Assembly (NCBI RefSeq): GCF_000744815.1
Contig: NZ_JQMQ01000005.1
Coordinates: 5,723,801-5,787,800, forward strand
DNA: 64,000 bases
Origin: Phaeacidiphilus oryzae TH49
Lineage (GTDB): Bacteria > Actinomycetota > Actinomycetes > Streptomycetales > Streptomycetaceae
Reading direction: 5' to 3'
This document shows, piece after piece, positions 1-64,000 of this stretch (positions are counted from its first letter, which is position 1; every line of letters starts with the position of its first letter). The translations under genes and the position numbers were made by a program. The notes beneath the pieces are model-generated. The model had not been told where the DNA came from and did no database searches. It worked only from the letters and a program-made list of their open reading frames with translations.

Positions 1-287
1 CGCTCGACCCGGAGACCGCCGCGGCCAGCGCGGGCGTCCGCCAGGCCCAGATGATGCGCGCGGTGCTGCGCGGCTACCACCTCTCCTCCGAGACCGAGCA
101 GACCCACGCGGTGCGGCTGCTCGGCAGTGTCTTCCACGGATTCGTGAGCCTGGAGCTGGCGGGGGGCTTCAGCCACAGTGCGCCGGACTCGGAGGAGAGC
201 TGGTCGCGGGCGCTGGACGGCCTGGACGCACTGCTACGGGCCTGGCCCTGGCCGGAGCAGCGGCCCGACCGAACCCCTACCGACTGA
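1..287 (+). CDS. TetR-family regulator, C-terminal part
   Basis: An open frame runs in from before the window start (codons from base 3) and stops at 285-287, so only the last 94 or so residues are present. The visible part matches the ligand-binding C-terminal half of TetR repressors of the WHG type (motifs LLGSVFHGFVSLE and GGF, then an acidic alpha-helical end with LDALLRAW). The DNA-binding half lies outside the window. It ends 16 bases before the SGNH hydrolase gene and may be transcribed with it. The TetR assignment rests on C-terminal motifs only. Confidence 0.7.
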   Translation, partial: LDPETAAASAGVRQAQMMRAVLRGYHLSSETEQTHAVRLLGSVFHGFVSLELAGGFSHSAPDSEESWSRALDGLDALLRAWPWPEQRPDRTPTD

Positions 288-303
288 GACGGGAACGAGA
301 GAG

Positions 304-1494
304 ATGGCGACGGAGACCGAGACCCTGCGCGACACCCCCATCAGTGCCGAACTGGTCCGGGGCGCGGCCGAGTTGGAGCGGACCGCGCGCGGCGGCCTGC
401 TGCCGCACCGGCTGCCCGGCTGGGCGCGGGCGCAGTGCGCCGACGGGCAGCTGGCGATGGCCGAGTCGCAGCCCTCGGGCGTACGGCTGGCCTTCCGTAC
501 CGCCGCCACCGCGATAGAGCTGGACACCGTGCCGGTGAAGCGGGTCTATGCGGGCGCGCCGCAGCGGCCGGATGGGGTGTACGACCTGGTGGTGGACGGC
601 CGGCTGGCCGGGCAGGGAAGCGTCGCGGGCGGCGACACCGTACTGGTCGACCTGGCGGACGGCAGTGTCGAGCACAAGGCCGGTACGGCCGGCACGCTGC
701 GCTTCGAGGGGCTGCCGTCCGGGGCCAAGGACGTCGAGCTCTGGCTGCCGCACAACGAGACCACCGAACTGGTCGCCCTCCGTACGGACGCGCCGGTCGA
801 GCCGCTGCCCCCGGCGGGTGCGCTGGGCCGCAGGGTGTGGCTGCACCACGGGAGTTCGATCAGCCACGGCTCGGACGCGGCCAGCCCGACCGGCATCTGG
901 CCGGCGCTGGCGGCCGCCCGGGGTGGGGTGGAGCTGGTCAACCTCGGGCTGGGCGGCAGTGCCCTCCTCGACCCGTTCACCGCCCGGACCATCCGGGACG
1001 CGGAGGCGGACCTGATCAGCCTGAAGCTGGGGATCAACCTGGTCAACGCCGATCTGATGCGGCGCCGGGCGCTCGGCCCGGCCGTCCACGGATTCCTGGA
1101 CACCGTCCGGGAGGGGCATCCGGACGTGCCGCTGCTGGTGGTCTCCGCGCTGTACTGCCCGATCCACGAGGACACCCCCGGGCCGGCGGCCTTCGACATG
1201 ACGGCCTTGGCCGAGGGGCGGGTGAACTTCCGGGCGACGGGCGATCCGGCCGAGGTCCCGGCCGGCCGGCTGACCCTGAACGTGATCCGCGAGGAACTGG
1301 CCGCGGTGGTCGCTCAGCGCGCGGACACCGACCCCCACCTCCACTACCTGGACGGGCGGGAGCTCTACGGCGAGGCCGACTTCGCCGAGCTGCCGCTGCC
1401 GGACGGGCTGCACCCGGACGCGGCGGCCCACCGGCGGATCGGCGAGCGGTTCGCCGAGGCGGCCTTCGGCGCGGGCGGGGCGTTCGCGGGCTGA
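304..1494 (+). CDS. SGNH/GDSL hydrolase with SsfX3-like N-terminal domain
   Basis: 396 residues. Residues about 30-165 look like the beta-rich SsfX3 N-terminal domain, and residues 175-390 form an SGNH esterase/acyltransferase domain. The block I motif is HGSSISHG, with a Ser in place of the usual Asp of GDS; the nucleophile is probably Ser185. Block II is NLGLGGS, block III contains KLGINLVN, and Asp367/His370 in DGLHPD complete the triad. There is no signal peptide, so it should be cytoplasmic. I chose ATG 304 because GAACGAGAGAG lies just upstream; a longer in-frame start at 178 would overlap the preceding gene. The substrate is unknown; the family includes acyltransferases of polyketide tailoring as well as esterases. 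Confidence 0.8.
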   Translation: MATETETLRDTPISAELVRGAAELERTARGGLLPHRLPGWARAQCADGQLAMAESQPSGVRLAFRTAATAIELDTVPVKRVYAGAPQRPDGVYDLVVDGRLAGQGSVAGGDTVLVDLADGSVEHKAGTAGTLRFEGLPSGAKDVELWLPHNETTELVALRTDAPVEPLPPAGALGRRVWLHHGSSISHGSDAASPTGIWPALAAARGGVELVNLGLGGSALLDPFTARTIRDAEADLISLKLGINLVNADLMRRRALGPAVHGFLDTVREGHPDVPLLVVSALYCPIHEDTPGPAAFDMTALAEGRVNFRATGDPAEVPAGRLTLNVIREELAAVVAQRADTDPHLHYLDGRELYGEADFAELPLPDGLHPDAAAHRRIGERFAEAAFGAGGAFAG

Positions 1495-1545
1495 CGCGGG
1501 CTGACGCGGGCTGCCCGGGGGTGGGGCACGGGTTAGGGTGCGGGC

Positions 1546-2151
1546 ATGCTGAGAGTGGGACTCACAGGTGGAATCGGGGCCGGAAAGAGCGAGGTCTCCC
1601 GGCTGCTGGCCGGGCACGGGGCGGTGATCGTCGACGCGGACCTGATCGCGCGCGAGGTGGTCGAGCCCGGGACGCCCGGACTCGCCGCCGTGGTCGCCGA
1701 GTTCGGCGAGGGGGTGCTGCGCGCGGACGGCACCCTGGACCGGCCGAAGCTGGGCGCGGTCGTCTTCGCCGACAAGGAGAGGCTGGCCGCGCTGAACGCG
1801 ATCGTCCACCCGCTGGTGCGGGACCGCTCGGCCGAGTTGGAGGCCGCCGCCGGTCCGGACGACGTGCTGGTCAACGACGTCCCGCTGCTCGCGGAGAACG
1901 GGCTGCGGGACCTGTACGACCTGGTGGTCGTGGTGGACGCGGCCGACGGCACCCGGCTGCGGCGGCTGGTCGAGCTGCGCGGGATGGCGGAGTCCGAGGC
2001 GCGGGCCCGGATGGCCGCCCAGGCGAGCCGCGAGCAGCGGCTGGCCATCGCGGACATCGTGATCGACAACGACGGCCCGCTGGCGCGGCTGGCGCCGCGG
2101 GTCGCCGAGGTGTGGGACGAGCTGAAGAGCCGGGCGGCGAAGCGCGGGTGA
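1546..2151 (+). CDS. coaE: Dephospho-CoA kinase
   Basis: 201 residues, normal for the family. The enzyme phosphorylates the 3'-hydroxyl of dephospho-CoA, the last step of coenzyme A synthesis, in the cytoplasm. The Walker A motif GGIGAGKS is at residues 8-15. The [16 protein letters not shown] block and the [17 protein letters not shown] lid segment are typical. The start has no Shine-Dalgarno sequence: a TAGGGT -10 box at 1534-1539 ends 6 bases before the ATG, which suggests a leaderless transcript. The gene stands alone, convergent with the monooxygenase gene. Confidence 0.95.
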
Positions 2152-2152
2152 C

Positions 2153-2217
2153 GGGTCGGCCGGTCGGCCGGTCGGGTCGGCCGGCCGCCGGGTCGGGTCG
2201 GCCGGTCAACCGGCCGC
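2153..2217. repeat. GGTCGGCC-type short repeats between convergent genes
   Basis: The 54-base gap after coaE and the end of the convergent monooxygenase gene consist of repeated GGTCGGCC / GGTCGGGTCGG units. Several copies are self-complementary (GGCCGGCC-like) and could fold into hairpins, so a bidirectional terminator role is possible. There is no T-run. Confidence 0.5.
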
Positions 2218-3333
2218 CGGGGGACGCCAGTTCACCGTGGACGCGGCGGCCCTCGCCGCCACCGACATCGGGGTGGCGGCGATCGACAGATCCCGGAGGG
2301 CGGCGGTGAGGCGCCCGGACACCGCGACCATCCTGGCCACCCGCGCCGAGTTGCGGACGACGGCCGTGGTGCGGGGCAGCCGAGCCGCGGAGTACTCGGC
2401 GAGGGTGGACGACCGCGCCAGCACCACCGCGTCCTCGACGGCCTGGCAGGCGCCCTGGCCCTGGAACGGGGTCATGGCGTGGGCGGCGTCGCCGAGCAGG
2501 GCGGTGCGCCCGGAGTGGAAGGCCGGCAGCGGGTCGATCAGATGGTGGACGTCGCTGCGGGTGATCGCGGATTCCTCGGCGGCGTCCAGGAGTTGGGGGA
2601 TCGGGTCGCACCAGTCGCCGAACCGGCGCAGGAGTTCGGCCCGCTCGCCGTCGGGCGCGGCGCCGCCGGCGGGTGCCAGGGCGGCGGCGTAGAGGTAGAA
2701 CCGGCCGTCGGCGAGGGCGATCACGCCGGTGAGGGCCCCCCGGCCCCAGGTCTCGCCGAAGGGGACATCGGCGGGGGCGGCGGCGCGGGGGAGGACGGTC
2801 CGCCAGGTGGTGAAGCCGGAGTAGCGGGGACCCGGGTGGTCGGGGAAGAGAGCGCGGCGGGCCGCGGAGTGGATGCCGTCGGCGGCGACGACCAGGTCCG
2901 GGCCTCCGTCCTCGGCGGCCTCCTCGGGGGTGGGGGCGCTGCCCAGCCGGAGGACGCCGCCGGGGAGGCGGTCGGCGAGGAGGTCGAGCAGCTCCGCGCG
3001 GTGCAGCACCACGATCGGCTCGCCCAGTGCGGCGGCGAGCCTGCGGCCGTCCATCCGGGCCAGCCAGCGGCCGTCCGGCCGCCGGAGGCCGCCGTCGCCC
3101 TGCGGGACCGCGCGGGCGCGGACGTCCTTGCCGAGGGAGGGGTCGATCGCGTCCAGGGCCCGCAGGGCGTTGGGGGCGAGGCTGATGCCCGAGCCGACGG
3201 GGCGGAGGGACTCGGCCCGCTCGTGGACGGCGAGGACCCGGGTGCCGCGGGCGGCCAGCGCGAGGGCGGCGGTGAGGCCGCCGATTCCGCCGCCGACGAC
3301 GGTGGCGGTGCGGGCGGCGGTGCGGGGGACCAT
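2206..3333 (-). CDS. FAD-dependent monooxygenase (salicylate/PHBH-type)
   Basis: 375 residues. The N-terminal FAD-binding Rossmann motif is VVGGGIGGLTAALALAARG. A middle motif DLVVAADGIHSAARR is the DG motif of the class A flavoprotein hydroxylases, and the GD motif is LLGDAAHAMTPFQGQGACQAVEDA. These enzymes use NAD(P)H and O2 to hydroxylate small, usually aromatic, substrates. The ATG at 3331-3333 is preceded by AAAGGG. The gene is divergent from a TetR gene, and the gap between them carries two copies of an ACTACA-N2-TGTAGT-type palindrome, so repression by that TetR with release by the substrate or a related compound is likely (inference). The substrate is unknown. Confidence 0.88.
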   Translation of the reverse strand: MVPRTAARTATVVGGGIGGLTAALALAARGTRVLAVHERAESLRPVGSGISLAPNALRALDAIDPSLGKDVRARAVPQGDGGLRRPDGRWLARMDGRRLAAALGEPIVVLHRAELLDLLADRLPGGVLRLGSAPTPEEAAEDGGPDLVVAADGIHSAARRALFPDHPGPRYSGFTTWRTVLPRAAAPADVPFGETWGRGALTGVIALADGRFYLYAAALAPAGGAAPDGERAELLRRFGDWCDPIPQLLDAAEESAITRSDVHHLIDPLPAFHSGRTALLGDAAHAMTPFQGQGACQAVEDAVVLARSSTLAEYSAARLPRTTAVVRNSARVARMVAVSGRLTAALRDLSIAATPMSVAARAAASTVNWRPPAAG

Positions 3334-3346
3334 GAGGACCCTTTCG

Positions 3347-3360
3347 ACTACAGGTGTAGT
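3347..3360. promoter_or_regulatory. Operator copy 1 for the divergent TetR
   Basis: ACTACA-GG-TGTAGT, a perfect 6+2+6 palindrome 14 bases upstream of the monooxygenase start. A second copy with one arm mismatch lies 32 bases away. Confidence 0.7.
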
Positions 3361-3378
3361 GCTTCCGCTCCCGACGTT

Positions 3379-3392
3379 ACTACGCCTGTAGT
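3379..3392. promoter_or_regulatory. Operator copy 2 overlapping the tetR -10 box
   Basis: ACTACG-CC-TGTAGT repeats copy 1 with one mismatch in the left arm. It overlaps TAGTGT (3389-3394), a likely -10 box 7 bases before the tetR ATG, so binding here would block tetR's own promoter (autoregulation, inferred). Confidence 0.65.
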
Positions 3393-3401
3393 GTGAACGC
3401 C

Positions 3402-3983
3402 ATGAGCGGGAGTGAGAGGGCCGCGCTGATCGCGGACGCGGCGATCGCGCTGCTCGCCGAGCGGGGGCTGCGCGGGCTGACCCACCGCGCGGTGGACGAG
3501 GCGGCCGGACTGCCGCCCGGATCCACCTCCAACCACGCCCGGACGCGGGCCGCGCTGCTGGCGGCCGCGCTGGACCGGATCGCCGAGCTGGAGGCGGGGG
3601 AGTACGCGCCGCAGCCGGACGGCGGGTCGGCGGACCCGCGGGGGTTCCTGGTCGCGGTCGTGGCGGGCGGTCTGTGCGAGGCGCTGGGGCCGCGCGGCCG
3701 GGCGCTGACGCTGGCCCGGCTGGAACTGGCGCTGGAGGCCGGGCGGCGGCCGGAGCTACGGGCCCGGTACGACGCGTTGGGGGCCGGGTTCCGGGGGATG
3801 GCGGAGCGGTTGCTGTGCGCGGCGGGGGCGGCGGAGCCGGGGTGGGCGGCGGAGCGGTTGGTCGCCTGGTGCGACGGCGTGCTGTTCCACGCGGTGGCGG
3901 GAGCGGGCGCGGAGCGGGGGCGAAGCGAGGCATCCCTGCGGCAGGAGGTCGAGACGATGCTGACCGCGCTACTGGGCGCGTGA
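3402..3983 (+). CDS. TetR-family repressor of the divergent monooxygenase
   Basis: 193 residues. The N-terminal helix-turn-helix is recognisable (LIADAAIALLAERGLRGLTH, then VDEAAGLPPGSTSNH); the SNHARTRAALL segment resembles the PaaX/YxaF-like TetR group that starts directly with the HTH. The C-terminal two thirds are the helical ligand domain. I chose ATG 3402 although no Shine-Dalgarno is visible, because the -10 box at 3389-3394 implies a leaderless mRNA; a GTG at 3393 is in frame but lies inside the promoter. Target: the two palindromes in the shared intergenic region. Confidence 0.85.
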   Translation: MSGSERAALIADAAIALLAERGLRGLTHRAVDEAAGLPPGSTSNHARTRAALLAAALDRIAELEAGEYAPQPDGGSADPRGFLVAVVAGGLCEALGPRGRALTLARLELALEAGRRPELRARYDALGAGFRGMAERLLCAAGAAEPGWAAERLVAWCDGVLFHAVAGAGAERGRSEASLRQEVETMLTALLGA

Positions 3984-4009
3984 CCGCCGCCGAGCCCCGC
4001 CCCGGAAGG

Positions 4010-4028
4010 GGCCCCGCGGGGCCGTTTT
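4010..4028. terminator. Hairpin plus T-run between tetR and treZ
   Basis: GGCCCC-GC-GGGGCC followed by GTTTT. It lies between convergent tetR (+) and treZ (-). On the minus strand the hairpin is preceded rather than followed by the T-run, so it mainly terminates tetR. Confidence 0.6.
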
Positions 4029-4034
4029 CGGGTG

Positions 4035-5876
4035 CTAGGTGGTGTGGATGATCGCCGCGGAGAGTGGCGGCAGGTGGAGGGTCTGACCGCTCGGGGATGG
4101 GGACGGGGGCGGGTCGGCGGGGTAGTGGGCCAGGATCTCGGCCGTGCGGACCCTCTCTCCCAGGGGGACGGTTCGCGGTTCTTCGGAGAGGTTCACCGCT
4201 GTGCGGTAGGGGCCGCGGTGGAGGACCAGCCAGCGGCCGGCCTCGTCGTAGGCGACGGCCTCGGGCGGGAGGGGGGAGGCCAGCGGCGGGTGGGTGCGGC
4301 GGAGGGCGATCAGGGTGCGGTGCCAGGCGAGGAGGCTCGCATGCGGCTCCCGGTCGCGTTCGGCGCGGTCGAGGGTGGAGGCGGCGACGGTCTCCGGCGA
4401 CTGCGGGTCGGGGATCTCCTCCGCCGCCCAGCCGTGTTCGGCGAACTCGCGGCGGCGCCCGGTGCGTACCGCCTCGGCGAGCTCGGGGTCGGTGTGGTCG
4501 GTGAAGTACTGCCAGGGCGTGCCCGCGCCCCACTCCTCGCCCATGAAGAGCATGGGGGTGAAGGGCGAGGTGAGGAGGAGGGCGGCGCCCGCGGCGACCG
4601 CGCCCGGCGGCGCGAGCGCCGAGATCCGTTCGCCGAGGGCCCGGTTGCCGATCTGGTCGTGGGTCTGGAGGTAGCCGAGGAGGCGGTGGCGGGGCGTCAG
4701 CTCGCCCGGGGGCCGGCCGTGCCGGCGGCCGCGGAAGGTGGACCAGCAGCCGTCGTGGAGCCAGCCGCGGACCAGGACCCGGGCGACGGACTCCAGCGGG
4801 CCGCGGGGGAGTTCGGCCACCTCGGGGGAGGGCCCCGAGGGCCGGCCCGCGAAGTCGGCATAGTAGCCGCTCGACTCGCCGGTGAGGGCGGCGTGGAGGG
4901 CGTGGTGGTAGTCGTCGCTCCACTGCGCGGCCAGGCCGTAGCCGCCGGACTCGCGCGGGGTGATCAGCCGGGGGTCGTTGAGGTCGGACTCGGGGATCAG
5001 GAAGAGTGGGCGCTTGGTCGCCGTGGCGAGGGCGTCCACGGCGGCGGAGAGGTCCTCCAGGAAGTGGACGGCGCGGTCGTCGGCCAGGGCGTGGACGGCG
5101 TCCAGGCGGAGGCCGTCGATCCGGTAGTCCCGGAGCCAGGCCAGGGCGGAGCCGATGAGGTAGCCGCGGACCTCGTCGGAGCCGGGCGCGTCCAGGTTCA
5201 CCGCCGAGCCCCAGGGCGTCTGGTGACGGTCGGTCAGGTACGGGCCGAAGACCGGGAGGTGGTTGCCGGAGGGGCCGAAGTGGTTGTGGACCACGTCCAG
5301 CACCACGCCCAGGCCGAGCCGGTGGGCCGCGTCCACGAAGCGCTTCAGCCCGTCGGGGCCGCCGTACGGCTCGTGCACCGCCCAGGGGGCGACCCCGTCG
5401 TAGCCCCAGCCGTGCCGGCCGGGGAACGGGCAGATCGGCATCAACTCGACCAGGTCGATGCCGAGTTCGACCAGCTCAGGCAGATGGGCGGCGGCCGCGT
5501 CGAAGGTGCCCTCGGGGGTGAAGGTGCCGATGTGGAGCTCGTAGAGGACGCTGCCGGGGAGCGGGCGTGCCGTGGCCCGGGCGTCGGGGGCGGTCCAGCG
5601 GAAGGCGGAGTGGTCGACCAGCCGGGAGGGGCCGTCCGGGCCGTACGGCTGCCGGCGGCTGCGGGGGTCCGGGTGCGGCTCGCCGCCGTCCAGCCGGAAG
5701 GCGTAGTCGGAGCGGCCGGCCACGGCCGGGACCACCGCCTGCCACCAGCCGTCCCGGCCGGGGACGCGGGACATCGGGTGGCGGGTGCCGTCCACCTCCA
5801 CCTCGACCCGCTCCTTGGCCAGCGGCGCCCAGACCTCGAACGGGTGGGGGGAGGCGGGGTGGTGGCGGTCAGTCAT
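4035..5876 (-). CDS. treZ: Malto-oligosyltrehalose trehalohydrolase
   Basis: 613 residues, a GH13 enzyme that releases trehalose from the maltooligosyl trehalose made by TreY. Residues about 10-100 form the N-terminal beta domain (FEVWAPLAKERVEVEV). The GH13 regions are clear: VVLDVVHNHFGP, GLRLDAVHAL (nucleophile Asp), LIPESDLND (acid/base Glu) and YLQTHDQIGNRA. The TreZ-typical HGWGYDGVAPWAVHEPYGGP is present. ATG 5876 lies inside the last codons of treY (8-base overlap), so the two are translationally coupled. An open frame extends upstream into treY, but residues before this ATG are out-of-frame treY and not part of TreZ. Confidence 0.95.
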   Translation of the reverse strand: MTDRHHPASPHPFEVWAPLAKERVEVEVDGTRHPMSRVPGRDGWWQAVVPAVAGRSDYAFRLDGGEPHPDPRSRRQPYGPDGPSRLVDHSAFRWTAPDARATARPLPGSVLYELHIGTFTPEGTFDAAAAHLPELVELGIDLVELMPICPFPGRHGWGYDGVAPWAVHEPYGGPDGLKRFVDAAHRLGLGVVLDVVHNHFGPSGNHLPVFGPYLTDRHQTPWGSAVNLDAPGSDEVRGYLIGSALAWLRDYRIDGLRLDAVHALADDRAVHFLEDLSAAVDALATATKRPLFLIPESDLNDPRLITPRESGGYGLAAQWSDDYHHALHAALTGESSGYYADFAGRPSGPSPEVAELPRGPLESVARVLVRGWLHDGCWSTFRGRRHGRPPGELTPRHRLLGYLQTHDQIGNRALGERISALAPPGAVAAGAALLLTSPFTPMLFMGEEWGAGTPWQYFTDHTDPELAEAVRTGRRREFAEHGWAAEEIPDPQSPETVAASTLDRAERDREPHASLLAWHRTLIALRRTHPPLASPLPPEAVAYDEAGRWLVLHRGPYRTAVNLSEEPRTVPLGERVRTAEILAHYPADPPPSPSPSGQTLHLPPLSAAIIHTT

Positions 5877-8542
5877 CGCTGGGGCCCTCCTCCGCGGGGA
5901 CCGGGGCGAGGAGGGCGACGGGACGGTCGGCGAGGAGATCGGCCAGCGGCGTCTCGCCGGTGTGGAGGGAGGGGCCGGTGGACAGCAGGTCGGTCCAGCG
6001 ACCGGGCGGGAGGGGCAGGCTGGTCGGCCCCCAGCCGCCGGAGCGGAGGAGGCGGTAGGGGAGCCGGGTGGCGACGGTGATCGTGCGCAGCGCGGGCGGC
6101 CGCGGCGCGGGCTCCTCCGGGCTCTCCGCCGCCGGCTCGCGGAGGAATGCGAGGGCGTGCTCGGCCGCCGGCCCCCGGGCGGCCAGCGGGGTGTACGGGC
6201 CGGCGAAGACCTCGGGGTGGGCCCGGCGGAGCCGCAGCACCACCGCGGTGAGGTGGAGCTTCTCGGCGGCGAGCGGGTCGGTGCCGGGGCGGCGGCGGCC
6301 TCTGCGCCGGCCGCTGCGCCGGCGTCCGCCGCGCGGTCCGCGGCGAGACCTGCGGTGCGTTCGGCGGCGCGGACGGGCCCGTCCCGGTCCACCGCGGCCA
6401 GCCGCTCGGCGGCGGCCGCGAGGTCCACCGGTCGGCGGTTGTCCGGGTCGACCAGCGTCCGCAGCGGCTCCTCCGAGCCCTGGTAGAGGTCGGGCACGCC
6501 CGGCATGGTCAGGTGGAGGAGGGCCGCCGCCAGGGTGTTGGAGCGGGCGTACGGCTCCAGCGTGCGGACGAAGGCGGCCACCCGTTCGCTCCGCTCCGGG
6601 TCGGCCAGGGCGGCCCTGGCGTACGCCTCGACGGCGGCCTCGTACTCCTCGTCCGGCTCGGTCCAGGAGGTGCGGGTCTTGGCCTCGCGGGCGGCCTTGA
6701 GCACCGCCGCGACCAGCCGGTCGGCGTCGATCGGCCAGGCGGCGACGGCGGTCTGCCAGAGCTGCTCGGCCAGCTGCGGGTCCGGGGTGTCCTTGGACCA
6801 CTGGGTGAGCGCCGCGTCCCAGGCGTCCGGCAGCTCGGCGAGGACCGCGAGCCGGGCCCGGGCGTCCGCGCTGCGCTTGGTGTCGTGGGTGGACAGGGCC
6901 GTCATGCCGAACGGGTGCTCGTTCTGGGCGCGGGCGCAGAAGGCGTGGAAGCCCGCCGGGGCGAGCGCGGGGCGGGCCGGGTCACCGCCGACCTCGTTGG
7001 CGGAGAGCAGCGGGGTCCAGCGGTAGAAGGCGGTGTCCTCGATGCCCTTGGCGGCGACCGCGGCGGAGGTCTGGCCGAAGCGGGCGCAGAAGTCGTCCCT
7101 GGCCGGGCCGCGGCCGAGGGCCCCCAGCACCAGGGCGTGGAGGAAGTCCGCGGTCGGCTCGGCGTACGGGGCCGTGGCGGGGTCCTCGCGCAGCGCCTCC
7201 CGGGCCGCGTCCACGGCGGTGCGGACCCGCTCGGCGTCGGCGGGCGAGGGCTTCTCGCCCGGGACGACGTACGCCCGGTAGGCCGGGAAGCCGGCCAGGG
7301 CGGCGGCGACGGCCTCCCGCACCGCCCAGGGGGCGAGGTCGCGGGCCGCCGGGGACTCCGCGCCGACCTCCTCCGCGGCGCGCAGCGCGACCCGGGTCAG
7401 CCGGTCCACCTCGGCGGCGAGTTCACCGTGCGGGGTGAGGAGTTCGCGCTGTGATCCGCTCGCCGTGGCCCGGAAGTCGAGGTCCTCGCCGGCCCAGTCG
7501 CTCTCGCCGCCGCGGGCGGCGCTCAGCTCGGCGAGCCGGGCGGCGCCGGCCGGGTCGGTGAGCACCCCGCCGACGGCGCGCAGGGCGTCGTAGCCCGTGG
7601 TGCCGGCGCAGGGCCAGTCGGCGGGCAGCGTCTCGTCGCCGGTGAGGATCTTCTCGACGACCACGTAGGCCCCGCCGGTCCGCTCGGCCAGCCGGCGGAG
7701 GTAGCCGCGCGGGTCGGCCAGGCCGTCCGGATGGTCGATCCGGAACCCGTCCAGCACCCCCTCCCGGTGCAGCCGCAGCAGGACCTCGTGGGTCGCCGCG
7801 AACACCTCCTCCACCTCGACCCGGAGCGCGATCAGGTCGCTGACGGTGAAGAACCGGCGGTAGTTGAGCTCGCTGCGGCCGAGCCGCCACCAGGCCGGGC
7901 GGTACCACTGGCGGTCGATCAGCTCGGTGGCCGGGGCGCCCTCCCGCCAGGTGCCGGCGGCCAGCGGGAAGGTGTGGCCGTGCCAGTGGAGCTCGCCGGA
8001 GTCCGCGGAGTCGGCGGAGTCCGCCGGCGGAATCGTCCGGAAGGCCGCGTCCACCGCGGGGTCGCCCAGCCGGCCGCCGAGCACCGGCAGCAGGATCCGG
8101 CCGCCCTGGGCCTCCCAGTCCACGTCGAACCACTGCGCGAAGGGGGAGGCGGGGCCGTCCCGGAGGACCATCCAGAGCGGATGGTTCAGCCGCTGCGGCA
8201 CCGGGACCGCCATATGGTTCGGCACGGTGTCCGCGATGATCCCGAGGCCCCGCTCGTGGGCGGCCTCGGCCAGCTCGCGCAGGGCTTCCTCGCCGCCGAG
8301 CTGCTCGCTGATCCGGGTGTGGTCGACGGTGTCGTAGCCGTGGGTGGAGCCGGGGCGGCCTCCAGCAGCGGCGAGAGGTGGAGGTGCGAGACGCCGAGCC
8401 GGTCCAGGTACGGCAGGGCGGCGGCGGCGTCCCGCAGGGTGAAGTCGGGCTGGAGCTGCAATCGGTAGCTGGCGGTCGGCTGCGAACGGCCGGCGGGGCG
8501 GTGGTCGGGGCGGCGGGCGGCACGGCGGGCAGGAGAGCTCAC
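5869..8542 (-). CDS. treY: Maltooligosyl trehalose synthase, two apparent frameshifts
   Basis: TreY isomerises the terminal alpha-1,4 bond of maltodextrins to alpha,alpha-1,1. GTG 8542 (GGGAG upstream) begins [10 protein letters not shown], followed by TASYRLQLQPDFTLRDAAA. The reading frame must shift by one base near 8350-8355, where GCCCCGGCTCC reads on as GSTHGYDTVDHTRISEQLGG only if one G is added. It must shift again near 6283-6289, where GCCCCGGCACC leads into TDPLAAEKLHLTAVVLRLRR. With both corrections the protein is about 891 residues and complete, with family motifs VPNHMAVP, DGFRIDHPDGLADP, VVVEKILTGDE, KGIEDTAFYRW and TMPGVPDLYQGSE. Every domain is conserved, so sequence error is more likely than inactivation. 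Confidence 0.88.
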
Positions 8543-8619
8543 GCTCCCACGTCTACCCGCATCCGGTCGGCCGTACGAGCCGGAGGCGCCCGTACCGGCT
8601 AAGCCGGGCGCCCCGGGGG

Positions 8620-10799
<2,180 letters not shown>

Positions 10800-11302
10800 G
10801 GTCGTCTGCGTTCCCTTCCCTGCGCGGGTCCTCGCGGTCCCTCACGGCTCCTGGCGTTCCCTTGTGTTCCCTCGTGTGCCCTGCGGTTCCGCCGCCACCC
10901 CCATCCGGTCCTCCGCGGGGTCTCGCTCGGGCATCCTCGGGTTCGTCGAACGAAAGTCGGTACGGGCGGATCCTCCGGCATACTCGCGCAGTGGAGCGCC
11001 GATCTGACGGCCTTTCGCGACATCTTCGCCCGAACGGGTGTGCCGGAGGCGTGGCGGAGGGGCGCGAGGGGCCTACGATCGGCTGCGTCGCTTCGAGGGG
11101 GGAAGTAGGCTTGATCACCCGTCGTGGATGGTGATCATCTGACTTACCGTCGGATGCTCTCGTGGTTCGACGCTGCGTCAGGACCTCTGCCGCGCCGTCC
11201 GGTTGGCCCAGGGTGGTCGCGCGGTCACCGGACGGGCGGTGCGGGGGCCGGCGCGACGCACAAGTGGACATGGACAGCGGCAGTCGACGTGGAGCATGGG
11301 TG
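10800..11302. other. 503-base intergenic region between glgX and the SAV_2148 gene
   Basis: This is a divergent promoter region. The glgX side (10810-10890) has several GTTCCCT-like direct repeats and a GGGAAGGGAA stretch upstream of its ATG. The other side carries the TGATCACC/GGTGATCA inverted repeat at 11112-11137. I see no convincing gene; the short open frames here lack a start signal or family resemblance. Confidence 0.5.
11112..11137. promoter_or_regulatory. TGATCACC-N10-GGTGATCA inverted repeat
   Basis: Perfect 8-base arms with a 10-base spacer, 165 bases before the SAV_2148-family start. The size and spacing fit a dimeric regulator site or a small RNA hairpin. No regulator gene is adjacent. 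Confidence 0.45.
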
Positions 11303-12598
11303 GTGAGTTCCGGGATGGTGGTCCCCGCGGACGGGGGTGCCGGCGGCGGCACAGCGCGGGGAGCGGACTCCACCGCCGTCACCAGGGCGGGCGGCAGGGG
11401 CCTTCCGCAGCAACCGGGACCGGTCGAGCCCTCGCTCGCCTGGCCGCCGGACGCGTGGGAGGAGGCCCGCCGGCGGGTGCAGCGGGCCGCCCGCGGCTAC
11501 GTCTGGCTGAATCTGGTCGAACAGCGGCTCCGCTCGGTGGTCGCCGAGGTGCTCCGGCCGGTCTACGAGCCGGTGCACGGCGAGGACTGGGTGATAGCGG
11601 CCGCCGGCCCCTCCGGGGAGGAGTGGGTGCAGCGGGCGGGGGCGGTGCGCGAGGTGAGCCGGCGGAAGGGCTACCTCCTCGACCCCGCCGACGACGACCT
11701 GGTGGTCTTCCTGACCCTGCCGCAGCTGCGCGAGCTGATGGTGCAGCACTGGCCGTGCTTCGAGCCGTTCCTCGCCGACCGGCGCGAACTGGAGCTCGCG
11801 CTGGACGAGTTGGAGGTCGCCCGGCACGTCGTCTCGCGCAACCGGGCGCTCACCGACAACGTCCTGGAGCAGGCCGAGCGGGCGGCGGGACGGCTGCTGG
11901 CGCTGCTCGACGGGGGCGGCGGCGCCGGCTCGCCGGGGCTGCGCGCCCCGGCCGACGTGGTCGAGGAGCTGGTCGGCGACCGGTACGGGGACGTCATCGG
12001 GGTGCATCCGGACCGGGTCCGGCTGCAACGCCAACTCCCGGTCGAGGACCTGCTGAACGGGGCCCGGCGGCTGGACGCGATCGGCATCGGCCTCAACCTC
12101 CTCTGCCAGAACTTCACCGGCCGGCGGCTGGTCCAGCTGGCCGCCTCCGGCTGCCGCACCCGGCTGCTCTTCCTCAACCCGGCCAGCTCGGCGGTGCGCC
12201 GCCGGGAGCGCGAACTCGGCCTTGGCCGGGGGGAGTTGGCCCGCGGCGTGGAGAACAACATCATGCACGTCCGGCGGGTCAGGTCGCGGCTGCGGGACAC
12301 CGGCGGCTTCGAGATCCGGGTCTTCGACGAGGTCCCGCGGTTCACCGCCTACCTGGTGGACGGGGACGGGCCGGACGGGATCGCCGTGGTCCAGCCGTAT
12401 CTGCGGCGGGCGCGCGGGAGCGAGTCGCCCGCGCTGGTGGTGCGCGCCGGCGGCGTCGGCGGGGCGCGCGGCGTACGCGCCGGGCGCGCGGGGGCCGCGA
12501 TCGACCCGGAGCGGCTGCGGAGCCAGGAACTCGGCCTCTTCCAGGTCTACCAGGAGGAGTTCGAGGGGATCTGGGGCGACTCCCGCCCGGTCTCCTGA
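11303..12598 (+). CDS. SAV_2148 family HEPN domain-containing protein
   Basis: 431 residues from GTG 11303 (VSSGMVVPADGG), with GGAG eight bases upstream. The start agrees with the usual beginning of this family, and an in-frame ATG at 11270 is less likely. The core segments ARGYVWLNLVEQRLRSVV, VHGEDWVIAAAGPSGEEWVQ, RKGYLLDPADDDLVVFLTLP and LRELMVQHWPCFEPF are strongly conserved in actinomycetes. The second half (QNFTGRRLVQLAASGCRTR, LLFLNPASSAVRRRERELG, then YLVDGDGPDGIAVVQPYL) resembles a phospholipase D-like fold as in DUF5919 proteins; that is my inference. The function is unknown. It is soluble, with no membrane segment or signal. Confidence 0.8.
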   Translation: MSSGMVVPADGGAGGGTARGADSTAVTRAGGRGLPQQPGPVEPSLAWPPDAWEEARRRVQRAARGYVWLNLVEQRLRSVVAEVLRPVYEPVHGEDWVIAAAGPSGEEWVQRAGAVREVSRRKGYLLDPADDDLVVFLTLPQLRELMVQHWPCFEPFLADRRELELALDELEVARHVVSRNRALTDNVLEQAERAAGRLLALLDGGGGAGSPGLRAPADVVEELVGDRYGDVIGVHPDRVRLQRQLPVEDLLNGARRLDAIGIGLNLLCQNFTGRRLVQLAASGCRTRLLFLNPASSAVRRRERELGLGRGELARGVENNIMHVRRVRSRLRDTGGFEIRVFDEVPRFTAYLVDGDGPDGIAVVQPYLRRARGSESPALVVRAGGVGGARGVRAGRAGAAIDPERLRSQELGLFQVYQEEFEGIWGDSRPVS

Positions 12599-12776
12599 GC
12601 CGGCGGCCACCCGGCCGGAAGGACTTCACGGCGTTCTCATGAGCGGCTCATGGAGGACCGATAGCGTGTCAGATGCCGGCCGGGCGCGTCCTCCTGGCGT
12701 TCACCGCCATGGGCGTGAACCGGCCGGTCCAGACTTCTCTCGCGCCCGCGAGCCCGCCCCCGACCCCCCGGCGATG

Positions 12777-12799
12777 TTGTCAGTGGGGGGCGGGATGAT
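12777..12799 (+). promoter_or_regulatory. RecA-NDp (PafBC-type) DNA-damage promoter
   Basis: TTGTCAGTG at 12777-12785, an 8-base spacer, then GATGAT at 12794-12799. This matches the mycobacterial and streptomycete RecA/LexA-independent damage promoter TTGTCRGTG-N8-TANNNT except for the first -10 base. It sits 40 bases before the exonuclease start codon. Confidence 0.6.
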
Positions 12800-12838
12800 G
12801 GGGGCGACCGGACAGCGGGCGAGAGGACGGGCTGTCGG

Positions 12839-13588
12839 ATGACTTGGGCTGATGGCGTACTGGTCGGCTTCGACCTGGAGACGACGGGCACGGATCCGGC
12901 GACCTCACGGATCGTCACCGCCGCGCTGGTGAAGACCAAGGGCGGCGAACCGGTCGGCACGCCGGGGGCGTGGGTGGTCGATCCCGGGATACCGGTCCCG
13001 GCCGAGGCCGCGGCGATCCACGGGTACACCACCGAGCGGGTCCGCGCGGAGGGCCGCCCGCCCGCCGAGGCGGTGGACGAGATCGCCGCCGCCCTCTGCG
13101 GCCATCTCGCGGACGGGGTGCCGGTGGTGGTCTTCAACGCCCCCTTCGACCTCTCCCTGCTGGAGGCCGAGCTGGCCCGGTACGGGCTCGCCTCGCTCGC
13201 CGAGCGGCTCTCCGCCCGGCGGGGCGCGCTCCCCGGGGGCGCGCCCGCGCTGATCGGCCCGGTGATCGACCCGCTGGTGCTCGACCGCAGGCTGGACAGG
13301 TACCGCCGCGGCTCGCGGACGCTGGGCAGCGTCTGCGCCGCCTACGGGGTGGTCTTCGCGGCGGCCGACGCCCACCAGGCGGGCGGGGACGCGCTGGCCG
13401 CCGTGCGGGTCGCGGTGGCGCTGGCCCGCCGGCACGCCGGCCAGCTGGACGGCGTCGACGCCGAGCTGCTCCACCGGCACCAGGTGGGCTGGCACGCCGA
13501 GTGGGCGGCGGACTTCGAGGGCTGGCTCCGCCGCGGCCGCGAGCCCGGCGCGACGATTCCGCGGGACTGGCCGCTGCGGGCGGGGTAG
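12839..13588 (+). CDS. DnaQ-like 3'-5' exonuclease (DEDDh)
   Basis: 249 residues. Exo I is VGFDLETTGTD (metal ligands Asp and Glu), Exo II is around VVVFNAPFDLSLLEAEL, and Exo III is the His/Asp pair in DAHQAGGDALAAVRV (HxAxxD), all in the order of proofreading-type exonucleases. It is a stand-alone nuclease domain with no polymerase or BRCT part. ATG 12839 follows a GAGAGG ribosome site. The RecA-NDp-like promoter upstream suggests induction after DNA damage and a role in repair or degradation of damaged ends (inference). Confidence 0.88.
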   Translation: MTWADGVLVGFDLETTGTDPATSRIVTAALVKTKGGEPVGTPGAWVVDPGIPVPAEAAAIHGYTTERVRAEGRPPAEAVDEIAAALCGHLADGVPVVVFNAPFDLSLLEAELARYGLASLAERLSARRGALPGGAPALIGPVIDPLVLDRRLDRYRRGSRTLGSVCAAYGVVFAAADAHQAGGDALAAVRVAVALARRHAGQLDGVDAELLHRHQVGWHAEWAADFEGWLRRGREPGATIPRDWPLRAG

Positions 13589-13756
13589 CCCGCAGGCGGC
13601 GGACTCAGGGTGCCGCTCCGCCCTGAGGCGGAGAGGAGTCCACCCGAGGCTCAACCCGTGGGACGAGTCCTCGGCGCCGACGCCGGGAGAGGATATAGCC
13701 CGGGGGTACCGCCGGGCCCGGTGAGCGGTGGCGACCTAGGATGGTCATCGCCTGCC

Positions 13757-13782
13757 ACTTACCTGCCGACCGGCTAGTAAGT
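13757..13782. promoter_or_regulatory. ACTTAC-N14-GTAAGT inverted repeat upstream of the MMPL gene
   Basis: Perfect 6-base arms, 54 bases before the transporter ATG and just downstream of a TAGGAT -10-like box (13737-13742). The position fits a TetR or MarR operator. No regulator gene is adjacent. Confidence 0.45.
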
Positions 13783-13835
13783 CATCCCCGAAGCGTCGAG
13801 ATCTCTGGCCGGCCTGCCTTGGAGGCATCCCAGCA

Positions 13836-16019
13836 ATGTTCCGCCGGATAGGGCGAGTAGTCGTCCGCCATCCCATCTGGACGATCGTGGCGTGGTTGAT
13901 CGCCGCGGTCGCCATCGTCGCGTCGGCACCCAGCCTGCCGTCGAACAGCGACGAGAGCAGCTTCCTGCCGAAGAGCTATGAGTCCATTCAGGCCATGGAC
14001 CTCCAGCAGAAGGCCTTTCCGCAGGCCTTCACGCCGTCCGCGATCGTGCTGTTCGACCGTACCGACGGCGGGCGGCTGACCGCGGCGGACAAGGCCGAGG
14101 TCGCCAAGGTCACCCAGGAGCTCGGCGCCAAGAAGATCGACCAGGTGCAGCGGGTCGTCCCGGGCATCCCGTCCAAGGACGGCAAGTACGACATGGCGCT
14201 GGTCCAGATGGACAAGGCCAACGCCGGCACCCCGAAGCAGGCAGACGCGGCCAAGACGCTCCGGGCCGACGCCAAGGACCTGGTCCGCGGCTCCCCGCTG
14301 GAGGCCAAGCTCGGCGGCTCCGCCGCGCAGGCCCTCGACCAGCAGGACGCCTCCAGCAGTGGTCAGGCGATCATCGCCTACGGCGTCTTCCTCATCATCC
14401 TCGTCACCCTTCTGATCATCTTCCGGGCGCCGATCATCGCGATCCTGCCGCTGGTGATGATCGGCGTGGTGGCCTCGGTCGCCAACGGGCTGATCGCCGA
14501 CGCCACCAAGCTCTTCGGCCTGCAGGCGAACAGTTCGGTCTCGTCGATCCTGGTCGTGGTGCTGTTCGGGGTCGGCACCGACTACTTCCTCTTCCTGATG
14601 TTCCGGTACCGGGAGCAGCTGCGGGCCGGCGAGGAGCGCCGGGAGGCCATGATCAACGCGGTCGGCCGGGTCGGTGAGGCGATCGCCTCCGCCGCCGGCG
14701 CGGTGATCATCGCCTTCCTCGCGCTGACCCTCTCCAGCCTGGGCTTCCTCAAGCAGATGGGCCCGGCGCTGGCGATCGCCGTCGCGGTCACCCTGCTGGC
14801 CGGACTCACCCTGATCCCCGCAGTCTGCTCGCTGATCCGCCCGCGGGCGCTGTTCTGGCCGTCCAAGGCCTGGCAGCGGGAGCCCTCCAACGCGCGGTTC
14901 GCGGCGCTCGGCCGGACGGTGCAGAAGCGGCCTGCGATCGTGGCCCTGGTCTCCGGCCTGGTGATGGTGGCGCTGGCGTTCGGCGCGACCGGCTTCAAGG
15001 CCACCTTCGACCTGGCGTCCGGCTCGATGCCGAAGACCGCCGAGTCGATGGTCGTGCAGAACCAGATGCAGGCCGCCTACTCGGCCGGCGCGGCCGACCC
15101 GACGCAGGTCTACCTGACCAGCACCCAGGGGCAGCCCATCGACAAGGCCGCGCTGCCGGCCTTCGAGCAGAAGCTCAAGGGCGTCGGTGGCGTCGCCGCC
15201 GTGCAGCCGACCGGCCTGAGCAAGGACGGCGAGACGGCGAGCATCTCCGTCACCCTCAAGTACAAGCCGGAGAGCGACCAGGCGCTGAGCGCGGTGGACC
15301 AGGTGCGCTCCGTCGCCCACGCCGACGCGCCGCCCGGGACCAAGGCGCTGGTCGGCGGAACCTCCGCGATCTACAAGGACATCGACAAGGCGGTCAACCA
15401 CGACTACCGGACGGTGTTCCCGGTCGCGGCCATCCTGATCATGGTGATCCTGGGGCTGCTGCTGCGGTCGCTGGTCGCGCCGTGGTACCTGATGGCCTCG
15501 GTGGCGCTGGGCTTCGGCGCGACGCTGGGCGCGACGGTGCTGATCTTCCAGAACATCGGCGGGCAGGACGGCCTGATGTTCATGCTGCCGGTGATCATGT
15601 ACTTGTTCGTGGTCGCCATCGGCACGGACTACAACATCCTGATGATCGCGCGGCTGAGAGAAGAGGCGCGGGAGGGGCGCTCGCCCCGGGAGGCGGCGGC
15701 GCAGGCGCTGCGGCACGCCGGGCCGACGGTGGCGGCGGCCGGGTTCATCCTGGCGGCGACCTTCGCCAGCATGATGCTGGCCGGGCAGTCCTTCCTCACC
15801 GAGATGGGCTTCACGGTGGCCTTCGGGATCGTGGTCGCGGCGTTCGTGATGGCGATGTTCTTCACGCCCAGCCTGACCGCTCTGATCGGGCACGCTGCCT
15901 GGTGGCCGGGGCACGCGGATCGCAAGGGCGGGTCCGGATCGCTGCCGGAGGGCTCGTCGCCCGAGGACGAGTCCGACGAGGCGCGCCGGGTGGTCGCGGT
16001 GCAGCGCCCGCGACGGTAA
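13836..16019 (+). CDS. MMPL family (RND-like) membrane transporter
   Basis: 727 residues, a normal length for single MMPL proteins of actinomycetes. Layout: one N-terminal membrane segment (VRHPIWTIVAWLIAAVAIVA), an extracytoplasmic loop (residues about 35-170), a 5-helix bundle with GVGTDYFLFLMFRYREQLRA, a second loop, and a second bundle with AIGTDYNILMIARLREE. The two paired GTDY motifs are the proton-relay signature of the family. The tail is acidic, ending in basic residues. Members export lipids or hydrophobic compounds; the cargo is unknown. ATG 13836 has GGAGG ten bases upstream. A strong terminator follows. Confidence 0.92.
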   Translation: MFRRIGRVVVRHPIWTIVAWLIAAVAIVASAPSLPSNSDESSFLPKSYESIQAMDLQQKAFPQAFTPSAIVLFDRTDGGRLTAADKAEVAKVTQELGAKKIDQVQRVVPGIPSKDGKYDMALVQMDKANAGTPKQADAAKTLRADAKDLVRGSPLEAKLGGSAAQALDQQDASSSGQAIIAYGVFLIILVTLLIIFRAPIIAILPLVMIGVVASVANGLIADATKLFGLQANSSVSSILVVVLFGVGTDYFLFLMFRYREQLRAGEERREAMINAVGRVGEAIASAAGAVIIAFLALTLSSLGFLKQMGPALAIAVAVTLLAGLTLIPAVCSLIRPRALFWPSKAWQREPSNARFAALGRTVQKRPAIVALVSGLVMVALAFGATGFKATFDLASGSMPKTAESMVVQNQMQAAYSAGAADPTQVYLTSTQGQPIDKAALPAFEQKLKGVGGVAAVQPTGLSKDGETASISVTLKYKPESDQALSAVDQVRSVAHADAPPGTKALVGGTSAIYKDIDKAVNHDYRTVFPVAAILIMVILGLLLRSLVAPWYLMASVALGFGATLGATVLIFQNIGGQDGLMFMLPVIMYLFVVAIGTDYNILMIARLREEAREGRSPREAAAQALRHAGPTVAAAGFILAATFASMMLAGQSFLTEMGFTVAFGIVVAAFVMAMFFTPSLTALIGHAAWWPGHADRKGGSGSLPEGSSPEDESDEARRVVAVQRPRR

Positions 16020-16034
16020 CCGCTTCTGCGGGGT

Positions 16035-16080
16035 GGGCCCCCGTGCGGCCCGGGTTCCGACCCGGGCGGCGCGGGGGCCC
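16035..16080. terminator. Bidirectional hairpin between the MMPL and chelatase genes
   Basis: Outer stem GGGCCCCCG/CGGGGGCCC (16035-16043 with 16072-16080) and inner stem CCCGGGT/ACCCGGG (16049-16055 with 16060-16066). It lies between convergent genes. There is no T-run, which is common for actinomycete terminators. Confidence 0.65.
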
Positions 16081-16128
16081 GTTCGCTCTGCCTCTGCCCC
16101 TCGCCCCGGAAATCGCGGGCGCGGAGAG

Positions 16129-16905
16129 CTACAGGCCCGCCGCGTACTCCAGCGCCCCGCGCGGAAGCTCGGCGCAGCCGGTGTAGCGGGTCAGCAGGAG
16201 GCGGGCGAGTTCCGGGGCGGGGCCCAGGGGCGCGGCCAGGGTGGCGGCGCCGGGCGCGTCGGTCGTCGCGGCGGCGATGCGGTCCGGGAGGAGGCCGGGG
16301 GCCAGGAGGTACGGGGCCACGGCGATGCGGGTCGCGCCCGCCGCACGCAGCGCGGCTATCGCGTCGGGGACCCGCGGCCCGGAGGCCGAGGCGTAGGCCA
16401 CCTCGACGGCCGCCCAGCCCCGCGTCGCGCGGTACGCGGCCGCCACCCCCCGGGTCGCCGCGTTCGCGGCCGGGTCCGAGGAGCCCGCCGCGGCGAGGAC
16501 GATCCCGGTGCCCGGGGAGGGGTGGACGCCGGCCTCCGCGAGCCGGCGGTCGAGGGCCGCGAGGAGGAGCGGATGCGGGCCGAGGACGTCGGCGAGCCGG
16601 ACGTCCAGCCCGGGAAGCCGGGACGTCGCCTCGGCCAGCACCCCGGGGATGTCGTGCTTGGCGTGGAAGGCCCGGTTGAGGAGCAGCGGGACCGCGATCA
16701 CCGGCCGCTCCGGGTCGTCCGACCAGAGGCGTTCCAGGACCTGGGGGAGCCGGGGCGCGCAGTGGTCGAGGTACCCCGCGGTGACCGCGAGGTCCGGCCG
16801 CAGCCCGCGCAGCGCCGTCGTCAGCCCGCTGACGACCGCGGCGTGCCGGGGGTCCCGGCTGCCGTGGGCGACGAGCAGCAGTACCGGCTGACGTGGTGGC
16901 GTCAT
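16129..16905 (-). CDS. Sirohydrochlorin chelatase-like protein (CbiX/SirB type)
   Basis: 258 residues with two CbiX-like halves. The metal-site motif VLLLVAHGSRDP is near the N terminus, and a second AAAGSSDPAANAATR segment marks the second half. The family inserts Fe2+ (siroheme) or Co2+ (cobalamin) into sirohydrochlorin. Siroheme is the cofactor of CysI encoded at the head of this gene block, so a ferrochelatase role is the best reading. I chose ATG 16905 because ACGGAG lies six bases upstream; two earlier in-frame starts (16911, 16923) leave no room for a ribosome site. It starts 15 bases after the end of the permease gene, so it belongs to the same transcript. Confidence 0.83.
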   Translation of the reverse strand: MTPPRQPVLLLVAHGSRDPRHAAVVSGLTTALRGLRPDLAVTAGYLDHCAPRLPQVLERLWSDDPERPVIAVPLLLNRAFHAKHDIPGVLAEATSRLPGLDVRLADVLGPHPLLLAALDRRLAEAGVHPSPGTGIVLAAAGSSDPAANAATRGVAAAYRATRGWAAVEVAYASASGPRVPDAIAALRAAGATRIAVAPYLLAPGLLPDRIAAATTDAPGAATLAAPLGPAPELARLLLTRYTGCAELPRGALEYAAGL

Positions 16906-16919
16906 GCGCATCTCCGTGA

Positions 16920-17822
16920 TCACCTCTTGGCGGCGAGCAGTCCGCGGGAACGTAGCACCCGCCGTTCCATCGGGGAGAAGACGACCAGTTCGATCCCGAT
17001 CCCGACGAGCAGGATCAGGATGATGGTCGCGAGTACCGTCGGCATGTCCTGGATGTCACGGGCGTTTTCCAAAGCCTGACCGAGGCCGATGCCCAGGGCG
17101 GGAGAACTCGCGATCAGCTCGGCCGCCATCAGGGACCGCCAGGCGAACGCCCAGCCCTGCTTGAGGCCGGCCATGTAGCCCGGCATCGCGGCCGGCAGCA
17201 GGATGTGCCAGATGCCGCGGAGTCCGGTCGCGCCGAGCGTCCGGCCGGCCCGCAGGTAGAGCGGCTGGACCTGGTCGACCCCGGCGACCAGGCCGTTGGC
17301 GATGGACGGCACGGCGCCGAGGAGGATGACGCAGTAGATGGTGGCGTCGGAGAGGCCGAACCAGATGATGGACGCCGGCACCCAGGCCACCGAGGGGATG
17401 GACTGCAGCCCGGTGAGGATCGGCCCGATGGCCGCCCGCACCACCTTCACCCTGGCCACCACCAGGCCGAGCGGGGTGCCGATCACCGTCGCGACCAGGA
17501 AGCCGAGGACCCCGCGGGAGAGCGAGGTCCAGATCGGCTGGAGGAGGGTGCCCTTCAGCCACTCCTGGTGGAGGCTGTTCCAGACGTCGGCGGGACCGGG
17601 GAGGAGGTCCGGGCGCTTGATGCCGGACCAGTAGATCAGCTGCCAGATGACGAGGACGAGGACGACCGCGACCACCGGCGGCAGGACCTTGCGGAGGAGC
17701 ACCGCCCGGAGCGGTTCGCGGGCCGGCTCGCTGCTCTCCAGGGCGTCCAGGCCCGCTTCCAGCCCGGAGAGGCCGGTCGCGGTGGTGTCCGCCGACTCGG
17801 TTCGGGTCTCAGTGCTGGCCAT
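16920..17822 (-). CDS. ssuC: Sulfonate/taurine-type ABC permease
   Basis: 300 residues. After a 45-residue cytoplasmic start come about six membrane segments (VVAVVLVLVIWQLIYWSG first) and the EAA loop (LYLRAGRTLGATGLRGIWHI). The closest known group is SsuC/TauC, which with SsuB and SsuA imports alkanesulfonates or taurine. ATG 17822 overlaps the end of ssuB by 14 bases. The location after the cys genes supports sulfur-source uptake rather than nitrate or thiamine-precursor uptake, which use similar permeases. Confidence 0.87.
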   Translation of the reverse strand: MASTETRTESADTTATGLSGLEAGLDALESSEPAREPLRAVLLRKVLPPVVAVVLVLVIWQLIYWSGIKRPDLLPGPADVWNSLHQEWLKGTLLQPIWTSLSRGVLGFLVATVIGTPLGLVVARVKVVRAAIGPILTGLQSIPSVAWVPASIIWFGLSDATIYCVILLGAVPSIANGLVAGVDQVQPLYLRAGRTLGATGLRGIWHILLPAAMPGYMAGLKQGWAFAWRSLMAAELIASSPALGIGLGQALENARDIQDMPTVLATIILILLVGIGIELVVFSPMERRVLRSRGLLAAKR

Positions 17823-18639
17823 GGCGGCGGATCTCCCCACGGAGCTGTTCGGTGATCTCGACGGAGAGTTCGGCCACGCCCGCCGACTCGATGCGGCGGG
17901 GCTGCGGCAGGTCGATCGTCCACTCGCGGGCGATCCGGCCGGGGCGGGAGGAGAGGAGCACCACCCGCTGGGCGAGGCGGACCGCCTCCCGGACGTTGTG
18001 GGTGACGAAGAGGACGGAGAGGCCGAGCCCGGAGTCGCCGGAGGTGTTGGCGGCCCCCCAGATCCGGGTGAGCTCCTCGTGGAGGACGTCCCGGGTGATG
18101 GCGTCCAGGGCGGCGAAGGGCTCGTCCATCAGCAGCACAGGGGACTGCTGGGCGAGGGCGCGGGCCATCGCCACCCGCTGGCGCATCCCGCCGGAGAGCT
18201 CGTGCACCCGCTTGCGGTAGGAGCCCTTCAGCCGGACGAGTTCGAGCAGCCGCTCGGCCTCGTCCCTGCGGTCGGCCCGGGGCACCCCGCGCAGCCGCAG
18301 GGCGAGTTCGATGTTGCGGCCGGCGGTGAGCCACGGGAAGAGCGCGTGCTCCTGGAACATCAGGGCGGCCCGGCCGCCCTCGACCTCGATCGCCCCCTGG
18401 CTCGGCGACTCCAGGCCGGCCACCAGGTTGAGCAGGGTGGACTTGCCGCAGCCCGAGGCGCCGAGGAGGCAGACGAACTCGCCGGGGGCGACGTCCAGGC
18501 TGATGTCGTCCAGTACCGGCGCCGATCCTGGGCGGCCGAAGGTCTTGGAGACGTGGTCGATGCGGACGGCCGGGGCCGTGCCGGAGCCGGGCTCCGACGG
18601 CGCGGCCGACCGGGGGGGCTGGGTGAGCGCCGGGGCCAT
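17809..18639 (-). CDS. ssuB: Sulfonate/taurine-type ABC ATPase
   Basis: 276 residues. Walker A GASGCGKST, Q-loop MFQEHALFPWLT, signature LSGGMRQRV, Walker B VLLMDEPFAALD and the switch His in VLFVTHN are all present. It energises import through SsuC. I chose ATG 18639 because AGGAGGTGACCGGC lies directly upstream; earlier in-frame codons would extend into a region that forms a long hairpin. It is co-directional with ssuA and overlaps ssuC. Confidence 0.9.
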   Translation of the reverse strand: MAPALTQPPRSAAPSEPGSGTAPAVRIDHVSKTFGRPGSAPVLDDISLDVAPGEFVCLLGASGCGKSTLLNLVAGLESPSQGAIEVEGGRAALMFQEHALFPWLTAGRNIELALRLRGVPRADRRDEAERLLELVRLKGSYRKRVHELSGGMRQRVAMARALAQQSPVLLMDEPFAALDAITRDVLHEELTRIWGAANTSGDSGLGLSVLFVTHNVREAVRLAQRVVLLSSRPGRIAREWTIDLPQPRRIESAGVAELSVEITEQLRGEIRRHGQH

Positions 18640-18665
18640 GCCGGTCACCTCCTGTGCTTTCTGAG

Positions 18666-18747
18666 CCGGTGCCCGCCCCGCGTCCCCGTCGGCGTGATCG
18701 ACGGGCATCGACGGGATCGCCGCAGGGGGCGCGAGGGCGGGCACCGG
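18666..18747 (-). promoter_or_regulatory. Long hairpin between ssuA and ssuB
   Basis: A perfect 13-base stem, CCGGTGCCCGCCC (18666-18678) with GGGCGGGCACCGG (18735-18747), closes a loop of about 56 bases. It falls inside the transcript after ssuA and before the ssuB ribosome site. This could stabilise the ssuA message or partly terminate transcription so that binding protein exceeds ATPase and permease (inference). Confidence 0.45.
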
Positions 18748-18795
18748 AGTCGGGGAGGGGTACAGGGGTACGGGACGCGGATCAGTAGGCGACGC

Positions 18796-19920
18796 TCACT
18801 GCGTGCCGAGGCCCGCCGCGCTGACGGCGGGCTTTCCGGCGGCCTTGAGCACCTTGTTCAGCGGGGTCAGGTCGTAGATCCCGCTGAGGTCGGGGGCGGA
18901 GAGGAGGCCCGCGGTGACCGCGTGCTGCGCCTCCGTCTTGAGGGTGGAGGCCAGCGGGTCGTCGGTGACCTCGATGTTCTTCCAGGCGTCGTCGAGGACG
19001 ACGGTCGGCAGGGGCTTGCCGGTGAGCTTGGCGAGCGCCTGGTTGGCGGTCTTCTTCGCCTCGGCCGGGTTGGCGGCGATCCAGTCGTTGGTGTCGACGG
19101 AGGCCTTGAGGACGGCCTCGACCACGTCCGGGTGCGCCTTGAGGAACTTCTGCGAGACGATCACGTTGGTGGTGACGAACCTGCCGCCGGGCCACAGGCT
19201 CTTCTCGTCGACGAGGGTCTTCCCGCCCGCCGCGACCAGCTTGGAGGCGGTCGGCTCGGGCACCCAGGCACCGTCGATCTGATCGGACTTGAACTCGGTG
19301 GGGGTGAGGGAGTTGTCCGTGCGGACCACCGAGACGTCGCCCTTGCCGGACTGCGCGTCCTCCTTGAACCCGTGCTGGGAGAGGAAGTTGAGGAGGGCGA
19401 CGTCCTGGGTGTTGCCGAGCTGCGGGCTGGCGATCCTCTTGCCCTTGAGGTCCGCGATGGACTTGATCTTCGACGGGTTCACCACCAGCGAGGCGCCGCC
19501 GGAGACCGAACCCGAGATGATCCGCAGGCTGGTGCCCTTGGACTTGCTGTAGCCGGAGATCGCCGGGGAGGGGCCGATCCAGCCGATGTCGATCGAGCCG
19601 GCGTTGAGCGCCTCGATCTCGGACGGGCCGGCGTTGAAGATCTGGGTCTGCAGCTTGGTGCCGCCCAGGTCCTTCTGGAACCGGCCGTTCTCCACCCCCA
19701 CCAGCGGGGTGGTGTGGGTGATGTTGCCGAAGTACCCGATCCGCACGGTGGACGCGGAGAGCGCCTTGCCGGACGCCTGGACGGTGGACCCGGTGGTCGC
19801 CGCCTGGGAGCCGTACCCGCAGGCGGACAGCAGCGCGGCGAGGGCGAGGACGGAGCCCGAGAGGAGCGCGGGCTTTCTCCAACGCTGGCGCGGGGTGGAC
19901 AGGACGGGGCGGACGGACAT
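18796..19920 (-). CDS. ssuA: Sulfonate-binding lipoprotein
   Basis: 374 residues. The N terminus is a lipoprotein signal: basic residues, a hydrophobic stretch (LLSGSVLALAAL) and the lipobox LSAC with the modified Cys at about 34. The mature part is an SsuA/THI5-like periplasmic-binding fold (VRIGYFGNITHTTPLVGVE, IEALNAGSIDIGWIGPSP, DLKGKRIASPQLGNTQDVALL). It captures alkanesulfonates or a similar sulfur source outside the membrane and hands it to SsuC. It follows cysN after about 260 bases on the same strand, so it may have its own promoter. Confidence 0.88.
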   Translation of the reverse strand: MSVRPVLSTPRQRWRKPALLSGSVLALAALLSACGYGSQAATTGSTVQASGKALSASTVRIGYFGNITHTTPLVGVENGRFQKDLGGTKLQTQIFNAGPSEIEALNAGSIDIGWIGPSPAISGYSKSKGTSLRIISGSVSGGASLVVNPSKIKSIADLKGKRIASPQLGNTQDVALLNFLSQHGFKEDAQSGKGDVSVVRTDNSLTPTEFKSDQIDGAWVPEPTASKLVAAGGKTLVDEKSLWPGGRFVTTNVIVSQKFLKAHPDVVEAVLKASVDTNDWIAANPAEAKKTANQALAKLTGKPLPTVVLDDAWKNIEVTDDPLASTLKTEAQHAVTAGLLSAPDLSGIYDLTPLNKVLKAAGKPAVSAAGLGTQ

Positions 19921-20184
19921 GATGGCGGACCTCGACTCGACAGGAGGAAGGAGCGGGGGAGGGGGCAGGCGCCGGGCGGACGGAATCCGCCCGGGCCGCC
20001 GGGCTGCTGCGCGCGGTCAGCGCGGACAGTCCCCGACCCCGCCCTGCCCGGCGCCGAGCGCGCCGCTCCCCACGCGGCCGCCCTCCTTCGCCATCAGCGA
20101 GAAGGCCTCACCGGTGGCGGTGCCGGCGGTGCCGGACCCGCGAACCGGAGAGGTCGCCTCAACCCCCGTGCCGTCGGCCATGGT
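19921..20184. other. 264-base gap between cysN and ssuA
   Basis: Minus-strand gap inside the sulfur block. It holds a 54-codon open frame (20017-20181) that begins four bases after the cysN stop and ends GDCPR. Its Gly/Ala-rich composition and lack of a recognisable family make it a weak gene candidate. A second promoter for the ssu genes could lie here, but I see no clear -10/-35 pair. Confidence 0.4.
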
Positions 20185-21495
20185 TCAGAACGCCTCTCCG
20201 GCCATGCCGGCGGTCAGCGTGGAGCCGTCCGCCTGGTCGACGAGGATGAAGGAGCCGGTGCGGCGGTTGACCGCGTAGGGGTCCAGGGCCAGCGGCTCGG
20301 CGGTGCGCAGCACCACGTGACCCAGGTCGTTGAGGCCCAACTCGTCCGGGCGCTCGGCCCGTTCCAGGGTCTCCACGTCCAGGCGGTAGGGGATGTCCTT
20401 GACGACGGCCCGCACGGTGCGGGTGGTGTGCCGCAACAGGACCTTGTCGCCGATGCGCAGCGGGCGCTCGTGGAGGTGGCAGACGGTGGCCTCGATGTCC
20501 TTGACCGGTTCGGGCGCGGGCGCCCCGGCGATCAGGTCGCCGCGGGAGACGTCCAGGTCGTCGGCCAGACGCACGGTCACCGACTGCGGGGCCCAGGCCA
20601 GTTCGGCCTCCCCGCCGTCCATGGTGTCGATCCCGGCGACGGTGCTGGTCTGCCCGGAGGGCAGCACGGTCACCTCGTCCCCGACCCGCAGCACCCCGGA
20701 GGCCAGCTGCCCGGCGTAGCCGCGGTAGTCGGCGTGCTCGGCGCTCTGCGGGCGGATGACGTACTGCACGGGGAAGCGCACCGGGTCGCCCGCCGGGTCG
20801 GCGGCGACCTGGACCGACTCCAGGTGCTCCAGCAGCGTCGGCCCGCCGTACCAGTCCATCTCGGCGCTGGGCTCGACCACGTTGTCCCCGGCCAGGGCCG
20901 AGATCGGGACCGCGGTCACCTCCGGCACGCCCAGCCGCCGCGCGGTGGCGGTGAACTCCTGCGCGATGGCGGCGAAGACCGGCTCGGCGTAGCCGGCCAG
21001 GTCCATCTTGTTGACGGCCAGCACCACGTGGGGGACCCGCAGCAGGGCGGCCACCGCCAGGTGCCGGCGGGTCTGCTCGACCACGCCGTTGCGGGCGTCC
21101 ACCAGCACCACGGCCAGCTCGGCCGTGGAGGCGCCGGTCACCATGTTCCGGGTGTACTGCACGTGCCCGGGGGTGTCGGCCAGGATGAACCGCCGCTTGG
21201 CGGTGGCGAAGTAGCGGTAGGCCACGTCGATGGTGATGCCCTGCTCGCGCTCGGCCCGCAGGCCGTCGGTGAGCAGCGCCAGGTCGGGGGCCTGCTGGCC
21301 GCGCCGGCGGGAGGCCGACTCGACCGCCTCCAACTGGTCGGCCAGCACCGACTTGGAGTCGTGGAGGAGCCTGCCGACCAGGGTGGACTTGCCGTCGTCC
21401 ACGGAGCCGGCGGTGGCGAAGCGCAGCAGCGAGGTCTCCTCGGCGACCAGCCGGGCGGCCGCCGACTGCACTGCGGTGTCGGTGAGTTCGGACAT
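20185..21495 (-). CDS. cysN: Sulfate adenylyltransferase subunit 1 (GTPase)
   Basis: 436 residues, the stand-alone CysN length (no fused APS kinase, which is encoded separately by cysC). The G domain has GSVDDGKST (G1), GITIDVAYRYF (G2), ADTPGHVQYTRNM (G3) and NKMDL (G4), followed by EF-Tu-like beta-barrel domains. It couples GTP hydrolysis to APS formation by CysD. ATG 21495 starts two bases after the cysD stop codon, indicating translational coupling. Confidence 0.95.
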   Translation of the reverse strand: MSELTDTAVQSAAARLVAEETSLLRFATAGSVDDGKSTLVGRLLHDSKSVLADQLEAVESASRRRGQQAPDLALLTDGLRAEREQGITIDVAYRYFATAKRRFILADTPGHVQYTRNMVTGASTAELAVVLVDARNGVVEQTRRHLAVAALLRVPHVVLAVNKMDLAGYAEPVFAAIAQEFTATARRLGVPEVTAVPISALAGDNVVEPSAEMDWYGGPTLLEHLESVQVAADPAGDPVRFPVQYVIRPQSAEHADYRGYAGQLASGVLRVGDEVTVLPSGQTSTVAGIDTMDGGEAELAWAPQSVTVRLADDLDVSRGDLIAGAPAPEPVKDIEATVCHLHERPLRIGDKVLLRHTTRTVRAVVKDIPYRLDVETLERAERPDELGLNDLGHVVLRTAEPLALDPYAVNRRTGSFILVDQADGSTLTAGMAGEAF

Positions 21496-21497
21496 CT

Positions 21498-22463
21498 TTA
21501 GAAGTACCCCTCGCGCTTGCGGTCTTCCATGGCGGCCTCGGACAGCTTGTCGTCGGCGCGGGTGGCCCCGCGCTCGGTCAGCCGGGAGGCCGCCACCTCG
21601 GCGATCACGGCCTGGACGTCGGCGGCCTCGGAGTCGACGGCCCCGGTGCAGGACATGTCGCCCACCGTGCGGTAGCGCACCCGCCGCTTCTCCACGGTCT
21701 CGCCGTCCTTCGGGCCGCCCCACTCGCCCGCGGTCAGCCACATCCCGTTGCGCGCGAACACCTCGCGCTCATGGGCGTAGTAGATCTGCGGCAGCTCGAT
21801 CCCCTCCCGGGCGATGTACTGCCACACGTCCAGCTCGGTCCAGTTGGAGATCGGGAAGACCCGCACATGCTCGCCCGGCAGGTGCCGGCCGTTGTACAGC
21901 TGCCACAGCTCCGGGCGCTGCCGGCGCGGGTCCCAGGCGCCGAACTCGTCGCGGAGGCTGAAGACCCGCTCCTTGGCCCGGGCCTTCTCCTCATCCCGTC
22001 GGCCGCCGCCGAAGACCGCGTCGAACCGGCCCCGCTCGATGGCCTCCAGCAGCGGCACGGTCTGCAGCGGGTTGCGGGTGCCGTCCGGCCGCTCCCGCAG
22101 CCGCCCGTTGTCGATGAACTCCTGGACGGAGGCCACGTGGAGGCGCAGCCCGTGCTTCTCGACGGTGCGGTCCCGGAACTCGATGACCTCCGGGAAGTTG
22201 TGCCCGGTGTCCACATGCAGCAGCCCGAAGGGCACCGGCGCCGGCCGGAACGCCTTCAGTGCCAGATGCAGCATGACGATCGAGTCCTTGCCGCCGGAGA
22301 AGAGGATCACCGGACGCTCGAACTCCCCCGCCACCTCGCGGAAGATGTGCACCGCCTCCGCCTCCAACGCGTCCAGATGGGAGAGCGCGTACGGGCGGTT
22401 CCCAGCGGTGGTGGCGGCGCTGGAGCCGGGCTTGGTTGCGTCGGTCTCGGTGGCGACGGTCAC
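21498..22463 (-). CDS. cysD: Sulfate adenylyltransferase subunit 2
   Basis: 321 residues. The PP-loop motif is ILFSGGKDSIVMLHLALKAF, and the family segment FGGGRRDEEKARAKER is intact. It condenses sulfate and ATP to adenosine 5'-phosphosulfate with CysN. The start is GTG 22463, overlapping the cysC stop by four bases (GTGA). It ends with the usual EDRKREGYF. Confidence 0.95.
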   Translation of the reverse strand: MTVATETDATKPGSSAATTAGNRPYALSHLDALEAEAVHIFREVAGEFERPVILFSGGKDSIVMLHLALKAFRPAPVPFGLLHVDTGHNFPEVIEFRDRTVEKHGLRLHVASVQEFIDNGRLRERPDGTRNPLQTVPLLEAIERGRFDAVFGGGRRDEEKARAKERVFSLRDEFGAWDPRRQRPELWQLYNGRHLPGEHVRVFPISNWTELDVWQYIAREGIELPQIYYAHEREVFARNGMWLTAGEWGGPKDGETVEKRRVRYRTVGDMSCTGAVDSEAADVQAVIAEVAASRLTERGATRADDKLSEAAMEDRKREGYF

Positions 22464-23038
22464 GCCAGTCCCCTCTCGTTGAGCAGTGCCTCAAGCGCGG
22501 CGGCCGACTCCTCGACCGTCTGGTCCTGGGTCTCGATGCGCAGATCCGGCGAGGCCGGCGGCTCGTACGGGTCGTCCACCCCGGTCAGCCCGCTCAGCTC
22601 ACCCGCCGCCTGCTTGGCGTACAGCCCCTTGACGTCCCGGTCGGAGCAGACCTCCACCGGCGTGGCCACATGCACCTCCAGGTACGCGGTGCCCCGGTCG
22701 GCGTGCCGCTTGGCGACGGCCTCCCGGGACTCGGCATAGGGGGCGATCACCGGTGCGAGGACCACCACCCCGTGCGAGGCGAGGAGTTCGGCGACGAAGC
22801 CGATCCGGGTGACGTTGGTGTGCCGGTCCTCGCGGGTGAAGCCGAGCCCGCGGGACAGGTACTCGCGGATCTCGTCGCCGTCCAGCACCTCGACCCGCCG
22901 TCCACCGGCACGCAGGCGGTCGGCGAGGGCGCGGGCGATCGTCGTCTTGCCGGCGCTGGGCAGGCCGGTCAGCCATACGGTCGCGCCGCTTGCGGTGCCT
23001 CCCGCTGAGGCGGGGGCGTCGGGCGGGGCGGTGCTCAT
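22460..23038 (-). CDS. cysC: Adenylylsulfate (APS) kinase
   Basis: 192 residues. P-loop GLPSAGKTT, then LDGDEIREYLSRGLGFTRED and RRIGF-like NVTRIGFVAELLASHG, all typical of APS kinase. It phosphorylates APS to PAPS. Because the neighbouring CysH looks like an APS reductase, PAPS may serve mainly for sulfotransfer. I chose ATG 23038, with GGAG nine bases upstream, over a TTG at 23053. It overlaps cysD by four bases. Confidence 0.93.
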   Translation of the reverse strand: MSTAPPDAPASAGGTASGATVWLTGLPSAGKTTIARALADRLRAGGRRVEVLDGDEIREYLSRGLGFTREDRHTNVTRIGFVAELLASHGVVVLAPVIAPYAESREAVAKRHADRGTAYLEVHVATPVEVCSDRDVKGLYAKQAAGELSGLTGVDDPYEPPASPDLRIETQDQTVEESAAALEALLNERGLA

Positions 23039-23116
23039 CGGACGGGGCTCCAAGGTCTCGACGGTAAGAAACAGGCGTGGACGGAAGGGAACGGTAAGAG
23101 GGCCGGGGGTACTCTC

Positions 23117-23836
23117 TCAGGCCTTGCTGAGAGGTTCATGAAGGCCGCACTCGGTCTTGGAGAGCCCAGCCCAGCGCCCGTCCCGGGCGCTCTCGCCGGG
23201 CAGCAGCCGCCGCGTGCAGGGCGCGCAGCCGATGGACCCGTAGCCGTCCATCAGCAGCGGGTTGGTAAGAACGCCGTGAGAGGCAACGTAGGCGTCCACG
23301 TCCTCCTGGGTCCAGCGGGCGATGGGGGAGACCTTGACCCGGCCGTTCTTCTCGTCCCAGCCCACGACGGGCGTGTCGGCCCGGGACGGGGACTCGTCCC
23401 GGCGCAGGCCGGTGGCCCAGGCCTGATAGCCCGCCAGACCGCGACGGAGCGGCTCCACCTTCCGCAGGGCGCAGCACAGGTCGGGATCCCGGTCGTGCAG
23501 CCGCGGTCCGTACTCGGCGTCCTGCTCGGCCACGCTCTGACGGGGGGTCAGTGTGATCAGGTTCACGTCGTAGACGGCCTCGACGGCGTCTCTGGTGCCG
23601 ATGGTCTCGGCGAAGTGGTAACCGGTGTCGAGGAACACCACGTCGACGCCGGGCTTCACAGTGGAGGCCAGATGGGCCACCACCGCGTCCTCCATCGAGG
23701 AGGTCACGCAGAAGCGGTCGCCGAAGGTCTCCACCGCCCAGCGCAGGATGTCCTGCGCGGACGCGTTCTCCAGCTCGTGGCCGGCCGTGGTCGCCAGTGC
23801 CCTGAGCTCGTCCGCCGAGCGGTCGGCTGCGGTCAT
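23117..23836 (-). CDS. cysH: Assimilatory APS reductase (CysH family, iron-sulfur type)
   Basis: 239 residues. The PP-loop variant is RFCVTSSMEDAVVAHLAS. Four cysteines in the pattern LCC (residues 120-121 region) and CAPC (in GYGSIGCAPCTRR) would bind a [4Fe-4S] cluster. This marks adenylylsulfate rather than PAPS reductases. The catalytic Cys is in the C-terminal KTECGLHEP. It reduces APS to sulfite with thioredoxin. ATG 23836 overlaps the preceding small gene by four bases (ATGA). Confidence 0.92.
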   Translation of the reverse strand: MTAADRSADELRALATTAGHELENASAQDILRWAVETFGDRFCVTSSMEDAVVAHLASTVKPGVDVVFLDTGYHFAETIGTRDAVEAVYDVNLITLTPRQSVAEQDAEYGPRLHDRDPDLCCALRKVEPLRRGLAGYQAWATGLRRDESPSRADTPVVGWDEKNGRVKVSPIARWTQEDVDAYVASHGVLTNPLLMDGYGSIGCAPCTRRLLPGESARDGRWAGLSKTECGLHEPLSKA

Positions 23837-24060
23837 CGGTCCATTCCCTCTGCTGGGTACGGGGAGTCGTGGGGGTCGTCAGTGTGGGCGTGGGCGTGGG
23901 CGTGGGTGTCGGCGGATCGCGGGGCGAGGAGGCCGAGGAAGCCCAGCCGGAACGCGCGCCGGCAGGACACGCAGTCCCAGGCGCCGTGTCCGGCCTCGCT
24001 CGGCCGGAGGTCCTCGTCCCCGCAGTAGGGGCAGTAGAAGGGGGCGGCCCGCTCGCTCAC
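23833..24060 (-). CDS. Small CxxC-CxxC protein between cysI and cysH
   Basis: 75 residues from GTG 24060 (AGGAGG five bases upstream). Two CxxC pairs (YCPYCGDED at residues 10-13 and WDCVSCRRAF at 30-33) form a zinc-ribbon or iron-sulfur site. A His-rich tail follows (HAHAHAHTDD). The gene is nine bases downstream of cysI and overlaps cysH by four, so it is part of the sulfate-reduction operon. Small proteins at this position occur in other streptomycetes, possibly as a metal or electron-transfer partner of CysI or CysH (inference). Confidence 0.8.
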   Translation of the reverse strand: MSERAAPFYCPYCGDEDLRPSEAGHGAWDCVSCRRAFRLGFLGLLAPRSADTHAHAHAHTDDPHDSPYPAEGMDR

Positions 24061-24069
24061 GGCGTCCTC

Positions 24070-25770
24070 CTACTTCAGGTCCGACTCGGGGGCGCGGGCC
24101 GCCCACTGGGCGAACCGCTCGCCGTCCTGACGGTCCGCCAGGTACCGCCGGAGCACCCGCTCGATGTAGTCCGGCAGCCCGGCCGAGGTCACCTTCAGGC
24201 CGCGGACCTTGCGGCCGAAGCCGGGGTCCAGGCCGAGCCCGCCGCCCAGGTGCACCTGGTAGCCCTCGACCTGCTCGCCGTTCTCGTCCAGGATCAGCTG
24301 CCCCTTGAGACCGATGTCCGCGGTCTGGATCCGGGCGCAGGCGTTCGGGCAGCCGTTCAGGTTGATGGAGATCGGCTCGTCGAACTCCGGGAGCCGGCGC
24401 TCGAGTTCGGCGATCAGGTCGGCCCCGCGGCTCTTGGTCTCGACGATGGCCAGCTTGCAGAACTCGATGCCGGTGCAGGCCATCGTGCCGCGGCGGAAGG
24501 CGGACGGCTCGACCTGGAGGTCCAGCGCGGCCAGCCCGGCCTTCAGCGACTCGACCCGGTCCTCGGGCACGTCCAGCACCACCATCTTCTGGTGGGCGGT
24601 GGTGCTGAGGCGGCCGGAGCCGTGCTCCTCGGCCAGGTCGGCGACCTTGGCCAGCAGCCCGCCGTCCACCCGGCCGACCCGCGGCGCGAAGCCGATGAAG
24701 TAGCGGCCGTCCTTCTGCCGGTGGACGCCGATGTGGTCGCGCCAGCGGTCCACCGGCTCGGCCGGGGCGGGCCCGTCGACCAGCTTGCGGTGGAGGTACT
24801 CGTCCTCCAGCACCTGCCGGAACCTCTCCACCCCCCAGTCCGCCAGCAGGTACTTGAGCCGGGCGCGGTTGCGCAGCCGGCGGTAGCCGTAGTCGCGGAA
24901 GATGCCGGTGACCCCCGCCCAGACCTCGGGGACCTCGTCCAGCGGCACCCAGGCGCCGAGCCGCTCGGCGAGCCGCGGGTTGGTGGAGAGGCCGCCGCCG
25001 ACCCAGAGGTCGAAGCCGGGGCCGTGCTCGGGGTGCTCGACGCCGACGAAGGAGATGTCGTTGATCTCGTGCACCACGTCCAGGGTCGGCGAGCCGGAGA
25101 TCGCCGTCTTGAACTTCCGCGGCAGGTTGGAGAACTCGGGGCTGCCGATGTACTTCTCGCTGATCTCCTCGATGGCCCGGGTGCCGTCCAGGATCTCGTC
25201 GGCGGCGATCCCGGCGACCGGCGAGCCGAGGATGACGCGGGGGACGTCGCCGCAGGCCTCGGTGGTGGAGAGGCCGACGGCCTCCAGCCGCTGCCAGATG
25301 TCCGGCACGTCCTCGATCCGGACCCAGTGCAGCTGGATGTTCTGGCGGTCCGTCAGGTCGGCGGTGCCGCGGGCGTACGCCTGGGAGACCTCGGCGATGG
25401 TGCGCAGCTGCTCGGTGGTGAGCCGGCCGCCGTCGATCCGGACCCGCAGCATGAAGTAGCGGTCGTCCAGCTCCTCCGGCTCCAGGATCGCCGTCTTGCC
25501 GCCGTCGATCCCGGGCGCCCGCTGGGTGTACAGCCCCCACCAGCGGAAGCGGCCGCGGAGGTCGCTGGGATCGATGGAGTCGAAGCCGGCCTTGGCGTAG
25601 ATCGTCTCAATGCGTGTCCGCACATTGAGACCGTCGTCGTCCTTCTTCGTCTGCTCGTTGCCGTTGAGCGGGGTGAAGTGTCCGGCCGCCCACTGGCCCT
25701 CGCCGCGGTGGCGGCCCGCCTTGCGCGCGGCGGGGCGCGGGGCCCGGTCGGTGGAAGGGGAGGAAGCCAT
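24070..25770 (-). CDS. cysI: Ferredoxin-dependent sulfite reductase
   Basis: 566 residues, a monomeric siroheme/[4Fe-4S] reductase of the nitrite/sulfite reductase family. The cluster and siroheme ligands are in ACTGIEFCKLA and NLNGCPNACARIQ. The duplicated ferredoxin-like half domains begin with RVRIDGGRLTTEQL and VPEDRVESL. It reduces sulfite to sulfide with six electrons. The alternative, nitrite reductase, is less likely given the cys neighbours. ATG 25770 follows AAGGA by seven bases. It is the first large gene of the operon, preceded by a leader peptide. Confidence 0.92.
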   Translation of the reverse strand: MASSPSTDRAPRPAARKAGRHRGEGQWAAGHFTPLNGNEQTKKDDDGLNVRTRIETIYAKAGFDSIDPSDLRGRFRWWGLYTQRAPGIDGGKTAILEPEELDDRYFMLRVRIDGGRLTTEQLRTIAEVSQAYARGTADLTDRQNIQLHWVRIEDVPDIWQRLEAVGLSTTEACGDVPRVILGSPVAGIAADEILDGTRAIEEISEKYIGSPEFSNLPRKFKTAISGSPTLDVVHEINDISFVGVEHPEHGPGFDLWVGGGLSTNPRLAERLGAWVPLDEVPEVWAGVTGIFRDYGYRRLRNRARLKYLLADWGVERFRQVLEDEYLHRKLVDGPAPAEPVDRWRDHIGVHRQKDGRYFIGFAPRVGRVDGGLLAKVADLAEEHGSGRLSTTAHQKMVVLDVPEDRVESLKAGLAALDLQVEPSAFRRGTMACTGIEFCKLAIVETKSRGADLIAELERRLPEFDEPISINLNGCPNACARIQTADIGLKGQLILDENGEQVEGYQVHLGGGLGLDPGFGRKVRGLKVTSAGLPDYIERVLRRYLADRQDGERFAQWAARAPESDLK

Positions 25771-25824
25771 GTGGTGGGTCCTTCGGCAGGTTCGGCCTCG
25801 CGGGGGCCTTCGGCTTCCGGGACG

Positions 25825-25845
25825 CACCGGCTTTCCCGGCCGGTG
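25825..25845. promoter_or_regulatory. Hairpin between leader peptide and cysI
   Basis: CACCGGC-N7-GCCGGTG, a perfect 7-base stem about 55 bases upstream of cysI, inside the leader transcript. It may be part of an attenuation or translation-coupling structure. No T-run follows, so Rho-dependent or translational control is more likely than a simple terminator. Confidence 0.4.
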
Positions 25846-25967
25846 GACCGGGGTGTTCCGTGTGCTGGCTGGTCGTGGGGGTCCCGACCTGTCCCGGGGC
25901 CGCCGGCTCCGCTACGGCAGGGGCAGCAGAGTTGGTGTGGCGGTTTCAGCGGGGTGGTGACGAACCG

Positions 25968-26060
25968 TCACCGGGCACAGGTCGCCGGACAGATGGCGCT
26001 GGACATGCGGCCGAGGTCGACGTGCAGTCGACCTACCAGATCCGTACCAGCGTGAGACAT
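25968..26060 (-). CDS. Cysteine-responsive leader peptide of the cys operon
   Basis: 30 residues: MSHAGTDLVGRLHVDL (first 16), then GRMSSAICPATCAR. The core L-x-R-x-HVDL-x-R-x-SSAIC matches the putative leader peptides found upstream of sulfur-assimilation operons in actinomycetes, which end in conserved Cys codons. It lies 197 bases upstream of cysI on the same strand. Scarce charged Cys-tRNA would stall ribosomes at the TGT codons near the end and change the fold or Rho access of the downstream RNA, raising cys expression (mechanism inferred from other amino-acid leaders). Confidence 0.8.
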   Translation of the reverse strand: MSHAGTDLVGRLHVDLGRMSSAICPATCAR

Positions 26061-26247
26061 GGCTAGAGAGTCGCACGCAGATCTTCCGGACGTCCACTGC
26101 TGTCCGCACTGTGAACAAATGACTCTCGAATAATGAGATGAAATATCGGAGCGCCTTCTTGCCGCGCCGGAGCCCGATCCTCCGCTGACAGCCGGGGCCC
26201 ATGTGCCACTCATGCTTCACTCATATACGGCCCTTACCTTGAGGGCC

Positions 26248-27075
26248 ATGACTCTTATCGACCCCGCCCGCCTGGCCAAGTCGATCCCGCAGGTTCGGCG
26301 CTTGATCGACCAGCGGGACCGGCTCCTCCGGCAGCGCGACGACCTGCGGGAACAGGTGGAGGCCATCCGCCTTGAGCGCGACTACCTGCAGCAGCTCGGC
26401 GGGGCCGGGCCGTCCGACGGCGAAGCCGAGGCCTCTTACACATACGCCTTCATCCTCACCTACGGCCGGTCCGGGTCGACCCTGCTGCAGAACCTGTTGA
26501 CCTCCGCGCCCGGGGTGCTGATCCGCGGCGAGAACCAGGGCGTGCCGTACCAGCTGTACCGCTACCACTCGCAGGTGCTCCACCACCGGGACCGGCTGGC
26601 CCGGCCCGAGCCGCTGCCGCCCACCCACCCCTGGTTCGGCATCGACGGCTACCCCGAGGCGCACGCGCTGCGCAGCATGCGGCGCCTGATCACGGAGACC
26701 CTGCTGCGTCCGCATCCGGACACCAGGGTGGTCGGCTTCAAGGAGATCAACTGGCCCTTCGGCGAGCTGGTCGCCTACGTGGACTTCCTGAGCGGGATCT
26801 TCCCCGGGGCCCGCTTCATCGTGAACACCCGGAACCTGGACGACGTGGCCAAGAGCAAGTGGTGGGGGCGCCGGGAGGACGCTCTGGACCACCTCGGCGA
26901 GCTGGAGGAGCGGATGCTGGCCGCCGCGGGCCATCTGGGCGACCGCGCCTTCCGCATCCACTACGACGACTACCTGGCCGACCCCGGCCGGCTGGAGCCG
27001 CTCTTCGAGTGGCTGGGCGCCGAGTACGACCGTGAGCGGATCGAGAAGGTGATGGGGATCCGCGCGTCGTACTGA
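26248..27075 (+). CDS. PAPS-dependent sulfotransferase family protein
   Basis: 275 residues. Residues 12-50 form a charged coiled coil (RRLIDQRDRLLRQRDDLRE). The sulfotransferase core begins with the 5'-phosphosulfate loop TYGRSGSTLLQNLL, followed by GFKEINWP and the 3'-phosphate segment FPGARFIVNTRNLDDVAKS. It transfers sulfate from PAPS to an unknown acceptor. ATG 26248 is the start nearest the family's beginning; an upstream in-frame start at 26203 would cross the divergent cys promoter region. It is divergent from the operon that makes PAPS. Confidence 0.82.
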   Translation: MTLIDPARLAKSIPQVRRLIDQRDRLLRQRDDLREQVEAIRLERDYLQQLGGAGPSDGEAEASYTYAFILTYGRSGSTLLQNLLTSAPGVLIRGENQGVPYQLYRYHSQVLHHRDRLARPEPLPPTHPWFGIDGYPEAHALRSMRRLITETLLRPHPDTRVVGFKEINWPFGELVAYVDFLSGIFPGARFIVNTRNLDDVAKSKWWGRREDALDHLGELEERMLAAAGHLGDRAFRIHYDDYLADPGRLEPLFEWLGAEYDRERIEKVMGIRASY

Positions 27076-27191
27076 GGGGGCCGCGTGGACTGAGGGGCCG
27101 TCAGGTCGACGGAGTGTCACGGGTGCTGACGCTCCGAGAAGGCCGCCGGTCCGCGCGCGGAACCGGGCTGACCGGCGGCTACCTTAGAAGC

Positions 27192-28520
27192 GTGCAGCAT
27201 GCAGGCGGCGACCCCGGGAGGCAGGACCCGCGGGCGGAACACGGCGAACCCGGGGACACCGGCGGACGACCCGACCCTGCCGGGCCATCCGGGGTGCCCG
27301 GAGCGCCCGGAGTGCCCGGGGTGCCCGGGTATCGCGCCCCCTTCCCGGGGAGCACCGCCGCCCCGGCCTCCGTGAACCGGGAACGCGACCGGGAACGCGA
27401 CCGCGCCCGGGCCCGTGCCCGGCACCGCGGGCGGGCCGGCCGGCGGCGGGCGATCCGCCGCTTCGGCGGCACGCCGTTCTGGTCGGTGCTGTGGGACCTG
27501 ATCAAGGAGACCACCAACACCTGCATGGAGTACCGGGTCACCGGCCTCGCCGCCGAGGTGGCCTTCTTCACCCTGATGTCGGTGCCGCCGCTGCTGCTCT
27601 GCGTCGCCGGCACCCTGGGGTACCTGGACGACCTGCTGGGCGCCGGCACCATCGCCGACCTCCAGCGGGACATCCTCAACGCCTCCGGGACCGTCCTCTC
27701 CCAGTCCTCCATCGACCAGATCGTGAAGCCGCTGCTGCGGAGCGTCTTCGACGGCGGCCAGCCGGGGCTGATCTCGATCGGCTTCGCCTTCGCCCTGTGG
27801 TCGGGATCGCGGGCGCTCTACGTCTTCGTGGACACCGTGACGATCATGTACGGGCTGGACGGCAAGCGCGGGATCGTCCACACCCGGGTGCTCTCGCTGG
27901 GCCTCTATATAGCGGCGCTCATCGTGGGGTCCGTGGTGCTGCCGCTGATCGTCGCCGGACCGGGGATGGTGGTGGCGGTCTTCCCGGCCACCGCCGGGCT
28001 GGTCCACGCGCTGTACTGGCCGGCGGCGCTGCTGCTCTCGGTGGTCTTCCTGACCACCCTCTACCACGTGGCCGTCCCGGTGCGGACGCCGTGGCGGGAG
28101 GACATCCCCGGGGCGCTGGTCGCGCTGCTGGTGCTGGTGGTCGGCAGCATCATCCTGCGGGTCTACCTGGTCCACTCGGTCGAGGGGCCGACCGTCTACG
28201 GCTCGCTGGCCGCGCCGGTCGCGGTGCTGCTGTGGATCGGCGTGACGGCGATGTCCGTGCTGGTGGGTGCAGCGATGAACGCGGCCGTGGACCGCAAGTG
28301 GCCGAGCGCGCAGACGCTCAAGGCGCGGGCCGAGATCGCGCGGGCGCGGCGGCGCGCGGACGCGCCGGTCGACCCGGAGGGCAACGCGCCTGCGGAGTTC
28401 CCCGAGCGCTGGGCGAACTTCCTCCCCCCGACGGAGCTACGCGCCCGCCTACGCGCGAAGCCGACCCTCCCCGAGGACGAGGAACAGCCCCAGCAGCCCC
28501 CGGGCGACACCCCGCAATGA
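27192..28520 (+). CDS. YihY/BrkB family inner membrane protein
   Basis: 442 residues. A long disordered Pro/Gly/Arg-rich N terminus (about 100 residues) precedes the BrkB core with six to eight membrane segments: GLAAEVAFFTLMSVPPLLLC, ISIGFAFALWSGSRALYVF, LGLYIAALIVGSVVLPLIV and VAVLLWIGVTAMSVLVGAA. A basic then acidic C-terminal tail follows. The function of the family is uncertain (formerly called ribonuclease BN by mistake; transport is proposed). The start is uncertain: I prefer GTG 27192 (QHAGGDPGR), since TACCTT seven bases before it could be a leaderless promoter; an upstream start at 27114 is also open. Confidence 0.8.
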   Translation: MQHAGGDPGRQDPRAEHGEPGDTGGRPDPAGPSGVPGAPGVPGVPGYRAPFPGSTAAPASVNRERDRERDRARARARHRGRAGRRRAIRRFGGTPFWSVLWDLIKETTNTCMEYRVTGLAAEVAFFTLMSVPPLLLCVAGTLGYLDDLLGAGTIADLQRDILNASGTVLSQSSIDQIVKPLLRSVFDGGQPGLISIGFAFALWSGSRALYVFVDTVTIMYGLDGKRGIVHTRVLSLGLYIAALIVGSVVLPLIVAGPGMVVAVFPATAGLVHALYWPAALLLSVVFLTTLYHVAVPVRTPWREDIPGALVALLVLVVGSIILRVYLVHSVEGPTVYGSLAAPVAVLLWIGVTAMSVLVGAAMNAAVDRKWPSAQTLKARAEIARARRRADAPVDPEGNAPAEFPERWANFLPPTELRARLRAKPTLPEDEEQPQQPPGDTPQ

Positions 28521-28875
28521 CGCCCGTAGGGCGAAGTGGGGCCCGCCGCGACCGGCGGCGCGCTCGGCAAGGGGCACTGGGTTGCAACTGCTTCTCCGCG
28601 GCCGGATGCCGCCCGGTCGCGGCGGCCCGCGCAGTTCCCCGCGCCCCTGACTTGCGCCTGCGGCGCTGCGCGGGTCCCGCAGCGTCCGGGCGCCGCCCCG
28701 CAATGACGCCCGTAGGGCGAAGTCGGGGGCGCGGGGAACTGCGCGGCCCGCCGCGACGGGCGGCGCGTTCGGCGACGGGCGCTGGGTTGCAACTGCTTCT
28801 CCGCGGCCGGATGCGGCCCGGTCGCGGCGGCCCGCGCAGTTCCCCGCGCCCCTGACTTGCGCCTGCGGCGCTGCG
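28515..28875. repeat. Tandem duplication holding two copies of a 127-bp palindromic element
   Basis: A segment of about 186-205 bases is present twice head to tail. CAATGACGCCCGTAGGGCGA starts at 28515 and 28701; GGGTTGCAACTGCTTCTCCG recurs 205 bases apart; both copies end with CTTGCGCCTGCGGCGCTGCG. The first copy (28538-28647) lacks 19 bases of the left inverted-repeat arm. The first 6 bases overlap the end of the brkB-like gene, so the array begins at its stop codon. It separates two convergent genes. Confidence 0.8.
28726..28852. repeat. 127-bp element with 21-bp terminal inverted repeats (copy A)
   Basis: The left end GGGGCGCGGGGAACTGCGC (plus GG) and the right end are perfect inverted copies over 21 bases. 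The inside carries GGGTTGCAAC. The same architecture occurs at 52782-52909 and, diverged, at 35654-35790. It could be a terminator-like or REP/MITE-like repeat; no protein is encoded. Confidence 0.75.
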
Positions 28876-28912
28876 TTCGGGGCCGGGGGTTTTCCTCGGG
28901 GCTCACGGAGTG

Positions 28913-30384
28913 TCAGCGGGTGTACCAGAGGTGGTGCATGGCGTAGGTGCGCCAGGGGCGCCAGTCCGTGGCGTTGGTGGGGGTGAGGCCGTGGGCCTTC
29001 AGGGCGGCTCGGAGGACCACGTCGCCCTCGAGGAGGACGTCCGGGTCGGAGAGGGTGCGCATCCGGATGTAGCCCGCCGTCCAGGGGCCGATGCCGCGCA
29101 GCGCGAGGAGGCGCTTCTCGGTGTCCTCGCGGTCGGCGCCCGGGTCGAGGACGACCTCGCCGCCCGCCAGCGCCGCGCACAGGCCACGGATCGTGGCCCG
29201 CCGGGACTCCGGCATGCCGAGTTCGCCGAGGCCCGCCTCGGCCAGCGTCTCCGCGGTGGGGAAGAGCAGCGTCAACCCGCCCGAAGGGGACGGCAGCCCG
29301 TCCAGCCCCTCGCCGTAGGCGGCGGCCAGCCGGCTGCCGAGCCCGCGGCCCGCGGCCACCGTCACCTGCTGGCCGAGCACCGCCCGCACGGCCAGCTCGT
29401 GCGGCTCCGCCGCGCCCGGCGAGCGGAGCCCCGGGCGCTTCCCGGCCAGCGGCCCGAGCACCGGGTCCGCGGCCAGCCGCTCGCCGACGGCGTACGGGTC
29501 GGCGTCCAGGTCGAAGAGCCGGCGCGTGCGCTGGCCGGCGGTGGTGAGGTCGCGGAGGTCGGCCAGGTGCAGCCGGCAGTCGAGCCAGCGGGCGTCCGGG
29601 CCCGGCTCGTCCACCTCGACCACTCCGGGCCCGTGCGGCAGCCGCAGCGTCCGGCGGTAGGTGCGGGTGCCCCGCACGCCGAGGATCTCCTCGACCCCGG
29701 TCAGCGCGCGCAGCTCCAGATAGTCGAAGATCTCGCCGCCGGCGTACGGGCCGCGGAAGGCGAGGCGCAGCGGAAGCCCGCCGCCGGACCCGCCGGACCC
29801 CCGGGCGCCCCCGCCCGGGCCCGCCGCGGCGAGGGCGCCGTGCGCAGCTGCGTCGGGGTCGCCGCGTACAGCTCCCGGATGGTGTCGTTGAACTGGCGGA
29901 CGCTGGCGAAGCCGGCCGCGAAGGCCACCTCGGAGGCGGGCAGTTCGGTGCTCTGCAGCAGGATCCGCGCGGTGTGGGCGCGCTGCGCCCGGGCCAGCGC
30001 CACCGGTCCGGCGCCCAGCTCGGCGGTGAGCTGGCGCTGCATCTGCCGGGTGCTGTAGCCGAGCCGGTCGGCCAGCCCGGCCACCCCCTCCCGGTCCACC
30101 ACGCCGTCCGCGATCAGCCGCATCGCCCGGCCGACCACGTCCGCCCGGATGTTCCACTCCGGCGAGCCGGGGACGGTGTCCGGCCGGCAGCGTCGGCAGG
30201 CGCGGTAGCCGGCCGCCAGGGCCGCGGCCGCGCTGCGGTAGAAGGTGACGTTCGCCCGCTTGGGGGTGGTCGCCGGGCAACTCGGCCGGCAGAAGATGCC
30301 GGTGGTCCGCACGGCGGTGAAGAACACGCCGTCGAACCGCGCGTCGCGGCTGCACACCGCCTGGTACCTGCTGTCGTCGTCCAC
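28913..30384 (-). CDS. Ada-AlkA fusion (DNA-3-methyladenine glycosylase 2), one apparent frameshift
   Basis: About 490 residues after correction. Residues 1-80 are an Ada N-terminal zinc domain with Cys32, Cys36, Cys63 and Cys66 ([17 protein letters not shown]), which accepts methyl groups from phosphotriesters. Residues 90-190 form an AraC helix-turn-helix ([15 protein letters not shown]). The rest is an AlkA glycosylase with the [13 protein letters not shown] hairpin and the catalytic Asp region [10 protein letters not shown]. The frame breaks in a five-G run (coding strand GCGGGGGCGCC, 29808-29812); six G restore it. It should sense and excise alkylation damage. The Ada O6-methyltransferase domain is absent, as in other AdaA-AlkA fusions. 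GTG 30384. Confidence 0.88.
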
Positions 30385-30388
30385 CCCT

Positions 30389-31621
30389 CTACTGTGCGTC
30401 CTCGGCGACCCCTCCGCTGGCGGAAATCGGACGCGAAGACCGGGGCGCCCCGGCGGGCTCCTCGCGCAGCCCCGGGGCGAGCGCCAGGGTCACCGCCAGC
30501 GAGACCGCGCCGAGCACCGCCATCGCCGTACCGGCCGCCATCCGCTCGGCCAGCAGCCCGCCCGCGGTCGCCCCGACGGCCTGCATGGTGAGCATCCCTG
30601 AGCCGTGGAGGCCCAGCGCCTGCCCGTGCAGCCGGCGGGGGGTCAGGGCGATCAGCCGCTCCTGCAGCAGCAGGCTCGCCGCGTACCCGACCGAGGCCAG
30701 CGCCACCAGCGGCAGCGCGAACCCGAGCCCCGGGCGGAGCAGCAGAAGCGGGTACGGCGCCGCGAGGAGCAGCCGCAGCGGCGCCGCGAAGCGCCCGTGC
30801 AGCCGCTGCGGCAGGAACCTGCCGACCCAGACGTCTCCGGCCAGCATGCCGAGCGCCCCGGCCGCGAACAGCCACCCGGCCCGCGTCGGCGCGTACGGCA
30901 CGAACAGCGCCTCACAGCCGACCACCAGGCCGTTCGGCACCCACAGCGCGCCGTACACCCAGCGCCGGGCGGGCCGCGACCACAGTTCGGCGTTGATCCG
31001 CCAGGTCGCCGCGATCGAGGGGCGGCCGCTCGCCCTGGCCGGCCTGGACCGCAACCCGAGGCGGGCGGCGAGGGCGGCTGCCGCGAAGCCGCCGGCGGCG
31101 GCGAGCAGCGTGCCCCGCGAGCCCAGCGCGGCGATCAGCGTGCCGCCGAGGGCGTAGCCGAGGATCTGGCAGAGCCCGACCGAGATGTTCAGCACCGACC
31201 GGCCCAGCACATAGCCGTCCTCCGGCAGCACCTCGCTGAGGAGGCCCACCCGGGCGCCGCCGCCGACCGCCCCGGCCAGCCCCTCGGCGAGGACGATCCC
31301 GGCGATCGCGAGCGCCGGCAGGCCGGGCAGCGCCAGCAGCGCCGTGGTCAGGGCGAAGAACGCGGGCAGTGCGGTGAGCAGCGCCCGCGGCGGCAGCCGG
31401 TCGGCGGCCGACATCAGCAGCGTCGCCCCGATCAGCTGGCCGAAGGAGGGGCCGAACATGCTGAGCGCGGAGAGCAGCGGGGAGTGGCTGGCCGCGTAGA
31501 CGAGGGTGCCGAGGGCGATCCCGGACGCCGTGAGGGCGGCCGTCTGGAGGGAGGAGAGGGCGAAGAGCGGGGTGAACTCGCGGGACTCCGGCCCGCGGAA
31601 CAGCTCGCGATACGTGTGCAT
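30389..31621 (-). CDS. MFS transporter
   Basis: 410 residues with about twelve membrane segments (for example [59 protein letters not shown]). The motif-A-like loop is weak ([12 protein letters not shown]). Substrate unknown; efflux is likely. It is divergent from an ArsR-family regulator gene, which probably controls it, and ends four bases before the start of the Ada-AlkA gene on the same strand. Confidence 0.82.
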
Positions 31622-31707
31622 GGCCGGGAGTCTCCGGTCCGGCCGCGGTCTGCGGCTAACCTTTCGCCGACCCGCGAAAGACGCGGATCCGGTGAGGGCG
31701 GTGCTCC

Positions 31708-32838
31708 GTGGGCGTGTGGCTGGTGGACGCCGAGACGATGGCGCGCGGGCGGTTCGCGTACTCGCCGCTCGCCGAGACCTGCGCGGCGCTGCTCACCCTC
31801 GCCGAGGGGACGCCCGGCCACCCCGGGGAGGCGCGCTGGCTGGCCTCCGTACTGCCCCGGTTCCGGGCCAGGCTGGGCGCCGATCCGGTGGACCGGCTGC
31901 TGCTGGGCCGGCTGGCCGGGGCCTCCTGGGTGGCCGACTTCTGGATCCCGTCTCATCTGGCGGACGGCGAGCGGACGTTCCGGGAGGAGCTGGCCGAGGT
32001 CGCCGCGGTGGCCCCGGAGCAGGTCCGGGAGGATCTGCGGCCCTGCCACCCCGGGGTGCCGCTGCCCGCCGAGCTCCTCGCCGACCCGGACCCGGCCGGG
32101 CGGACCGCGGCCCTGCTGGAGTGGGTGTGGCGGGAGGCGGTGGAGCCGGACTGGGAGCGGCGCCGCCGGCTGCTGGAGACCGATGTCCTCTTCCGCACCG
32201 TCCGGCTCGGCCGGGGCGGCTGGTCGGCCGCGCTGGAGGGGCTGCGGCCGGGCACCCGCTGGCTCGGCGCGGGCCGTCTGCAGATCAACCGGTACGACCT
32301 GCCGCCGCGCGTGGTGTCCGGGGCCGACCTGGTCTTCGTGCCGGTCACGCCCCGGCGGGGCTGGGTGAGCTGGGAGCGGACCGGCGGCAGCCCGGGGCCG
32401 GCCGGGCCGGCGGGGCCGGCGGGGTACGAGGTGCGGCCGGGCCGGTTCGGGGTGGTCTACCCGGCGCACGGGGTCGCCGCGGTGGAGCGACAGCCCGGCG
32501 GCGCCGGAGCGGACGGCGGCGGTGCCGCAGCGGACGGCGGGGGCGACGCGTTGCCGCGGGGCTCCGGCGGCAGGGCGGGCGGTACCCTCGCCCGGCTGCT
32601 CGGGGCCGGCCGGGCGGAGGTGCTGGCGCTGCTCGCGCCGGAGGCGCCGGTCTCCACCACCCAGCTGGTGGCGCTGACCGGGCTGCCGCTCGGTGCGGTG
32701 GGGCGGCATCTGCGGATCCTGCGGGAGGCCGGTCTGGCGGACCGGCGGCGGATCGGCCGCTCCGTGCTCTACGCGCGTACGCCCGCCGGCGATGTGGTGG
32801 TCCGGGCGGCGGGTTCGGGACGCCCTCCTCCTCAGTGA
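31708..32838 (+). CDS. ArsR-type regulator with DUF5937-like N-terminal region
   Basis: 376 residues. The long N-terminal region (about 1-260; FAYSPLAETCAALLTL) belongs to the DUF5937 type. The C-terminal 80 residues are an ArsR winged helix (EVLALLAPEAPVSTTQLVAL, RHLRILREAGLADRRRIGRS). A low-complexity Gly/Ala-rich linker lies between. There is no metal-binding CxC motif, so it is not a classic metal sensor. GTG 31708. It is divergent from the MFS gene, its probable target. Confidence 0.8.
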   Translation: MGVWLVDAETMARGRFAYSPLAETCAALLTLAEGTPGHPGEARWLASVLPRFRARLGADPVDRLLLGRLAGASWVADFWIPSHLADGERTFREELAEVAAVAPEQVREDLRPCHPGVPLPAELLADPDPAGRTAALLEWVWREAVEPDWERRRRLLETDVLFRTVRLGRGGWSAALEGLRPGTRWLGAGRLQINRYDLPPRVVSGADLVFVPVTPRRGWVSWERTGGSPGPAGPAGPAGYEVRPGRFGVVYPAHGVAAVERQPGGAGADGGGAAADGGGDALPRGSGGRAGGTLARLLGAGRAEVLALLAPEAPVSTTQLVALTGLPLGAVGRHLRILREAGLADRRRIGRSVLYARTPAGDVVVRAAGSGRPPPQ

Positions 32839-32945
32839 CGGCGCCGGCGGAAGCGGGGCCCCTGGCCCTCGTGCCAGAAGGTGAAGGCCACGGCGGCCAC
32901 CGCCAGCCCCACGATGACGATGCCGATGATCACGGTGCCGAGCAT
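32832..32945 (-). CDS. Small single-span membrane protein
   Basis: 37 residues: MLGTVIIGIVIVGLAV, then AAVAFTFWHEGQGPRFRRRRH. One membrane segment at residues 3-23 with a basic cytoplasmic tail. The start ATG 32945 has GAGG six bases upstream. It overlaps the 3' end of the convergent regulator by seven bases. No function can be assigned. The clear hydrophobic segment and ribosome site support it, but its size makes the call uncertain. Confidence 0.5.
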   Translation of the reverse strand: MLGTVIIGIVIVGLAVAAVAFTFWHEGQGPRFRRRRH

Positions 32946-33044
32946 CTCGACCTCGCTCGGGTGGTCAGGCAAGTCCTCCGAGGACTCAACCAGCTGTTCC
33001 CAACGGTCAGTTGGTATCGACGTACTGCCCGGTCGGGAGGCTTC

Positions 33045-33575
33045 TCACACCAGGCCGTCCGGGGTCGGCCGCGGTCCGCCGCGGCGGGTGTAGCGACTGG
33101 TCATCAGGGTGTCCTTGGCCGGCCCGGTCACCGCCCAGACGAGGAGCCAGTGGTCGCGGTCCAGGATCCGGAAGCGGCCGGTGTAGTGGTCCTCGGCGCA
33201 GGGGTGCTCGGCCGTCCACTCCCCGGACCGGAGGTCCAGGATGTGGAAGGGGCGGCCGTCCTCGAAGGTGACCGCGGCCGTCCCCGGGGCGTCCCCCGGG
33301 TGGATGAGAAGGGTCCGGCTGGTCGGGTAGACGGAACCGTTCCACTTCATCTCGCCCTGCTCGGCGTGGACCAGCACGCCCTCGGCCGGGCCGGTCGGGC
33401 GATCGGCGTAGGAGAAGTCGGCCGTGCCGGTGTAGGTGCCGCGGACGCCGCCCAGGCGGTCCGCCAGCTCGCGTTCGCAGTCCCAGCTCCCGTGGAGGTA
33501 CGCGAAGAGGTCGGGCACGGGGAGGATCGGAGCGATGCCGGTGCCGGCACCGGCGGATGTCGGGGTCTCGGTCAC
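33045..33575 (-). CDS. DUF6314 family protein
   Basis: 176 residues. The family pattern is clear: LFAYLHGSWDCERELADR, GTYTGTADFSY, FEDGRPFHILDLRSGEWTA, HPCAEDHYTGRF and LVWAVTGPAKDTLMTSRYTR. It is likely a lipocalin-like beta-barrel; function unknown. GTG 33575 starts two bases after the stop of the MarR gene, so the two are co-translated. Confidence 0.85.
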   Translation of the reverse strand: MTETPTSAGAGTGIAPILPVPDLFAYLHGSWDCERELADRLGGVRGTYTGTADFSYADRPTGPAEGVLVHAEQGEMKWNGSVYPTSRTLLIHPGDAPGTAAVTFEDGRPFHILDLRSGEWTAEHPCAEDHYTGRFRILDRDHWLLVWAVTGPAKDTLMTSRYTRRGGPRPTPDGLV

Positions 33576-33577
33576 GG

Positions 33578-34057
33578 TCAGCTCTCCTCGCCGAGTGCGG
33601 CGGCCAGCAGCTCCAGGCCCGGAATCGCGCGGACGACCGCCTCCCGGTCGGCCGCCGCGAGGGTGTCCAGCGCTCCGGCCAGCCGCCGTTCGTGGGCCTG
33701 CTGCCAGTCGGCGAGCTGCCGCTCTCCGGCGGGGGTGAGGGCGATCCGCGCGGTACGGCGGTCGCCCGGGTCGTTCTGCCGGTCCACGAAGCCGGCCTCG
33801 AGCAGCTTGCCGATCAACCCGCTGACGGTGTTCGGCGCGAGCCGCTGGCGGGTCGCCAGCTCGCCCACCCGGAGCGGCCCGGCGGCCAGCGTCTGGAGCA
33901 GCTCGACCTGGGCCATGGGCAGCGATTCCCAGGGGTAGTCGGTGCGGATGCTGCTGCGCAGCGCGCGGCGGAGCCGGGTCACCACATCGGTGAGCCGGGC
34001 GGCCTGCGACTGCTCGGTCCGCGGTGGCTGCGGGGCGGGGGCGGGCTCGGGCGGCAT
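33578..34057 (-). CDS. MarR-family regulator
   Basis: 159 residues from ATG 34057. The winged helix spans AQVELLQTLAAGPLRVGELA, APNTVSGLIGKLLEAGFVDR and the DPGDRRTARIALTPAGERQL wing, all diagnostic of MarR. It is divergent from the DHA2-type MFS gene across an 88-base gap and presumably represses it. It is co-directional with the DUF6314 gene. Confidence 0.9.
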   Translation of the reverse strand: MPPEPAPAPQPPRTEQSQAARLTDVVTRLRRALRSSIRTDYPWESLPMAQVELLQTLAAGPLRVGELATRQRLAPNTVSGLIGKLLEAGFVDRQNDPGDRRTARIALTPAGERQLADWQQAHERRLAGALDTLAAADREAVVRAIPGLELLAAALGEES

Positions 34058-34145
34058 GCGGATCAGCGTACCCGCGCGGGCGGAAGGCTCGGCCCGGGAA
34101 CAGGTCGGTGGACGAATATGTCTGGGACCGATATAAACTGCTGCC

Positions 34146-35633
34146 ATGGGGAGTGCACAGGGACTGGATCCGGCGTCCGGCGGGGCCGGACCGATCAGCA
34201 GCCATCCGGCGGTGGCCCGGCTCTTCGCCGAGCGCCCGCGGCCGCGCCGGATACGCGACTGGCGGCACGCCCACTGGCTGGCGGTCGCCTCGGTCTGCCT
34301 CGGCGCCTTCATGGGCCAGCTCGACGCGAGCATCACCACCCTCACCTTCCCCGCGCTGCAGCGCGGTTTCGGCGTGCCGCTGGCCGCGGTGGAGTGGGTC
34401 TCGCTCTCCTATCTGCTGGTGCTGGTCGCCCTGCTGACCCCGGTCGGCCGGCTCTCCGACCTCCTCGGACGCAAGGCCATGTACCTCTGGGGGTTCGTGG
34501 TCTTCACCGCCGCCTCGCTGCTCTGCGGCCTGGCCGGCCAGCTGTGGCTGCTGATCGCCTTCCGCGCGCTGCAGGCGGTGGGGGCGGCGCTGATGCAGGC
34601 CAACAGCGTGGCGCTGGTCTCCACAGCGATGCCGCGGGACCGGATCCGCTCCGGGCTCGGGGTGCAGGCGGCGGCGCAGGCGATCGGACTCGCGCTGGGC
34701 CCCACGCTGGGCGGGCTGCTGGTGGAGGGCGCCGGCTGGCGGTGGGTGTTCTGGGTGAACGTGCCGGTGGGGGCGGTCGCGCTGGTCGCCGGGTACTACC
34801 TCCTCCCGCGGACCCGGACCGCGGACGGCCGGATCGGCGGGGTACGGGCGCCGGCCGCCGGCGCCGGGCGGCGGTTCGACCTGGGCGGGCTGGCGCTGCT
34901 GGCCGCGGCGACCACCTCCGCGCTGCTCGCGCTCTCCGCCGCCTCCGGGCTCGATCTGCCCGGCTGGGCGGTCGCGCTGCTGCTGGTCCTGGCGGCCGGG
35001 TTCGGCGGGGTACTGGTCCGGCGGGAGCGGCGGGTGGAGTCGCCGCTGATCGACCCGCGGATGCTGACCGCGAAGGGGGTCCGGGGCGGGCTGCTGGCCG
35101 GGGTCTTCGGCTATCTGCTGCTCTTCTGCCCGCTGGTGCTGGTGCCGGAGCTGCTGGGGGCGAAGGGGGTCGGCGCGTCGGCGTCCGGGCTGCTGCTGAC
35201 CGCGCTGCCGGCCGCGTTCGCGGTGAGCGCCACCGCCGGCGGCGCCCTGGTGCCGCGCGGCTGGGGGGACCGGGCGCGGGCCGCGGCCGGATCGCTGGTC
35301 TCCGCGTGCGGGCTGGGCGGGCTGATCGCGGCGACGGCGCTGGGGGCGCCGGACGCGGCGCTGGTGCCGGGGCTGGCGGCGGTCGGCTGGGGGCTGGGGC
35401 TGCTGCTGCCGGCCAACAACGCGCTGGTGATGCGGGCCATCCCGAGCGAGCAGGCCGGGGCGGCCGGCGGGCTGGTCAACATGACGCGGGGGCTGGGCAC
35501 TTCGCTGGGCGTGGCGCTGCCCGCGCTGGGGGTGCATCTCGCCGGCGTGGCCGGAGGCTCGGTGTGGGTGCTGGGGGTGCTCGCCGCGGCGGCGGTGGGG
35601 GTGTGCGCGGGGACGGCCCGCGGGCCCCGTTGA
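34146..35633 (+). CDS. MFS drug exporter (DHA2 type, 14 spans)
   Basis: 495 residues. The DHA2 features are present: GAFMGQLDASITTLTFPAL (motif D1), motif A GRLSDLLGRKAMYLWGF, and antiporter motif C near AAAQAIGLALGPTLGGLLV. It exports drugs or small molecules with proton exchange. The start ATG 34146 has no Shine-Dalgarno; TAAACT six bases before it suggests a leaderless mRNA. The divergent MarR is the probable repressor. Confidence 0.9.
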   Translation: MGSAQGLDPASGGAGPISSHPAVARLFAERPRPRRIRDWRHAHWLAVASVCLGAFMGQLDASITTLTFPALQRGFGVPLAAVEWVSLSYLLVLVALLTPVGRLSDLLGRKAMYLWGFVVFTAASLLCGLAGQLWLLIAFRALQAVGAALMQANSVALVSTAMPRDRIRSGLGVQAAAQAIGLALGPTLGGLLVEGAGWRWVFWVNVPVGAVALVAGYYLLPRTRTADGRIGGVRAPAAGAGRRFDLGGLALLAAATTSALLALSAASGLDLPGWAVALLLVLAAGFGGVLVRRERRVESPLIDPRMLTAKGVRGGLLAGVFGYLLLFCPLVLVPELLGAKGVGASASGLLLTALPAAFAVSATAGGALVPRGWGDRARAAAGSLVSACGLGGLIAATALGAPDAALVPGLAAVGWGLGLLLPANNALVMRAIPSEQAGAAGGLVNMTRGLGTSLGVALPALGVHLAGVAGGSVWVLGVLAAAAVGVCAGTARGPR

Positions 35634-35653
35634 GCAGCCCGAAGGGCTCCTGA

Positions 35654-35790
35654 GGGGCGCGGGGGACCGGCGCCGGCCACCTGCCGCACCGGGGCAGCGG
35701 GGGCCGGGTGGCGACCGGTCGGCCCTGCCGAGTCTTTTCTTTGCCGAGTGCCGGCGGGTGGCCCGCTGGGCGCGCGGTTCCCCGTGTCCC
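35654..35790. repeat. Diverged copy of the palindromic element (copy C)
   Basis: Left end GGGGCGCGGGGGACCGGCGCC (35654-35674; two changes in the first 16 positions) and right end GGCGCGCGGTTCCCCGTGTCCC (near 35769-35790) resemble the arms of the elements at 28.7 and 52.8 kb. The inside is different. It lies between convergent genes (MFS and the TrmB/LuxR-type regulator). Confidence 0.45.
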
Positions 35791-35822
35791 TTCTCGCCCA
35801 CGGGCTCACCGGGGCTGCGGCG

Positions 35823-36839
35823 CTACCTTCGGGGGCCGCGGGAGACCCAGCCTCGTTCGTAGGCGTGCCAGCCGAGTTGCATCCGGGTGGTGACGCCTGC
35901 GAGGTCCATGAGGTTCTTGACGCGGCGTTGGACCGTGCGGAGGCCCAGGTCCAGCTGCTTGGCGACGCTGGCGTCGGTGAGGCCGAGCAGGAGGAGGGAG
36001 AGGATCCGCAGGTCGGTCTCGTCCGGCCGGTCGCCCTCCGGGGACTCCGCGCCCGCCTCGCCCACCCGTACCGGCAGGGCCGCCGCCCAGACCAGCTCGA
36101 AGAGCGCGACCAGCGCCTCGACCAGTCCGTCCGCGTAGACCACCAGGGCGGCCGGTTCGGCCTGCGCGGCCTTGCCGGACCAGTCGTGGAGGGGGATCAG
36201 CGCCGTCTGTCGGTCGGCGACCAGCAGCCTCGACGGCACCCGGTCGACCACCCGCACCTGCTCCTCGCGGTCCAGCGCGGCGGAGAGCTCGGTCAGCCCG
36301 AACGGGCCGTCCAGCACCGAGCGTTCCGCGACCACCCGGAACGAGACCCCGCGCGAGACGGCCAGCGGCTCGGCGTCGTTCTCCATCCCGCTGACCACCG
36401 CGGGCGAGGCCGTCACCAGCGCCAGCACCTCGCGCTCCGCGCCGAGTTGGAGCTGCTCGAAGCGGCGGCGGATCGGCTCGGCGCCGGCCACCGGCTCGAC
36501 CAGCTCGTGCAGCGAGACGTCCGCCGAGCCGAGCCGGTACTCCTCGGCGAGCTGGGCGATGGCGAGTTCGGCCTGGTTGAGCTCGTGCCGGCGCTGGGTG
36601 AGCGCGGCGCCCAGCGCGAGGCCGGGCGGCGCGGCGGCGAAGTGTCCGGGGCGGCCGGGGGAGGGCATCGCCAGTCCGCGGCTCTCCAGGTCGGCGAGGA
36701 GGACGCGGGCGTCCGGGGCCGCGGGCAGCCTCAACCGGCGGGCGAGTTCGGGAACGGTCGCCGCGCCGAGGGCGACCAGGGCGCGGTAGGCGGCCTCCTG
36801 GTGGTCGTCCAGGCCGACGAGGCTGAGCGCTGTCTGCAC
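35823..36839 (-). CDS. TrmB-like/LuxR-type transcriptional regulator
   Basis: 338 residues. The N-terminal 70 residues resemble a TrmB winged helix (VGLDDHQEAAYRALVALGAA, VPELARRL). The middle is a phospholipase D-like sensor region as in TrmB proteins (AEPIRRRFEQLQLGAEREVL). The C-terminal LuxR helix-turn-helix is ETDLRILSLLLLGLTDASVAK, then RTVQRRVKNLMDLAG. GTG 36839 has AGAGGG seven bases upstream. No target is evident; it is divergent from the PP2C-like gene. Confidence 0.82.
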   Translation of the reverse strand: MQTALSLVGLDDHQEAAYRALVALGAATVPELARRLRLPAAPDARVLLADLESRGLAMPSPGRPGHFAAAPPGLALGAALTQRRHELNQAELAIAQLAEEYRLGSADVSLHELVEPVAGAEPIRRRFEQLQLGAEREVLALVTASPAVVSGMENDAEPLAVSRGVSFRVVAERSVLDGPFGLTELSAALDREEQVRVVDRVPSRLLVADRQTALIPLHDWSGKAAQAEPAALVVYADGLVEALVALFELVWAAALPVRVGEAGAESPEGDRPDETDLRILSLLLLGLTDASVAKQLDLGLRTVQRRVKNLMDLAGVTTRMQLGWHAYERGWVSRGPRR

Positions 36840-36999
36840 CCGGTCACCCTCTCGTGTTCGGTGCGGTGATTCCCCCTCATCATCCACGGTCGCGGCGCGA
36901 CCCCACCGGGCGGGTGGATCCTCCGGAACCGGATGACTCGGGGCACCGTGGTGTGGGGAGAATGCGAGTGATCGGGGCGTCGAGGGGTGGGAAGCGCGC

Positions 37000-38304
37000 A
37001 TGGGCGGCCAGGGCGGCGAAGCGGAGTGGTGGAACGACCTCTACGGGGGGAGCCCGGACACGGCGGCGCCGTCGGAAGCGCCGGGATCGCTGGAGGAGTG
37101 GTTCAGTTCGGCGAGCGCGGTGGTCCGGGGCCGCGCCCGGCGCACCCCGACCCTCCCGGACCGCCCTTCGCCGGCCGGTGAGCCGCCCGGGTCCGGCCCC
37201 CCGGTCTCGGACAAGCAGACCGTCCCGCTGCCCCGCGTGAAGCCGTCCCGGCCCGCGGAGCCGCAGCCGGATCCGGAGTCCGAGTCGGGGTCCGAGCCGG
37301 AGCGGGTACGGGTGCCGGAGTCGGCCGAGGCGGAACGAGGGCCGGAGCCGGAGCCGGCCGGTCCGCAGGACGCGCCCCGGCGCGGGGGTCGTGAGCCGCG
37401 GGACGCGGGGCGCTCCGGCGTGGGGCCGGTGGCGGCCGGCCCGCGGAGCGGATCGCGGCCGGAGGCCGGCGAGCTGGCCGAGGTGGAGGCCGAGGAGCTG
37501 GCCGCGGTGGTGCCCGAGATCGCTCTGGAGGCGGCCGGGTACGGGGAGTTGACGTTCTGCGGGGCGTCGGTGCGCGGGGAGGCGGCCCGGCGGGACGGTC
37601 TGCCGCGGCGGGACCATCTGCTGCTGGCCCGGTTCGGGGAGGGGGCCGAGACGCTGCTGGTCGCGATCGTCGGCTCGGCGCCGGACCCGCTGGTGCCCGG
37701 CTCGGAGGCCCCGGCCGACGCCTGCCGCCGGCTCGGCGCCGCCATCGGCCACGGCCGCGCCGAACTCCTCGCGGACCTCCGCGAGGGCGCCCAGGAGCGG
37801 TTGCGCTTCGGCCTCCAGCGGCTGACCACCGCGGCGGCGAGGCATCTGCCGCCGCCCGCGGACGTGCCGCCCGGCACCGCGCCGGCCGTGCCCGCCGGGC
37901 TCCACGCCCTGCTGGTGCCCGGCGATCCGGAGATCCGGCCGCGGGTGGGCTTCGGCGTGGGCCCGGGCGGTTATCTGCTGCTGGACGGCGACGAGTGGTT
38001 CGACGCCTACGCGGGCGTGCGGCTCACGGACTCGGCCCGCGCGCCCGAGCCGTCCGGGTTCCGGTTCCGGGTGGCCGCGCCCGAGGCCGGGGACGTGCTG
38101 CTGCTCTGCTCGGGCGGATTCGCCGACCCGGTACGGGGGGAGCCGGCCGTGTCCGGCTACCTCGCCGAACGCTGGTCCGGCGCGGGCGGCCGGCGCGGGC
38201 GCGGGGTGCGGCCGCCCGGGGTCGAGGAGTTCCTCCGCCATGTGCGGGTGCCGGCCCGCGGCCACGACCGGGACCGGTCCGCGCTCGCGGTCTGGGAGGC
38301 CTGA
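37000..38304 (+). CDS. PP2C-like protein lacking the canonical catalytic motif
   Basis: 434 residues. Residues 1-160 are disordered, rich in Pro, Glu and Arg. Residues 170-434 follow the PP2C_2 outline: CGASVRGEAARRDGLPRRDH in place of the usual G-x-x-R-x-x-N/RQD start, a strand ETLLVAIVGSAPDP where the metal-binding ADG of true phosphatases is missing, then VLLLCSGGFADPV and the end DRDRSALAVWEA. A regulatory pseudophosphatase is likely rather than an active enzyme. ATG 37000 follows GGGAAG. It is divergent from the TrmB/LuxR regulator. Confidence 0.65.
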   Translation: MGGQGGEAEWWNDLYGGSPDTAAPSEAPGSLEEWFSSASAVVRGRARRTPTLPDRPSPAGEPPGSGPPVSDKQTVPLPRVKPSRPAEPQPDPESESGSEPERVRVPESAEAERGPEPEPAGPQDAPRRGGREPRDAGRSGVGPVAAGPRSGSRPEAGELAEVEAEELAAVVPEIALEAAGYGELTFCGASVRGEAARRDGLPRRDHLLLARFGEGAETLLVAIVGSAPDPLVPGSEAPADACRRLGAAIGHGRAELLADLREGAQERLRFGLQRLTTAAARHLPPPADVPPGTAPAVPAGLHALLVPGDPEIRPRVGFGVGPGGYLLLDGDEWFDAYAGVRLTDSARAPEPSGFRFRVAAPEAGDVLLLCSGGFADPVRGEPAVSGYLAERWSGAGGRRGRGVRPPGVEEFLRHVRVPARGHDRDRSALAVWEA

Positions 38305-38345
38305 GCCCGCGGGCGAGGCGATCTGCGCCCGCGGGCGAGGCGATC
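38305..38345. repeat. Two direct copies of a 19-base repeat
   Basis: GCCCGCGGGCGAGGCGATC at 38305-38323 and 38327-38345 (period 22), just after the PP2C-like stop codon. Each copy contains the self-complementary GCCCGCGGGC, so it may act as a terminator between the convergent genes. Confidence 0.6.
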
Positions 38346-38358
38346 GGCTGAGCCGGCG

Positions 38359-39021
38359 TCACCCGGAGGAGGGGGAGAGGGTGTCGGCGACGTACGCCGC
38401 CGCATGCGCAAGCGCGGCCTTCCGGCTCGCCCCCGGCAGGGCCGTCACCACCCCAACGGCCAGCCCGTCCAGCAGCGCCGCGTACCGCGCCGACCAGCCG
38501 TCCGGCTCCGGCAGCGGGGTCGCGCGGAAGCCGCCCTCCGCCGCGCCCCGCCGGACCAGCGCGACCAGGTCGCGGTGCCAGGTGTCGGCGATCTCCTGGG
38601 CCCCGGCGCGCAGTTCGGTGCTCGCCGAGGAGCGGTTCCACACCTCCAGCCACAGCACCCATCGCGGGTCGCCCGGCCCGTCGGGCAGGTAGAGGGCGGC
38701 GTACTCGGCGAGCAGTGCGGCGGCGGGCGGGCCCGGCGGGCGGCCGACGATCGCGCGGCGGTCCTCGCCGAGCTGGCCCTCGCTCCACTGCAGGGTCTCC
38801 AGCAGCAGCCGGTCCTTGCTGCCGAAGTAGTAGAGGAGGTGGCCGCCGCTCATCCCGAGCCGGCGGCCCAGCGCGGCCATGGTCAGCCCGGAGAGGCCGT
38901 GCTCGGCGATGGCCGCCATCGACTCGGCGAGCACCTCCTCGCGGGGGCGCGCCGGCCGGCGGCGCGCCGAACCCCGCGCGGTCCCCGGGGACCCGCCTCC
39001 CGCCGCGCTCTCCGCCGCCAT
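38359..39021 (-). CDS. TetR-family regulator
   Basis: 220 residues. HTH region EEVLAESMAAIAEHGLSGLT, AALGRRLGMSGGHLLYYFGSKDRLL, with the longer C-terminal ligand domain of the BetI/TetR_C_6 kind. It is divergent from the GntR gene over 174 bases. Its target and ligand are unknown; self-control from the shared intergenic region is plausible. Confidence 0.85.
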   Translation of the reverse strand: MAAESAAGGGSPGTARGSARRRPARPREEVLAESMAAIAEHGLSGLTMAALGRRLGMSGGHLLYYFGSKDRLLLETLQWSEGQLGEDRRAIVGRPPGPPAAALLAEYAALYLPDGPGDPRWVLWLEVWNRSSASTELRAGAQEIADTWHRDLVALVRRGAAEGGFRATPLPEPDGWSARYAALLDGLAVGVVTALPGASRKAALAHAAAYVADTLSPSSG

Positions 39022-39149
39022 CCGACCGTCCTTCCCGACCGTGCCCGACCGCCTCCGACTGTGACCGCAGCGCAGTAAACCACGGCGGTGAATCCTGCCC
39101 CGGCCCTAGGAAGGTCCTGACAACAGGTGTATATGAGTATCCGGCGCGC

Positions 39150-39166
39150 TCCGCCATACTGGCGGA
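39150..39166. promoter_or_regulatory. TCCGCCA-TAC-TGGCGGA palindrome
   Basis: Perfect 7-base arms around 3 bases, 29 bases before the GntR start codon. It is a candidate autoregulatory operator of the GntR protein, which would also govern the sugar transporter downstream. Confidence 0.55.
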
Positions 39167-39195
39167 CTGACCGACCCCGAACAGGAGCCCCCGAC

Positions 39196-39939
39196 GTGAC
39201 CTCGCTCGCCCAGCGCATCAGCATCGACCGGGCCAGTCCCGTCCCGCTGTACTTCCAGCTGGCGCAGCAGATCGAGGAGCTGATCTCGGGCGGGGAGCTG
39301 GCCCCGGGCGACCGGCTGGAGAACGAGGTCCAGCTGGCCGACCGGCTCGGCGTGTCCCGCCCGACGATGCGCCAGGCGATCCAGTACCTGGTCGACAAGG
39401 GCCTCCTGGTCCGCAAGCGCGGGGTCGGCACGCAGGTGGTGCACAGCAGGGTCCGCAGACAGGTGGAGCTCACCAGTCTCTACGACGACCTCGCGGACAC
39501 CCGACGCGCCCCCCGCACCGAGGTGCTCTCCTTCGAGCGGGTCCCCGCGGACGAGGTCGTGGCCGGCGCGCTGCAGGTCGATCCGGGCAGCGAGGTGGTC
39601 TCCGTGCGGCGGCTGCGGTTCGCCGAGGACGAGCCGCTGGCCCTGCTCCACAACCACCTGCCGCCGGGCATCAAGGGCCTGACCTCGGACCGGCTCGCCG
39701 AGACCGGCCTCTACCGGCTGCTCCGCGAGTCCGGAGTGCAGCTGCGGGTCGCCGACCAGACCATCGGGGCCCGCGGCGCGTCCACCGCCGAGGCGCGGCT
39801 GCTGCACGAACGCCGGGGCGCCCCGCTGCTGACCATGACCCGGACGGCGTACGACCACGGCGGCCGGCCGGTCGAGTTCGGCGACCACGTCTACCGGGCG
39901 TCGATGTACTCCTTCGAGCTGACTTTGCTGGCCAGGTAG
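39196..39939 (+). CDS. GntR-family regulator (HutC type, UTRA domain)
   Basis: 247 residues. The winged helix is VPLYFQLAQQIEELISGGEL, GDRLENEVQLADRLGVSRPT, MRQAIQYLVDKGLLVRKRGV. The UTRA ligand domain covers residues 90-240 (SVRRLRFAEDEPLALLHNHL). GTG 39196 has AGGAG eight bases upstream. It is 77 bases upstream of, and co-directional with, a sugar ABC importer operon, so it is probably the sugar-responsive regulator of that operon. Confidence 0.9.
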   Translation: MTSLAQRISIDRASPVPLYFQLAQQIEELISGGELAPGDRLENEVQLADRLGVSRPTMRQAIQYLVDKGLLVRKRGVGTQVVHSRVRRQVELTSLYDDLADTRRAPRTEVLSFERVPADEVVAGALQVDPGSEVVSVRRLRFAEDEPLALLHNHLPPGIKGLTSDRLAETGLYRLLRESGVQLRVADQTIGARGASTAEARLLHERRGAPLLTMTRTAYDHGGRPVEFGDHVYRASMYSFELTLLAR

Positions 39940-40016
39940 GCGGGACGGCGCGGAACGGACCGCGTCCGGCACCCCGAAGCACCCAACCACCACCCGATGG
40001 GACGGAACACGACACG

Positions 40017-41171
40017 ATGACCCCCAACACGCCCAACCGAAGCGAGGGGAAGCCCCCGGGCGATCCCGGTAGAGGCGGCGGACCGGACCGCAGCCGTATG
40101 CCGGGCCGCACCCGGGGCACGGGCCTCGGCCGCCTGCTGCACCGGACGGGCCGGCGCACCCGGCGCCGGGCCGGACTGGCCGGGGTGGCCGCGGTCGCGG
40201 CCGGGCTGCTGCTCGCGGCCTGCACCGGACCGGAGCCGACCGGCGCGGCCGCCGGCACCGGGACGGGCTCCGGCGGCGGCGCCGTCAGCCAGCCGAGCCA
40301 CGGCGGACGGCTGCACTTCGCGGTGATCACCCATGCCGCTCCCGGCGACTCCTTCTGGTCGGTCGTCAAGAACGGCGCCGTGGCGGCCGGCAAGCAGCTC
40401 GGCGTCGAGGTCGACTACCAGAACGACCCGGACCCGGGGAACCAGGCCCGGCTGATCGACAACGCGGTGGCGCAGCACGTCGACGGCCTGGTGGTGTCGA
40501 TGGCCAACCCTGCCGCCCTCCACTCGGCGATCAGCGCGGCCGAGGCCCAGCACATCCCGGTGGTCACCATCAACTCGGGTGAGCAGCAGAGCAAGGCGTA
40601 CGGGGCGATCGGGCACGTCGGGCAGGACGAGTACATCGCCGGCCAGGGCGCGGGCGCGCAGCTGAAGAAGCTCGGCGTGCAGCACGCCCTGTGCGTGATC
40701 CACGAGGCCGGCAACGTCGGGCTGAGCCAGCGCTGCCAGGGGGCGGCCAACGGCTTCGGCGGGAAGATGACGAACCTTCAGGTCGACATCAACAACCCGA
40801 CCCAGATCGTCTCCCGGATCACCGCGGCCCTCCAGGCGGACTCCAGCATCGACGGGATCCTGACGCTGAACGCCCAGGTCGCGGCGAACGCCGTGCAGGG
40901 GGCGCAGGCCGCCGGGGCGCTCTCCCGGGTGAAGATCGGCACCTTCGACGTCAACCCGGACGTGCTGAACTCCATCAAGGCCGGCAAGGTCGACTTCGCC
41001 GTCGACCAGCAGCAGTACGAGCAGGGCTATCTGCCGATCGTCATGCTCAAGCTGTACATCGAGAACGGGAACACGGTGGGCGGCGGCCAGCCGGTCCTCA
41101 CCGGCCCGGCCATCGTCGACCGGTCCAACGCGGACCAGGTCGCCAAGTACGCGGCGCGGGGGACACGATGA
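40017..41171 (+). CDS. Sugar ABC transporter substrate-binding lipoprotein
   Basis: 384 residues. An extended basic N terminus (about 50 residues) precedes a hydrophobic stretch (LAGVAAVAAGLLLAAC) with the lipobox Cys. The mature domain is a type I periplasmic-binding fold of the ribose/xylose/fructose group (FAVITHAAPGDSFWSVVKNG, IDNAVAQHVDGLVVSMANP, QADSSIDGILTLNAQVAANA). It captures a monosaccharide or polyol at the cell surface; the sugar cannot be told from sequence. The stop overlaps the permease start by four bases (ATGA). Confidence 0.88.
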   Translation: MTPNTPNRSEGKPPGDPGRGGGPDRSRMPGRTRGTGLGRLLHRTGRRTRRRAGLAGVAAVAAGLLLAACTGPEPTGAAAGTGTGSGGGAVSQPSHGGRLHFAVITHAAPGDSFWSVVKNGAVAAGKQLGVEVDYQNDPDPGNQARLIDNAVAQHVDGLVVSMANPAALHSAISAAEAQHIPVVTINSGEQQSKAYGAIGHVGQDEYIAGQGAGAQLKKLGVQHALCVIHEAGNVGLSQRCQGAANGFGGKMTNLQVDINNPTQIVSRITAALQADSSIDGILTLNAQVAANAVQGAQAAGALSRVKIGTFDVNPDVLNSIKAGKVDFAVDQQQYEQGYLPIVMLKLYIENGNTVGGGQPVLTGPAIVDRSNADQVAKYAARGTR

Positions 41172-42310
41172 GCGATCCGAGCAAGCGTCAGGAAGGGCGG
41201 CCGGCAGCGGAGTCCGCGTCGGAGACGGCCACCGGGCCGGAGTCGGCCGCGGCATCGGCTGCGGCTCCGGTCGGGGCTCCGGTCGGGGCGACGACCGTGG
41301 AGGCCGGCCGTCCCGGATTCCTCCACCGGATGATTCTGCGGCCTGAACTCGGCGCGCTGCTCGGCGCGCTGGTGGTCTTCGTCTTCTTCTCGGCGATCAC
41401 CGACGAGTTCCTCACCGCGGGCGGGGCGGCCACCTGGCTGGACGACTCGGCGACCCTGGGCATCGTCTCGATCGCCGTCGCCCTGCTGATGATCGGGGGC
41501 GAGTTCGACCTCTCCGCCGGTGTGATGACCGCGTCCACCTCGCTGGTCACCGCCCTCCTCGCGGTGAACGCCGGCTGGAACGTGTGGGCCGCCCTCGCCG
41601 TCTCGCTCCTCTTCGCGTGGGGGATCGGCGCCCTCAACGGCTGGCTGGTGGTGCGCACCGGGCTGCCCAGCTTCATCGTCACGCTGGGCACCTTCATGTC
41701 GCTCCAGGGCCTCAACCTGGGCGTCACCAAGCTGGTCACCGGCTCGGTGCAGGTCTCCGGGATCGGCGCCGCGCACGGCTACGCCTCCTCGGGCTTCGTC
41801 TTCGCCTCCACCTTCAAGCTGGGCGGCACCAGCTTCCCGATCTCGATCGTGTGGTGGCTGGGCTGGGCCGTGCTGGCCACGCTGATCCTGCTGCGGACGA
41901 AGATCGGCAACTGGATCTTCGCGGTCGGCGGCTCCGCGCCCAGCGCGCGGGCGGTCGGCGTGCCGGTGGCCCGGACGAAGATCCTCCTCTTCATGACCAC
42001 CGCCACCGCGGCCTGGCTGGTCGGCGCGATCAACATCCTGCGGTTCACCACCGTGCAGGCCAACCAGGGTGTGGGCCTGGAGTTCCAGTACATCATCGCG
42101 GCCGTGATCGGCGGCTGCCTGATGACCGGCGGCTACGGCTCGGCGATCGGCGCCGCGATCGGCGCGCTGATCTTCGGCATGGCGCAGCAGGGCATCGTCT
42201 TCGCCCGCTGGAACAGCGACTGGTTCATGCTGTTCCTGGGCGTCATGCTGCTGGCCGCGGTGCTGGTCAACAACACGTTCCGGCGCCGGGCGGAGAGGAT
42301 GAGGCGATGA
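41168..42310 (+). CDS. Sugar ABC transporter permease (RbsC/FrcC type)
   Basis: 380 residues. A 45-residue Ala/Pro/Glu-rich cytoplasmic start precedes eight to ten membrane segments ([59 protein letters not shown]) with the family segment [20 protein letters not shown]. It is a single permease gene, implying a homodimer. It overlaps the ATPase gene by four bases. Confidence 0.88.
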
Positions 42311-43116
42311 CGGAGAGTCGGAGTGCGCGGCCGGAGGCCGCGGCGGCACCGCTGCTGGAGACCCGCGGCATCGGCAAGTCCTACGGCAGCGTCGTCGCGC
42401 TGGAGGACGTCAGCGCGGTGGTCGAGGCCGGCAAGGTCACCTGCGTGCTGGGCGACAACGGCGCCGGCAAGTCCACCCTGATCAAGATCCTCGCCGGGGC
42501 GCACGAGCACACCGCGGGCGAGCTGTGGATGGACGGCGGCCAGGTGCGCTTCACCTCGCCGCGGGACGCGCTGGAGCGCGGGATCGCGACGGTCTACCAG
42601 GACCTGGCGGTCTGCCCGCTGATGAGCGTCTGGCGGAACTTCTTCCTCGGCTCCGAGCCGGTGCGGAAGTTCGGCCCGGTGCGCTGGCTGGACCGGAAGA
42701 CCGGGCGGGAGACCGCGCAGCGCGCGCTGCGCGAGATGGGCATCGACCTGCCGGACATGGAGCGCCCGGTCGGCACCCTCTCCGGCGGCCAGCGGCAGTG
42801 CGTGGCGATCGCGCGCGCGGTGCACTTCGGGGCGCGGCTGCTGATCCTGGACGAGCCGACGGCGGCGCTGGGCGTCCGCCAGGCGGGCGTGGTGCTGAAG
42901 TACGTGGCGCAGGCGCGGGATCGCGGCCTCGGGGTCGTGCTGATCACCCACAACCCGCACCACGCGTATCCGGTCGGGGACAAGTTCCTGCTGCTGAAGC
43001 GGGGGCGGTCGCTGGGCTTCCACGAGAAGTCCGAGATCAGCCTGGAGGAGCTGACCCGCCAGATGTCCGGCGGAGCCGAGCTGGAGCAGCTGGAGCACGA
43101 GCTGCGCGCCGGCTGA
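42307..43116 (+). CDS. Sugar ABC transporter ATPase, single-domain (FrcA type)
   Basis: 269 residues. Walker [10 protein letters not shown], signature [14 protein letters not shown], Walker [13 protein letters not shown] and switch [15 protein letters not shown] are intact. Unlike RbsA or XylG it has only one ATPase domain, as in the fructose FrcA type. It completes the binding protein-permease-ATPase operon under the GntR regulator. A terminator follows nine bases after the stop. Confidence 0.9.
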
Positions 43117-43125
43117 TCGCATGGG

Positions 43126-43191
43126 ACGGCGCCGCAGCCGGCGACGGGCCCCGGGACGCCACCCGGGCCGCGTCGCCGGGTGCGGCGCCGT
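43126..43191 (+). terminator. Terminator of the sugar transporter operon
   Basis: Outer stem ACGGCGCCGCA (43126-43136) with TGCGGCGCCGT (43181-43191), inner GGCGACG/CGTCGCC pairing, then TTTCG. It directly follows the last gene of the operon. Confidence 0.65.
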
Positions 43192-43230
43192 TTCGTGCGC
43201 CGTCTCGTGCCGGAGGCGGATGCGGACGCG

Positions 43231-43584
43231 CTAGCGGTCCTGGCTCCGGGGGGCGCAGTCCGGGCAGGGGACCAGGCTTTGTTCGCTGGTGCCGGGGAGG
43301 CCGCCGCCTCGGGCGGGCGGAGTGGCCGGAGGGGCGGCGGGAGCGGTCGGGGCCGCCGCCGCGGGGGTGTCGTACCAGACGAGTTCGGTGCCGCCGCACA
43401 GGCCGCCGCAGGCGTCGTCGCCCGCCGCGTGCGCCTGCGGCAGCGAGCGCAGCGGGGGCTCGACCCGCGCGGCCGAGCAGTCCGGGCAGAGCAGCAGGTA
43501 GGCCGGGCCGTCCGAGGTCGCGCGGCCGCAGCCGGGGCAGCGCACCGGGTGCCGCGGCCGGGACCCGCCGGCGGGCGCGCTCAC
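43231..43584 (-). CDS. Small zinc-ribbon-like protein
   Basis: 117 residues from GTG 43584. CxxC pairs are at VRCPGCGRAT and LLCPDCSAAR; two more cysteines lie in ACGGLCGGTELVWYDT and a last pair in VPCPDCAPRSQDR at the C terminus. A Pro/Ala-rich linker separates the last two groups. The start overlaps the stop of a 29-codon Cys-rich ORF (GTGA), implying translational coupling. The function is unknown; multiple zinc-ribbon pairs suggest nucleic-acid or protein binding. Confidence 0.55.
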   Translation of the reverse strand: MSAPAGGSRPRHPVRCPGCGRATSDGPAYLLLCPDCSAARVEPPLRSLPQAHAAGDDACGGLCGGTELVWYDTPAAAAPTAPAAPPATPPARGGGLPGTSEQSLVPCPDCAPRSQDR

Positions 43585-43670
43585 CCCGCGGTCACCCCGC
43601 CGCAGTCCTGGCAGAGCCAGTTGCCGTTGTTCAGTCGACGGCCGTTGGTCGAGCCGCACATCCCGCACAT
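43581..43670 (-). CDS. 29-residue CxxC-N14-CxxC zinc-ribbon microprotein
   Basis: MCGMCGSTNGRRLNN, then GNWLCQDCGGVTAG. Two CxxC pairs 14 residues apart form a minimal zinc ribbon. GGGAGAGGGGG lies upstream of ATG 43670, a strong ribosome site, and the stop overlaps the next gene's GTG by four bases. The two would make a short operon of Cys-rich proteins. Upstream sequence in this frame is open back to a stop near 43850 but has no start codon, so the microprotein may be complete or the remnant of a longer one. Confidence 0.45.
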   Translation of the reverse strand: MCGMCGSTNGRRLNNGNWLCQDCGGVTAG

Positions 43671-43917
43671 GGCCGCGCCCCCTCTCCCGCTGCTCGCGGC
43701 GTCGCCGGCGGTGTCGGCGGTGTCGTCCCGGTGGCCCGCGGGCTCCCCCTCGTCCCGCGGCCCGGCCCCGTCGTCCTGCGCGGGCTCCGGGTTCGCCGTG
43801 TCGGCCGTGGTCTCCGCGTCCGTCGCGTCCGTCGTGCCTCCCGCACCCCGTCACCGAGTCTGAGGGGTCCATGCTGCCCGTCCCCTTGCGGTGCAGTCCA
43901 GTTGGCGGACGGTCGGT

Positions 43918-44346
43918 TCACGCCACCGATCGTGACCGACCGCCTTCCGGCTCCAGATGCCAGGAGATGATTCGGCGCGGATGGACTCTGATCACCTCGC
44001 GGCTGAAGAAGTCCGGGGCCAGCGGCGGGTCGACATCGCGCAGCACCTCGGCCACGCCCCTGATCTCGACCCCGCGCCCCCGGCCGGGGGCGACCGCCTC
44101 CTCGTCGTCCGCCGGGGTCATGTCGTCCACCACGAAGGAGACCTGCGGGCGTTCGGCGGCGTTGCGGAACTTCTGACTGCCGCTGAGGCGCGGGCCGCCG
44201 ATGTCGATGGTGCCGTCCTCGTTGAGCCGGAAGCCGACCGGGCGGACCTGGGGGCCGCCGTCCGGTCCTGTGGTGGCGAGCCGTCCGAGCGACTGGCCGC
44301 GGAGGTAGGCCCTCTCGGCGGCGTTGAAGGGAGTCTCGGTGTCCAT
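43918..44346 (-). CDS. PPOX-class F420/flavin-dependent oxidoreductase
   Basis: 142 residues. A split-barrel flavin/F420 fold: FNAAERAYLRGQSLGRLATT, GPQVRPVGFRLNEDGTIDIG, RPQVSFVVDDM, then an HPRRIISW end. Such small proteins reduce or bind various substrates using F420 or FMN. ATG 44346 sits seven bases after a TAGCGT -10 box, so the mRNA is probably leaderless. The promoter has a MerR/SoxR-like layout, suggesting redox or ligand control. Confidence 0.87.
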   Translation of the reverse strand: MDTETPFNAAERAYLRGQSLGRLATTGPDGGPQVRPVGFRLNEDGTIDIGGPRLSGSQKFRNAAERPQVSFVVDDMTPADDEEAVAPGRGRGVEIRGVAEVLRDVDPPLAPDFFSREVIRVHPRRIISWHLEPEGGRSRSVA

Positions 44347-44353
44347 GCCTCGC

Positions 44354-44384
44354 ACGCTAGGACTTCAACCGCACTTGAGGTCAA
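44354..44384 (-). promoter_or_regulatory. MerR/SoxR-type promoter with 19-bp spacer
   Basis: On the minus strand: -35 TTGACC (44384-44379), 19-base spacer, -10 TAGCGT (44359-44354). A dyad ACTTCAA-N6-TTGAGGT (44362-44381) lies within the spacer region. The overlong spacer with a dyad between the boxes is the hallmark of MerR-family activated promoters. It drives the PPOX gene. Confidence 0.6.
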
Positions 44385-44667
44385 GGGCGGGCAAGGGGAA
44401 CCGGGGAGTCCGCGGGGGAGAGAACAGGCGGGCAGGTGGGGCAACCTGCCCGCCTTCGTTGAGACGCCGACCTGGAACCGGTCCCCACCGGTCCGGTCGC
44501 CCTCTCCTCCCGTTCCTGCGATTCTTTCACGTACCGGACACTATGAGTGCACGCGGTCAGATAACGGCTTGGAATCTTCGCTTCCGGTCGCCGGCGATGA
44601 ACTCGCGGTCACCGCGGAGTCCCCACTTCTGAGAAGCCGCCGCTCCACCCATCGAGGAGTACCGCTG
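44385..44667. other. 283-base gap upstream of the VOC gene
   Basis: Between the divergent PPOX and VOC genes. Holds a GACCTGGAACCGGTCC-like partial palindrome (44467-44482) and an AT-richer stretch near 44520-44580 that may contain the VOC promoter. No gene seen. Confidence 0.35.
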
Positions 44668-45150
44668 ATGGCGCAGCAGAAGATCACCCCGTTCCTGTGG
44701 TTCGACGACCAGGCGGAGGAGGCCGCCGAGTTCTACACCTCCGTCTTCCCGGACGGCCGGGTGCTCGGCAGCACCCGCTACTCGGACAGCGGGCCCGGCA
44801 AGCCGGGCTCGGTGATGACCGTGACCTTCGAGGCCGCCGGGATCACGTTCACCGCGCTCAACGGAGGCCCGCACCACACCTTCAGCCCGGCGGTCTCGTT
44901 CGTCGTCGACTGCGCCGACCAGGTCGAGGTGGACCGCTACTGGGCGGCGTTGACCGCGGACGGCGGCCAGGAGGGCCCCTGCGGCTGGCTCACCGACAGG
45001 TACGGCCTCTCCTGGCAGATCGTGCCGCACGAGCTGCGCACCCTGGTCGCCGACCCGGATCCGGGCCGCGCCCAGCGCGCCACCCAGGCGATGCTCGGCA
45101 TGAAGAAGATCGACATCGGGGCGATGCGCGCGGCCGCCGACGCGGGCTGA
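44668..45150 (+). CDS. VOC family protein (PhnB/3-demethylubiquinone methyltransferase-like)
   Basis: 160 residues. Starts QQKITPFLWFDDQAEEAAEF, YTSVFPDGRVLG, and includes FTALNGGPHHTFSPAVSFVV and DRYGLSWQIVPHEL, as in the PhnB-like subgroup of the glyoxalase fold. Members are often resistance or metabolite-binding proteins; this subgroup has no settled activity. GAGGAG lies eight bases before ATG 44668. A strong terminator follows. Confidence 0.88.
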   Translation: MAQQKITPFLWFDDQAEEAAEFYTSVFPDGRVLGSTRYSDSGPGKPGSVMTVTFEAAGITFTALNGGPHHTFSPAVSFVVDCADQVEVDRYWAALTADGGQEGPCGWLTDRYGLSWQIVPHELRTLVADPDPGRAQRATQAMLGMKKIDIGAMRAAADAG

Positions 45151-45196
45151 AACGGCCTCCGCGTACCGGGGCCGCCGTGCCACCGACCCCTCCCTC

Positions 45197-45232
45197 CCGA
45201 CCCCCGCGCCCCGCTTCGGGCGCGGGGGTCGG
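45197..45232 (+). terminator. Terminator hairpin after the VOC gene
   Basis: A 15-base perfect stem CCGACCCCCGCGCCC / GGGCGCGGGGGTCGG with a 6-base loop, 47 bases after the VOC stop. Confidence 0.7.
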
Positions 45233-45295
45233 CTGTCAGTGGAGCGTGGTATAGGGGGTGGTCCTCGGGGCGCATTCGGACGTAGTATCGAACAT

Positions 45296-45724
45296 GTGAG
45301 CGAAAGTCTGTGGCCGGAAGACATCCCCACCCCCGACAGCCCCGGCTGGCAGGAGGCGGCAGCCGAGTGGCTCGGGCGGCAACTGCCCCCCTACCTCACC
45401 GCCGACCCGTATCTCGGCGGCTCGCCCGTGCTCACCGCCTGGCTCGGCCGACATCATCTGTACGGGCAGATCCAGGGGGTACGGGAGTCCCACGCCACCG
45501 CGCGGATTCGGCTGGCCTCCCTGGCCGGACCGGCGCTCGGCCTCGAACTCGCCCTGATCGACCGGGTGTTGGAGCCGCTGGCCGAGGAGGCCGACCGGCT
45601 GTCGCGACTCGAACGCCAGGTGTGGGCGGTGGACGACGCCCTCGCCGCGGCCCGCTGGGGCACCCACCGCCTGCCGCCGGAACGGGACGGCGGCGGGGGC
45701 GCGGCGGGTGCCGGCGGGGTGTGA
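45296..45724 (+). CDS. Conserved hypothetical actinomycete protein
   Basis: 142 residues from GTG 45296 (SESLWPEDIPTPDSPGWQ). Mostly helical, with Trp-rich start and LASLAGPALGLELALIDRVL, ERQVWAVDDALAAARWG; Gly/Ala-rich end. Similar proteins of unknown function occur in streptomycetes. TAGTAT at 45284-45289 ends six bases before the GTG, pointing to a leaderless mRNA. It is convergent with the GH25 gene. Confidence 0.75.
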   Translation: MSESLWPEDIPTPDSPGWQEAAAEWLGRQLPPYLTADPYLGGSPVLTAWLGRHHLYGQIQGVRESHATARIRLASLAGPALGLELALIDRVLEPLAEEADRLSRLERQVWAVDDALAAARWGTHRLPPERDGGGGAAGAGGV

Positions 45725-45759
45725 GGGAGGGAGGGGGAGGGGAGATCGGCAGGGGGCCG

Positions 45760-46644
45760 TCAGGTGTTCGAGCCGTCGGTGGAATCGGCTCCGTCGCCCC
45801 GCTCCTCCGGCGTCGGCGCCGGCGCCGACTGGGGCCTGGGTCCCGGCCCGGACTTGGGCTCGCGGTGGAGGAGGCTGGAGACCTCCGCCTCCACGGTGTG
45901 CACCACGTCCTCCACTCCGCGCTTGACCGCGCCGAGCACCGAGTGCTGCGCGCCCTGCGCGGGGGCGGGTTCCGGGGCAGGGGCCGGGGCCGGGGTCTCC
46001 GCCGGTGGCTGCTCCGGCGGGCGTGCCGGGGTCGGCTCGGAGGAGGGCTGCGGGATGGTGCTCCTGGCGGTGTTCGAGAGGCGCGCGCGGGCCCAGGAGC
46101 GCAGGCCGGCCTCGGTGGAGAAGTTCGCCAGATCGCGGTCGATGCCGCCGGCCTCCGAGTACTGGTGGATCGTCCAGGCGTGCTTGACAGCCGGGTGGCC
46201 GGCGGGGGAGCTGGGATCGGCGATCCACAGGCCGTCGCCGCAGTCCGAGGTGGTGTCGCGGTCCAGCCAGAACGAGCGGTTGCAGTAGAGGAGCACCTTG
46301 TGCTGCGGGCGCAGGCGCCGGACCGCGGCGAGGAAGGCGTCCTTCTCCGCTCCGGTGGCGGCCGTGCCGTCGGTGGTGATCTCCCAGTCGCAGGCCAGCA
46401 GGTCGCCCTCGACGCTGGCGCACTGGGTGACGAAGTACTCGGCCTGGGTCTCGATGTTCCCCGGCCACAGGAAGTGGTAGAAGCCGACGACCAGTCCCGC
46501 GGCGCGGGCGTGCGCGGCCTGTTCCACCTGTACCGGGCTGGTGTAGGTGTGGCCCTCGGTCGCCTTGACGATGGCGAAGGAGAGCCCTGTGGTGCTGGGC
46601 TTGGCCGGCTGGTTCGCGGACCAGTCCTGCCCGTAGACCGCCAT
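45760..46644 (-). CDS. GH25 lysozyme-like muramidase
   Basis: 294 residues. Residues 1-200 form a GH25 barrel: MAVYGQDWSANQPAK, FAIVKATEGHTYTSP, VVGFYHFLWPGNIETQAEYF and the catalytic pair in LLACDWEIT (DxE). It should cleave the MurNAc-GlcNAc bond of peptidoglycan. There is no signal peptide, unlike most exported muramidases. The C-terminal 90 residues are a Pro/Ala-rich disordered tail with an amphipathic helix (AVKRGVEDVVHTVEAEVSSL). The lack of a secretion signal points to release by lysis or a non-classical export route. Confidence 0.85.
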   Translation of the reverse strand: MAVYGQDWSANQPAKPSTTGLSFAIVKATEGHTYTSPVQVEQAAHARAAGLVVGFYHFLWPGNIETQAEYFVTQCASVEGDLLACDWEITTDGTAATGAEKDAFLAAVRRLRPQHKVLLYCNRSFWLDRDTTSDCGDGLWIADPSSPAGHPAVKHAWTIHQYSEAGGIDRDLANFSTEAGLRSWARARLSNTARSTIPQPSSEPTPARPPEQPPAETPAPAPAPEPAPAQGAQHSVLGAVKRGVEDVVHTVEAEVSSLLHREPKSGPGPRPQSAPAPTPEERGDGADSTDGSNT

Positions 46645-46827
46645 GTCTGTTCCCCCTGTCCCCGAAGTGGATGCTGCGGAGCGCGTGCCGCTCGTGGCGA
46701 ATGTCGGGATTCGCCGGTTCTGCACGGGTGATTCTCCCGGGGGAGGCGAGGGTGCGGGGGGCAGCGTTGCGGTGTTCACCGGATCGGGCGGAATCACGAA
46801 CACCGGATCCACATACGTGCGCCGGGT

Positions 46828-46940
46828 GGCGAGCGCCGTGCGCCGGGCGGCGTGCTGCGTGCGCTCTGCGCAGGGTGGCGGCGTGCGGCGAGCGCCGTGC
46901 GCCGGGCGGCGTGCGCTCTGCGCCGGGTGGCGGCGTGCGG
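46828..46940. repeat. Imperfect 57-59 bp tandem repeat
   Basis: GGCGAGCGCCGTGCGCCGGG starts at 46828 and again at 46887, each followed by CGGCGTGC and GTGCGCTCTGCG...GGTGGCGGCGTGCGG. It directly abuts the stop codon of the minus-strand hypothetical gene and lies in the 296-base gap upstream of the muramidase gene. Confidence 0.7.
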
Positions 46941-47636
46941 TCAGCCGAGGCAGGCGCCGGTGCTGGTGCCGTCGCCGGTGGGTGGATCGGTGGGGGCGGC
47001 GGAGGAGACGGGGGCGGGGCCGAGGGTGGGGCCGAGCGCCGGGCCGAAGGCGTTTCCCAGGCCGAAGGCGATGGTCGCGTCCCGTGCGGGCGGATACGGG
47101 CGGCGGCGGGGCAGCCCGGGGCCGGGGCCGGGCATCCGCGGCACGGCCGGGGGCCGAGGCGCGGCGAACGCCTGCGCGGGGGGTGCCGAGGACGCGGTCG
47201 CCGTCGGCCCGGCGGACGTCCACCCGGTCGGGATGATCGGTGGCCCGAACGCCGCAGGGGGCGCGGGGGCCGCCGGCCGCGCCTGTGCCCTCGGGATCGG
47301 CGGGACCTTGGGGGCGAAGTACGGCCTGCTGGTCAGGCGCGCCCACTCCTCGTCCTGTTCCCGCCGGCCGGGGACGCAGCGCCCGGCCTCGGCCCAGGCC
47401 GCGGCGAGCTCGGCGAAGATCGGCTCCTCCCCGAAGTAGCCGAGCGGGCCGGGCGGACGGTCGGGGCCGGCGGGCCCGACGCCCTCGGCCGGCGCAGAGA
47501 GGATCGTTTCTTCGCGGCGCTCACGCTCGGCGGAGTACGCCGCGGAGGAGAACGGGCGCGGTGGTTCGACGCGGCGCCGTCTGCCCTTACCGGGCGCCGT
47601 GGATGGAAGCGCGCTTGTCGGCAGGTTCGCATTCAC
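46941..47636 (-). CDS. Hypothetical Pro/Ala-rich protein
   Basis: 231 residues from GTG 47636 (NANLPTSALPSTAPGKG), with AGGGG directly upstream. Only the middle (PPGPLGYFGEEPIFAELAAA, REQDEEWARLTSRPYF) looks folded; the C-terminal half is Pro/Ala/Gly-rich with a GLGNAFGPALGPTLGPA run. I do not recognise a family. Codon third positions fit a real gene. It follows the papain-like hydrolase gene on the same strand after 197 bases. Confidence 0.55.
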   Translation of the reverse strand: MNANLPTSALPSTAPGKGRRRRVEPPRPFSSAAYSAERERREETILSAPAEGVGPAGPDRPPGPLGYFGEEPIFAELAAAWAEAGRCVPGRREQDEEWARLTSRPYFAPKVPPIPRAQARPAAPAPPAAFGPPIIPTGWTSAGPTATASSAPPAQAFAAPRPPAVPRMPGPGPGLPRRRPYPPARDATIAFGLGNAFGPALGPTLGPAPVSSAAPTDPPTGDGTSTGACLG

Positions 47637-47833
47637 CCCCTGCCAACGGCCCCCGCCCCCGCCCGGCAACGCGCCCGCGGACACCCTCACCCGGTCGAGT
47701 GAGTGCCCGGGGCACCGGGTGCGCCGGGGTGCTCGGCGCGCGGGGCGGCGAGCCGGCGAGGCGGGAGGGGCGACGGGGAGGAGGGCCCGCGTCGCCTTCG
47801 GCCGTCGGCCCGGGGGAGGGCGCGGCCCGCAGG

Positions 47834-48385
47834 TCAGACGGCGTCCGTGCCGGCGGTGCTGCGCGGGCGGTCCGGCGGCGCGACCGCGAGACGGTGGAGG
47901 TCGGCGGGGGTGACGTAGCCGGGCCACCGGTGGTCGTCGAAGAGGTGGACGCCGGCCTTCTCATAGGAGGCGTCCACCAGTTGACTGCAGATCATGTGTT
48001 TGGTGGTGGCCACGTAGTGCCGCAGGAAGGGGCCGCCGGGCAGGTGGAAGCGGTGGGCGGCGATGGCCAGGTAGTCCAGGAAGCTGTACGGGACGCCGAG
48101 GAAGCCGCGGGCCGCGTCGGCTATCGCGGCGCGCTGGGCCTCCGTCAGGTCGAAGCCGCCGGTGGACCAGACGATCGCCCGGTCCGCGTACTCGTCGGCC
48201 GGGGCGAGCCGGGCGCCGTGCGGCTCGGCCTCGACCACCTGGCCGTTCCCGACGTACACCCCGGCGTGGTCCCAGGGGCCGAAGCCGTCGCCGTTGAGCC
48301 ACTCTCCGACGGAGATCAGCCGTCCGATCGTGCCCGCGCCGCTCACCACGAAGTAGTCGCCCAGCAAAGGGGTCTGACCGTCCAT
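47834..48385 (-). CDS. YiiX/NlpC-P60-like permuted papain hydrolase
   Basis: 183 residues. The permuted papain-fold pattern is visible: an N-terminal His in GFGPWDHAGVYVGNGQVVEA and a later catalytic Cys in KHMICSQLVDASYEKAG. FLGVPYSFLDYLAIAAHRF lies between. It probably acts on an amide or thioester bond; the target is unknown. No signal peptide. ATG 48385 is the most likely start; a GTG 21 bases upstream is in frame. Confidence 0.78.
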   Translation of the reverse strand: MDGQTPLLGDYFVVSGAGTIGRLISVGEWLNGDGFGPWDHAGVYVGNGQVVEAEPHGARLAPADEYADRAIVWSTGGFDLTEAQRAAIADAARGFLGVPYSFLDYLAIAAHRFHLPGGPFLRHYVATTKHMICSQLVDASYEKAGVHLFDDHRWPGYVTPADLHRLAVAPPDRPRSTAGTDAV

Positions 48386-48477
48386 CAGCCACCGGTCCCT
48401 GACGTGCACCGAACGAGGTCGCGGTGGTGATGCCCGTTCCGGCACGGCTCACACCTGGTGTCCGGCCCGTCTCCCGG

Positions 48478-48867
48478 CTAACCGGCCGCGGGCTCCTCCA
48501 CCAGGCAGAACGGGTGGCCCACCGGGTCGGCGTAGACCCGGAAGTCGCGGCCCGGCGGGCCCGGGTCGAGCAGCCGGGCGCCGGAGGCGATCGCGGCCTT
48601 CTCGGCGGCGTCGAGGTCGGTCACCCCGATGTCGATATGGGCCTGCTGCGGCCGGTCCTGGCACGGCCAGGTCGGCGGCCGGTAGCCGGAGGCCCGCTGG
48701 AAGGCGAGCACGGCGCCGCGCTCGGTGTGGAGGGTGACCCAGCCCGCGTCGGTCTGCCAGCGCGGATCGGGGCGGTTGACCTCCCCGCCGAGCAGTTCCC
48801 GGTAGAACCCGGCCAGGGCGGCCGGATCGGGACAGTCCAATGCCACGCACTGCAGGTATCCGGACAT
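48478..48867 (-). CDS. VOC family protein (glyoxalase fold)
   Basis: 129 residues. Two beta-alpha-beta units: GYLQCVALDCPDPAALAGFY and QAHIDIGVTDLDAAEKAAIA, ending FRVYADPVGHPFCLVEEP, which carries the usual metal-site Glu. The substrate is unknown. ATG 48867 is six bases after a TACTGT -10 box (48874-48879 on the complement), so it is probably leaderless. Confidence 0.87.
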   Translation of the reverse strand: MSGYLQCVALDCPDPAALAGFYRELLGGEVNRPDPRWQTDAGWVTLHTERGAVLAFQRASGYRPPTWPCQDRPQQAHIDIGVTDLDAAEKAAIASGARLLDPGPPGRDFRVYADPVGHPFCLVEEPAAG

Positions 48868-48974
48868 GGCACCACAGTACGCAGGGCGGAGCGGCCCGCC
48901 TATCCTCGCGTAGCGCCGCGCCCGCCGCCTCCGGCCGGGCCGAGGCGGCTCCGCCAACTCCCGTGCGGGGTAAG

Positions 48975-49150
48975 CGATTCCGCGACGTCGCCCTTCCTGG
49001 GCGAGACGGGCCCGGGCGGCGTGCCGTGGCGGCGCTGCTGCGCGCGGTGGTCGGACGCGCGGGCCCCCCGGCCGGTCTGGCTCGACGTCAGGTCCGGGGA
49101 TTGGCGCGCGCGTTCGCTGTACGAGCCCGCGGGGCTCCGCCCGCCGCCCG
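48975..49150 (+). pseudogene. Relic of a GNAT acetyltransferase
   Basis: Two frames joined give GRRAVAALLRAVVGRA, then PVWLDVRSGDWRARSLYEP, AGLRPP, which reads like the C-terminal half of a GNAT acetyltransferase (acetyl-CoA loop and LDVR-N-RA-LYE-G motif). The frame changes near 49055. No start, N-terminal half or stop in frame is recognisable, so it is a decayed fragment at best. Confidence 0.4.
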
Positions 49151-49187
49151 GGCGTCGCGCGGGCGGCGGGCGGTGCTGCGCCGCCGG

Positions 49188-49433
49188 GCCGGTCCCGGTG
49201 GGGCGCGCGCCGCGAGGGGCCGGAGGTTGCCGGTCCCGGTGGGGCGCGCGCCGCGAGGGGCCGGAGGTTGCCGGTCCCGGTGGGGCGCGCGCCGCGAGGG
49301 GCCGGAGGTTGCCGGTCCCGGTGGGGCCCGTGCTCCGAGGGGCCGGAGGTTGCCGGTCCCGGTGGGGCCCGTGCTCCGAGGGGCCGGAGGTTCCCGGGCC
49401 GGTGGGGCCCGAGCGCCGTGGGCCCGGCCGTGG
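49188..49433. repeat. Minisatellite: six copies of a 41-bp unit
   Basis: GCCGGTCCCGGTGGGG recurs at 49188, 49229, 49270, 49311 and 49352, with a degenerate sixth unit from 49393, an exact 41-base period. Units 1-3 share GCGCGCGCCGCGAGG inside; units 4-5 have GCCCGTGCTCCGAGG instead; unit 6 is degenerate. Each unit also contains GGGGCCGGAGGTTGCC. The period is not a multiple of three, so it is not a coding repeat. It lies in a 686-base region without a gene (48868-49553). Confidence 0.9.
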
Positions 49434-49553
49434 TCATCTGCTCCGGGCGGGGCTGACGGCGGTGGCGGGGCCGGCGATCCGGGCGGGGCTGCCGGGCCGG
49501 GCAGGGCCTGCGGGCCGGGTGGGGCCGGCGATCGGAGCGGGGCCGGCGGTCGG

Positions 49554-50432
49554 TCAGCTGAAGTAGTGCTTGCCGGCGAGGTCGGCGAGGAGCGTCGGGT
49601 GGGTCGGCGACCAGCCCAGCAGCTCGCGGGTCGGCTCGATGGGCATGGTGATGTCCATGCCTATGAAGGGGAAGCCGTGGAAGTGCTCCGCGGCCTCCTC
49701 GTCCGGGATGCTCTTGGCCGGGATGCCCAGGCGGTCGGCGATGGCCTCGGCGATCTCGCGGACCGGGATCCCCTCCTCGGCGGCCCCGTACAGCCGCGCT
49801 CCGGCCGGGGCCTTCTCCAGGGCGAGCCGGTAGAGCCGGGCGAGGTCCAGGGTGTGGACGGCCGGCCAGCGGTTGGCGCCCTCGCCGAGGTAGCCGGAGA
49901 CGCCGCTCTCGCGGGCGAAGGCGATCAGCCGCGGGACGAAGCCGTGCCGGTCCCGCGAGCTGTGGGTGACCGGCGGCACCCCGACCAGGATGCTGCGGAC
50001 CCCGCGCTCGGCGAAGCCGGCGATCTCCCGGGAGACGGCCACCCGGGGGTTGGCCTCGATCGTCGCGTCCCGCTCCGGGTCCCCGGTGGGGGTCAGGCCG
50101 ATGCCGAAGAGGGCCTTTCCGGTGCCGGCCAGGGCCTCACCGAAGGTCCGCACCACGGTCAGGTCGGCGGCGACGGCGTCGGCGAACCGTCCCACGGCGA
50201 TGGAGTCGTGGTCGAAGGCGAGGTGGATGACGGCGTCCGCCTCGGTCGCGGCCCGGTGGAGGCCGTCCAGATCGGCCAGGTCGCCGCGGCGCACCTCCGC
50301 GCCCAGGGCCTGGACGGCGGCGGCCGACGCGTCGGAGCGGACCAGGCCGACGACCTGGTGGCCGGCCTGGAGGAGTTCGGGGATCACGGCCGAGGCGATG
50401 TGGCCGCCGGCACCAGTGACGAAAACGCGCAT
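49554..50432 (-). CDS. NAD(P)-dependent epimerase/SDR-like oxidoreductase
   Basis: 292 residues. Atypical extended SDR: the nucleotide motif is MRVFVTGAGGHIASAVIPEL; AEVRRGDLADLDGLHRAATE and AVIHLAFDHD follow. The usual YxxxK catalytic pair is not clear. ATG 50432 has GGGAG six bases upstream. It is divergent from a TetR gene, with two related operator-like sites between them, so it is probably TetR-controlled. Reaction unknown. Confidence 0.83.
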   Translation of the reverse strand: MRVFVTGAGGHIASAVIPELLQAGHQVVGLVRSDASAAAVQALGAEVRRGDLADLDGLHRAATEADAVIHLAFDHDSIAVGRFADAVAADLTVVRTFGEALAGTGKALFGIGLTPTGDPERDATIEANPRVAVSREIAGFAERGVRSILVGVPPVTHSSRDRHGFVPRLIAFARESGVSGYLGEGANRWPAVHTLDLARLYRLALEKAPAGARLYGAAEEGIPVREIAEAIADRLGIPAKSIPDEEAAEHFHGFPFIGMDITMPIEPTRELLGWSPTHPTLLADLAGKHYFS

Positions 50433-50450
50433 GTCAGCTCCCTGCACACA

Positions 50451-50473
50451 GTGATGTGACTTGGTAACATCAC
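50451..50473. promoter_or_regulatory. Operator site 1 between SDR and tetR
   Basis: GTGATGT-N9-ACATCAC, perfect 7-base arms. It shares the right half GTAACATCAC and a GTGAC left element with site 2. Confidence 0.6.
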
Positions 50474-50482
50474 CATAGCAGA

Positions 50483-50505
50483 GTGACGGTACCGAGTAAC
50501 ATCAC
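50483..50505. promoter_or_regulatory. Operator site 2 between SDR and tetR
   Basis: GTGACGGTACCGAG then TAACATCAC: same right half as site 1 and weaker left half. It ends two bases before the tetR -10 box TAGGGT (50507-50512), so it could mediate autorepression. Confidence 0.55.
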
Positions 50506-50518
50506 ATAGGGTGGGGTC

Positions 50519-51100
50519 ATGGCTCGATGGGAACCCAATGCGCGGGAGCGGCTGGTGGTCGCCGCGATCGACCTCTTCGCGGAGCAGGGCTACGACGGCA
50601 CGGCGGTCGCCCAGATCGCCGAGCGGGCGGGCCTGACCAAGACCACCTTCTTCCGGCACTTCCCGGACAAGCGCGAGGTGCTCTTCGCCGGCCAGGCGGT
50701 GCACGGCCGGCTGCTGGCCGAGGGGATCGCCGGGGCACCCGACGGGGCGGACCCGCTGGCCGCGGTCGCCGCCGGGCTCGACCGGGCGACCGACTCCTTC
50801 ACGCCCGAGCAGCGGGAGTTCGGCCCGCGGCTGCGGGCGGTCGTGGAGAGCAACGCGGAACTGCGGGAGCGCGCCGTCTTCAAGCAGGCCAGCCTGGTCG
50901 AGGCGATGAGCGGGGCGCTGCGCGGGCGCGGGGTGCCCGAGCGGGTGGCCGCGGTGGCGGCGGAGCTCGGGGGGCGGGCGTTCCACAGCGCCTATGCGCG
51001 CTGGTGCGAGCCCGCCGAGCGGCGGTCCTTCGGCGAGCTCGCGCGCCGGGAACTGGACGAACTCCGGACCGCCGCAGCGGAGTTGGGCGCGGCGGACTAG
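50519..51100 (+). CDS. TetR-family regulator
   Basis: 193 residues. HTH: RERLVVAAIDLFAEQGYDGT, VAQIAERAGLTKTTFFRHFPDKREVLF. C-terminal helical domain without a recognised ligand class. TAGGGT ends six bases before ATG 50519, hence likely leaderless. It is divergent from the SDR gene, the probable target. Confidence 0.9.
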   Translation: MARWEPNARERLVVAAIDLFAEQGYDGTAVAQIAERAGLTKTTFFRHFPDKREVLFAGQAVHGRLLAEGIAGAPDGADPLAAVAAGLDRATDSFTPEQREFGPRLRAVVESNAELRERAVFKQASLVEAMSGALRGRGVPERVAAVAAELGGRAFHSAYARWCEPAERRSFGELARRELDELRTAAAELGAAD

Positions 51101-51116
51101 CGGTCGGCCCGAGCCG

Positions 51117-51641
51117 TCAGCCTTCGTCCGAGAGTTGACGTCGGGTCAGGAAGACGGTGGTGCTGCCGTCCTTCTCGGCTATGTCCCGGACCTTGGTGAA
51201 GCCGACGGCGCGCAGCACCGCCAGCGACGCGGCGTTGGGGGCGGCCACGGTGGCGTGCACCTCGGTGAGACCGAGGGCGTCGAAGGCATGCTCGACGAGG
51301 GTGCCGGCCAGCTCGCGTCCCAGCCCCGCGCCCCAGACGTCGTGGGCCAGCATGTAGATGATCTCGTGGCCCCCGGATACCGCCGTCGGCTTCACCTCGG
51401 CGTGGCCGATGTAGCGGGAGTCGTGGGGCTGCCGTACCGCCCAGACGTCGAAGAGGTCCTGGTCGTAGACCTTGCTGAAGATGCGGCCGAACAGCGCGCG
51501 GTCGGCGGCCTCGGTGGACGGCCCGTCACCCATCCAGCGCGAGACCCGGTGGTCCTGGAAGAGATCGACGAAGTCCTCCTCGTCGGACGGGTCGTAGGGC
51601 GCCAGCACCAGGCGTTCGGAGCGGAGGATCGTCGACGTCAT
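51117..51641 (-). CDS. GNAT N-acetyltransferase (RimJ/RimL type)
   Basis: 174 residues. LRSERLVLAPYDPSDEEDFV start, the acetyl-CoA loop in VWGAGLGRELAGTLVEHAF, and NAASLAVLRAVGFTKVRD at the end, all typical of RimJ-type acetyltransferases that modify protein N termini or small amines. Substrate unknown. Convergent with the TetR gene (16-base gap). Confidence 0.88.
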   Translation of the reverse strand: MTSTILRSERLVLAPYDPSDEEDFVDLFQDHRVSRWMGDGPSTEAADRALFGRIFSKVYDQDLFDVWAVRQPHDSRYIGHAEVKPTAVSGGHEIIYMLAHDVWGAGLGRELAGTLVEHAFDALGLTEVHATVAAPNAASLAVLRAVGFTKVRDIAEKDGSTTVFLTRRQLSDEG

Positions 51642-51652
51642 GGGCGGCGACG

Positions 51653-51994
51653 CTAGACGGTGCGGCGCCGCTGGGCAAACCGGTTGCGGAGGCTCCGCCT
51701 CGTACCCCGCCGCAGGCCCTTCCGCGGTGGCGGCACGGGCCCGCCGTTCCCGCCGGGCCGGGTCCAGCGCGGATCCGGGGAGGGAGCCTGGAGGATGCGG
51801 TCGGCCTGGGCGCGGAGCTCGTGGTGGGCCGCGTGCGAGGTGGTGCGCATCGCCTCCTCGTAGGAGGCGAGCGCGCCGCTCAGCCCCGAGCCCACCCTGC
51901 CGTTCCGGCGGGCCCAGGACTTCACCCAGGTCAGGCCGGAGAGGAGGAGGCCGAGGGCGGCGGCGAGGATCAGATACGGCAGTACGGGTCCCAT
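51653..51994 (-). CDS. Small membrane-anchored protein of unknown function
   Basis: 113 residues: one N-terminal membrane segment (LPYLILAAALGLLLSGLTWV), then a charged cytoplasmic helix (ALASYEEAMRTTSHAAHHEL RAQADRIL split by me for length) and a strongly basic tail (RKGLRRGTRRSLRNRFAQRR). ATG 51994. It starts 57 bases after the LysE gene on the same strand. No family recognised with certainty. Confidence 0.6.
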   Translation of the reverse strand: MGPVLPYLILAAALGLLLSGLTWVKSWARRNGRVGSGLSGALASYEEAMRTTSHAAHHELRAQADRILQAPSPDPRWTRPGGNGGPVPPPRKGLRRGTRRSLRNRFAQRRRTV

Positions 51995-52051
51995 GGAGCG
52001 CTTCCCCTGGTTCGCTTCCCCTCGGTCCTTCTCGGTCTTTCTCGGGCCTTC

Positions 52052-52750
52052 TCAGTCCTTGCGGCCGGTGACGGCGACCGTCACGCCCAGGCCGATCATC
52101 GTCAGTCCGCCGACGCCGCCGATGGCGGCCATCCGGCGCGGAGAGCGGGCGAACCAGGCGCGGGCGCCGGCGGCGGCCATGCCCCAGACGCTGTCCGAGA
52201 CCAGCGCGATGAGGTTGAAGACCACCCCGAGCAGCAGCATCTGCAGGACCGTGTGCCCGGCCCCGCGGTCGACGAACTGCGGGAGGACGGCGGCGAAGAA
52301 GACCACCGTCTTCGGGTTGGAGACCCCGACCAGCAGGCCCTCGCCCATCGCCCGGAGGACGCCCGATGCCGATGCCGATGCCGATCCCGAGGCCGAATCC
52401 GATGCCGAGGCGGACGCGGACGCGGGGGCGGTCGCCGGGGTGGCGAGCGCGGCCCGTAGTGAGCCGCGGTGCCGGATCGCCCGGACGCCGAGCCAGATCA
52501 GATACACGGCCCCGGCCAGCTTCACCGCCGTGTAGACGGCGACTGAGCGTTCGACGAGGCCGCCGACGCCCGCCGCCACGGCGGCCACCAGCAGCAGCGC
52601 GCCTGCGGCGTTGCCGGCCACGCTGGCCAGCGCGGTCCGGCGGCCGTGGGCGAGGGCGCGTCCGACGACGAAGAGGACACTGGGCCCGGGCACGACGATG
52701 AGCAGCGCCGAGACGGCCGCGAAGACGAGTATCCGGTCGGGGGAGGGCAT
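52052..52750 (-). CDS. LysE/RhtB family exporter
   Basis: 232 residues with about six membrane segments. LysE-fold hallmarks: ALLIVVPGPSVLFVVGRALA near the N terminus, YLIWLGVRAIR and VGVSNPKTVVFFAAVLPQF. It exports amino acids or related compounds. The cytoplasmic loop contains an Ala/Ser/Asp low-complexity run (ASASASASDSASGS) from a GCCGAT-type hexamer repeat (52363-52430). ATG 52750 follows TAGCAT by seven bases (leaderless); an in-frame ATG at 52759 lies inside that box. Confidence 0.87.
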   Translation of the reverse strand: MPSPDRILVFAAVSALLIVVPGPSVLFVVGRALAHGRRTALASVAGNAAGALLLVAAVAAGVGGLVERSVAVYTAVKLAGAVYLIWLGVRAIRHRGSLRAALATPATAPASASASASDSASGSASASASGVLRAMGEGLLVGVSNPKTVVFFAAVLPQFVDRGAGHTVLQMLLLGVVFNLIALVSDSVWGMAAAGARAWFARSPRRMAAIGGVGGLTMIGLGVTVAVTGRKD

Positions 52751-52781
52751 GCGACGCATGCTACGCCGCAGGCGCCGGAGA

Positions 52782-52909
52782 GGGGCGCGGGGAACTGCGC
52801 GGCCCGCCGCTTACGGTCCGTACGCGGCAGCGGAGTTCGGGTTGCAACCCCCCGGCCGCTCCCGATTGCGGCGCCGTAGTCGCCTGGCCGCGCAGTTCCC
52901 CGCGCCCCT
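52782..52909. repeat. 128-bp element with 23-bp perfect terminal inverted repeats (copy B)
   Basis: Both ends are the same 23 bases in inverted order, beginning GGGGCGCGGGGAACTGCGC. The centre carries the perfect palindrome GGGTTGCAACCC (52839-52850). Same build as the element at 28726-28852. It lies upstream of the LysE gene and has no coding capacity. Confidence 0.78.
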
Positions 52910-53307
52910 GCCTGGCGCCTGCGGGTGCTGCGCCGGGGGGCACGACATCACGCCGCGAAGCCCGGTGGCCCCGCGACCGGCCGGCCGGGGGTGGTGCCGC
53001 GGTACGGGTGGGCGGGGGAAGGGGGGGTTCTCCACCCGTACCGCGTGTCGGGGGCGTCGGCGGTCGATTGGTCGGCTGCAATCATGCGCGGGACCTGACA
53101 AGTGGGCAACGAATCCCCTGGGCCGCCCGCACGGATCCCCGCCTCAGGCGTCACACCAGCAACAGGAGGCGACTCGGATGCTGCCCAGCCCAGGAGTCCG
53201 TCGGTTCCCCACGGATTGCTGTGCCCATGCCGAGCCACCTTTGGCGTAGCCATCCCGGTCAGGCCCCCGGCCCTCGTCTAGTCACACGCCTCCCGCCCGC
53301 GGGCGGT
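52910..53307. other. 398-base gap between the repeat element and the agmatine deiminase gene
   Basis: No convincing gene. AGGAGG at 53164-53169 stands before ATG 53178, which opens a 23-codon frame (MLPSPGVRRFPTDCC, then AHAEPPLA) ending at 53249 on the plus strand. The ribosome site is strong, but nothing lies downstream on that strand, so the ORF is doubtful. The stretch also contains GGCCGGCCGG-type palindromes near 52978. Confidence 0.35.
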
Positions 53308-54348
53308 TCAGACCGCCGGCTGCTGTTGGGTGATGCAGTGGATGCCGCCGCCGTTGGCGAAGATCTCGCGGGCGTCGACCAGTTCGACCTTGCGGTGGGG
53401 GAAGGCGCGGGCGAAGACCTCGGCGGCCCGTTCGTCGTGGGGGTCGTCGAAGGCGCAGAGGACGACGGCGCCGTTGCAGAGGTAGTGGTTGATGTACGAG
53501 TAGTCGACCGGGGCGCCGTCGGGGTCGGTGAGGGTGCGGGGGGCCGGGATCTCGACGACCTCCAGGGGGCAGCCGTGGGCGTCCGTCGAGGCGCGGAGAA
53601 GGGCGGCGATCTCCCGGGTCGGCTCGAAGTCCGGGTGCGCCGGGTCGAGTTGGCGGTGGACGGCGACGACGCCGTGCCGGAGGAAGGAGGCCACGATGTC
53701 GACGTGGCCGCGGGTGCCGTACTCGTCGTAGTCGCGGGTGAGGCCGCGGGGGAGCCAGAGGGCCTTGCGGGTGCCCAGGCGGGCGTGGATCTCGGCCTCC
53801 ACCTCGGCCTTGCCGAGGCCGGGGTTGCGCCCCTGGTCGAGCTGGACGGTCTCGGTGAGGAGGACGGTGCCCTCGCCGTCGACGTGGATCCCGCCGCCCT
53901 CGTTGACCAGGGTGGAGGGGATGCGTTCGGCGCCCGCGAGTGCGGCCACCTCGCCCGCGATGTGCCGGTCGTGCTCCCAGGTGGCCCAGGACTGGGCGCC
54001 CCAGCCGTTGAAGACCCAGTCCACGGCGGCCAGTCGGCCGGTCCGGGCGGAGGTGACGAAGGTCGGGCCGATGTCCCGCATCCAGGCGTCGTCGAGGGGG
54101 CGCTCGGCCAGGGTGATCTGAGGGGACGTCAGGTACTCGCGGGCGAGGGCGGACTCGCCGACGGCCGTGATCAGGGTGACCGGCTCGTAGCGGGCGATGG
54201 TGTCGGCGACCGCCGCCCAGGCGCGGCGGGCGGCGTCCAGGCCCTGCGGGTCGTCGAAGGTGGGGTTGGCCGAGGGGAACGCCATCCAGGTGCGTTCGTG
54301 CGGCGCCCACTCGGCGGGCATGGTGAAGGCGGGGGCGGTGCTGGCCAT
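53308..54348 (-). CDS. aguA: Agmatine deiminase
   Basis: 346 residues. Guanidine-modifying enzyme fold: MPAEWAPHERTWMAFPSA start, DDAWMRDIGPTFV, NEGGGIHVDGEGT, TRGHVDIVASFLR (catalytic His) and the catalytic Cys in FANGGGIHCITQQQPA. It hydrolyses agmatine to N-carbamoylputrescine and ammonia. It starts about 15 bases after ureC on the same strand, so it is in the urease transcript. ATG 54348 matches the family start; a GTG at 54360 is in frame. Confidence 0.9.
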   Translation of the reverse strand: MASTAPAFTMPAEWAPHERTWMAFPSANPTFDDPQGLDAARRAWAAVADTIARYEPVTLITAVGESALAREYLTSPQITLAERPLDDAWMRDIGPTFVTSARTGRLAAVDWVFNGWGAQSWATWEHDRHIAGEVAALAGAERIPSTLVNEGGGIHVDGEGTVLLTETVQLDQGRNPGLGKAEVEAEIHARLGTRKALWLPRGLTRDYDEYGTRGHVDIVASFLRHGVVAVHRQLDPAHPDFEPTREIAALLRASTDAHGCPLEVVEIPAPRTLTDPDGAPVDYSYINHYLCNGAVVLCAFDDPHDERAAEVFARAFPHRKVELVDAREIFANGGGIHCITQQQPAV

Positions 54349-54363
54349 GGGCGGTGTCACGTC

Positions 54364-56127
54364 CTACAGGAAGTAGAGGCGGGAGAGGGAGACGGATTCG
54401 GCGGGCTCCGAACGCAGCGGGTCGCCGTCCAGGGTCACCAGACCGGTGCGCGGATCGACGCGGACCTCGCCGAGGCGGTCGTTGCGGAGCATGTCGCGCG
54501 GGCCGATCCCGCGGGTGCCGCGGACCCCGACCCGGCGCCGGCGGGTGGGCATCCGGTCCTCGGCGTCGACCGCGGCCTGCGCGGTGAAGGCGACCGAGAG
54601 GTCCGCCGCGGTCGCCCCGTGGGCGCCGAACTGGGGGCCGAGCACCAGCGGTTCGCAGCGGTCGGTGGACGCGTTCGGGTCCCCGGTGACCCCGTACGCC
54701 GGGAAGCCGGCCTTCAGCACCAGCTGCGGCTTGGCGCCGAAGCTGTGCGGGGCCCAGAGGACGATGTCGGCGAGCTTGCCCGGTTCGAGGGAGCCGATCT
54801 CGTGGGCGAGGCCGTGGGCGATGGCGGGGTTGATGGTGAGCTTGGCGATGTAGCGGAGCACCCGGGGGTTGTCGTCCCCGCCGGCCGTGCTGCCGAACTC
54901 GCCGTCCAGCGGGCCGAGTTCGGCCTTCATCTTGCCGGCCAGCTGGAGGGTGCGGCGGACCGTCTCGCCGGCCCGGCCCATGCCCTGGGCGTCGGAGGAG
55001 GTGATGCCGATCGCGCCCAGGTCGTGGAGGACGTCCTCGGCGCCCATCGTCCCGGCCCGGATCCGGTCGCGGGCGAGGGCGGCGTCGCCGGGCAGGTCCG
55101 GCTTGAGGTCGTGGGCCGAGACGATCATCCCGAAGTGCTCGCCCAGGGCGTCCCGGCCGAACGGCAGGGTGGGGTTGGTGGAGGAGCCGATGACGTTCTC
55201 GATGCCCGCCAACTGGAGGATGTTGGGCACATGGCCGCCGCCGCAGCCCTCGATGTGGAAGGCGTGGACGGTGCGGCCCTCCAGCACGGAGAGGGTGTCC
55301 TCGACCGAGAGGTTCTCGTTCAGCCCGTCGGTGTGGAGGGCGACCTGGACGTCGTACTCCTCGGCGGTGCGCAGGGCGGTGTCCAGGGCGCGGGCGTGGG
55401 CGCCCATGTCCTCGTGCACCTTGAAGCCGCAGGCGCCGCCCTCGGCCAGGGCCTCCACCAGCGGGGCGTCCCCACTGGACGAACCGCGGGCCAGGAAGCC
55501 GATGTTGACCGGCCAGGCGTCGAAGGCGTTGAAGGCGTGCCGCAGCGCCCAGGGCGAGTTGACGCCGACGCCCCAGACCGGGCCGAACTCCTGGCCGATG
55601 ATCGTGGTCACCCCGGAGGCCAGCGAGGCCTCCATGATCCGCGGGGAGAGGAGGTGGACGTGGGTGTCCACGGCGCCCGCGGTGGCGATCAGGCCCTCGC
55701 CGGAGACGATCGAGGTGCCGGTGCCGACGACCACCTCGACCCCGTCCATGGTGTCCGGGTTGCCGGCCCGGCCGATCGCGGCGATCCGGCCCTCCCGGAC
55801 GCCGATCGAGGTCTTGCGGACGCCGAGCACCGCGTCGATCACCAGGACGTTGGAGATCACCAGGTCGCAGGTCTCGCGGACGGCCGCGGCCTTGAGATGG
55901 AGGCCGTCCCGGGCGGTCTTGCCGAAGCCGGCCAGGAACTCGTCGCCGGGCTGCTGGGAGTCCGACTCGACGCGGACGATCAGGCCGGTGTCGCCGAGCC
56001 GGACCCGGTCGCCGGCCCGGGGGCCGTGGACGGCGGCGTAGTCCAGGGCGTCCTGCCTGGCGGGGGCGGGGGCGTGGGCGCGGGCGTCCCGGCGGTGCTG
56101 GTGGTGGGTGGTTCCGGTGCCGGTCAC
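54364..56127 (-). CDS. ureC: Urease subunit alpha, divergent type
   Basis: 587 residues. The two-nickel site is complete: His156 and His158 (DTHVHLLSP), the carbamylated Lys236 (GFKVHEDMG), His265 (ALHTDGLNE), His299 (EGCGGGHVP) and Asp379 (SSDAQG). The mobile-flap residue that is Cys in K. aerogenes urease (Cys319) is Ala338 here (VSAHDLKPD), while the catalytic flap His is kept (His339). An extended His/Ala-rich N terminus is present. GTG 56127 overlaps the gamma/beta gene by four bases. No accessory genes (ureD, E, F, G) lie nearby; they must be supplied from elsewhere. The gene resembles the second urease of streptomycetes. Confidence 0.92.
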   Translation of the reverse strand: MTGTGTTHHQHRRDARAHAPAPARQDALDYAAVHGPRAGDRVRLGDTGLIVRVESDSQQPGDEFLAGFGKTARDGLHLKAAAVRETCDLVISNVLVIDAVLGVRKTSIGVREGRIAAIGRAGNPDTMDGVEVVVGTGTSIVSGEGLIATAGAVDTHVHLLSPRIMEASLASGVTTIIGQEFGPVWGVGVNSPWALRHAFNAFDAWPVNIGFLARGSSSGDAPLVEALAEGGACGFKVHEDMGAHARALDTALRTAEEYDVQVALHTDGLNENLSVEDTLSVLEGRTVHAFHIEGCGGGHVPNILQLAGIENVIGSSTNPTLPFGRDALGEHFGMIVSAHDLKPDLPGDAALARDRIRAGTMGAEDVLHDLGAIGITSSDAQGMGRAGETVRRTLQLAGKMKAELGPLDGEFGSTAGGDDNPRVLRYIAKLTINPAIAHGLAHEIGSLEPGKLADIVLWAPHSFGAKPQLVLKAGFPAYGVTGDPNASTDRCEPLVLGPQFGAHGATAADLSVAFTAQAAVDAEDRMPTRRRRVGVRGTRGIGPRDMLRNDRLGEVRVDPRTGLVTLDGDPLRSEPAESVSLSRLYFL

Positions 56128-56987
56128 CGCGCCTGGTCCTCTCGCTCGCTCGGGACGCCGTCCTGGGCGGCGGCGTCCTGGGCCGTGGCGCCCCGGGCGG
56201 CGGCGTCCTGGGCCGTGGCGTCCTGGTGGGGGGCCTCGCCGTCGGCGGTGCCGGACGCTTCCTGATAGGTCGTCAGGAAGCCGGTGGCGCGGGCCTTCTC
56301 GAGCGCCGCCTGGCGGGCGCCGGGGGCGTCCAGCGGGCCGTCGACCAGCCCGGCGAAACCGATGGCGACCCGTTCGCCGCCGATCGGCACCAGCTCGACC
56401 TGGACCGTCGCCCCCGGGTCGAAGCGGACCGAGCTGCCGGCCGGCACCGCGAGCCGGGTGCCGTACGCGGCGTCCCGGTCGAACGCGAGCCGCGGGTTGA
56501 CCTCGAAGAAGTGGAAATGGGAGGTGACCGAGATCGGCACCGGCGAGGTGTTGCGCACCGGCAGGCTGAGCACCGGCTCCGGCACCGCGGGCGGGTGCCC
56601 GGCGGCGGGCAGGATCGCCCCGGGCGCCTCCGGGTCGTAGCCGACCGGCTCCCCGGCTCGGCCGGCGTCCCCGGCGAGCTCGGCGGCCCGGAACGGGTCG
56701 TCCACCACGGCCAGTCGGGTGCCGTCCTCGAACACGGCCTCCACCTGGAGGGTGGTCACCACGTCGGCGACCCCGGGCAGGACGTCCCGCGGGCCCAGGA
56801 CGCTGCGGCCGGCGTCGATCGCCTCGGCCAGACGGGCGCCGTCCCGGGCGGCCTCGCAGACGGTGTCCGCGACCAGCGCGGTGGCCTCGGGGATGTTGAG
56901 GCGGAGGCCGCGGGCGCGGCGGGCGCGGGCGAGCTCGGCGGCGGTGAAGAGGAGCAGTCGGTCCTGCTCGGTGGGCGTGAGTGGCAA
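56124..56987 (-). CDS. ureAB: Fused urease gamma/beta subunit
   Basis: 287 residues. Residues 1-100 are UreA-like (LTPTEQDRLLLFTAAELARA, GLRLNIPEATALVADTVCEA). Residues 130-250 are UreB-like (SLPVRNTSPVPISVTSHFHF, FEVNPRLAFDRDAAYGTRLA). The C-terminal 40 residues are an AQDAAARGATAQDAAAQDG repeat tail not found in normal urease. The start is TTG 56987 with GAGGA five bases upstream; no ATG or GTG fits. It forms the urease trimer unit with UreC. A palindromic operator lies 23 bases upstream. Confidence 0.88.
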   Translation of the reverse strand: MPLTPTEQDRLLLFTAAELARARRARGLRLNIPEATALVADTVCEAARDGARLAEAIDAGRSVLGPRDVLPGVADVVTTLQVEAVFEDGTRLAVVDDPFRAAELAGDAGRAGEPVGYDPEAPGAILPAAGHPPAVPEPVLSLPVRNTSPVPISVTSHFHFFEVNPRLAFDRDAAYGTRLAVPAGSSVRFDPGATVQVELVPIGGERVAIGFAGLVDGPLDAPGARQAALEKARATGFLTTYQEASGTADGEAPHQDATAQDAAARGATAQDAAAQDGVPSEREDQAR

Positions 56988-57009
56988 GGCGTCCTCGCGG
57001 GCGGGCAAG

Positions 57010-57026
57010 TTTGAACGGCGTTCAAA
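57010..57026. promoter_or_regulatory. TTTGAAC-GGC-GTTCAAA palindrome upstream of ureAB
   Basis: A perfect 7+3+7 palindrome 23 bases before the ureAB start. The form TTGAAC-N3-GTTCAA is typical of TetR-family operators. No TetR gene is adjacent, so the regulator acts from elsewhere. Confidence 0.6.
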
Positions 57027-57087
57027 CGCATCTAACCCCGAGTCGGCCCGCCTGTCCACTGTCGCCCCTGCGGGGCGCGCGGAAAGG

Positions 57088-57140
57088 CCGACGCGCGGAC
57101 CGCCGGCCGGCTGTCCGGCCGGGGGTGGTCCGCGCGTCGG
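57088..57140 (-). terminator. Long hairpin after the FNT gene
   Basis: A 14-base perfect stem CCGACGCGCGGACC / GGTCCGCGCGTCGG with an inner CCGGCCGG/CCGGCCGG stem. It lies between the FNT stop (57226) and the ureAB operator, so the FNT and urease genes are probably separate transcripts. Confidence 0.65.
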
Positions 57141-57225
57141 TGGTGGGACGGGGGTCGGGAGGCGCCGCGGTCGCGGTGGAGGCAGCGGCGTTCCGGACCC
57201 TTCGGCTGCAGAGGGCTGGGCGGTC

Positions 57226-58152
57226 TCAGTCGGCTGGAGCGGCCTCCGGCTCGGCGGAGGCGACGGCGGTCGGGGTCGCGGTCTCGGTCGCGGTCGCCTC
57301 ACCCGGCTGCTCGGGCAGCGAGATGCCGGCGGTCGCGGTCTCGGTCTCCCCCTCGGCGGGCTTGCCGGCGCCGACGAAGCCGTAGCTCACGCCGACCAGC
57401 AGGCCGCCGCCGACCAGGTTGCCGAGGCCGACCCAGAGGAGGTTCTTGGCGAAGGCGCCCAGCGTCGCGCCCTTGACCCCGGCCATCATGCCGAGCGAGA
57501 AGGTGGTCATGTTCGCCACCACGTGCTCGAAGCCGGAGGCGACGAAGGCCATCAGGCACCAGAAGATCAGCATCATCTTGGCGCCGTCCGACTTGGTCCG
57601 GACGCCCATCCAGACGGCCAGGCAGACCAGGAAGTTGCAGAGGACGCCGCGGAAGAAGAGCGCCCCGACGGACTCCGCCGTCTTGGTCTTGATCAGAGCG
57701 GCCAGCAGGGCGGCCGCCGGCGCGGGGTGGCCCGGGGTGGCGCCGATCTCCAGCATTCCGGCGCCGTAGACCAGCGCGGCGAAGCCGATCGAGCCGACCA
57801 GGTTGCCGAGGAAGGAGCCGACGATCACGGCGACGCCGCCGCCGACCCCGCGGCGCCGGGCGGAGACGCCCTGCACCATGGTCATCATGTTGCCGGTGGA
57901 CAGTTCGGAGCCGGCGAAGATCACCAGGGTCAGCGCGATGCCGAAGACCAGGCCCTGCACGAGCTTGGTGTAGGGGGCGTGCGCCGCCTGCATCGGGCCG
58001 GTGACGGCGAGCATCAGCGCGACCGCGACGCCGACGTAGGCGCCGGCGAGCATCGAGTTGACGGTGAAGCGCAGGGGCGAGCGCAGACTGCTGATCTTCT
58101 CTTCTGCGGCCAGTCCCTGGGCGCGGAGCGCCTCGGGTACGGGGATGGGCAC
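57226..58152 (-). CDS. Formate/nitrite transporter (FNT) family channel
   Basis: 308 residues with six membrane segments: LAGAYVGVAVALMLAV, GLVFGIALTLVIFAGSEL, TGNMMTMVQGVSA and SGFEHVVANMTTFSLGMM. The central FNT residues (Thr/Asn in ELSTGNM and the selectivity His in FEHVVANM) are present. It passes formate, nitrite or another small anion. GTG 58152 has GGAGG six bases upstream. The last 45 residues are a Thr/Ala/Glu-rich tail. Confidence 0.9.
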   Translation of the reverse strand: MPIPVPEALRAQGLAAEEKISSLRSPLRFTVNSMLAGAYVGVAVALMLAVTGPMQAAHAPYTKLVQGLVFGIALTLVIFAGSELSTGNMMTMVQGVSARRRGVGGGVAVIVGSFLGNLVGSIGFAALVYGAGMLEIGATPGHPAPAAALLAALIKTKTAESVGALFFRGVLCNFLVCLAVWMGVRTKSDGAKMMLIFWCLMAFVASGFEHVVANMTTFSLGMMAGVKGATLGAFAKNLLWVGLGNLVGGGLLVGVSYGFVGAGKPAEGETETATAGISLPEQPGEATATETATPTAVASAEPEAAPAD

Positions 58153-58245
58153 GACGAGCCTCCAGGCGTAGTACGGCGGTGCGAAGTGCGGGCGGTGCGG
58201 AGCGCGCCGGCTGCGGCGTTGCGGCCTGCGGTCCGCGCACCCGGG

Positions 58246-58300
58246 CGTGCTGATCCGGGCGTGCTGATCCGGAAGTGCTGGTCCGGAAGTGCTGACAAAG
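58246..58300. repeat. Four 14-bp tandem repeats upstream of the FNT gene
   Basis: CGTGCTGATCCGGG, CGTGCTGATCCGGA, AGTGCTGGTCCGGA and AGTGCTGACAAAG at 58246, 58260, 58274 and 58288, an exact 14-base period. They sit about 95-150 bases upstream of the FNT start codon. They could be regulator sites or slippage products. Confidence 0.7.
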
Positions 58301-58789
58301 AACTGTGCAGAGGGAACTGCGAAGAGCCGACTGCGAATTGCTGAGTGCGAAGGAATTGACGGCGGACCGCGACGAGCTGATCGCGCAGCGCGACGCGGGG
58401 ACTGCGGAGTGCGTTCGAAAGCCCACCGGAGCGCCGAGACCACTCGCTGACGGGACGTCGGAAGTCCGGTGTGCTGCGTAACGTACCGTGGCTGGATCCG
58501 TCTTGGGGAGGCGCGTGGGGCCGCAGCCACGCCTTTTCACGCGCTGTTCGCGGGACCGGCGCTCTCCTCACGGGCGCGGTCGCGGAGCGTGCGCGAACGG
58601 CAATCGGGGCTACTCATCAGGGGCCGCCGCGAAGCCTGCTCGTCATCTTTCGGACACCTGCACGCTTCTGCGGGAATCCCTCTCCGGCAAGGGAGTTGAT
58701 CTCCGCGAGCGGGCAGGGGATTGGTCGGGGGAGTGGATTGCCCCTCGACGGATCATCCGACAGGATGACCGGAACGTAGGATGTGAGGA

Positions 58790-58805
58790 CCGACTGGACA
58801 GTCGG
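58790..58805. promoter_or_regulatory. CCGACTG-GA-CAGTCGG palindrome
   Basis: Perfect 7-base arms, 63 bases before the phosphatase ATG and 7 bases after a TAGGAT -10-like box, so it would lie at the start of the mRNA. Candidate operator or 5' hairpin. Confidence 0.5.
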
Positions 58806-58868
58806 TTCTGACGCCTGGGACCCGAGACCGAATCTGGAACAGGAAAGCGCGCACGCGGCAGGAGAACC

Positions 58869-61201
58869 ATGGCGATCCAACCCGATCCGCCGCAGCAGCG
58901 CGCCCGGCGCAGGCGCTTCCGTCCGCCCGCGCCGCCGCTGCCCGCCGAAGGATGCCAGCCCGACCCGTCGGCCGCCCCGACCCCGGAGGGCCAGGACGGC
59001 TCCGCCGCCTGGCTCGGACCCGCCATGGCGGCCAACGGCATCGGCGCCTTCGACTGGGACATCCGCCGTGACCGGCTGGACGGCGACCTCCGGACGTTCC
59101 ACATCCTCGGCCTCGACCCCGACGAGCAGAGCGACCGCAGCTCCACCGCCTTCCTCTCGCTCCTCCATCCCGACGACGCCGCCGTGGTCCGCCGCCGGGT
59201 CGCCCGCGCGGTGCTCGACCTCGGCCAGTGCGGCGCGTACTACCGCACCGTCACCCGCGACGGGGCGCTGCGCGCGGTCCGCTTCCGCGGCCGGGTGCTC
59301 GCCGACCCCGACGGCCGGCCCTCCCGGATGGTCGGCTTCGTCTGGGACGCCACCGCCGAGCTCCACAAGCGGGACCGGGACGACCAGCTGGCCCGGCTCC
59401 GCGAGGAGCGCACCCGCTTCGTCAAGGAGGCCGCCCGCCGGCTCTCCGAGGCGGTCACCGTCCCCGATGTGGCGCGGGTCTTCACCGAGCTCCCGCTGCC
59501 CGGGATCCCGCCGGACGGCATGCTCCTCTTCACCGTCGACGGCGGCCGGCTCACCCTCCTCGACTCCAGCGGCTACGACGAGGCGGTGCTCCGGCCGTAC
59601 CTGCGGCTGCCGATCCACCTGAGCGGCGCGCCCGAGGCCGGGGGCGCCGCCGGGAGGCCCGCGCCGAGCCGCCCGCGGACAGCCCCGCCGCGCTCGCCGT
59701 GCGCAGCCGGGCGCCGGTCTTCATCCCCTCGCGGGCCGACTACGCGGAACGCTTCCCGGCCGCCTGGGCCATGCTCTCCGGGGAGGGTCCGGCCGACGAG
59801 GCGCCGGGGCGGGCCGGTTCGCCGCGCAACGCCTGGGCCTATCTGCCGCTGGTGGCCAGCGGGCGGGCCATCGGCGTCTGCGTGATCAGCTTCGACGACG
59901 ACCGCGAGCTGGACGCCGAGGACCGCACCCTCCTCACCACGCTGGGCGGGATGGTCGCCCAGTCCCTCGCCCGGGCCCGGCTGCACGACGCCGAGCACGA
60001 GCTGGCGGCCGGGCTCCAGCGGGTGCTGCTGCCCAGGCGGGTCCCGCCCACGCCGGGGGTCTCCACCGCCGTCCGCTACCTGCCGGCCGGCTCCGGCCTG
60101 CAGATCGGCGGCGACTGGTACGACGTGGTGCCGCTGCCCGGCGGCCATGTCGGCCTGGTCATCGGCGACGTCCAGGGGCACGACGTGGCGGCGGCCGGAG
60201 TGATGGGCCAGCTGCGGATCGCCATGCGGGCGTACGCCGCGGAGGGCCACCCGCCGGCGGCGGTGATGGCCCGCGCCTCCCGCTTCCTCGCCGACCTGGA
60301 CACCGGCTACTTCGCCACCTGCACCTACCTGGAGGTGAACATCGACTTCGGGGCCGTCTACGCGGTCCGGGCCGGCCACCTCGACCCGGTGGTGCGGCGG
60401 GCCGACGGCAGCTGCGCGATCCAGCCGGTGGCCGGCGGCCTCCCGCTGGGCGTGGCGCCCGAGGAGGAGTACCCGGTCACCCGCTTCACCCTCGACCCGG
60501 GCGAGCTGCTGGCGCTCTGCACGGACGGCCTGGTCGAATCGCGCACCGTCGAACTCGACCGCGGAATGGAGCAGTTGAGGTCGGTGCTGGCCGAGCACGG
60601 CGCCGAGGCCACCGGCGGCGCCCAGCGCGGCGAGCCCGGCCGGGAGGGGCTGGAGGCGCTGGCCGACCGGGTGCTCGGAGTCGGCCAGGCGCACTCCCAG
60701 GACGACGACATCGCGCTGCTGCTGTTCCGCTGGGACGGCCCCTCGGACGGACGCCCGCGCCGGATGCTGCGCCGCCGGGTCGCCCAGGCCGACCTGGCCC
60801 GGATCGCCGCCGTCCGGGCCGAACTGGTGGACGCGGTACGGCGATGGGGCGTCGGCGAGCTGGCCGACTCGGCCGAGCTGCTGGCCAGCGAGCTCCTGAC
60901 GAACGCGTTGGTGCACACGGACCGGGACGCCCTGCTGACCGCTCGGCTGTACGGCTGCACGGCCGACGGCGACGGTGCGGCCGGGTCCGCGCTGCCGGTC
61001 CCGGTCCGGCTGCGGGTCGAGGTGGAGGACGAGTCGGACCAGTGGCCCAAGCGCCGTACGCCGGGGGAGCAGGCCTCGTCCGGGCGGGGGCTGCTGCTGG
61101 TCGAGGCGCTGGCCGACGACTGGGGCGTGGATCCGCGCGGGGTCGGCAAGCGGATGTGGTTCGAGCTGGTCGCCCCGGCGGGGGCGACGGCGGGGGACTG
61201 A
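58869..61201 (+). CDS. PAS-GAF-SpoIIE phosphatase with HATPase domain, one apparent frameshift
   Basis: About 777 residues after correction. Domains: PAS (35-180; MAANGIGAFDWDIRRDRLDG), GAF (about 200-390; AYLPLVASGRAIGVCVISFD), SpoIIE/PP2C phosphatase (about 410-620; LPAGSGLQIGGDWYDVVPLP, LVIGDVQGHDVAAAGVMGQL) and a HATPase_c anti-sigma-kinase domain (640-777; ELLASELLTNALVHTDRDAL). It combines a phosphatase for anti-anti-sigma factors with an anti-sigma kinase-like domain. The frame breaks at 59652-59654 where three G stand for four. ATG 58869 has GGCAGGAG upstream. The PAS and GAF parts probably sense a signal. Confidence 0.9.
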
Positions 61202-61301
61202 GGTCGCTCCGTGGGGGGCTCCCCGCTCCCCGAGGCGGTCCCGCCTGCTCTCCGCCTGTTGGCCGTCTCCTCTCCGCCTGTTGTCCGGCTGCTCCGGCTG
61301 T

Positions 61302-61336
61302 ACAGGGCCGGACAGGTATGGACAGGTCTGTACAGG
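61302..61336. promoter_or_regulatory. Four ACAGG repeats phased at exactly 10 bp
   Basis: ACAGG occurs at 61302, 61312, 61322 and 61332, alternately as CTGTACAGG and GGACAGGT. The series ends six bases before the TACAGT -10 box (61343-61348) of the GntR gene. Sites on one DNA face suggest cooperative binding, most likely by the GntR protein itself. Confidence 0.6.
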
Positions 61337-61354
61337 TGGGCCTACAGTGCCTTC

Positions 61355-62098
61355 ATGACCACTGTCGATCCCGCCGCCTCGGCCCTCGCCGCCAAGCACC
61401 AGCGCATCGCGCGGGCGCTCGCGGAGGAGATCCGCTCGGGCAGACTCCCCGCCGGCGCCCGGCTGCCGGGTGAGCACGCCCTCACCGAGCGGTTCTCGGT
61501 CAGCCGCGGGACCGTCCGCCAGGCCCTCCGCGCCCTCAGCGAGGAGGGGCTGATCGCCACCCGGGCCGGCATCGGCTCGGTGGTCACCTTCGACGGCGCC
61601 CCCCTGGACGACCGGCAGGGCTGGGCGGCGGCCTTCGCCCGGCGCGGGATCGAGCTGCGCACCCGCGTACTGCGGCTGTCCGCGGGCCCGGACCGGGGGC
61701 TGGCCGAGCAGCTGGGGATGCCCGCCGACACCGAGTTCCTCCACCTGGACCGGGTGCGCTCGCTGCCCGACGGCACCGGGGTCTCCCTGGAGCTCAGCCG
61801 CAGCCGGATGGTCCCCGAGCTGGCCGAGGCGGTGCGCGACGGGCTGGTCGGCGACTCGCTCCAGCGCACCCTGACCGCCGCCGGCCTCTTCGAGGCGGGC
61901 GGGCGGCAGGTGGCCTCGGTGGCCCCGCTGCCCGACCGGCAGGCGCGCGAGCTGGGCCGCGAGCCGGGCGAGGTCTTCCTGCGGGTCGACCGGACCGGGC
62001 GGGACTCGGCCGGGCGTCTGGTCGAGCACGTCACCAGCTGGCTGGCGCCGGACCACTTCCGCCTTGAGCTGGAGTTCGGCGATGTCCCGCAGACGTGA
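61355..62098 (+). CDS. GntR-family regulator (HutC type)
   Basis: 247 residues. HTH: KHQRIARALAEEIRSGRLPA, EHALTERFSVSRGTVRQALR, ALSEEGLIATRAGIGSVV. UTRA domain from residue 85. Leaderless: TACAGT ends six bases before the ATG. It is followed on the same strand by an ADP-ribosylglycohydrolase and a nucleobase permease gene, which it probably controls in response to a nucleoside or base (inference). Confidence 0.9.
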   Translation: MTTVDPAASALAAKHQRIARALAEEIRSGRLPAGARLPGEHALTERFSVSRGTVRQALRALSEEGLIATRAGIGSVVTFDGAPLDDRQGWAAAFARRGIELRTRVLRLSAGPDRGLAEQLGMPADTEFLHLDRVRSLPDGTGVSLELSRSRMVPELAEAVRDGLVGDSLQRTLTAAGLFEAGGRQVASVAPLPDRQARELGREPGEVFLRVDRTGRDSAGRLVEHVTSWLAPDHFRLELEFGDVPQT

Positions 62099-62156
62099 GG
62101 ACCATGTGCCGCGAGACCTTCGAGAACCATGAGAACCGCGAGAACTGCGAGTTGAG

Positions 62157-63218
62157 ATGACGGAACGTCAGACCGCCGGGCGGGAGCGCGCTCTGGGCGC
62201 CTTCTACGGGCTCGCCCTGGGCGACGCCCTGGGGATGCCCACCCAGATCATGTCCCGGGCGTCGATCACCGCCCGCTTCGGCCGGGTCGCCGGCTTCGAG
62301 CCGGGCCCCGCCGACAACCCGGTCGCCGCCGGGCTCCCGGCCGGCAGCGTCACCGACGACACCGAGCAGGCGGTACTCCTCGGGAGGCTGCTGGCGGACG
62401 GCGGGGGCCGCATCGACCCGCACCTGCTGGCCGACGCGCTCCTCGCCTGGGAGGCGGAGATGAAGGCGCGCGGGTCCTTCGACCTCCTCGGCCCCTCCAC
62501 CAAGGCGGCGCTGAGCGCGGTGGCCGCAGGAGTGCCGATCGAGGAGGCGGCCAAGAGCGGCACCACCAACGGCGCCGCGATGCGGGTCACCCCGGTCGGC
62601 ATCGCCTTCTCGTACCGGGAGCTCGGGGTGGCCGGCTTCGTCGACAGGGTCGCCGAGTCCTGCCAGGTCACCCACGCCACCGGGCTCGGCATCGCGGGGG
62701 CCTCCGCGGTGGCGTCCGCGGTCAGTGCGGGCGTCTCCGGCGCCGGAGTCGAGGGGGCCTTCGAGGCCGCGGTGGCCGCCGCTCGGGAGGGTGCCGGTCG
62801 CGGGCACTGGGTGGCCGGCGCCGACATCGCCGCCCGCATCGGATGGGCCCGCCGCCTCGTGGACGGTGTCCCCGAGGACCGGGCGGTGGACCTGATCAGC
62901 GAACTGATCGGGACCAGTGTGGCCGGGCAGGAGTCGGTGCCCGCCGCCTTCGCGGTGCTGGCGCTGGCCGGCCCGGACCCGTGGCGGTGCGGCCTGGTCG
63001 CGGCCAATCTGGGCGGGGACTGCGACACCATCGGCGCGATGGCCTGCGCGATCGCGGGCGCCATCGCCGGACTGCCGGCCGTGCCGCAGGCGGCGGTCGA
63101 CACCCTGGACCGAGCCAATCCCGGCCTCGGCCTCGTCCCCCTCACCGACCGGCTGCTCGCGCTGCGCGCGCGGGACGGCCGCGCGGTCGGTGTCGCCGAC
63201 GCTGTCGGCAGAGACTGA
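62157..63218 (+). CDS. ADP-ribosylglycohydrolase family protein
   Basis: 353 residues. Metal-site motifs GLALGDALGMPTQ, SVTDDTEQAVLLG and NLGGDCDTIGAMACAIAGA (Mg-binding Asp residues). The family removes ADP-ribose from proteins or hydrolyses related ribosides. Here, between a GntR regulator and a cytosine/purine-type permease, a role as a nucleoside hydrolase is more likely than protein de-ADP-ribosylation (inference). ATG 62157; the permease begins 20 bases after its stop. Confidence 0.87.
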   Translation: MTERQTAGRERALGAFYGLALGDALGMPTQIMSRASITARFGRVAGFEPGPADNPVAAGLPAGSVTDDTEQAVLLGRLLADGGGRIDPHLLADALLAWEAEMKARGSFDLLGPSTKAALSAVAAGVPIEEAAKSGTTNGAAMRVTPVGIAFSYRELGVAGFVDRVAESCQVTHATGLGIAGASAVASAVSAGVSGAGVEGAFEAAVAAAREGAGRGHWVAGADIAARIGWARRLVDGVPEDRAVDLISELIGTSVAGQESVPAAFAVLALAGPDPWRCGLVAANLGGDCDTIGAMACAIAGAIAGLPAVPQAAVDTLDRANPGLGLVPLTDRLLALRARDGRAVGVADAVGRD

Positions 63219-63238
63219 AACCCCCTCAGGAGGCAGAA

Positions 63239-64000
63239 GTGAGCGACTCAATGGTGAGTTCGGCACCGCAGCCGGAGCTGCCGCAGGAGGTCCCCGCCGA
63301 CCGCGTCGGCGCGGTGGAGACCCGCGGCATCGAGCCCGTACCGGACGGGGAGCGGCACGGCCGCGCCCGGCAGATGTTCTGGACCTGGTTCGCGGCCAAC
63401 ATCAGCATCCTCGGGCTGCCGCTGGGGGCGACCCTGGTGGCCTTCCACGCCCTGAACTTCTGGCAGGCGGCGGTGGTCGCGGCGATCGGATCGGCCGGTT
63501 CCTTCGCCCTGGTCGGCGGGTTGAGCATCGCCGGCAAGCGCGGTGGCGCCCCGGCGATGACCCTCTCCCGCGCGGTCTTCGGCACCCGCGGCAACCTCGG
63601 CCCGACGCTGATCACCTGGTTCAGCCGGGTGGGCTGGGAGACCATCAACACCACCACCGCGGCGTACGCGCTGCTCGCGCTGCTCGCGGCGGCCTTCGGC
63701 TGGCACCAGAACACCCCGCTCACCGTCGTCTGCCTGCTGGTCTTCATCGGCTGCACCCTGCTGATCAGCGGCCTCGGGCACGCCACCATCATGTGGATCA
63801 ACCGCTGGGCGACCTATGTCTTCGGCGTCCTCAACCTGGTGGTGATGGGCTTCCTGGTGGCCACCGTGGACTGGCACAAGGTGCTCCACTCGGGCACCGG
63901 CTCGGTCGCCGGGATGATCGGCGGGGTCGGCGTGATCGCCGCCGGCACCGGCATCGGCTGGGCCAACGCCGGTGCGGACTACGCCCGTTACCTGCCCCGG
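63239..64000 (+). CDS. NCS1 nucleobase:cation symporter, N-terminal part
   Basis: The gene runs off the window end; 254 residues are visible from GTG 63239 (AGGAGG six bases upstream). A hydrophilic start of about 45 residues is followed by FWTWFAANISILGLPLGATL, the NCS1 motif GGAPAMTLSRAVFGTRGN, and further membrane segments through GTGIGWANAGADYARYLPR. The best match is the CodB/purine-cytosine permease group. It would import a nucleobase or nucleoside for the adjacent glycohydrolase pathway. Confidence 0.9.
   Translation, partial: MSDSMVSSAPQPELPQEVPADRVGAVETRGIEPVPDGERHGRARQMFWTWFAANISILGLPLGATLVAFHALNFWQAAVVAAIGSAGSFALVGGLSIAGKRGGAPAMTLSRAVFGTRGNLGPTLITWFSRVGWETINTTTAAYALLALLAAAFGWHQNTPLTVVCLLVFIGCTLLISGLGHATIMWINRWATYVFGVLNLVVMGFLVATVDWHKVLHSGTGSVAGMIGGVGVIAAGTGIGWANAGADYARYLPR

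Follow-up and report, generated by a model that had tools for sequence, protein, structure and literature searches.

The leader ORF and its operon

Is the short ORF upstream of the cysI operon of Phaeacidiphilus oryzae TH49 a cysteine sensor, and if so, which part of it does the sensing? The ORF lies on the minus strand of the window, the whole 64,000-nt stretch of DNA analysed here. The original prediction had described a 30-codon ORF with a recognisable motif 197 nt from cysI, and all three are present, as confirmed by translation, coordinates and a 30.4-bit match to the NCBIfam profile NF042934. The features of the leader are:

25968..26060, minus strand: leader ORF, 30 codons plus TGA (translation and NF042934 match)
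25989..26030, minus strand: conserved core, R11 to C24 (R-L-H-V-D-L-G-R-M-S-S-A-I-C); NF042934 matches residues 8-24
25989..25991, minus strand: Cys codon TGT that lies 11 codons beyond the H of HVDL, proposed as the control codon (comparison of leaders)
25977..25979, minus strand: another Cys codon (TGT), one that few orthologues have (comparison of cysI leaders)

Translation of window:25968-26060 on the minus strand gives MSHAGTDLVGRLHVDLGRMSSAICPATCAR followed by the stop. The profile search score against NF042934 ("putative leader peptide") has a cut-off of 27 and an E-value of 2.1e-7, and the same leader is also above the cut-off in the genome search, with 28.7 bits. Against NF042936, the Ms4527A Cys-rich leader, the peptide reaches 15.2 bits, below the cut-off of 45. 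The R, D, L, R and C positions of the core are conserved across leaders. Cysteines are found at codons 24 and 28 only, which are non-adjacent, i.e., there is no run of Cys codons. No clear Shine-Dalgarno (SD) sequence was seen before the leader ATG, a promoter scan returned no sigma-70-like promoter, and the window has no Rfam match at gathering score.

Behind the leader, and all on the same strand, lie cysI, the other sulfate assimilation genes, an ABC uptake system and a chelatase gene:

25778..25784, minus strand: SD-like GAAGGAC of cysI, 7 nt before the ATG
24070..25770, minus strand: cysI, nitrite/sulfite reductase family
23117..23836, minus strand: cysH
22460..23053, minus strand: cysC, adenylyl-sulfate kinase
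21498..22463, minus strand: cysD
20185..21741, minus strand: cysN (ORF as listed; domain match from near residue 95)
16920..19920, minus strand: ABC uptake genes (substrate-binding protein 18796-19920, ATPase 17809-18744, permease 16920-17840)
16129..16923, minus strand: CbiX-type chelatase

The leader stop is 197 nt from the cysI ATG (25770-25768). The name cysI relies on operon context and best hits, because the protein scores below the CysI equivalog cut-off. The true start of cysN is probably further in than that of the listed ORF. A sulfotransferase-family gene (PF13469) at window positions 26203-27075 reads away from the leader. Judged by its sequence, the ORF at 25968-26060 is a real leader, beyond chance, because of its NF042934 score and its orthologous place in 60/60 assessable genomes. 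The NF042934 match and the operon context likewise bear out the predicted class, a cysteine-type leader of the kind known from actinomycetes.

Distribution of the leader

The leader precedes cysI in 60 of 61 family genomes, with the contig of the remaining one beginning at cysI, and in 78 of 80 named loci, the other two being cut by contig ends; all assessable cases (60/60 and 78/78, two sets that may overlap in species) therefore have it, and in every one of these cysI leaders the conserved codon is TGT. A Cys control codon before the cys operon is thus kept in 60/60 assessable genomes, as expected of an attenuator. Cys codons beyond the conserved one are rare, with 1/60 family and 4/78 named cysI leaders having one. 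Both Cys codons that had been noted in the window leader exist, and both are TGT, but the second is no essential feature, given that 59/60 cysI leaders do without it.

Matches to NF042934 occur in all 61 family genomes sampled, in at least 181 of 296 genomes sampled from the class and in 13 of 246 sampled from the phylum, all 13 of which belong to the same class as the window. The family is probably Streptomycetaceae, to which the nearest named cysI loci belong. The genome of the window itself has seven matches above the cut-off and two just below; its leaders precede genes for a ThiS-like carrier, rhodanese, SfnG, SsuE, a CDO_I thiol dioxygenase, an arylsulfotransferase and a DUF1684 protein, as well as cysI. 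The family and class leaders studied are a subset, among the matches listed. We grouped 198 leader-gene pairs, whose gene starts were assigned with a simple rule. Most numerous are cysI-like (70), DUF4395 (25), ThiS/MoaD (20) and rhodanese (18) genes, followed by luciferase-like monooxygenase (8), SsuE (6), CDO_I (6) and SfnG (5); smaller groups include CysM, sulfatase, SsuA and CysH, and a ROK protein, a dicarboxylate-type symporter and a 2-oxoacid oxidoreductase are also found. The genes called downstream are largely sulfur genes. As a marker of such genes, the leader predicts a role in sulfur supply for, e.g., the thiol dioxygenase, DUF1684 and DUF4395 genes that follow it.

Back-to-back divergent leaders occur at L015/L016 and at L258 (both strands near 1402), with two sulfur operons sharing one intergenic region. 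One CDO_I thiol dioxygenase gene (L012 734-1264) lies behind a leader, which is odd for a cysteine-shortage switch unless sulfur is released from other thiols.

A near-fixed TGT codon

With codons numbered from the H of HVDL, 199 of the 203 distinct leaders among the matches listed have TGT at +11, 1 has TGC and 3 have a non-Cys codon; the profile behind this tally derives from leaders with Cys at +11 throughout, which biases it to the residue and not to the codon. Left out were duplicate loci (L001-L007), weak own-genome matches (L017-L023), tRNA loci (L211-L251), contexts truncated at the end of a locus and ORFs extending more than 45 codons beyond the codon. The exceptions are L288 (TGC), L158 (TAG), the second leader of L055 (TGA) and L016 (GGC). 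After removal of copies more than 75% alike, TGT remains at +11 in 50 of 53 leaders. As a control, TGT makes up 1/184 (family) and 18/166 (class) of the Cys codons of the downstream genes, and 8.3% of the 109 Cys codons in CDS-like ORFs of the window. With redundancy weighting, T makes up 98.9% at the third position of the +11 codon, whereas at every other third position examined the commonest base accounts for only 35-81%. Cysteines at +4 and +9 are mostly encoded by TGC, in 67/73 cases (TGT in 6) and in 35/44 (TGT in 9), respectively. In the 11 poly-Cys leaders, TGT is used in 7/8 cases at +9, 1/9 at +10, 11/11 at +11, 8/10 at +12 and 7/10 at +13; the notion that +11 is the sole TGT site in such leaders was dropped, as TGT is common at +9, +12 and +13 too.

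A class-wide fixed synonymous site amid drifting wobble sites is unusual, and it falls on the very codon that an attenuator would use for cysteine. Peptide-level searches are blind to this choice, and in the open-licence literature we found no earlier report of a fixed UGU in such leaders; the sole remark on UGU there is about a different leader, in which UGC prevails. We consider the near-fixed TGT new; a normally avoided codon at this spot suggests that the ribosome measures cysteine there. The predicted sensing at a Cys codon thus gains support from an unexpected side.

Some leaders deviate. The variants with HIDLLRVCSA(F/I), at L016 1501-1551 and as the second, minus-strand leader of L055, carry a TGC-encoded Cys at +7, with Gly or a stop codon at +11, and precede genes with similar-looking starts; they form a possible subclass. 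At L158 (260-310), TAG replaces the Cys codon of a leader before a ThiS/MoaD-type gene.

Why would UGU be kept? Of the 62 tRNA matches in the genome, ARAGORN typed 51, among them one tRNA-Cys, with anticodon GCA; of the remaining 11, one reads TCC by eye and ten long ones (82-88 nt) were left out. Hence a single tRNA seems to serve both UGC and UGU. In the selective-charging theory of control codons, as far as set out in the accessible text, codon choice depends on several isoacceptors, and low sensitivity is predicted for a small fraction of control codons (PMC1183508). Selective charging gives no ground for a UGU preference here, because both codons seem to be read by a single tRNA; a theory built on isoacceptor competition is inapplicable if this is so. 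Nor is there a nearby RNA pairing partner that is equally fixed, because the other third positions stay at 35-81%. Pairing of the U of UGU with the SD (GUCC:GGAC) was rejected as the general cause of TGT, as leaders with other SDs still have TGT. Since neither selective charging nor an equally fixed pairing partner explains UGU, decoding itself may be under selection: the G-U wobble codon would be read more slowly and be less saturated, making a single codon usable as a sensor.

RNA between the leader and cysI

The spacer varies from 115 to 233 nt across the cysI loci. In the window it has the following features:

25771..25967, minus strand: 197-nt spacer, C-rich, from leader stop to cysI ATG
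25825..25845, minus strand: 7-bp hairpin CACCGGC-CGGGAAA-GCCGGTG, no T-run after it
25886..25897, minus strand: CCGGGACAGGTC, complementary to GACCTGTGCCCGG at the leader end (25971-25983) with one bulged base; not conserved across all groups

The 7-base hairpin noted earlier does exist, but a role as conserved control element finds no support: among 59 cysI spacers the stem is found in that of the window alone, and hairpins with a perfect 7-bp stem occur in 5/59, at chance level (shuffle mean 6.85). Intrinsic transcription attenuation was rejected, with no terminator-like site in 25700-26300, as was a conserved RNA element, with no Rfam match and with RNAalifold giving six different structures for six cysI-spacer groups. 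Duplex energies between leader end and spacer are at shuffle level (mean z -0.06).

The 70 nt that follow the leader stop are rich in C, with 48.5% C and 26.6% G over 59 cysI loci, compared to 37.1/37.1 in random 70-mers of the window and 29.4/27.9 upstream of the leaders.

We determined by equilibrium folding how much the cost of opening the cysI ribosome-binding site (RBS) changes when a footprint is masked at the UGU, with shuffled sequences for comparison. Over 48 cysI pairs the gain is 0.81 versus 0.52 kcal/mol (p 0.17). For the cysI of the window it is 0.0 kcal/mol, and a separate folding calculation gave z -1.66, so that folding of the leader-to-cysI stretch, put forward earlier as a check, does not support ribosome-dependent exposure of the RBS. 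Across 57 pairs with mixed spacers, the mask at the UGU gains 0.92 kcal/mol versus 0.61 for masks elsewhere in the spacer (p 0.90), and only a mask 30 nt upstream differs (p 1e-4). Sequestration of the RBS as a general mechanism, attractive from single duplexes, was rejected given the mean z of -0.06 and the outcome of the masking test for cysI.

How the leader may act

The comparisons point to ribosomal cysteine sensing at one wobble-read UGU in the translated 5' leader of cysI, a reading that we regard as likely. On this view, the 5' portion of the cysI transcript would carry the ORF as a translated sensor. A shortage of charged tRNA-Cys would make the ribosome wait at the +11 UGU, and its position there would raise the expression of cysI together with the genes that follow, making low cysteine the inducing state. 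UGU would be kept since the sole tRNA-Cys (GCA) reads it by G-U wobble, a slow and sensitive step, and the R-x-H-V-D-L-x-R chain, located in the exit tunnel at that moment, would strengthen the wait. Two candidate routes would lead on from the stall: the cysI RBS is freed, or Rho-dependent termination in the spacer is blocked. Counting against this reading are the scans that found no intrinsic terminator or sigma-70 promoter, the duplex energies at shuffle level, the masking results for cysI and the mixed set, the additional TGT sites of poly-Cys leaders and the four exceptions at +11. CDO_I behind some leaders counts against it too, as it fits a cysteine-shortage switch only if the enzyme scavenges sulfur.

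Classical translational attenuation, as for mycobacteria, would have the leader end pair with the RBS until a stalled ribosome frees it, with UGU being kept for pairing. For pairs with short spacers (UGU to start at most 130 nt) the data do favour this: the mask at the UGU gains 2.30 versus 0.51 kcal/mol for shuffled sequences (45 pairs, p 2e-5), the effect is positive in 13 of 18 gene clusters (p 0.027), poly-Cys leaders pair with ...ACAACAGGAG, and leaders pair better with their own RBS than with RBSs taken from the other clusters (p 0.0017 over 29 cluster means). However, the effect is not significant for longer spacers (24 of 61 pairs tested; 0.80 versus 0.35 kcal/mol, p 0.18) or for the 48 cysI pairs, and neither is leader-RBS pairing compared to shuffled tails (p 0.27). 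Moreover, downstream partners vary by cluster, and a variable partner should allow more than the one compensating UGC found in 200 leaders with Cys. The folding models thus support RBS sequestration for short-spacer relatives and not for cysI; as an account of the cysI leader, and of why UGU is kept, we find it doubtful. Rho-dependent attenuation, in which release at the leader stop lets the C-rich spacer load Rho and a ribosome held at the UGU covers the start of the loading region, is about as doubtful. The 48.5% C after the leader stop would suit Rho, and in the text available to us Seliverstov et al. (2005) proposed Rho for actinobacterial cys leaders (PMC1262725). Yet the C bias does not single out cysI, because short-spacer leaders share it (47.3/26.9 C/G), and the window's own stretch is at just the 89th percentile of minus-strand 70-mers. 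A last alternative is that of an ordinary leader, where ribosome traffic merely supports expression or coupling and cysteine is not sensed at all. We found no direct data on a cysteine response in Streptomycetaceae in the open-licence literature, but an ordinary leader gives no cause for keeping a rare Cys codon nearly fixed in front of sulfur genes, and a gap of 115-233 nt would be long for coupling, making this alternative very improbable.

With sensing at the UGU as the preferred reading, the conservation of the peptide calls for an explanation of its own. In 173/173 leaders the residues R(-2), D, L and R(+5) stay the same while their codons vary, a constancy that for D, L and R(+5) comes partly from a search pattern demanding D and L, while R(-2) is outside the pattern; this tally differs from that of 203 leaders only in search pattern and de-duplication. 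R(-2) is encoded by CGG (54), CGC (49), CGA (43) and CGT (16), with AGG also used, and some leaders found via the profile have F, Y or H in place of L. The conserved residues precede the Cys by 6-13 residues, a region in which arrest peptides touch the tunnel. A role for the nascent chain is suggested because a run of control codons would need no such conservation of residues, and the chain would probably assist sensing at the UGU. In the strongest version, R-x-[HA]-V-D-L-x-R in the tunnel makes the codon 11 residues later limiting, and this codon is necessarily a wobble-read UGU. Such a nascent-chain-gated single-codon cysteine sensor is a tentative proposal, to which we give somewhat less than an even chance. 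If true, one peptide before dozens of unrelated sulfur genes, across a bacterial class, would coordinate sulfur uptake through ribosomes alone.

Probable transcriptional control by an NdgR-like regulator

Upstream of the leader lies a candidate operator:

26102..26116, minus strand: GTTCACAGTGCGGAC, an NdgR-like operator that departs from the published motif by one mismatch and lies 56 nt upstream of the leader ATG

ChIP-seq has located NdgR upstream of cysI, cysA and cysM in S. coelicolor, and its motif is given in the accessible part of that study (PMC4340878). With at most 2 mismatches, the motif is present before 48 of 58 family cysI leaders, compared to 1 of 58 for shuffled sequences. Matches in the whole window are frequent (52 versus 17.65 expected), so that the weight of this evidence lies in the constant place before the leader. 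The 48/58 motif matches suggest that the operon is probably under both transcriptional (NdgR-like) and leader control.

Comparison with known systems

Actinomycete Cys leaders and Cys-responsive attenuation in mycobacteria are already known. NF042934 itself, to which the window peptide belongs by its curated cut-off, is annotated as cis_reg_atten and covers the peptide only, with no mechanism or codon named. In the accessible text of Seliverstov et al. (2005), Cys leaders are described before the cys operons of Mycobacterium and Propionibacterium acnes and before cbs of Bifidobacterium longum; like the cysI leader they precede cys genes and have no intrinsic terminator, but they contain runs of Cys codons, and Streptomyces cys leaders are absent from that text (PMC1262725). 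The S. lividans re-annotation, in the sections available, reports eight leader peptides, with no Cys leader among them (PMC8079986).

Outside the actinomycetes, the cysS leader uORFC-8-2 of Rhodobacterales is likewise a Cys-codon uORF before a Cys-related gene, but according to the available text it has two tandem Cys codons, UGC as the dominant codon (the opposite preference) and an intrinsic terminator (PMC8632094). With enterobacterial amino-acid attenuators and selective charging, our proposal shares the principle that the choice of control codon sets sensitivity; that theory, in the text seen, rests on several isoacceptors (PMC1183508), whereas one tRNA-Cys was found in the window genome.

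Close relatives are the mycobacterial poly-cysteine attenuators encoded by leaderless sORFs (Canestrari et al. 2020; NF042936 Ms4527A), which have the same core, sulfur genes downstream and Cys near the end, and which respond to cysteine according to the available texts (PMC9031893, PMC13236596, PMC9094748). The cysI leader differs from these in having one conserved Cys and no run, and a longer spacer for which RBS sequestration is unsupported. Leaders with Cys runs in our class sample, which we infer to be mycobacterial, have the same core as the window leader and TGT at +11.
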